DNA of 30,272 nucleotides, from positions 1 through 30,272 of the IMG/VR virus record IMGVR_UViG_3300043313_001173; one strand, 5' to 3'. This document shows positions 1 to 30,272 of the stretch, one piece after another. This stretch comes from a virus. Numbering within the stretch: the stretch's first letter is position 1; every line of letters starts with the position of its first letter. The notes under the pieces are model-generated. The model was not told the origin of the DNA and made no database searches. It saw only the letters and a list, made by a program, of their open reading frames with translations. A program made the position numbers and the translations under genes.

Positions 1-2
1 CC

Positions 3-1256
3 GCTCCGATCTCGCCGCTGGTGCTGGTGTCGGCGGCAAGCTTGTCACAGTCCAACCTCGTGTTTGGCGATCTCAAAGAGGGGATCACTCACGAAGACTC
101 GCCGCTGCGCCCATTCGTTGACGGACTAGAGTTGAGCATTCAGCTCAAGGATGGAGCAGGCGAGATCAAGAGGGTAGCGGCCGTAGCGGGGACGAACGAC
201 GGCCCACGCGCCACACGCCTGCTCGCCGACGAACTGCATGAGTGGACCGGCAAGCTGGCCGACGTCTTCGATGTCCTAGACGGCTCGATCGGGAAGCGCC
301 AGAACGCCTTCACCGCTGCGATCTCGACGGCCGGATCGGATCTGAACACGCTGCTAGGGCGCATGTACTTGCGAGGCAAAGCGCTAGCCAAGGGCGAGAT
401 CGTCGACGACGAGATGCTGTTCGAGTGGTACGAGATCCCGGAGACTGTCGAGGTACCCGAAAAGATCGTCACAGACGCCGACCTCGCACAATGGCGTCTC
501 GCGATCCGCCACTCCAACCCAGCCCTAGAGGATGGCGGGTTCTTGCATGAGTCGTACATTCGCTCGAGGTTTGACGGAGCGCAGGCGATCGACCTCAACA
601 AGTGGATGCGGTATCACGGGAACCGCTTCACTCGATCGGTCTCGCGCTGGCTCCCACCGGGCCGCTGGGACACGCTCAAGGAACCGACGCCCGAGCTGGA
701 CAAGATCCCCGAAGCTGTGCTGGCTTTCTCAGGCACGTACGATCGCGACAGCGCCGGTCTCGTTGCGATCTTCCCCGATCACAACTACATGACGCACGTC
801 GCGAGCTGGGAGCCGCAGGAGACCGACCAGGACTACGAGGTCCCGACCGACGAAGTCAAAGCCGTCGTCAAGCAGTTTATGGAAACCCACCGCGTCAAGC
901 GGTTCGTCTGCAATCCTAACGGCTGGCACGGTGAGGTGCAGGACTGGACGACCGCGTACGGCGATCGGACCGTCGTGATCTTCGACTGGACGCATATGAT
1001 CAAGCGCAAGCACGACGCCTGCAGCAAGTTCTATACAAGCGTGCTGACAGGCGAAATCACGCACGACGGAGATCCTGCCGTGGCGCGCCATCTCGACTCT
1101 GCCACGCAAAAAGAGACGGCAGAGGGTGCGTGGATCACGAAAGCGAGCCGCACGGGTCCACCAATTGACCTGGCGGTAGCTGCCGTGGTAGGGTGGGACC
1201 AAGTAACGTCCGATCCGAGGCGTCGGAAGCGGTCCGGGAAGCTCATCACGTTTTAG
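3..1256 (+). CDS. terL: Terminase large subunit, 5' truncated by window edge
   Basis: This is the DNA-packaging motor: an ATPase that pumps DNA into the procapsid plus an RNase H-fold nuclease that cuts concatemers. The frame is open to the left edge, so the N-terminal Walker A part lies outside the window; the GTG at 21 is probably internal. A Walker B-like stretch (LLADELHEW) and a coupling-motif-like AISTAGSD fit terminase. The nuclease half starts near SGTYDRDSAGL and has the usual late HDGDPAVARH and PIDLAVAAV segments. The second nuclease acidic position, normally Asp in this family as I recall it, reads CNPNGW with Asn. The TAG stop overlaps the AGGAGG that serves the portal gene. The family call is confident. 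Confidence 0.93.
   Translation, partial: APISPLVLVSAASLSQSNLVFGDLKEGITHEDSPLRPFVDGLELSIQLKDGAGEIKRVAAVAGTNDGPRATRLLADELHEWTGKLADVFDVLDGSIGKRQNAFTAAISTAGSDLNTLLGRMYLRGKALAKGEIVDDEMLFEWYEIPETVEVPEKIVTDADLAQWRLAIRHSNPALEDGGFLHESYIRSRFDGAQAIDLNKWMRYHGNRFTRSVSRWLPPGRWDTLKEPTPELDKIPEAVLAFSGTYDRDSAGLVAIFPDHNYMTHVASWEPQETDQDYEVPTDEVKAVVKQFMETHRVKRFVCNPNGWHGEVQDWTTAYGDRTVVIFDWTHMIKRKHDACSKFYTSVLTGEITHDGDPAVARHLDSATQKETAEGAWITKASRTGPPIDLAVAAVVGWDQVTSDPRRRKRSGKLITF
1166..1195 (+). promoter_or_regulatory. Candidate promoter inside the terminase 3' end
   Basis: TTGACC at 1166-1171, an 18 bp spacer ending CCGTGG, and TAGGGT at 1190-1195. This matches the early promoter family of this genome in box sequence, spacing and the CGTGG before the -10. 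The bases also encode the conserved terminase PIDLAVAAVV stretch, so the match could be coincidence. A start near 1202 would give the portal gene a leader of about 64 bases. Confidence 0.4.
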
Positions 1257-1265
1257 GAGGCGGGG

Positions 1266-2747
1266 TTGGTAGACCAGCTCGCAGTAGGATCGCCGGAGTG
1301 GTGGCTGAACCGTCTGTACAAGAAGCTACTGGACCGTCGCGACGCGATCGCAACGCTCGAATCTTACTACGACGGCGATCACCCGATGGCTTTCGCAACG
1401 GAGCAGTTCAGATCCGCGTTCCACGGGCTGTTCCGCCACTTGTCGGACAACTGGTGCGGGCTCGTCGTCGACGCTGTCGAAGAGCGGCTCAACGTCCAGG
1501 GCTTCCGGATCACCGACAAGATCGACCTCCAAGATCCGCCACCTCCACCCGACCTGCTCAATCCGGTCGGATCTGCCGACAGAGACGCTTGGCTGATCTG
1601 GCAGCGTAATAACATGGACGCCGGGTCGCAGATGGCACACAACGCCGCGTTTACCACAGGGCTCGCCAACGCGCTTGTATGGGCCGACGCGGACGGTAAA
1701 GCCGTGATCACACCGGAGCACCCGTCACAGACGATCGTCGAGAAAGTGCCGGGATCGCCGCGCAGGAGAGCAGCTGCGCTCAAGACGTGGCGCGACGACT
1801 GGACCGGCTTTATCATGGCGACGGTGTATCTGCCGGAAGGGCTGTTCAAGTTCATGTCGGAGAAGCCGGTCAAGACGGGCGGCGGTACCACTCGCATCAA
1901 GTGGGTGCAGCGGCTGGTGAAGGATGAGTCGTGGCCGCTCGAAAACCCGCTGGCCGTCGTGCCGATGGTGCCGCTTCACAACAAAGAGCGGTTGCTCGAC
2001 GATTGCGACTCCGAGATCCGGACGGTGATCCCGATTCAGAACGCCGTCAACAAGCTCGTGGCCGATATGCTGGTCGCGTCCGAGTTCCAGGCGTTCCGGC
2101 AGCGGTGGGCGACCGGCCTCGAAGTTCCAGTCAATCCGGACACGAATCAGCCGATCGAGCCGTTCAAGTCGGCGGTCGATCGACTGTGGGTGAGCGAGGA
2201 CTCGGATACAACGTTCGGCGAGTTCGCGCAGGCGGATCTGAGGATCTTTGTCGCCGCGATCGAGATGTTTGTGCAACATATCGCGACGCAGAGCCGGACC
2301 CCGCCTCACTACTTCTACTTGTCAGGCCAGTTCCCGTCAGGCGAAGCGATCAAGAGCGCCGAGACCGGGCTGGTCGCGAAATCGCGCAGGCGCATGACGC
2401 ATTTCTCGGAATCGTGGGAGGAAGTCATGCGGCTGGCGTTTGCGGTCGAGGACGACCCACGCAAGGACGCCGTGCTTTCAGAGACGTTGTGGGCCGACCC
2501 CGAGTCCCGATCGGAGGGGGAGCACACCGACGCGCTTACCAAGCTCTCCACGATCGGCGTCCCGAATGAAGCTCTCTGGGAGAAATGGGGCTTCTCGCCA
2601 CAGGAGATCGCGCGCTTCCGCCAGATGCGGGAGGCCGAGAAGGCGCTTGCTCCACCGCCGCCTCCTGTGGTACTCTCTGTCATGCCAGGGGCACCGATAC
2701 CGAACGGGCAGCCGGATCAACCGGCACCCGCTCCGATTGGAGGGTAA
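1266..2747 (+). CDS. Portal protein, SPP1 gp6-like
   Basis: The portal is the dodecameric ring at the unique capsid vertex through which DNA enters and leaves. The 493 residues have the look of the SPP1 Gp6-like family: an N-terminal WWLNRLYKKLLDRR segment followed by LESYYDGDHP, then NWCGLVVDAVEERL, and a crown/stem region with VPMVPLHNKERL and the late ATQSRTPPHYF segment. The C terminus is proline-rich and low in complexity. TTG at 1266 is chosen because the AGGAGG at 1255-1260 lies just upstream and the protein starts at the expected place. It sits between terminase and scaffold, the standard order. Confidence 0.93.
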   Translation: MVDQLAVGSPEWWLNRLYKKLLDRRDAIATLESYYDGDHPMAFATEQFRSAFHGLFRHLSDNWCGLVVDAVEERLNVQGFRITDKIDLQDPPPPPDLLNPVGSADRDAWLIWQRNNMDAGSQMAHNAAFTTGLANALVWADADGKAVITPEHPSQTIVEKVPGSPRRRAAALKTWRDDWTGFIMATVYLPEGLFKFMSEKPVKTGGGTTRIKWVQRLVKDESWPLENPLAVVPMVPLHNKERLLDDCDSEIRTVIPIQNAVNKLVADMLVASEFQAFRQRWATGLEVPVNPDTNQPIEPFKSAVDRLWVSEDSDTTFGEFAQADLRIFVAAIEMFVQHIATQSRTPPHYFYLSGQFPSGEAIKSAETGLVAKSRRRMTHFSESWEEVMRLAFAVEDDPRKDAVLSETLWADPESRSEGEHTDALTKLSTIGVPNEALWEKWGFSPQEIARFRQMREAEKALAPPPPPVVLSVMPGAPIPNGQPDQPAPAPIGG

Positions 2748-2750
2748 GCA

Positions 2751-3344
2751 GTGTCACAGGTGGAAGGGCAAGGCTCGTCGGATGGCGGGCAAGGGACCGG
2801 CGCAGCGGATGCTGCAGCGCAAGAGGCAGCAGCGGCGGATGCCGCAGCAAAGGCAGCGGAGGCTGCCGCAGCGTCTTCGGGATCGGATGACTCGAAGGCA
2901 GTCATTGCTCGTTTGAACGCCGAAGCTCGGGAGTCTCGGCAAAGGGCAGAAGCTGCCGAAGCCAAGCTCCAAGAGATCGAGCGCGGCCAGATGTCAGAAC
3001 TGGAAAAGGCGAAGGCCGCACTCGCCGACGAGCAGAGCAAGCGAGCCGAACTCGAAAAGCGGGTCCAGACAGGGGAGTTGAAGTCGGACGTGCGAGCGGC
3101 AGCGGTCAAAGCGAAGGCAATCGATCCTGAGGTTGTCTGGCGCATGATCGACGAGGACAAAGTCGAGCGCGACACCGACGGAAACCCAACGAATCTGGAC
3201 AAGCTGGTTGAGGCCATCAAGGCTTCCCACCCGGTGCTGTTTACGCGGGTCCGGGGCGGGGGGGATGGCGGGTCGCGAGGATCTGCACAAGGCGGCGGCG
3301 ACATGAACGAGCTGCTTCGTAGGGCGGCAGGCCGCTCTACCTGA
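2751..3344 (+). CDS. Capsid scaffolding protein
   Basis: The gene encodes 197 residues, starting at GTG three bases after the portal stop. The N-terminal third is almost pure Ala/Gly/Asp/Ser. The middle (about residues 45-110) is a strongly charged coiled coil rich in Glu, Lys and Ala. The C terminus carries a glycine-rich linker and ends MNELLRRAAGRST, a basic tail of the kind that binds the major capsid protein in scaffolds of this class. Such proteins direct procapsid assembly and then leave. Composition, size and its place just before the capsid gene all agree. No protease motif is visible, so it is scaffold only. Confidence 0.85.
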   Translation: MSQVEGQGSSDGGQGTGAADAAAQEAAAADAAAKAAEAAAASSGSDDSKAVIARLNAEARESRQRAEAAEAKLQEIERGQMSELEKAKAALADEQSKRAELEKRVQTGELKSDVRAAAVKAKAIDPEVVWRMIDEDKVERDTDGNPTNLDKLVEAIKASHPVLFTRVRGGGDGGSRGSAQGGGDMNELLRRAAGRST

Positions 3345-3363
3345 GTAGCGAGGAGTTCCGCAG

Positions 3364-4305
3364 ATGCCGTTCAACAACGTCATCAGCCGCACCGACGCAG
3401 GCGCACTGATCCCGGAGGAAGTCTCGAAAGAGATGCTCGGGTCGGTCCGCAGCGGATCGGCGGTTCTGTCGACGTTTCGTCGCGTGCCAGTCGCGCGGGC
3501 GCAGGTCCGGTTCCCGGTCCTGTCGGCTCTCCCGATCGCGTACTGGGTGACGGCGGACGTCGGCCTCAAGCAGACGACCGAGTCCAACTGGGCCAACAAG
3601 TTCATGAACATCGAGGAGTTGGCCTGCATCGTTCCGATCCCGGAGCAGGTGCTCGACGACGTCGACTTCGATGTTTGGTCGGAGATCAAGCCGGACATCG
3701 AGGAAGCGATCGCACGCGCGCTCGACGCGGCGGTCCTGTTCGGCGTCAACGCACCAGGCACCTTCCCGACCAACGTCAGCGCAGCCGCGTTGGCAGCGGG
3801 CAACTCAGTCACCGCTTCGGCAGCCGCCGCAGCCGGTGGCATCCAGGACGACATCGACAACCTCACCGGCCTCATCGAGGCCGACGGTTTCGATCCCAAC
3901 GCGATCATCGCGTCGCGGCTGCTCAAGGGCAAGCTGCGTCGTGCGCGTGACACGACGGGCCAGCGGCTCGCCGGTCTCGATCAGAACCTCACCGGCTACG
4001 ACGGGATGAGTCTCGTCTATCCGGCGCGCGGTCTCTGGCCGACCGGTGGTGCAGGCGCGAACCTGCTCGGGTTGGAGGGCGACTTCAACGAGTTCGTCGT
4101 CGGGGTTCGGCAGGACATCACCTACAAGCTCCTGACCGAGGCCGTCATCACCGACGCGGGCGGGTTGGTCGTGTACAACCTCGCGCAGCAGGACATGGTC
4201 GCGCTGCGTTGCACGTTCCGTGCAGGCTGGCAGGTCAGCAACAGGATCACGTACGACCAGCCGGTTGAGGCCAACCGTTACCCGGTCGGCCGTTTGATGA
4301 TCTGA
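3364..4305 (+). CDS. Major capsid protein, HK97 fold
   Basis: The gene encodes 313 residues of the phage capsid family. Visible hallmarks are the N-terminal ISRTDAGALIPEEVSKEML segment, the RVPVARAQVRFPVLS strand, the spine-helix region EQVLDDVDFDVWSEIKPDIEEAIARALD followed by VLFG, and the C-terminal MVALRCTFRAGWQVSNRITYDQPVEANRYP segment typical of the P-domain end of these proteins. It has no long N-terminal delta domain, which fits a separate scaffold protein encoded upstream. A GAGGAG ribosome site lies at about 3350-3355. It should be the most abundant virion protein. Confidence 0.95.
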   Translation: MPFNNVISRTDAGALIPEEVSKEMLGSVRSGSAVLSTFRRVPVARAQVRFPVLSALPIAYWVTADVGLKQTTESNWANKFMNIEELACIVPIPEQVLDDVDFDVWSEIKPDIEEAIARALDAAVLFGVNAPGTFPTNVSAAALAAGNSVTASAAAAAGGIQDDIDNLTGLIEADGFDPNAIIASRLLKGKLRRARDTTGQRLAGLDQNLTGYDGMSLVYPARGLWPTGGAGANLLGLEGDFNEFVVGVRQDITYKLLTEAVITDAGGLVVYNLAQQDMVALRCTFRAGWQVSNRITYDQPVEANRYPVGRLMI

Positions 4306-4307
4306 TC

Positions 4308-4320
4308 GATCCTCAGGATC
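4308..4320 (+). terminator. Small hairpin after the capsid gene
   Basis: GATCC-TCA-GGATC followed by TTTC lies just after the capsid stop codon. The 5 bp stem has a 3-base loop and only a short T run, so it is at best a weak terminator or an mRNA 3' end stabiliser. Genomic GATC richness makes chance palindromes of this kind common. Confidence 0.25.
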
Positions 4321-4352
4321 TTTCGGACCGACAGCGGTAGGAAGGGGAACAG

Positions 4353-4742
4353 ATGGTCGCAGGTAGAGGTGTCGAGCCTCGGGTGCAGGCGTCGGTCGTC
4401 ACGACCAACTCGTCTGCAGCCATCACAGGTCCGGCGAACAGCTTCAACGAGGAGGATGTCGGCGCGACGATTCAGCACTCCGGCCTTGTCGGGGGCACCG
4501 GCACGATCCTGTCAGTGCAGTCGGGTACGGCCGCAACGTTGGCAGCGAACGCCAACCCAGGCGGTACCGCGTCTGCGACGATCACCGGGAAAGCCGATCA
4601 GTACGGGTTCACTGGGTGGTCGCCCGAGACCGATGCAGAGTCGGAGACGTACGTCGTGACAGTCGGAGGCGTGGGCTCGCCCAGCCGTCTCACCGACGCC
4701 GTCACGCCGGTCTACGCCTCGCATCGCCGGGTGAAGGGATAG
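4353..4742 (+). CDS. Virion protein, possible head decoration
   Basis: A 129-residue protein rich in Thr, Ser, Gly and Ala with predicted beta structure. It carries the segment SFNEEDVGATI followed by GTGTILSVQSGTAATLAANA, a short beta repeat module that recurs in phage structural proteins. Its place directly after the capsid gene suggests a capsid decoration or head fibre, but no residue proves that. A GGAAGGGGA ribosome site precedes ATG 4353. Confidence 0.55.
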   Translation: MVAGRGVEPRVQASVVTTNSSAAITGPANSFNEEDVGATIQHSGLVGGTGTILSVQSGTAATLAANANPGGTASATITGKADQYGFTGWSPETDAESETYVVTVGGVGSPSRLTDAVTPVYASHRRVKG

Positions 4743-4746
4743 ACCG

Positions 4747-5037
4747 ATGGCAGACAAAAAGGTCGAAGCCTTCACCGACGAGGAAGCACAAGCGGCCGGG
4801 TTCTTCGGGACCTCGGCAGATCCGGTCGATCACAGTCTGCAAGCGCAGGCGGCGATCGAGCACGATGTGGCACCGGGCGAAGTGGACGGAGCAGTCCGTG
4901 ATCCCGAGGCCGATCGGAGCAAGGATCTGATCAAGATGCCGAAGCCGCTCAATCCGAAGGCGACGCCTCCGAAGACGGCAGCCAAAAAGGCGACCGCCAA
5001 GAAGGCGACGGCTAGGAAGGCTAAGGCGAAGAAATGA
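4747..5037 (+). CDS. Small head-module protein with Lys/Ala-rich tail
   Basis: A 96-residue protein. The first 70 residues are acidic and soluble with no known domain: an AAGFFGTSADPVDHSL stretch then an Asp/Glu-rich region. The last 25 residues are made of AKK-type repeats like the tail of histone H1 or of bacterial HU/Lsr2-like proteins, which suggests nucleic-acid or negative-surface binding. Its stop overlaps the next start in an ATGA. Location in the head module makes a virion or assembly role likely, but the function is unknown. Confidence 0.6.
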   Translation: MADKKVEAFTDEEAQAAGFFGTSADPVDHSLQAQAAIEHDVAPGEVDGAVRDPEADRSKDLIKMPKPLNPKATPPKTAAKKATAKKATARKAKAKK

Positions 5038-5609
5038 CGCTGCTGGCCACCGTTGACGATCTCAACGTGCTGGCAGATACCAGCTTCGGGGAGGCGGATA
5101 CACGACCGGTCCGTCTCCTCGAACTGGCGTCAGGTCTCGTCCAAGCGGAGGCACAGCAGCACTTCGCGCTCGTTGAAGACGAGGAGGTCGTGCTGCGTGT
5201 CGAGGGCGAGGTCTACTTGCCCGAGCGGCCGGTGATCGACGTCACGTCGGTCATTCTGTCGACGGACGGATCGGTGGGGAGCTTGACGGCCGGGTTTACG
5301 TTCCATCCGGACGGTGAGCTGCTGCCGGGTTTGTTCATGGACTCGTCAGACGTCTTTTGGCCTCACCAGGCGACGATGACGGTGATCTACTCGCACGGAT
5401 ACGCCGTGATCCCGGACGACGTCAAGGCGGTCGTTTGCGCGATCGTCCAGCGTTGGCTCGCCAATCCGGGGCGTCCGGTGGAGGCCGGGTTCGACGATGA
5501 CGTGTCTGCGTCGAGTGGCGACGTGGCGTTCGCGAAGGTCGATCGAGAACTCATTCGCAGGCGGTACCGGCGGACGATCCGGACGGTGCCGATCAGGAGT
5601 GCAAGGTAG
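5034..5609 (+). CDS. Head-tail adaptor (connector)
   Basis: A 191-residue protein with the layout of HK97 gp6/SPP1 gp15-type adaptors: an N-terminal helical region beginning TLLATVDDLNVLADT, a long helix with LLELASGLVQAEAQQHF, a beta insertion (VYLPERPVIDVTSVIL), the VIYSHGYAVIPDDVKAVVC segment that is typical of the family, and a basic C-terminal tail. It forms the ring docked under the portal. It starts inside the stop of the upstream gene (ATGA), implying translational coupling. Confidence 0.85.
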   Translation: MTLLATVDDLNVLADTSFGEADTRPVRLLELASGLVQAEAQQHFALVEDEEVVLRVEGEVYLPERPVIDVTSVILSTDGSVGSLTAGFTFHPDGELLPGLFMDSSDVFWPHQATMTVIYSHGYAVIPDDVKAVVCAIVQRWLANPGRPVEAGFDDDVSASSGDVAFAKVDRELIRRRYRRTIRTVPIRSAR

Positions 5610-5617
5610 GAGGTTCG

Positions 5618-6193
5618 ATGCAGACGATCTCGGAAGCCCGACTGCTCGATCAGGCCGTCGCCCAAGCGCACGCGATGCGCGACGAGCACGATGGGCTGAC
5701 GATGGTCGGCTACGGCTACTGGCAGTTGTTCGATGAGCATGGCCACCTCAAGGACGGCGCACCATTCGCCAACCTCATCACGCAGGTGGGCGATCAGTTC
5801 TACGGCGACCGGGCGGCAGCCATCGGCTCGATCGCCGTCGTGACCGGCATGCGCCTCGGCACAGGCGGAGCGACGGCGGTTGCCAAGACCGGCGCAGGCG
5901 CGGCGATCGTCACGTACGTTACCGCGTCGCAGATCGCGATCGCGGGCGGATTCCCGACGACAGCGCTGAACGGTTCGTCTCGGCGCATTCAGTGGAAGTC
6001 GACCTGGGGCGCGGGCGTGGCGACGGCCAACGGCATCAACGAGTGGGTGATCACGAACGAGACTCCGATCACCAACGTCGCAGGCACGGCGGCAAACACG
6101 ATCAGCCGAGCCGTCGACACCGGCTCACCCGTCAACAAGGCGGCAGGCGATACGCTTGACATCGTCTGGAACCACGACCTGCTAGGCGCTTAG
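5618..6193 (+). CDS. Putative virion structural protein
   Basis: A 191-residue protein. The N-terminal 50 residues are helical and polar. The centre has the segment AIGSIAVVTGMRLGTGGATAVAKTGAGAA, followed by beta-rich sequence with RRIQWKSTWGAGVATANGINEWVI and alternating Thr/Val/Ala strands. This looks like a beta-sandwich of the sort used in head fibres or neck appendages. I do not recognise a named family. The start at ATG 5618 follows an AGGAGG at 5608-5613 that overlaps the end of the adaptor gene. It is the last gene before the first four-box element. Confidence 0.6.
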   Translation: MQTISEARLLDQAVAQAHAMRDEHDGLTMVGYGYWQLFDEHGHLKDGAPFANLITQVGDQFYGDRAAAIGSIAVVTGMRLGTGGATAVAKTGAGAAIVTYVTASQIAIAGGFPTTALNGSSRRIQWKSTWGAGVATANGINEWVITNETPITNVAGTAANTISRAVDTGSPVNKAAGDTLDIVWNHDLLGA

Positions 6194-6200
6194 AAAGCTT

Positions 6201-6292
6201 TGTCACGGGAGCCCTCCGGTGACACGCGGACGACGCCGGAATATAAGAGCGCCGGAGAGTCGCTCCCGTGTCACCGGAGCCCGCGCGTGACA
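6201..6292. repeat. Four-box palindromic element, copy 1
   Basis: TGTCAC at 6201-6206, GTGACA at 6219-6224, TGTCAC at 6269-6274 and GTGACA at 6287-6292. The offsets are 18, 50 and 18 bp. As single-strand structure, boxes 2 and 3 lie in a perfect 13 bp inverted repeat (6214-6226 with 6267-6279) and boxes 1 and 4 in a 7 bp one. Boxes 1 and 2 can alternatively fold as a local hairpin with 9 of 10 pairs. It begins 7 bases after the upstream stop codon and has no recognisable promoter downstream. Confidence 0.75.
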
Positions 6293-6321
6293 GAGACGAT
6301 GGGTACGACGAGGAGGACGGC

Positions 6322-6582
6322 ATGGCGAAGAGCAAGGGTTTCACCGTCGAGGACGACGGGGAGTACATTCACCTCACCGGCAACGCGCCGGAGGGAGCGC
6401 ACGTCGTGGTCGAGGTGGCCGCGCCCGAGGGGACGATCGTTTACGATCAGGGCACGCTCTCGGACGGGGTGCTGGACCTCAAGTTCCCGACAGTGCCGGT
6501 AGGCGAGAGCCTGCTCCGGATCGTGACCGTGCCGAACGACCCAGCAGAGGCACGGACGGTCCTGCACTCGGGGCTGCTATGA
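6322..6582 (+). CDS. Small beta-rich protein of unknown function
   Basis: The 86-residue product has a beta-strand pattern (EYIHLTGNAPEGAHVVVEV, then GTIVYDQGTL and ESLLRIVTV) that resembles an immunoglobulin-like or bacterial surface beta-sandwich. I chose ATG 6322 because AGGAGG at 6311-6316 is ideally placed. An ATG at 6268 in frame would run through the last part of the four-box element and is unlikely. The stop overlaps the start of the secreted protein downstream, so the two are probably made together. The function is unknown. Confidence 0.6.
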   Translation: MAKSKGFTVEDDGEYIHLTGNAPEGAHVVVEVAAPEGTIVYDQGTLSDGVLDLKFPTVPVGESLLRIVTVPNDPAEARTVLHSGLL

Positions 6583-7316
6583 GGAGGGCTGCGTTCGTTC
6601 TCGCCCTGATCCTCGTCTCGCTGGTCGCGGGCGCGCCTCAAGCGCAGGCAGCGCCATCGGCGATCTTCACGGCGTCGAGCACCGGCCAGCGCGGGCACAT
6701 CGATCCGATCGTCGCTCCCGGCGTCAGATCCGCGCATGAGCACTGCTTCTACGGTGCCGTAGGCGTCGCTGAAACCGAGACCTCGGCAGATCTTCGATCG
6801 AAGCCGACGACATGGGTCGAGCAGGGGAACCATACCGGCATCTGGATTCCGTGCCTGTACGAAAATGGCACGCTCGTCCAACCCGCCACGACGAAGCACC
6901 TGCTGGCCTACTACAAGCCGGTGTCGTGCGTCGAGCAGGTTCCGCCGGAGAACACGGCCGGAGTCACCCATGAGTACGGCTACCGCAACACGATCGGCGG
7001 AGGTGCGTTCTCGCTGACGCCTCCGGCATCGTCCAGCAGCGGCTATCTCGTGGTCACGCTGTTTTGGCGCGCGGATCGAGATCTGCCCGGAGCCGGTTGC
7101 TTCCCGACCGTCCAGGCATACATCCGGCTCGCGATCGGGACGGGTCCGATCGGAAACATCACGCTAGGCGGACCGGTCAACGGCGTCGATGGCGCGCTGG
7201 GTCCGACGACGATGCACGGCGACTACTTCTGGGCGTGGGATCGCGACGTTTTCGAGCGGTTCCTGGCCAACTGTGTTCGAGTCAACAAGGCTTGCGGCAC
7301 GAACCCGGCGGTGTAG
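6579..7316 (+). CDS. Secreted protein with DUF1996-like domain
   Basis: A 245-residue protein with a clear signal peptide: RR, then a hydrophobic LALILVSLVAGA core and an AQA-A cleavage-type site near residue 25. The mature part carries SAHEHCFYGA early and MHGDYFWAWDRD followed by FERFLANCVR late. These match the spaced His/aromatic features I know from DUF1996 proteins, a family found in fungi and actinobacteria and of unknown biochemical function. Several cysteines fit an exported, disulphide-bonded protein. An exported protein inside a head-tail operon is unexpected. It may be a cell-surface modifier carried as a moron. The exact family is an inference from motifs. Confidence 0.6.
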   Translation: MRRAAFVLALILVSLVAGAPQAQAAPSAIFTASSTGQRGHIDPIVAPGVRSAHEHCFYGAVGVAETETSADLRSKPTTWVEQGNHTGIWIPCLYENGTLVQPATTKHLLAYYKPVSCVEQVPPENTAGVTHEYGYRNTIGGGAFSLTPPASSSSGYLVVTLFWRADRDLPGAGCFPTVQAYIRLAIGTGPIGNITLGGPVNGVDGALGPTTMHGDYFWAWDRDVFERFLANCVRVNKACGTNPAV

Positions 7317-7318
7317 CC

Positions 7319-8134
7319 GTGCCTCTGTGGCTGCCCGCGCACTATCCCGAGGAAGTCGAGCACGCTGCAGATGCCGGTATCACGCTGACGGGCGGCGCTG
7401 TCGACGTCAAAGGAACGTGGACGGCGCTTATCACATCAACCGTTCGGGACGCGTACGGGATCTGGCTGCAGGCGAACGGGCTGAGCATCACGGCGACCGC
7501 CACGCCTGGCCTCGTGGATATCGGGGTCGGACCCACCACGCCGGAGATCATCGTACCGGACTGGAACGTCGGGTACTGCTTCACGGCGGGAGCGGCGGCT
7601 CCGATCCTGCCGAAAATGCAGTTCTTCCCGTGCTTCATTCCAGCGGGAACCAAAGTGTGGGCGCGATTCGCTGGGCTGTCTGCCGACACGGTCATCATTT
7701 ACGCGGCGCTGGAAGAGGCTCCGCCGTTTGGCGGCGTGTCGCCTGGCGACATCAAGGCGTACGGCGTTGTGGTCTCCGGTTCGAAAGGCACGAACGTCAC
7801 ACCGGGCGCGGCGGCGTGGGGGACAGCCGTGCAACTGTCGGCGTCTACGACGAAGGAACATCGGTACTGGGCGGTGGGCCTCGGCGGAGCGGCGGATGCC
7901 ACGCTTCTAAACCACTTGCGGACAATCCACTGTCGACTCGCGATGGACTCGGCTGGAACGGCTCCGTTCGGCAACTGGGTATTCGACACGGAGACGACTA
8001 CGGAGATCATCGGCGGTCCGTTCCCGCCGTACCCTGTTTACCAGCCGGTGCCAGCGGGGAGCACGCTGTACTGTCAGCTGAACGCCGACGTGGCGACCGA
8101 TCTGTTCGACGTGATTGCGTACGGGATGGGGTGA
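7319..8134 (+). CDS. Putative virion protein, beta-rich
   Basis: The open frame extends further upstream, but GTG at 7319, two bases after the preceding stop, is the sensible start and gives 271 residues. The protein begins PLWLPAHYPEEVEHAADAG and then alternates short strands rich in Thr, Val, Gly and Ala, with two similar halves each ending near a hydrophobic strand (VIIYAALEEAP and LFDVIAYGMG). This suggests a two-domain jelly-roll or sandwich appendage. No enzyme motif is seen. The position suggests a head-tail appendage, but the family is unknown. Confidence 0.55.
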   Translation: MPLWLPAHYPEEVEHAADAGITLTGGAVDVKGTWTALITSTVRDAYGIWLQANGLSITATATPGLVDIGVGPTTPEIIVPDWNVGYCFTAGAAAPILPKMQFFPCFIPAGTKVWARFAGLSADTVIIYAALEEAPPFGGVSPGDIKAYGVVVSGSKGTNVTPGAAAWGTAVQLSASTTKEHRYWAVGLGGAADATLLNHLRTIHCRLAMDSAGTAPFGNWVFDTETTTEIIGGPFPPYPVYQPVPAGSTLYCQLNADVATDLFDVIAYGMG

Positions 8135-8138
8135 GCAA

Positions 8139-8468
8139 ATGGCAATCGCAGAGGAGGCGACCGGGACTTGGACCTCGTCCGGTACGACGGAGGCAGATCT
8201 TGCAGCCGCGTCCGCCGTCGACGGCGTGTTTCAGCTGGTGGTCGATGTGAACGACATGATCCTAGCCGACAAGCTTGAGATCCGCGCTTACGAGATGGCG
8301 ATCGGCGGAGGCACGACACGTCAGATCATGTGCTGGCCGCTGCAGCACGCGCAGGTCGACAAGATCTGGGTCTCACCGGCCATGGTTTTCATGAACGGCT
8401 GGAAGTTCACCCTCAAGGCGACTGCGGGCGGCATCGTCTGCCCGTGGTCGATTAGGAAGCTGACTTGA
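8139..8468 (+). CDS. Small virion-type protein
   Basis: A 109-residue protein from ATG 8139, preceded by a purine-rich GGGATGGGGTGAG. It has a Ser/Thr-rich beginning, a beta pattern in the middle (GVFQLVVDVNDMILADKLEIRAYEMA) and an aromatic C-terminal half with MVFMNGWKFTLKAT. Proteins of this size and pattern recur among phage structural genes, but no function is known to me. Its TGA overlaps the TTG start of the repeat protein. Confidence 0.55.
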   Translation: MAIAEEATGTWTSSGTTEADLAAASAVDGVFQLVVDVNDMILADKLEIRAYEMAIGGGTTRQIMCWPLQHAQVDKIWVSPAMVFMNGWKFTLKATAGGIVCPWSIRKLT

Positions 8469-9547
8469 ACTTCTACTATCCGCCGTTCATACCAGGAACG
8501 AGCAGCACGGCGTGGTCAAAGACCGTTGTCGACGCGATCGGCGGGCTCGACGCTGCCACCAGGGCAACAGCCAAAGCACAGACGGACGCGCTCGGCGGAC
8601 TCGACTCAAGATCTCGCAACACGGTGCGCACGCTGACGGAAGCGCTCGGACTCCTGGATTCCGTCACGCATACGCTGTTCACGCTGTACACCAAGACCGT
8701 CACCGATCCGCTCGGACTGCTCGATCCGGTGTCGCGCCAGTACGGCAAGAACCCGACCGACGCGCTGGGACTGCTCGACACGGCCGTGCGTGCAGGCGCG
8801 ATCGTACGCTCGCCGCTCGATCCGCTCGGGATCTTGGACTCGCGCAGCAAGGGCGTCGCCAAGAGCGTCGTCGATATCGTCGGGCTTCTAGATTCTGTCA
8901 GCAAGGCGGGCGGCAAGACGATCGTCGACCCACTCGGGCTTTTAGATTCTCGCAACAAGCAGACCGTAAAGAATTTGACGGACACAATGGGTATGCTGGA
9001 CTCCCGGCTGCGCACGTTTGGCAAGAATTACGCGGACGCAATGGGTATCCTCGACAGCGCCTCCCGATTGTACGCGGCGCTGCGCACGATCGTCGATCCC
9101 GAGGGTTTGGTGGACAACGCCGTGCACTCCGGAGCGGGCGCGCAGTCCAAGACCGTGACCGACGTGTTGGGGCTGCTCGACCCCGTCGCAAGATCTGCGG
9201 GCTGGGTCCGCACGCGGATCGATCCGGTTGGGCTCTCCGATGCCGTCTCCCGTGTCACGGGAGCGCTCCGGACGCGCGTGGACGCTCTCGGGGCATCAGA
9301 CGGCGTCGTGCGTGTCGTGAGTTACGGGAGAGCTTCGTCTGACAGCCTGGGGTTGCTTGACGGAGTGGCGGTCTTTTGGGTCGCCCCAGCCGTGCCCTCG
9401 ACGATCCTGGGTCCGTTCATCGTGTGGTACGCGCGCACGTCGCCCACGGCGAGAACGACGGCGAGCGATCCGTCTGTATTGACACCTGCCAATCCTCACG
9501 GTACTAGCAGCGATATGAACCCACGTGGTACGATGGAGCCAGCATGA
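8465..9547 (+). CDS. Fibre-like protein with 15 short repeats
   Basis: A 360-residue protein. Residues 18 to about 302 consist of 15 repeats around a core G-L-L-D motif, most often written D-x-L-G-L-L-D-S/P-x-S-R. From one core glycine to the next the step is 18, 20 or 22 residues and never odd. That is what a beta structure with alternating in/out side chains would allow, such as a solenoid or intertwined spiral. The C-terminal 60 residues are different: hydrophobic, then Ser/Pro/Thr-rich. The TTG start overlaps the upstream stop and the end overlaps the next gene by ATGA. It is probably an elongated virion appendage. The function is inferred. Confidence 0.6.
   Translation: MNFYYPPFIPGTSSTAWSKTVVDAIGGLDAATRATAKAQTDALGGLDSRSRNTVRTLTEALGLLDSVTHTLFTLYTKTVTDPLGLLDPVSRQYGKNPTDALGLLDTAVRAGAIVRSPLDPLGILDSRSKGVAKSVVDIVGLLDSVSKAGGKTIVDPLGLLDSRNKQTVKNLTDTMGMLDSRLRTFGKNYADAMGILDSASRLYAALRTIVDPEGLVDNAVHSGAGAQSKTVTDVLGLLDPVARSAGWVRTRIDPVGLSDAVSRVTGALRTRVDALGASDGVVRVVSYGRASSDSLGLLDGVAVFWVAPAVPSTILGPFIVWYARTSPTARTTASDPSVLTPANPHGTSSDMNPRGTMEPA
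8516..9369 (+). repeat. Tandem coding repeats, 15 copies of 54-66 bp
   Basis: The repeats encode the GLLD-type motifs of the fibre-like protein. Unit lengths are 54, 60 or 66 bases. DNA identity between units is patchy and the protein core is better kept, so this is an old, selected repeat and not a recent slippage array. Confidence 0.85.
9479..9507 (+). promoter_or_regulatory. Weak candidate promoter before the baseplate-like gene
   Basis: ATTGACA as in the early promoters (TTGACA at 9479-9484), a 17 bp spacer ending CACGG, and TACTAG at 9502-9507. The -10 lacks the final T. It lies in the 3' end of the repeat gene, about 37 bases before ATG 9544, which has a GGAG ribosome site. Confidence 0.25.
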
Positions 9548-9891
9548 GCACGCTTTCCATGGTCCACGGGGACACGGCCGAGTTCGATTCGGTCATTGCC
9601 AATGCTGCCGGACCGATCAACCTGACAGGGGCGACGGTCCGCTTCACGGCAAAGGCGTCGTACGAAGATCTCGACGCTGCCGCCATCGTCAACATCGTGT
9701 CGCCGACCGACATCACGATCGTCAACGCGGCAGCCGGAATGGTTCACATCCGCATTCCTCCGGCTGCGACGTCGGCGATCCCAAACGTGCTGCGCCGACT
9801 GGCGTTCGATTTGAGCGTGACCAAGGGCGCGGACAAGTGGACCGTCGACTCGGGCCAGCTGATCATCAACCCGGAAGTGGCGATAGCATGA
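9544..9891 (+). CDS. BppU N-terminal-like beta-sandwich protein
   Basis: A 115-residue protein with the order GDTAEFD, GPINLTGATVRFTAK, IVSPTDITI and GMVHIRIPP, then a strand ending DSGQLIINPEV. This is the Ig-like pattern of the N-terminal domain of phage baseplate upper proteins (BppU_N type), which normally anchors receptor-binding machinery. Here it stands alone next to the repeat protein and the neck genes, so it may attach the repeat protein to the virion. Both its start and its end overlap its neighbours in ATGA junctions. Confidence 0.6.
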   Translation: MSTLSMVHGDTAEFDSVIANAAGPINLTGATVRFTAKASYEDLDAAAIVNIVSPTDITIVNAAAGMVHIRIPPAATSAIPNVLRRLAFDLSVTKGADKWTVDSGQLIINPEVAIA

Positions 9892-10184
9892 CGTTCATCA
9901 TCAATCCGCTCGGGATCGCCGCGCTCGCCCGATCTGAGGCCATGCAGCTGATCGTCAAAGATCGCGCCGAGGACGTCGCCGACAAGCTGCGCGACATCGC
10001 GCCCTACGATCCGGAGCAGAACGATCCCCACTATCGTGACTCGATCGAAGTGGTCGTCGAGGAGGAAGACGGCACGGCCGTCGCAAAGGTCGTAGTCGGC
10101 GTGCCGTGGGCGCTTGAGGTCGAGTTCGGCACGCAGAATATGGCACCGCAGGCTCCGATGCGGAGGGCGACCGATGCCAGCTGA
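9888..10184 (+). CDS. Neck/tail-completion protein, HK97 gp10-like
   Basis: A 98-residue protein with the family signature: a helix with VADKLRDIAPYDP, then HYRDSIEVVVEEEDG, a beta hairpin, and the close WALEVEFGTQNMAPQAPMRRA. HK97 gp10-like proteins sit at the head-tail joint or complete the tail end. It starts in an ATGA overlap and its end overlaps the tail terminator gene by 11 bases. Confidence 0.8.
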   Translation: MTFIINPLGIAALARSEAMQLIVKDRAEDVADKLRDIAPYDPEQNDPHYRDSIEVVVEEEDGTAVAKVVVGVPWALEVEFGTQNMAPQAPMRRATDAS

Positions 10185-10560
10185 CTTCCCTGATGCCGAA
10201 GCGATCGCAGCCAAGCAGATCCGTCTGATCACACAAGGCAAGGTCTACTCGACGGTGCCGAAGAAGTCGCCGCTTCCGCTGCCGTTTACGGTCGTGCGGA
10301 GGCTGGGCGGCGCGCCCAAGATGAAGGAATGGGTCGACGCACCGCGCATTCAGGTGGAGGGCTGGGGACGGAATCGCACCGAGGCGCGCGTTACGGCGCA
10401 GGCGGCTCGGGTCGCGCTGATTGAGTTGGAAGGGGGGACAACGCCAGAGGCAGTGATCACCGAAGTCAAAGACGACACCGGTCTTTTCCCGTTCGCCGAT
10501 CCGGACAGCGGGACCGATCGCTTCATCTTCGGTGTTCAGATGACGCTCCACCCGCGTTAG
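10174..10560 (+). CDS. Tail terminator protein
   Basis: A 128-residue protein. The segment LPLPFTVVRRLGGAPKMKEWVDAPRIQVEGWG followed by a helix with EARVTAQAARVAL matches the tail terminator (gpU-like) alpha/beta fold: a central sheet with flanking helices. Such proteins form a hexamer that ends tail-tube growth and joins the neck. The order between the gp10-like gene and the major tail protein is the expected one. Confidence 0.8.
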   Translation: MPADFPDAEAIAAKQIRLITQGKVYSTVPKKSPLPLPFTVVRRLGGAPKMKEWVDAPRIQVEGWGRNRTEARVTAQAARVALIELEGGTTPEAVITEVKDDTGLFPFADPDSGTDRFIFGVQMTLHPR

Positions 10561-10587
10561 CCGTCCGAGGCGCGCGGGAGATCCGAA

Positions 10588-10602
10588 GGGCTTCCGAAGC
10601 CC
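10588..10602 (+). terminator. Stable hairpin before the major tail protein gene
   Basis: GGGCTT-CCG-AAGCCC, a 6 bp GC-rich stem in the 57-base gap between the tail terminator and major tail protein genes. There is no T run. It may partly terminate or process the transcript so that the abundant tail protein is expressed at its own level. The ribosome site TAGGAG at 10606-10611 follows. Confidence 0.4.
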
Positions 10603-10617
10603 GGTTAGGAGCAGGCA

Positions 10618-11175
10618 ATGCCAGGCACCTCTGCAGCCGATACCGTAATCGGCGCAAATGGGAAACTTTGGGTGGCTCCGATTGGAACCGCCCAGCCCAC
10701 CCTCGCAGCGGCGGCACTCAACGCAGCGTTCATCGACTGCGGTTACGTGTCGGAGGAGGGCGTCACATTCCACGACGCGAAGGGCAAGATCAGCGTCCCG
10801 GCGTGGAACCAGTCCAACCCGATCCGCAAGATCTCGACCGACGAAGTGACGACGGTCGCGTTCAACCTTCTGCAGTGGAACGAGCCGGTCTTCGAGCTGG
10901 CGTTCGGCGGCACGATCGCAGCGTCGGGCGTCGACTGGAAGTTCACGCCAAACCAGAACGCCGACCCGCGCATCATGTGCGTGGAGTGGGCCGATGGGGC
11001 GAAGCACTTCCGGCTGCTCGTTCCGCGCGGTGAGGTGTCAGGCGAGATCGAGCTGGTGCTCACGCGGACGAACGTGGTGCCGATCCCGGTCTCGTTCGAG
11101 TCAACGCCCGCCGTGGGCGAGCTTCCGTACTACTTCCTCACCGACGATGACGTCGGCTTCACCGGGGCGCTGTAA
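10618..11175 (+). CDS. Major tail tube protein
   Basis: A 185-residue protein. It starts ADTVIGANGKLWVAP, then FIDCGYVSEEGVTFHD and KISVPAWNQSNPIRKI followed by TDEVTTVAFNLLQWNEP. These are the early strands typical of actinophage-type major tail proteins, and it ends PYYFLTDDDVGFTGAL. The protein polymerises in hexameric rings around the tape measure. The stop TAA shares one base with the ATG of the chaperone gene. Confidence 0.9.
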   Translation: MPGTSAADTVIGANGKLWVAPIGTAQPTLAAAALNAAFIDCGYVSEEGVTFHDAKGKISVPAWNQSNPIRKISTDEVTTVAFNLLQWNEPVFELAFGGTIAASGVDWKFTPNQNADPRIMCVEWADGAKHFRLLVPRGEVSGEIELVLTRTNVVPIPVSFESTPAVGELPYYFLTDDDVGFTGAL

Positions 11176-11549
11176 TGCCCACCAACGTCAACGAGTATCG
11201 CGCAGCAAAGCGCGAGGTGGAGGACGTCGGTCCTGTTGTCATCTTCGGCAAGAACGACGACGGCACGGATCACGAGTTCATGCTTCCGGTCGAGATGCCG
11301 GGAGACGTGATCCTAACCATCGCGGAGATGCAGGCCGCTATGGAGAGCAAGAACGTCGGTGCGATGGCGCTCGCCATTCGCGAGGTGTTTGCGTCTCTGC
11401 TGGGCGACGAGTTCCCGGAGTTCATGCGCAACCGGCCGTCGCTCGACGAGATGCTCTTCATGATTCAGGGCGTGATGGAGGAGTATGGGACCAGCCTGGG
11501 GGAACCGCCAGCCTCGGAGGGATCGTCGCCGGTCACTTTGGCGCAGTAG
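11175..11549 (+). CDS. Tail assembly chaperone, short form (gpG-like)
   Basis: A 124-residue protein made in the zero frame. It has an acidic, helical sequence with a beta start (DVGPVVIFGKNDDG and EFMLPVEMPGDVIL) and helices with MALAIREVFASLLGDEFPEF. The position between the major tail protein and tape measure genes is the standard place for the gpG-type chaperone, which coats the tape measure during tail assembly. The zero-frame end after the slippery site is low-complexity. Confidence 0.85.
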   Translation: MPTNVNEYRAAKREVEDVGPVVIFGKNDDGTDHEFMLPVEMPGDVILTIAEMQAAMESKNVGAMALAIREVFASLLGDEFPEFMRNRPSLDEMLFMIQGVMEEYGTSLGEPPASEGSSPVTLAQ

Positions 11550-11938
11550 AGGCGGACTTCCTCAGCCACTACGGTCTCGATCTCCGAGAGGCGCTTTGGG
11601 GCACGCGTCGGATAGGCGCGCGTCGCCTGTGGGCACTCGTCTTAGGGCTACCACATGGCGGCGCGCTCCATCGCGCTCTCGATCCGGAGGGCTGGCAGTG
11701 GGGCAACTCGGAAGAGCTGCTGGCGCTCACGATCGAGTCGATCGACGTGACGAATCGCAACTACTTCGCCACGCACCGGTCGGCGGGACAGCCGGTGCCT
11801 CCGCCGGTCAAGATTCCGCGACCGGAGCATGGGACTCCGCAAGCACCCAAGCAGCGCAGGAAAGCGACGACGGCAGATCTTGTCGCCATGGCGGGGAGAG
11901 ACCGCGTCATCGTAGCGAAGGACGGACAGCATGACTAG
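11175..11938 (+). CDS. Tail assembly chaperone, -1 frameshift fusion (gpGT-like)
   Basis: Shifting by -1 at GGGGGAA (11498-11504) joins the chaperone to the overlapping frame that runs to 11938, giving a product of about 254 residues. The added part reads VEADFLSHYGLDLREALWGT, then RRLWALVLGLPHG and GWQWGNSEELLALTIESIDV followed by a Lys/Pro-rich tail. This is the T domain seen in many actinophage chaperones. The frame lacks its own start near the expected place, and the direction (-1) is the usual one. The fusion is an inference from frame geometry and family knowledge. Confidence 0.8.
11498..11504 (+). promoter_or_regulatory. Programmed -1 ribosomal frameshift site
   Basis: GGGGGAA with zero-frame codons GGG (11499-11501) and GAA (11502-11504). 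A slip of one base back reads GGG then GGA and enters the downstream chaperone frame. It lies about 45 bases before the zero-frame stop. Confidence 0.7.
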
Positions 11939-13559
11939 CGTAGCAACCGCAACCGTCGACGTCCGGCCGGACATGAACAAGTTCGGATCGGAGATGAAGA
12001 CCAAGTCCGGTGGCATCATGTCGGGCATCGGCAAGCACATGGGCGCGATCTTGGGCGGGGCGATCGCCGGGATCGCGGTCGTCAAGTTCGGCGGCGACCT
12101 CATCCACGCAGCCGAGGGAGCAGCAGCGGCTAACGCGAAGTCGTTCAAGCTGATGTCGTCAGATGCCGACGCGGCCAAGCTTCATTTCGACGCGCTTACC
12201 CAATGGTCGGAGACCTTCGGCGACAGCATCGGCCAAGACGATGAAGCGATCACGAACCTTGCCGCCAAAATCGCGCAGTCGGTCGACTTGACCAAGCTGT
12301 TCGGCGCGAAGGGCGCGCAGTCGGGGTTGGAGCAGATCACGCGGACGATTATCGACATGAGCGCGGCAACGGACAAGCCGCAAAAGATGCTCACGAAGCT
12401 GTTCCAGACGATTGCCAACGATCCGGCGGGCGCGCTCGGCACGTTGACCAAGCTGGGCGTGATCACGAAGGACCAGGCGACGCACTTCAAGGCGATGGCC
12501 GACGCAGGCAAGGGCGCGGAGGTCTCGCAGGCGCTGCTCGCCGCGACGAACTCCAAGTACGCGGGAACAGCCGCCGCTGCCGCCACTCCATCGGAGAAGC
12601 TCAGCGCGACGATGGACAACCTGAAAGAGACGCTGGGATCGGCGCTGCTGCCGCTGTTTACGAAGTTCACCGGGGCTCTGGCCTCGGGTGCGAAGTGGCT
12701 GACCGACTGGTGGAAGAGCGGTCACGATCTGAGCGATCTGTTCGACCACATGAGCGGTCCGATGAAGACGATCCTGCTCATTGTCGGATCGCTCGTCACG
12801 GCGTGGGTCTTGTATACGACGGCCACCAAGATCGCCGCCGCGTATCAGGCGCTGCTGAACCTCGTCATCACGGCCAACCCGATCGGGCTCCTAGCAGTAG
12901 CGGTCATCGTGCTGGCAGCCATCATCGTTGCGAACTGGGGCAAGATCAAGCGCGTAGCGATGATCGTCTTCAACGCAGTATGGCGCGTCGTGCAGGTGCC
13001 GTTCAACTGGATCAAGAGCCACTGGCCGCAACTGCTGGTGATCTTGACCGGACCGTTCGGGCTCGCCGCGCTCGTCATCATCCGCAACTGGGATAAGGTG
13101 AAATCTGCTTTCGGCACGGCGGTGCGCTTCTTCAAAACGGTGTTCAATGGCGTCAAGGGCGTCGTCCTTGCGATTTGGTCGGGGATCGTGGCGGGCATCA
13201 AGGGCTACATCAACGTGATCATCGGCGCGTACAACTGGCTGGTCGACCAGCTGAACAAGGTGCAGGTGCACATTCACATCGACCCGCCCGGTCCCGGCTC
13301 CGTCAACTTCGACTGGAACGGACCCGGCATCCCGCACGTGACGCCGCTGGCAACCGGCGGATTTATCGAGCAGACGGGGATCGCGCTGGTGCACAAGGGC
13401 GAGACCGTGCTGCCCGCGCAGGCGTCCCCACTCGGGGGAGCTGTCGCGATTACGATCACCAACTGGGAGACAGGCACCGGCTACCTGCGCCGACTGGCGG
13501 AGCAAGAGGCAGGACGTCAGCGCGCTTTCGACGATCGGCTTGAGAGGATGAGACGGTGA
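11931..13559 (+). CDS. Tape measure protein
   Basis: A 542-residue protein. It begins with VATATVDVRPDMNKFGSEMK and a glycine-rich hydrophobic helix (GAILGGAIAGIAVV), then a long helical region, and a strongly hydrophobic membrane-type section at about residues 276-340 containing LLIVGSLVTAWVLYTT and NPIGLLAVAVIVLAAIIVAN. The C-terminal part has the common GGFIEQTGIALVHKGETVLP segment. Such proteins set tail length and help DNA cross the membrane. By the usual proportionality of length to residues, the tail would be roughly 80 nm, which is short for a siphovirus. It overlaps the chaperone end. Confidence 0.92.
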   Translation: MTSVATATVDVRPDMNKFGSEMKTKSGGIMSGIGKHMGAILGGAIAGIAVVKFGGDLIHAAEGAAAANAKSFKLMSSDADAAKLHFDALTQWSETFGDSIGQDDEAITNLAAKIAQSVDLTKLFGAKGAQSGLEQITRTIIDMSAATDKPQKMLTKLFQTIANDPAGALGTLTKLGVITKDQATHFKAMADAGKGAEVSQALLAATNSKYAGTAAAAATPSEKLSATMDNLKETLGSALLPLFTKFTGALASGAKWLTDWWKSGHDLSDLFDHMSGPMKTILLIVGSLVTAWVLYTTATKIAAAYQALLNLVITANPIGLLAVAVIVLAAIIVANWGKIKRVAMIVFNAVWRVVQVPFNWIKSHWPQLLVILTGPFGLAALVIIRNWDKVKSAFGTAVRFFKTVFNGVKGVVLAIWSGIVAGIKGYINVIIGAYNWLVDQLNKVQVHIHIDPPGPGSVNFDWNGPGIPHVTPLATGGFIEQTGIALVHKGETVLPAQASPLGGAVAITITNWETGTGYLRRLAEQEAGRQRAFDDRLERMRR

Positions 13560-15391
13560 GCACCCTCAACACGTACCTCGCCGGTCGCGACACCTACGTC
13601 GACCAGGCGACGCCTAACCGCAACTTTGGCACGCTCCCGAAGATGCACGTCGCGGCGACGGCGTCCGCTATCAAGAACGGATTTCTGTGGTTCGCGCGTC
13701 CGATCCCGAACAACTCGCTGGTCATCAACGGCTCGCTCCTGCTGCGCCTCAAGGGCGCGGGCTGGGCGGGCGGTCCGCACACCATCACAGTCAAGAGGAT
13801 CACGGCACCGTGGAAAGAGAACACGGTCACATACAACGCTCAGCCGACTGTGACGGCGACGAACCAGGCAACACTGGCCGTGACGGCGGGCGTCGATGGG
13901 CAACTCGTCACGATCGACATCAAAAACATGCTGGGAGACGTCGCCGCCTCAGGCGCGTGGTACGGCGTGCAGATCACGGTGAACACGACCGGCACGAAGA
14001 CGTTCCACGCGTCGGAGTCCGCGATCCGCGCCTACCGTCCGCGCCTGAACGTCACCTACAACCTCCCGCCCGATCCGCCCGACAAGCTCTTCCCCGATAC
14101 CGGCGTCGGGATCGCGGCGACGAAGCCTATCCTCAAGTGGGAGTTTTCAACGCCGACCGATGACGAGGACCAGGCGTCGTCGCAGGTGCAGATCTCGACC
14201 GATCCGACGTTCGCCAGCACATTCTACGACTCCGGCATCGTCGCTAACACTGCGACCCACTGGGACACAAGCCTCACCGCCATGGGCGCTTTGACCGATA
14301 ACACGGTCTACTACTGGCGCGTCCTGGTGCGCGACTCGCAGGCGGCGCAGTCGGGCTGGTCGGACGTCGCGACGTTCACTCGACGCTCGGCGGGCGTGCT
14401 CACGATCACGGTTCCGGCTGCAGACGGGACGTCGATCTCCGACACGACGCCGTCGATCACGCACACCTTCACCGGCCGAACGCAGCAGTCGGCGCGCTAC
14501 CGGCTGTACAACCTAGAAGCCGACGGATCGTGGACGCTGATCTTCACTCGACCGCGCGCGGTGGACGCGGCGCTGGTCTACACCTTCCCGATCGGTTACG
14601 TCGCCGTGCTGGGCGAGACCTACAAGGTTCAGCTCGACGTCTGGGACGATCAGACGCGGCCGGAGGATGAGTACGTGCGGCAGGAGCGCACGATGATCTT
14701 CGACGGGAACGCAGGCGTGACAGCGCCGACCGCTCTCGTAGCCACGATCGTCGGACCGCACGTGCACCTCACCTGGCAGCGCGCAACGACGCCGGACTTT
14801 TGGGGCATTTGGGTCGATGACGTGATGATTCCGGACGGCGACGTGCTCGGCTCGGACTACTTCGTCAGCGGCACCACCTTTGCCGCCGATATCTGGGTCG
14901 CAAAAGCGGGCGCGGTACGCACCATCAAGGTCCGCGCCAAAACGACCGGCACCGGATACTCGACGTCGATCTCGGCAACGGTCACTCCCGATGCGGCCGG
15001 GATCTGGCTCGTCGATACCGACACCGGAGTCGAGGTGCAGATCCTCGGCAAGGATGAAGCGACAACGACGCTTGACGAAGATCTCAACGTGATAAACGTG
15101 CTCAATTCGCCGGAGCCTATCTTCCTGTACGGTCAGATCCGAGGGCTCGTCGGGTCCGTCTCGGGACTGCTGGTGGCCGACGACACGGTAACGGCGGCAA
15201 CATGGCGCGCGCGCTTCGAGCAGTTCAAGTCCAAGCGCCGGAAGTCCTCGACGGTGCGTCTCATCTACGGCCGTCGCAACATTCCGGTGCGGATCGGGAT
15301 CGCGACGATCGACGAGTGGTCGGAGAAGACCGAAGTCTACAAAGTGTCGTTCCCGTTCTGGCAGACCGGCGAGTTCTTGGCGGAGACATGA
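13556..15391 (+). CDS. Minor tail protein with DNRLRE/CBM96-like and Fn3-like domains
   Basis: A 611-residue protein. Residues 1-165 look like a DNRLRE or CBM96-type module: TYLAGRDTYVDQATPNRNFG, later ITVKRITAPWKENTVTYNAQP and finally RAYRPRLNVTY. This beta-sandwich is known from secreted carbohydrate-binding proteins. Next come two or three fibronectin-type modules (PILKWEFSTPTDDEDQASSQ; VYYWRVLVRDS; APTALVATIVG). The last 110 residues (IFLYGQIRGLVG to SFPFWQTGEF) resemble tail-tube-attached distal-tail segments. The order after the tape measure fits a distal-tail protein with cell-surface-binding modules. It starts in a GTGA overlap. Confidence 0.75.
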   Translation: MSTLNTYLAGRDTYVDQATPNRNFGTLPKMHVAATASAIKNGFLWFARPIPNNSLVINGSLLLRLKGAGWAGGPHTITVKRITAPWKENTVTYNAQPTVTATNQATLAVTAGVDGQLVTIDIKNMLGDVAASGAWYGVQITVNTTGTKTFHASESAIRAYRPRLNVTYNLPPDPPDKLFPDTGVGIAATKPILKWEFSTPTDDEDQASSQVQISTDPTFASTFYDSGIVANTATHWDTSLTAMGALTDNTVYYWRVLVRDSQAAQSGWSDVATFTRRSAGVLTITVPAADGTSISDTTPSITHTFTGRTQQSARYRLYNLEADGSWTLIFTRPRAVDAALVYTFPIGYVAVLGETYKVQLDVWDDQTRPEDEYVRQERTMIFDGNAGVTAPTALVATIVGPHVHLTWQRATTPDFWGIWVDDVMIPDGDVLGSDYFVSGTTFAADIWVAKAGAVRTIKVRAKTTGTGYSTSISATVTPDAAGIWLVDTDTGVEVQILGKDEATTTLDEDLNVINVLNSPEPIFLYGQIRGLVGSVSGLLVADDTVTAATWRARFEQFKSKRRKSSTVRLIYGRRNIPVRIGIATIDEWSEKTEVYKVSFPFWQTGEFLAET

Positions 15392-16551
15392 CGCAGTACG
15401 AGAACCTGACCGGGGCGGAGCGCAAGCTGTACGTGGCAGCGCTCGCCCAGGCGCACGGGGTCCGCATCAAGATCTCCGTCTACGATCGCGACGAGAAGCA
15501 CGAAGAAGATCTCGACGTGCGAATCACGGGAGGCCAAGTCGACTGCGATGCCGACGCCGACATCGTGCGCCAGCTCTCACTCGATTGCGTCGGCGACAAG
15601 GCGGGGCACCTCACCAACGACAAGTTCATCCGCGTAACCTATGAGGTCGAGGTGGGAGTGGCGGGTCTTGACTGGGTGCAGGTCCCGGTCTTCTTCGGTC
15701 CGATCACGCGCACCTCGTCGGACGCCGACGTGTACCATGTCGAGGCGTCGTCGAAAGAGTCGCTCATGCTTCCGCCGGTTTGGTTCGGCTACGGCCGCGC
15801 GGTCGTCGATCCGACAACGCCGTTCCCGCAGTCGCTGCGCGCGTTCATCAGCATGGTGGCGCAGTCGGTCGGTGAGACGAAGCTCGCGCTAGGTCACTCC
15901 AAAGGACCCGCCATCTCTCTGGACCGCAAGAAGTGGGAGAGGATCGCGAAGTCGGATAACGTGTGGACGTTCCTGCAGCGTCTGGCTCGAGGGTCGAACC
16001 GCAACCTAGCCTACCGTGGCAACGGCGTGTTGGCGCTCGAAGTCCGTCGATCGGGGCACCCACGGTTCATCTTCCGCGACGGCAGGGGCGGGACGCTAGT
16101 GACGAAGCCGTCGATCGCCTGGGACATGAAGGCAGCGCGCAACGCGATCCGCGTGATGGGACCAAAGACGAAGCAGTCGAAGACGCCGACGCTCCGTGCC
16201 AAGTGGCAGCTCCCGCGCTTCAACTACCTGTCTCCCGGATCGCTGTCGCGGGGCGGCGCACCGCGCTTCCTGATGGAGATCGTCGACGTCGACGCCGTGC
16301 TGTCGCCCAAGCAGGCGCGCGAGATCGCGCACACGTCGCTGAATCGACTGGCGACCGGCGCGCTCGACGTCGCGTTCACGTGTCTGCCGGTTCCGCACTT
16401 GGAGCCCGGTGATCTTGTCGCAATCAACGCCGAGAACTTCGCTGGGCGGTTCGTGCTCAAGAAGTATACGCTGCCGCTCGGGCTGGACGAGATGTCGATC
16501 GGGTTCAATCGCAACGTGTCGGCGAAGGGCTACAGAGGAGCGATAAGGTGA
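15388..16551 (+). CDS. Minor tail protein (tail hub-like)
   Basis: I start this at ATG 15388, in an ATGA overlap with the gene before, giving 387 residues. It has RKLYVAALAQAHGVRIKISVYD, ITGGQVDCDADADIVRQLSLD and FFGPITRTSSDADVYHVEASS. It ends with the hub-like features VDAVLSPKQAREIAHTSLNR and HLEPGDLVAINAENFAGRFVLKKY. This is the actinophage second minor tail protein pattern, related in role to gp27-like hubs that connect tube and tip. No enzyme motif is seen. Confidence 0.75.
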   Translation: MTQYENLTGAERKLYVAALAQAHGVRIKISVYDRDEKHEEDLDVRITGGQVDCDADADIVRQLSLDCVGDKAGHLTNDKFIRVTYEVEVGVAGLDWVQVPVFFGPITRTSSDADVYHVEASSKESLMLPPVWFGYGRAVVDPTTPFPQSLRAFISMVAQSVGETKLALGHSKGPAISLDRKKWERIAKSDNVWTFLQRLARGSNRNLAYRGNGVLALEVRRSGHPRFIFRDGRGGTLVTKPSIAWDMKAARNAIRVMGPKTKQSKTPTLRAKWQLPRFNYLSPGSLSRGGAPRFLMEIVDVDAVLSPKQAREIAHTSLNRLATGALDVAFTCLPVPHLEPGDLVAINAENFAGRFVLKKYTLPLGLDEMSIGFNRNVSAKGYRGAIR

Positions 16552-19500
16552 CACACGGGCGCGTGCAGGCCGTTCACAAGGACTACGTCGGCGCGTACCT
16601 GGTCGCCAACGCGGGGATCGGAGCGACGACGCTGCTGGTCGACGATCTGTCGTGCTTCGAGGACACGGGCGGCGTCGTGCAGCTGACGGACGGAGTGAAC
16701 ACCGAAACCGACATCCTGTACACCGGCCTCGACTACGATCTTGTGAGCCTGCTCGGCGTGAGCGGCGTAAGCAACGCGTACGCTCTGGACGACACGACGG
16801 TGAGGCCGTATCCGCTGCATCCGCAGGTCTTTGCGGAGGTCCAGCTCGAAGGTGAAGACGAAGCCGTGCAGGCGCGCGTTGGGATGGCTCTGATTCCGCT
16901 GCTGCCGCTCGGGTTCCGGGATCTCAACTCCACGTCCGAGTCGGTCGACGTGGCGAACGACGGCGAGGAATACGTCGTCGTCGACATTCTCGGCACCGAT
17001 CCGATCGGCGACGGCAGCTACCTCGATCCGCTGACGATTCCGCCCGCTCCGATCACCGACCTGCTCCCGCCCGGATCTTCGCCAGCGCTCACGGTGATCC
17101 CGATGCTGACGCAGTTCTTCCTCAAGTGGACCGGCATCACGAACCACGACGCCGTGACATACGAGATCCACTGCTCGAAGACGGCGGGTTTCACGCCTAG
17201 CTCGACGACCAAGGTGGGCGAGACGGGGTCGACGATCGCAACCATCAGGCAACAGTGCTCTGCTGACGGCGGCGGCAACCTGGCGTACAGCACGAACTAC
17301 TACCTGCGGCTTGTCGCAAAGGATCCCGACGGATCGGCGGCAGCGGGCGCGCAGGTCGGACCGTATCAGATTAACAAGCTATTCGGGTCCGACATCTCTG
17401 CCGGTGCGATCACAGCGGACAAGATCACGGCGGGCGACATTACGGCGGCGCTTACGCTCTCCGGCTACATGGGGTCCGCCGCAAAGGGCGACGCGACTCA
17501 GCACTGGGAAGCGGACGGCGACGGGGTTCGGCTTATCGGACCGGCTGGACAACTCCTGGCCGAGCTGCCGACCGACCCGCTCAAGCCGGTAAAAGTCGTC
17601 GGCGATCTGACGGCCGGATCGCTCGAATCGGCGATGGCGACGCTGCACGGGTTGACGAGTCTGGACATCGGCGCAGTGATGGAGGCGTCGTCGTCGCTGT
17701 CGAACCCTGTGAGTCAGCCCTCCGTCGTGCACAGTGTCGAGTCGATGGCCTTCGCCGCGACGGCTCCTGTCGGAGAAATAGGCATCGGGCTAGGCTGGGA
17801 CGGGACGTATTTCACCTACTTGCAAAGCGATTCGATTCCATCGGGCCTACCTCAGCAGGTGTTCTACCGGGTCAACACGTCTGGAACGATCCTTTCCAGC
17901 ACGCTGCTAGACACGAGCCTTCTCGACGGTGATCAGAAGCTCTTTAGCCTCGTAAAAGTCGGGTCCTGGTGGTACGGCATCGGAGGCTGGACTCCGAGAT
18001 GGCTGGTGTTCGCCGACTCGGCGGGGATGCCTGCCGCGACGCCTACTACTTCGGGTCTCCTGACGCAGTGGCGTGGCTGGTACCGCGAGCCGCTGGTCGC
18101 TACCGACGGAACAAACCTCTACGTCTGCCAGTCGAACCGGACCGGATCGGGCGGAGCACCGAACGACAAGATGTGGATCGGCATGTACACGGCACCAGCA
18201 GGAGTCCCGGCCTTCCTCTCGAATGTTACGACGGACATCGAGATAGCCGAGGGCAGTCCGGCCGCGTTCGTTGTGAGCAACGCAGACATCGGCGCGGCGC
18301 GCTATTGGGTTCAGTCCACCACCGGCACTCGCGTCCGATCGTTCAATGCGTCCGGCCTCGTCCAGAGCGCCGAGGAGTGGTACACGTCGGGCGCTTCTGA
18401 CGGCGGCATCGTTTGGGACGGGACGCAGTTCCGGAGTAGGGTCGGGAACCAGCGACTCCTCTACAAGTACACGAACTTCCGGAGCACGAACGGACCATGG
18501 ACGGCATTCGCCGTCGCTTACACATGGTACGACAGTGCGGGCACCGTCCATGAGTCGGCGCTATCGCCGCGCAAGATCGTCAACCTGTACAGCCGTTGGC
18601 GCATTTCAGTCTCATGGCCGACGATTCCGAGCGGCGGAGCCGACGATCCGAACAGCGTCCGTATCTACATGAACACGTCAGGCACCGATCCGGGCGGGTT
18701 GTGGTCGAGCTACTTCATTCAGGGCACGACGTTCACGGGCGTGCAGACGTACCTGACCGCGTTCTCTTCAACGACAGCGGGACCAGGATCGGTGACGGTC
18801 TTCCCGGCGTCGATCCCCGCCATCATTCGGGCCGAGAGCAGCGAATGGGAACTGCGCGGCAACGGGACGCAGTCGCGTCTGTACGTGCCGTTGAAGTGCG
18901 CCGAGTTCTACGATGACTTCATTCAGCCGCTAGACGCACGAAGCGGCGGATGGAACCAGCCTTTCGCGTCGGGCACGGCTGCGAACTGGGGCAACAGCGG
19001 GGCGGCAGCGGGTCATCACGGGATCCTGTTCGGCGACACGGGATCGACGGCAGCTGGGCTTGTCGGGATCTATACGCACGTTGGCTCACATATTCTGTCC
19101 AACGGTCGGGTCCGCATATGGTGCCTCATGCGCACGTGCAACACGGTGTCCGACGGGACCAATGGTTACTGGACCGTGTTTGGCCTGTACGACGGATCGG
19201 CAGCGTACACCGGAACGACGACGCGCCTGGGTATCCGCTACAAGCACGACGTCAACAGCGCTGCATGGCAGGCCGAGGTCACCGGCCTCGGCTCCAACGC
19301 GCTCAGCGACAACGGTGGCCTCGTGACGGTCGCCGCCTCGACATGGTATCTGCTTGAGATCGACATCAACGCAGCAGGCACGCAAGCGGACTTCTACATC
19401 AACAAGATCCTCAAGGGCTCCATTGTGGGAACGATGCCAGCAGTCGCACTGCGTGAGGCTTTCATTCATGAGAAGACGGTGGGGACGGCGGCACGCAACA

Positions 19501-19556
19501 TCATGGCCGACGCCATGTACAGCTACGTAGAGTTCACGGGGAACCGCTGGACGTAG
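16548..19556 (+). CDS. Large minor tail / receptor-binding tip protein
   Basis: At 1002 residues this is the largest protein in the window. The N-terminal 160 residues are tip-attachment-like (GATTLLVDDLSCFEDTGGVV, then LYTGLDYD). A fibronectin-like module follows near residues 165-260. Next is the SAGAITADKITAGDITAALT segment that commonly precedes fibre regions in tail tip proteins. The C-terminal half is beta-rich, with propeller-like Trp/Gly repeats (WYGIGGWTPRW, GLLTQWRGWYREP) and, from about residue 785, a concanavalin/laminin-G-like domain with AEFYDDFIQPLDARSGGW. The C-terminal half is probably the host-binding part. It starts in a GTGA overlap. Confidence 0.75.
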   Translation: MTHGRVQAVHKDYVGAYLVANAGIGATTLLVDDLSCFEDTGGVVQLTDGVNTETDILYTGLDYDLVSLLGVSGVSNAYALDDTTVRPYPLHPQVFAEVQLEGEDEAVQARVGMALIPLLPLGFRDLNSTSESVDVANDGEEYVVVDILGTDPIGDGSYLDPLTIPPAPITDLLPPGSSPALTVIPMLTQFFLKWTGITNHDAVTYEIHCSKTAGFTPSSTTKVGETGSTIATIRQQCSADGGGNLAYSTNYYLRLVAKDPDGSAAAGAQVGPYQINKLFGSDISAGAITADKITAGDITAALTLSGYMGSAAKGDATQHWEADGDGVRLIGPAGQLLAELPTDPLKPVKVVGDLTAGSLESAMATLHGLTSLDIGAVMEASSSLSNPVSQPSVVHSVESMAFAATAPVGEIGIGLGWDGTYFTYLQSDSIPSGLPQQVFYRVNTSGTILSSTLLDTSLLDGDQKLFSLVKVGSWWYGIGGWTPRWLVFADSAGMPAATPTTSGLLTQWRGWYREPLVATDGTNLYVCQSNRTGSGGAPNDKMWIGMYTAPAGVPAFLSNVTTDIEIAEGSPAAFVVSNADIGAARYWVQSTTGTRVRSFNASGLVQSAEEWYTSGASDGGIVWDGTQFRSRVGNQRLLYKYTNFRSTNGPWTAFAVAYTWYDSAGTVHESALSPRKIVNLYSRWRISVSWPTIPSGGADDPNSVRIYMNTSGTDPGGLWSSYFIQGTTFTGVQTYLTAFSSTTAGPGSVTVFPASIPAIIRAESSEWELRGNGTQSRLYVPLKCAEFYDDFIQPLDARSGGWNQPFASGTAANWGNSGAAAGHHGILFGDTGSTAAGLVGIYTHVGSHILSNGRVRIWCLMRTCNTVSDGTNGYWTVFGLYDGSAAYTGTTTRLGIRYKHDVNSAAWQAEVTGLGSNALSDNGGLVTVAASTWYLLEIDINAAGTQADFYINKILKGSIVGTMPAVALREAFIHEKTVGTAARNIMADAMYSYVEFTGNRWT

Positions 19557-19567
19557 AGGAGGCGAGC

Positions 19568-19822
19568 GTGGGTGACGAACCGGAGAAGCAGACGGTCGGC
19601 GACATTCTCGACGAAGCGGTGCAGCAACTCGCGCCCGAGGGCGCTGTAGTCACAAACTACGTCGTCGTGTTTGAGTACGTGCGAGCCGACTCCATAGACT
19701 CCCGATCGCTGGACGTGGTAGACTCCGACGGGATGACTGGATGGCTCCACGACGGAATGCTCCGGCACGCCCTAGACTGGGACCCGGACGAGCGAGAAGG
19801 CGGGGAAGACGAAGATGGCTGA
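19568..19822 (+). CDS. Small acidic protein of unknown function
   Basis: An 84-residue acidic protein from GTG 19568, with GAGGAGG just upstream. The middle reads VVTNYVVVFEYVRADSIDSRS then DSDGMTGWLHDGMLRHAL, a compact alpha/beta pattern that recurs next to lysis genes in phages of high-GC hosts as far as I recall. The C-terminal tail is Asp/Glu-rich. Its end overlaps the endolysin start, suggesting coupling. The role is unknown. Confidence 0.6.
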   Translation: MGDEPEKQTVGDILDEAVQQLAPEGAVVTNYVVVFEYVRADSIDSRSLDVVDSDGMTGWLHDGMLRHALDWDPDEREGGEDEDG

Positions 19823-20504
19823 GCAACGGTTCCGCGTCCGCAAAGAGGGACAGACCTTCGCCGATCGAGGACCGGATCTGCTGCGCCAGCGGGGCAACGC
19901 TGTCGACAAGATCGCCGCGCTGATGGGCATGAACCACTTCGGGTGGTCGATCCTCAAGAACGGCGACGAGTCCCCGACGATGCCGAAAGCGGAGGCGCTG
20001 CAGGCATTTGTGCGCTGGACCAGCAAAGCAAAGCCGGACGACACGATCCGGTTCATACACGAATCGCACCAAAACATCGCCGTGCGCTACGCACCGGTCA
20101 AGCTCCTGGCGATGGACAACTCGTCTCCCGCGACGATCCTGCTGCACTCGCTGGTGCATGAGCAGTTCCCCACGATCAAGTTCGCAGGCGGCTACGTCTA
20201 CAAGAAGATCGAGGGCACCGAGTCGTGGTCCGATCACGCCTACGGCACGGCGTTCGACGAGACAGAGAACCCGCCACAGGTCAAGAACGACGACGTATTG
20301 GACTGGCTCGCGCGCATGGGCCGCGCCAACTGCACCGCATTCGGTTACGCGTTGGGATCGCGGGACGGCAAGATCGTCGAGGTGTACTCACCCGACTACG
20401 ACATCGAGCCGTCCGGTGCTGCTTCATCGCACCTTTGGCACGTGCACGTATCCGTCGTCAATCATCACGGCGTCAAGCCGCCTCACGAAGGGGGAGTCTT
20501 CTAA
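19815..20504 (+). CDS. Endolysin, M15-type peptidase
   Basis: A 229-residue protein. The C-terminal half has the zinc-peptidase signature of the M15/VanY family: SDHAYGTAFDE, with His141 and Asp148 as ligands, and HLWHVHVS, with His211 as the third ligand and His209 beside it. Such enzymes cut peptide cross-links in the cell wall. The N-terminal 75 residues are helical and charged with WSILKNGDESPTMPKAEAL, which may be a wall-binding part. There is no signal peptide, so export should depend on the holin downstream. Position after the tail genes and before two membrane proteins fits a lysis cassette. Confidence 0.85.
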   Translation: MAEQRFRVRKEGQTFADRGPDLLRQRGNAVDKIAALMGMNHFGWSILKNGDESPTMPKAEALQAFVRWTSKAKPDDTIRFIHESHQNIAVRYAPVKLLAMDNSSPATILLHSLVHEQFPTIKFAGGYVYKKIEGTESWSDHAYGTAFDETENPPQVKNDDVLDWLARMGRANCTAFGYALGSRDGKIVEVYSPDYDIEPSGAASSHLWHVHVSVVNHHGVKPPHEGGVF

Positions 20505-20507
20505 AAA

Positions 20508-21080
20508 ATGACCAATGGAGCCGCTGTCGACTCAGAAGGACGGCCGACCCCAGACCCCACCAAGAACGTTCTCGATCTTGTTCAAGCAGCGATTCAGCGG
20601 CTGGACGATCTGAACGAAGCGTACCGCTCGCACTACAGGGATCGGTTTGCGGACGTCGAAGCTCGGATCACCCGCGAGTTCAACTACACAGCAGAGCTGC
20701 GCAAAGCGGAGGCCGAGCGGATCAACGCGATCCGATCAGTCGACGTGCAGGCGCTGCAGCAGGCGACGTCGGCAGCGGAGATCCGCGCAACGGCGCTGGC
20801 CACGCAGGTCGCAGCGTCGGCCGAGGCGATGCGATCGCAGGTGGCAGCAGCAGCGCAGGCAGCCGAGTCGGCGCTCAAGTCCGCATTGGAGCCAATCCAA
20901 AAGGACATTCAAGATCTCCGGCGCGCACAGTACGAGCAGCAGGGGCAAAAGGTGCAGCTATCGGAAACGCGCGAGACCAGGGGCGCGGCGATACAGAACG
21001 CCGGACTTTGGATCGCGACCATCATCGGCGTGTCGGCGATCGCCGTGACGCTCATCTTGTCTCTTACCGGAAGGGGGTGA
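20508..21080 (+). CDS. Coiled-coil protein with C-terminal membrane anchor, lysis cassette
   Basis: A 190-residue protein. Residues 20-150 are a long Ala/Glu/Gln/Arg coiled coil with RKAEAERINAIRSVDVQAL and AAAAQAAESALKSAL, then PIQKDIQDLRRAQYEQQGQK. A single membrane span follows near residues 165-187 (LWIATIIGVSAIAVTLILSL) with a short basic end. This topology is seen in lysis-associated or holin-like proteins beside endolysins. Holin, antiholin or virion-associated roles are all possible. It starts three bases after the endolysin stop. Confidence 0.65.
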   Translation: MTNGAAVDSEGRPTPDPTKNVLDLVQAAIQRLDDLNEAYRSHYRDRFADVEARITREFNYTAELRKAEAERINAIRSVDVQALQQATSAAEIRATALATQVAASAEAMRSQVAAAAQAAESALKSALEPIQKDIQDLRRAQYEQQGQKVQLSETRETRGAAIQNAGLWIATIIGVSAIAVTLILSLTGRG

Positions 21081-21083
21081 AAT

Positions 21084-21479
21084 ATGGAGTATTGGCGGAT
21101 CTTCTGGCGCACGTTCGCTCAGCTGATGCTTGCCGTGGTGGGAGCCGCGCAGGCGATGGACTGGGCGACGGGATCAGCGACCTTCAACCAAAATGCGGAC
21201 AAGCTTGCGGTCCTGACTCTCGTGGCGTTCATCGGTGCCGTCCTGGCAGCGGGGTACGCTTTCGTACGATCTCCCGCGACGTCGGCCCTACAGAAGGGTC
21301 TACGATCGGCAGGCGAGACGATCCTCGGCGGTCTCAGTGCCGTGGTCGTCAACGAGCTAGCGGATGTCGTAAAACTCGAAGCACTCGTCATCCCGCTCGT
21401 CGTCGCAACCGTACTGGCTTTCCTGTTCACGTACTTCCAGTACCAGCCTCCGGCAACCGCCGCGCAGGCAGCCGACTGA
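21084..21479 (+). CDS. Holin
   Basis: A 131-residue protein with about three to four hydrophobic spans: LMLAVVGAAQAM, LAVLTLVAFIGAVLAAGYAF, a weaker ILGGLSAVVV and LVIPLVVATVLAFLFTYF. It is short, has a charged start and follows the endolysin, so holin is the best call. Holins permeabilise the inner membrane to release the endolysin. The ribosome site GAAGGGGGTG is at about 21070-21079. The C-terminal tail is short and Ala/Pro-rich. Confidence 0.75.
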   Translation: MEYWRIFWRTFAQLMLAVVGAAQAMDWATGSATFNQNADKLAVLTLVAFIGAVLAAGYAFVRSPATSALQKGLRSAGETILGGLSAVVVNELADVVKLEALVIPLVVATVLAFLFTYFQYQPPATAAQAAD

Positions 21480-21516
21480 GGGGGTGGCGGGTCCTGCCTG
21501 CCGCTGCCCTCTCGTG

Positions 21517-21608
21517 GGCGTCCCCGTCCACGGGGTGACACGGGTGCTACCCAGCCGGTACCCGTGCCCCCGGACGGGGGCGCGTGTCTCCCGAGGCCGC
21601 GCGTGACA
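21517..21608. repeat. Four-box palindromic element, copy 3, box 1 degenerate
   Basis: GTGACA at 21535-21540, TGTCTC (one mismatch to TGTCAC) at 21585-21590 and GTGACA at 21603-21608. Offsets are 50 and 18 bp, identical to the other copies. The expected box 1 (21517-21522) is not conserved, but a CCCCG-TCCA-CGGGG hairpin sits there. Boxes 2 and 3 lie in a 10-base inverted repeat with 9 pairs (21533-21542 with 21583-21592). Between them are two further hairpins: CACGGGT with ACCCGTG, and GCCCCC-GGAC-GGGGGC. A promoter -35 begins 11 bases downstream. Confidence 0.65.
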
Positions 21609-21618
21609 AAGGACGGTA

Positions 21619-21648
21619 TTGACAGCCCGGTGACTCGTCGGGTATACT
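21619..21648 (+). promoter_or_regulatory. Early promoter of the XRE regulator
   Basis: TTGACA at 21619-21624, an 18 bp spacer and TATACT at 21643-21648. The spacer holds CCCG and CGGG as inverted arms, a possible operator. The ATG of the regulator begins 9 bases after the -10, so the mRNA is leaderless or nearly so. Confidence 0.8.
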
Positions 21649-21656
21649 CCTCGATC

Positions 21657-21896
21657 ATGACCAACTCCGAGATCGCACGGGCCATCGGTTGCCACACAAC
21701 GACGGTCAGCACCTACCGGAACGGGCGGCGCATGCCGTCCGTCCGGCTGCTTGACGAGATCCGAAAGCTGCTGGGGATCACGCACGACGAGGCCATGGAA
21801 CTGTGGACCGTCGGAACCGAGGAGATCCGGCGCAAGGGAAGATCGCCGACGCTGGTAAAGGCGTTGGCTCCGCTGTTCGATGAGGAGGCTGCATGA
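21657..21896 (+). CDS. XRE-type HTH regulator, leaderless
   Basis: A 79-residue protein. The first 45 residues form a helix-turn-helix: NSEIARAIGCHTTTVSTYRN, with GRRMPSVRLLDEIRKLLGI as the following helices, typical of Cro/C1-type regulators. The frame is open further upstream, but ATG 21657 is chosen because a strong promoter ends 8 bases before it and the domain begins exactly there. It is the first gene after the lysis cassette and probably controls early promoters. The four-box element and the inverted arms in its own promoter are candidate targets. Whether it acts as repressor or Cro-like switch cannot be told. Confidence 0.8.
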   Translation: MTNSEIARAIGCHTTTVSTYRNGRRMPSVRLLDEIRKLLGITHDEAMELWTVGTEEIRRKGRSPTLVKALAPLFDEEAA

Positions 21897-22321
21897 TGGA
21901 CGGTTACATGATCACAGAGGACCACGCAACAGCGCTCGAAGCCTTCAAGGACGAGTCGGTGCGGCATGCAGCCGCGCTCGACACGGGTGAAGGTCTCGTG
22001 GCGTTCGAGGGCGATCGTCGGCCATGCGCCGGCAAACTGCTCCTGAACGACGCCGACCAAGAGGGACAGTTCGCCAAGGTGCGCAGGGCTGGGCCGCAGG
22101 TGCGCGTCCGGCGCGGGTTCCTGAGCGACGAGCCGGAAACATTCGTGCGCGTCACGATGGACCACTTCCTCAAGCTCGATCCGATCGTGATCCGGATGGC
22201 TTCGGTGCTCACGGACGGGACGGTGTTGCTGGTCACGCTGCCGGACTCGGTTCCTGCCGACAGCGCGATCTGGACGGCCAACAGCGAGTTCTTCCTCGAC
22301 AAGCGGCTCGCGACCGTCTGA
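21893..22321 (+). CDS. Unknown early protein
   Basis: A 142-residue protein following the regulator in an ATGA overlap, with GAGGAGG upstream. The sequence is mixed alpha/beta with DHATALEAFKDESVRHAAAL, then CAGKLLLNDADQEGQFAKV, RVTMDHFLKLDPIVIRMASV and VLLVTLPDSVPADSA. No catalytic motif or family is recognised. It is probably co-transcribed with the regulator. Confidence 0.65.
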   Translation: MMDGYMITEDHATALEAFKDESVRHAAALDTGEGLVAFEGDRRPCAGKLLLNDADQEGQFAKVRRAGPQVRVRRGFLSDEPETFVRVTMDHFLKLDPIVIRMASVLTDGTVLLVTLPDSVPADSAIWTANSEFFLDKRLATV

Positions 22322-22527
22322 TGTACGGCTGGACCGGACCGGGCGTAGCTCCACCTCCGCCACACTCTGTGACGCCGGACACGCGCCTGGTCCGGGACCG
22401 GCTGAACGACGGCGAGGCGGCGATCGAGATCTTGAAGCAGATCCCGCCCGATCTTCTGCCCTACGGTGATTCAGCCCGTGATTGGCTTGATCGGGTGTCC
22501 GTTTTCTTATCGACACTGGGGCGCTAG
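22321..22527 (+). CDS. Small unknown protein
   Basis: A 68-residue protein from ATG 22321, sharing one base with the upstream TGA. Proline-rich start, then a helical segment RLVRDRLNDGEAAIEILKQIP and SARDWLDRVSVFLSTLG. No family is recognised. The longer upstream reading of this frame is a shadow of the gene before. About 118 bases without a recognisable feature follow its stop. Confidence 0.55.
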   Translation: MYGWTGPGVAPPPPHSVTPDTRLVRDRLNDGEAAIEILKQIPPDLLPYGDSARDWLDRVSVFLSTLGR

Positions 22528-22645
22528 CAGCGGGATAGTTTCCCCCTCGCAATTCCCTCTGAAAGGACGGTGGTAGAACACATACCAAACCGCCACGCAC
22601 GGACGGCCCAAGTCGGGCTGTCACGACATGACGGAGGTGCCGCTC

Positions 22646-23128
22646 ATGCACGAACTCGCCATCGAGATCGCGGTCAAGATCGCGCTCATTCTCTCGCTTC
22701 TCGGATTACCTGCCAGTTCTCATCATCACCATGTCGATCGCACTCCCGGCCACGCCCTCCCGACTTCACAGGGCGTTTTGGCCTCTCCCTCGCCCGTAGC
22801 ACAATCACCTGCCAGTTATGCCCCAGCGCCGACCGGCGCGTCGTACTTGAGCGCGGAGCAGGTTGCCAGTTATGCGCGGGCAGCCGGATTCCCCGAGTCG
22901 GCGATCTCCACGATGGTCGGATTCGCCGCTCGGGAGTCGCACTTCTGCCCATCGGCCGTCAATCCCGGTCACTGTCCGGGTTGGGCGTACGTTCGATCGG
23001 GAGGATCTGCGTGCGGACTCTGGCAACTTTATCCGTGCTACGGCGGGGCGGCATGGCTCGACCCTATGGCAAACGCTCGAGCCGCCTACACCAAATGGCT
23101 CTCGTCCGGGTTCTCGCCATGGAGTTGA
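22646..23128 (+). CDS. Secreted or anchored lysozyme/transglycosylase-like protein
   Basis: A 160-residue protein from ATG 22646, chosen over ATG 22628 because GGAGG at 22633-22637 is ideally spaced. An N-terminal hydrophobic helix (EIAVKIALILSLLGLPASS) is a signal or anchor, followed by HHHH and a Pro/Ser linker. The catalytic part has FAARESHFCPSAVNPG with Glu97 as likely catalytic residue, then SACGLWQLYPCYGG and a closing KWLSSGFSPWS, the fold pattern of phage lysozyme-like or lytic transglycosylase domains. Four cysteines (101, 110, 123, 131) could make disulphides outside the cell. It is a second wall-degrading enzyme, away from the lysis cassette. Confidence 0.75.
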   Translation: MHELAIEIAVKIALILSLLGLPASSHHHHVDRTPGHALPTSQGVLASPSPVAQSPASYAPAPTGASYLSAEQVASYARAAGFPESAISTMVGFAARESHFCPSAVNPGHCPGWAYVRSGGSACGLWQLYPCYGGAAWLDPMANARAAYTKWLSSGFSPWS

Positions 23129-23154
23129 CAGCCAGCCGAGGTGCGTGGTAGGGT
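23125..23154 (+). promoter_or_regulatory. Early promoter, leaderless gene downstream
   Basis: TTGACA at 23125-23130, an 18 bp spacer ending CGTGG, and TAGGGT at 23149-23154. It overlaps the lysozyme stop codon region. ATG 23162 lies 7 bases beyond the -10, where transcription should start. Confidence 0.8.
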
Positions 23155-23161
23155 GCTCGGC

Positions 23162-23344
23162 ATGTCTATCGACCGAGACCGTGCCGTCTATCCCGAGTTC
23201 GTGACCTACTCTTGCCAGCGGGGCGAGTGTGAGCGCTGTTCCGATCCGCCCGGTAAGCGCACGGTGCCTCAGCCAAACAACGCCATGCGGTCGATCCTGA
23301 CGGCCGACGTCGCGCCATCGTGCACGCATGAGTGCCATGGCTAA
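23162..23344 (+). CDS. Small Cys-containing protein, leaderless
   Basis: A 60-residue protein, starting at the predicted transcription start. It has four cysteines: YSCQRGECERC, then CTHECHG at the end (five and six counting the last pair), which could form a zinc site with His residues. No family is recognised. The promoter position selects ATG 23162 over an upstream GTG-type start at 23141. Its end overlaps the next gene in another frame. Confidence 0.6.
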   Translation: MSIDRDRAVYPEFVTYSCQRGECERCSDPPGKRTVPQPNNAMRSILTADVAPSCTHECHG

Positions 23345-23579
23345 CACGGACATCATCGCCGAGGTGAGCGTCGATCGTCAGGAGTGGCTATTCGCTAAAG
23401 CCAACCGGCGCAGGATGATCCGAAAGCAGGTCATGCGCGCGCTGTACCACTCGGCACGGACGCTGGCATTCGAGCAGCACCGGTCGCCCTCGGCCTTTGT
23501 CGGCGAGCCCGAGACCGTCGACGACGACTCGTCTCCTAACGTGATCGTCCGGCAGCGCTTCTCGACGAGGAGTCTTTGA
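23328..23579 (+). CDS. Unknown basic protein
   Basis: An 83-residue protein that starts within the upstream gene (ATG 23328 or 23337, no clear ribosome site, so coupling is likely). It is basic in the middle (WLFAKANRRRMIRKQVMRALYH) and acidic near the end (GEPETVDDDSSP). It could bind nucleic acid, but no domain is recognised. Its stop overlaps the LuxR-type gene start in TGATG. Confidence 0.55.
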   Translation: MSAMANTDIIAEVSVDRQEWLFAKANRRRMIRKQVMRALYHSARTLAFEQHRSPSAFVGEPETVDDDSSPNVIVRQRFSTRSL

Positions 23580-23791
23580 TGGGCGACTGGGAGAACAAAG
23601 CGCCGACGCCAACGGAGCAGCGGCTACTGCAAGAGATGGCGGACGGCTTCGAGATGAAGGAAACGGCGGATCGCCTGCATATCAGCGTCAAGACCGTCAA
23701 GTCGCACCGATCGAACCTCTACCGCCGGATCGACGCAATGAACGCACCGCACGCCGTCGCCATCGGATTCAGGAAGGGCTGGATTATTTGA
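23579..23791 (+). CDS. Stand-alone LuxR/GerE-type HTH protein
   Basis: A 70-residue protein consisting of just the GerE helix-turn-helix: TPTEQRLLQEMADGFEMKET, then ADRLHISVKTVKSHRSNLYR and RIDAMNAPHAVAIGFRKGW. The SVKTVKSHRSNLYRR recognition helix is clear. It has no sensor or receiver domain, so it would bind DNA constitutively or with a partner. GAGGAG at 23567-23572 serves ATG 23579. Such small regulators are known from actinobacterial WhiB-like and phage contexts. The target here is unknown. Confidence 0.8.
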   Translation: MGDWENKAPTPTEQRLLQEMADGFEMKETADRLHISVKTVKSHRSNLYRRIDAMNAPHAVAIGFRKGWII

Positions 23792-29877: not shown

Positions 29878-29879
29878 TA

Positions 29880-29908
29880 TTGACAGCGCGCTTCGCCCGT
29901 GATAAAAT
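29880..29908 (+). promoter_or_regulatory. Early promoter of the last, truncated gene
   Basis: TTGACA at 29880-29885, a 17 bp spacer ending CGTGA and TAAAAT at 29903-29908. A start near 29915 leaves a leader of about 24 bases with an AAGGGGAAG ribosome site before ATG 29939. The first 14 bases (TTGACAGCGCGCTT) equal those of the promoter at 29132. Confidence 0.85.
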
Positions 29909-29938
29909 GGGGTTAGTCGAGAGAAGGGGAAGCCCAAG

Positions 29939-30272
29939 ATGAACCACAAGGCGCACGAAGAGCAGAAGAGGAACCAGGATTACAGAGCCGATGGTCCGGT
30001 CAATCCGACCACCCGCCAGGCGCGCAACGAGTTCGAGCGCCAGTGGGACAAGGAAATGGTCCGCCAGCACGCGCTCGGCGGTCACGTCGACGAGAACCTC
30101 GGCGACTGCCCCTCCTGCGTGGAGGCGTTCGGTGAAGTCGATCTCGACACGGAGATCGGCGACGCCCCGCAGACCGTCACCTGCAAGCGGTGCGGTTTCG
30201 ATGCCGCGAACCTCCGGCACACGCGCCTCGTCCGCACCAGCCCACGCGACCACGACTTCGAGCCGAGGTCCT
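29939..30272 (+). CDS. Zinc-ribbon protein, cut by window edge
   Basis: The frame opens at ATG 29939 with no stop to the window end, giving at least 111 residues. The start is Lys/Glu/Gln-rich (HKAHEEQKRNQDYRAD), then helical FERQWDKEMVRQHALGG. Two CxxC pairs follow: GDCPSCVEAF and VTCKRCGFDA, a zinc-ribbon arrangement. The function is unknown. It belongs to the same early set as the other small zinc genes. Confidence 0.6.
   Translation, partial: MNHKAHEEQKRNQDYRADGPVNPTTRQARNEFERQWDKEMVRQHALGGHVDENLGDCPSCVEAFGEVDLDTEIGDAPQTVTCKRCGFDAANLRHTRLVRTSPRDHDFEPRS

Follow-up and report, generated by a model that had tools for sequence, protein, structure and literature searches.

The stretch of DNA analyzed here, which we call the window, comprises 30,272 nucleotides of the record of an uncultured tailed phage. 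Its structural genes begin with TerL, portal, scaffold, major head protein, two unnamed genes and a head-tail adaptor, and continue with a phrog_5417 gene, an unnamed gene, a DUF1996 gene, two more unnamed genes and a gene encoding a protein built of short repeats, after which come a gene for a 115-residue protein, Neck1, the major tail protein, a chaperone and the tape measure. An accessory block bounded by the head-tail adaptor and Neck1 contains the repeat gene; the relevant features are as follows:

5034..5609, + strand: head-tail adaptor, the upper border of the accessory block (phrog_442, E 2.8e-21)
5618..6193, + strand: phrog_5417 protein; the homologue at locus L008 (8145-8678) is 68.5% identical over 143 residues
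8115..8468, + strand: gene for a 117-residue protein, overlapping the repeat gene by 4 bases; no family match in Pfam or PHROGs
8454..8459, + strand: AGGAAG, by eye the likely ribosome-binding site for the TTG start
8465..9547, + strand: repeat protein of 15 units with steps of 18, 20 or 22 residues (from the translation, a motif count and family profile A2)
8465..8518, + strand: 18-residue N-terminal lead ahead of the first core, read from the translation
8519..9373, + strand: array in which 15 pseudo-palindromic cores are joined by 3-, 5- or 7-residue linkers
9374..9544, + strand: 57-residue C-terminal tail rich in Pro, Thr and Ser, with empty domain searches (Pfam, PHROGs)
9544..9891, + strand: putative p132/BppU_N-like collar protein of 115 residues (phrog_1084, E 5.2e-12)
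9888..10184, + strand: Neck1 or tail-completion protein (phrog_387 neck protein, E 1.6e-5; phrog_5, E 2.9e-5)

The repeat gene is an open frame of 360 codons for amino acids starting with TTG (8465-9547, +). Its start shares the four bases TTGA with the stop of 8115-8468, its end shares ATGA with 9544-9891, and the latter in turn overlaps 9888-10184 by another four-base ATGA; on the opposite strand of the same stretch stops are present in the one frame that was translated. The AGGAAG before the start, together with the overlaps with both neighbours, indicates that this frame is a real gene. Elsewhere in the neck block, a 245-residue protein (6579-7316, +) matches Pfam DUF1996 above the cut-off (E 2.7e-8), and its start resembles a signal peptide by eye.

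The path from the portal to the major tail protein is 7.9 kb in the window, as against 3.2-4.6 kb in five portal relatives whose tail protein could be located; in a sixth this distance is 7.7 kb and is filled with other genes. In keeping with an accessory nature of the repeat gene, an array follows the portal in none of 34 portal relatives, including 14 with at least 7.7 kb of sequence past the portal, a count that covers the stretch after the portal and leaves room for arrays elsewhere in those genomes. One portal relative carries an ORF that by eye looks glycosyltransferase-like between its head and adaptor genes (L225:8011-9411).

A sequence-only reading of the window had described 15 core motifs, most often LGLLD, separated by 14 steps, all of them even. 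Our recount gave 15 cores, with exact LGLLD as the commonest form, though in just 6 of the 15, and recomputed steps of 18, 18, 22, 18, 20, 18, 18, 18, 18, 20, 22, 20, 20 and 20 residues, identical to those reported. Searched with the motif G[LMIA][LVSMD]D, the protein yields 13 hits, whereas 10,000 shuffled versions of it averaged 0.31 and never exceeded 4. The mean identity of the 15-residue cores is 45%, and tandem copies at the DNA level are limited to a single 54-base pair with 77% matches, which together mark the array as diverged. Recent DNA slippage as its origin was rejected on the same finding.

For the repeat ORF neither the PDB nor Pfam, at its cut-off, gave a match, and PHROGs gave none up to E 0.1, phrog_12240 included. 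Two matches below the Pfam cut-off, to VirD1 (E 0.003) and SecD_1st, were dismissed as chance. No lead came from tblastn of the repeat protein against phages, from its back-translated peptides against viral contigs, from 7 kb of window DNA against phages or from the L008 repeat protein against phages. Relatives were found on scanning viral contigs with a degenerate DNA pattern in which three cores were set apart by gaps of any 39-51 bases (18, 19, 20, 21 or 22 residues in frame). Candidates with a low-complexity share of at most 0.5 numbered 103 ORFs, others (marked LC) being left out; 40 of them were removed, 9 as exact duplicates and the rest, among them an ORF of the Methanosarcina virus MetMV, on failing a filter for steps, acidic positions and 'GV' content. 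The resulting repeat family has 63 ORFs in 59 sequences, window included, with 1202 units; its ORFs are related and so not independent, and the near-duplicates L184 and L194 were kept in. A profile, A2, made from 26 sequences of eight 20-residue units, the window not among them, matches the window ORF with E 5.1e-29 at 8915-9367 and in two further stretches, and BLAST aligns the window protein with the L008 protein at 33% identity (E 5e-18). Both L008 and the window combine a repeat gene with a phrog_5417 gene. A match of A2 to a CFA/I fimbrial protein (E 0.012) was rejected as chance.

The domain scans covered the 62 other family ORFs, the window ORF being scanned separately. Among these relatives 24 match phrog_12240, a family of unknown function (best E 5e-27), with the match in L008 spanning its repeats, yet the window ORF falls short of it. 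The NCBIfam 'serine-rich protein' model NF033849 matches 16 of the 62, which we take as a probable effect of composition. Among the families listed in the Pfam and NCBIfam scans of the relatives, none names the repeat. One virus has two adjoining genes that both carry the repeat (L029:3237-5732 and 5645-6787), in the second of them behind a glycine-rich region. A search of open papers for the string LGLTD found none, and the portions of PMC4010524 and PMC7164591 consulted hold no mention of the repeat that we could find. In our literature searches of open papers the repeat, its palindromic core and its length changes by paired residues appear to be undescribed; the kind of system to which we assign it, an appendage of fibre and collar, is already known.

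Step lengths across the family, counted between 16 and 26 residues, are even in 990 of 1076 cases and odd in 86. Steps of 20 dominate (778), followed by 18 (155), 21 (59), 22 (49) and 19 (17), with 23 (6), 24 (6), 25 (4) and 26 (2) being rarer. No odd step at all occurs in 35 of the 63 ORFs, and 21 is the commonest step in three (L033, L036 and L117). Measured against the commonest step of each ORF, there are 156 changes by two residues and 44 by one; non-modal steps are present in 51 ORFs, in which even deviations prevail 35 times and odd ones 13 times, with 3 ties. The even share of deviations is 165/222, with a bootstrap range of 0.645-0.831 tested over ORFs. Without the filter, all 103 candidates give 1475 even versus 90 odd steps, a tally in which many rows are spurious. 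The count of 990 in 1076 makes evenness a strong preference of the repeat family and not a law, so that the claim of an always even unit holds for the window (14 of 14 steps) and has to be softened for its relatives.

The anatomy of the unit bears on this preference. From -7 to +7 round the glycine the core reads R-T-[VI]-[AT]-D-S-L-G-L-T-D-S-[VLA]-[TS]-R, a 15-residue pseudo-palindrome centred on that glycine. Of 488 units, 456 carry an acidic residue (D/E) at -3 and 485 carry one at +3; L/G/L is nearly fixed, and length variation is confined to the linker of 3, 5 or 7 residues. In the core of 20-residue units large hydrophobics take up 45% of the odd versus 14% of the even positions, and in their linker 54% versus 44%. 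Such alternation, being strong in the core and near-absent in the linker, is a property of the core. The earlier proposal that two-residue insertions preserve the in/out alternation of a strand is thus half supported: the core alternates, but the linker, where the length actually varies, hardly does so. Pairwise insertion may reflect one extra residue on each side of a turn.

The fold of these units was approached with AF2. The model of the window protein, from 26 sequences, contains strands only (pLDDT 52, pTM 0.41), and that of eight units of L195, from an ungapped 26-row alignment, is almost all strand (pLDDT 61, pTM 0.53); the five AF2 models differ widely in confidence. Compared with the PDB both models resemble beta-solenoids, the best VIA-align result being Z 12.1 with an rmsd of 5.2 over 279 residues for the window model at its pLDDT of 52, and Z 15.2 with an rmsd of 2.7 over 160 for the L195 model at its pLDDT of 61. 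Foldseek with the L195 model yielded no PDB match below E 0.05, and a single BFVD hit below 0.001, whose TM-score was 0.22. AF2 is reported to turn repeats, including ones of 20 residues, into unrealistic beta-solenoids (PMC11795689). That bias and the widely differing confidence of the models mean that solenoid-like models are not proof of a solenoid. With low confidence, the models suggest that the repeat protein is all-beta and solenoid-like. For the elongated beta structure foreseen from the sequence, both models are all-beta and free of helix, which speaks in its favour, and the low pLDDT values and the AF2 bias temper it. A helical fold was rejected on the two helix-free models and the period-2 pattern of the core.

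The same low confidence raises the alternative that the repeats form a pliable linker with little or no order, a floppy tether whose beta-solenoid models are an AF2 artefact, as the wide spread in confidence of the five models and the behaviour described in PMC11795689 would allow. We regard this as unlikely. The near-invariance of the acidic positions at -3 and +3 and of L/G/L, the strict i/i+2 pattern of the core and the constancy of the unit length all speak for a defined fold. The paper, moreover, deals with perfect repeats, whereas the units of the window have diverged.

Among known beta folds, the RTX beta-roll has units close to 18 residues long, with aspartates conserved at its turns. 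The window repeat shares with it both this unit length and the conserved aspartates, but differs in lacking, by eye, the GGxGxDxUx sequence, and no RTX or hemolysin calcium-binding family appears in its Pfam results.

The product of the gene immediately downstream was expected to be BppU-like, and this was borne out weakly. Beyond phrog_1084, the 115-residue protein matches phrog_3304, 'L-shaped tail fiber protein assembly', over residues 12-113 (E 1.9e-4) and the T5 p132 structure (PDB 7qg9) over residues 15-80 (E 0.027), while its BppU_N (PF10651) score of 13.1 bits (E 0.08) is below the Pfam cut-off of 23.1 bits. A profile of ten small neighbours (A7) found no collar protein in the PDB, and the gene at the equivalent position in L008 has no detectable relation to the 115-residue protein.

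Two phage systems offer a comparison. In T5, a dodecamer of p132 forms a collar near the tail tip that holds three grafted L-shaped fibres, each probably by some 50 residues at its N-terminus, and the p132 fold is linked to the N-terminus of BppU (PMC10038345). Like p132, the 115-residue protein would be a small free-standing protein of the Ig/BppU fold, judged by its sequence matches, encoded by a gene apart from that of the fibre. Unlike T5, with its collar at the tail tip, the window has its pair among the neck genes, and its putative fibre, unlike T5 pb1, is an array of short repeats with no sequence relation to any PDB chain. By analogy with the roughly 50 N-terminal residues of pb1, the 18-residue lead of the repeat protein is a possible anchor. 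In TP901-1, the neck passage protein has an N-terminus like ORF48/BppU (PMC4493119), and a model places a ring of these N-termini on the adaptor (PMC10747895). The window would resemble that system in pairing a putative BppU-type anchor with a long accessory protein at the neck. The neck passage protein is one chain with a BppU-like N-terminus and a C-terminal carbohydrate module, whereas the putative anchor and rod are separate genes in the window, and Pfam and PHROGs found in the 360-residue ORF neither a BppU-like N-terminal domain nor a carbohydrate-binding C-terminus.

The surroundings of the relatives broaden this picture. In the 62 repeat ORFs Pfam recognizes Laminin_G_3 (6), Gly_rich_2 (3), BNR (2) and Collar, Sialidase and Phage-tail_3 (1 each), and PHROGs 'virion structural protein' (3) and central tail fiber J (1); in the window ORF the same two collections find no adhesin domain. 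Neighbouring genes were taken with a crude ORF picker, so some are probably in the wrong frame; 131 downstream and 92 upstream picks were reduced to 118 and 78 rows on omitting repeated places and some others, the window's downstream pick being replaced by 9544-9891 and its upstream pick omitted. Downstream (n=118) we found phrog_5417 in 11 rows, the head-tail adaptor phrog_442 in 8, phrog_5 Neck1 in 6, and phrog_783 connector, phrog_1084 and BppU_N at E <=0.01 in 3 each; upstream (n=78) phrog_5417 in 13, tail-fibre J in 2 and tape measures in several. The phrog_5417 family, whose function is unknown, is the one that most often adjoins repeat genes, on either side. These neighbour families indicate that the repeats occur both in connector clusters and in tail clusters. 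The connector-gene surroundings, along with the adhesin and tail domains of the relatives, agree with the suggestion of a virion appendage made from the sequence.

Where such an appendage attaches is a separate matter, since lying among connector genes does not reveal where the product is fixed. The tail-fibre J genes (2 of 78) and tape measures upstream mean that a neck location is not general, and with the repeat ORF that itself contains J and the T5 collar near the tail tip (PMC10038345) they speak for a fibre of the same kind that is fixed to the tip of the tail or to its tube. Set against this are the connector genes adjoining the window's repeat gene and those downstream of its relatives (phrog_442, phrog_5 and phrog_783); we give attachment at the tip or tube roughly one chance in four as a reading of the whole, and consider the odds of a neck location to be about even. 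As the repeat gene also lies downstream of the major head protein, it might encode a head decoration or minor capsid protein. This is very improbable: the adaptor intervenes, Neck1 then follows, and Pfam and PHROGs give no match to a decoration-protein family.

The repeat also extends beyond tailed-virus contigs. Searches of genomes with profile A2 at E 1e-8 were positive in 1 of 296, 15 of 151, 2 of 201, 0 of 195 and 0 of 149, and in 0 of 6 further genomes at E 1e-6; the positive controls, virus records only, were found in 8 of 8 cases. The 15 of 151 are Thermoproteota, the phylum of a Nitrosopumilus record, and have long repeat ORFs of roughly 870 to 5,200 residues with 20-residue units, e.g. 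SVSDSVSITDSVSTSGNKIK (loci L203-L208). These ORFs are possible giant surface proteins. A scan of genome contigs with the DNA pattern gave 30 stretches, none a convincing member and many resembling collagen-like genes in another frame; the later recovery of members in genomes by the profile shows that scan to be insensitive. MetMV, a virus that PMC7164591 describes as discovered by metagenomics, is the only named virus matched, weakly (ORF AZF89921, E 3e-4). The giant Thermoproteota ORFs and AZF89921 share with the window family units of about 20 residues of the form D-x-h-G/S-h-x-D, and differ from it in that serine commonly replaces glycine and that the giant archaeal ORFs are cellular. Common descent of the archaeal and viral repeats is not proven by these sequence comparisons, in which composition may inflate the scores.

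The long Thermoproteota ORFs lend some colour to the notion that the window protein is a secreted or cell-surface infection protein, taken from surface proteins of the host that share the repeat, and no part of the virion. It shows no obvious signal peptide by eye, its gene is tightly coupled to structural genes and relatives are fused to phage tail domains, and we hold this origin to be improbable.

We consider it reasonably probable that the repeat protein forms the rod in an accessory appendage of the virion, with a p132/BppU-like collar holding it. The analysis shows the repeats and their family, the preferred spacing, the coupling of the genes, the connector surroundings, the adhesin domains of relatives and a weak p132/BppU match; its place in the virion, docking to the collar, rod shape, oligomeric state and binding to the host are what we infer. 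On this proposal a ring of the 115-residue protein would sit on the neck or tube and receive the N-terminal lead of the repeat protein, much as the p132 collar of T5 receives the L-shaped fibre. Stacked or extended, the 15 units would make up an all-beta rod whose length determines how far the fibre reaches, while the C-terminal tail would bind the host surface or carry another protein that does. The linker mostly changes by two probably because one residue per arm of the turn keeps the units in register. Much more tentatively, the viral rods on p132/BppU-like collars and the giant archaeal surface proteins could share a metal-clamped beta shaft. In such a shaft the pseudo-palindromic core would present R-V-D-L-G-L-D-V-R, mostly spaced by single residues, and the near-invariant aspartates flanking the central glycine would stack between units and be neutralized by calcium or arginine, length being tuned by adding pairs of linker residues and the rod of the appendage being exchangeable.

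How a tailed virus meets its host is decided by its appendages of fibre and collar, many of which lack annotation because no Pfam model covers the short repeats of their shafts. With a defined repeat and a rule for its spacing, such proteins can be found in uncultured viruses, and the window offers a testable pair of rod and collar. That giant archaeal ORFs match as well suggests a building unit common to surfaces; if archaea do use the same shaft, fibres of viruses and of cell surfaces would have one building unit in common.
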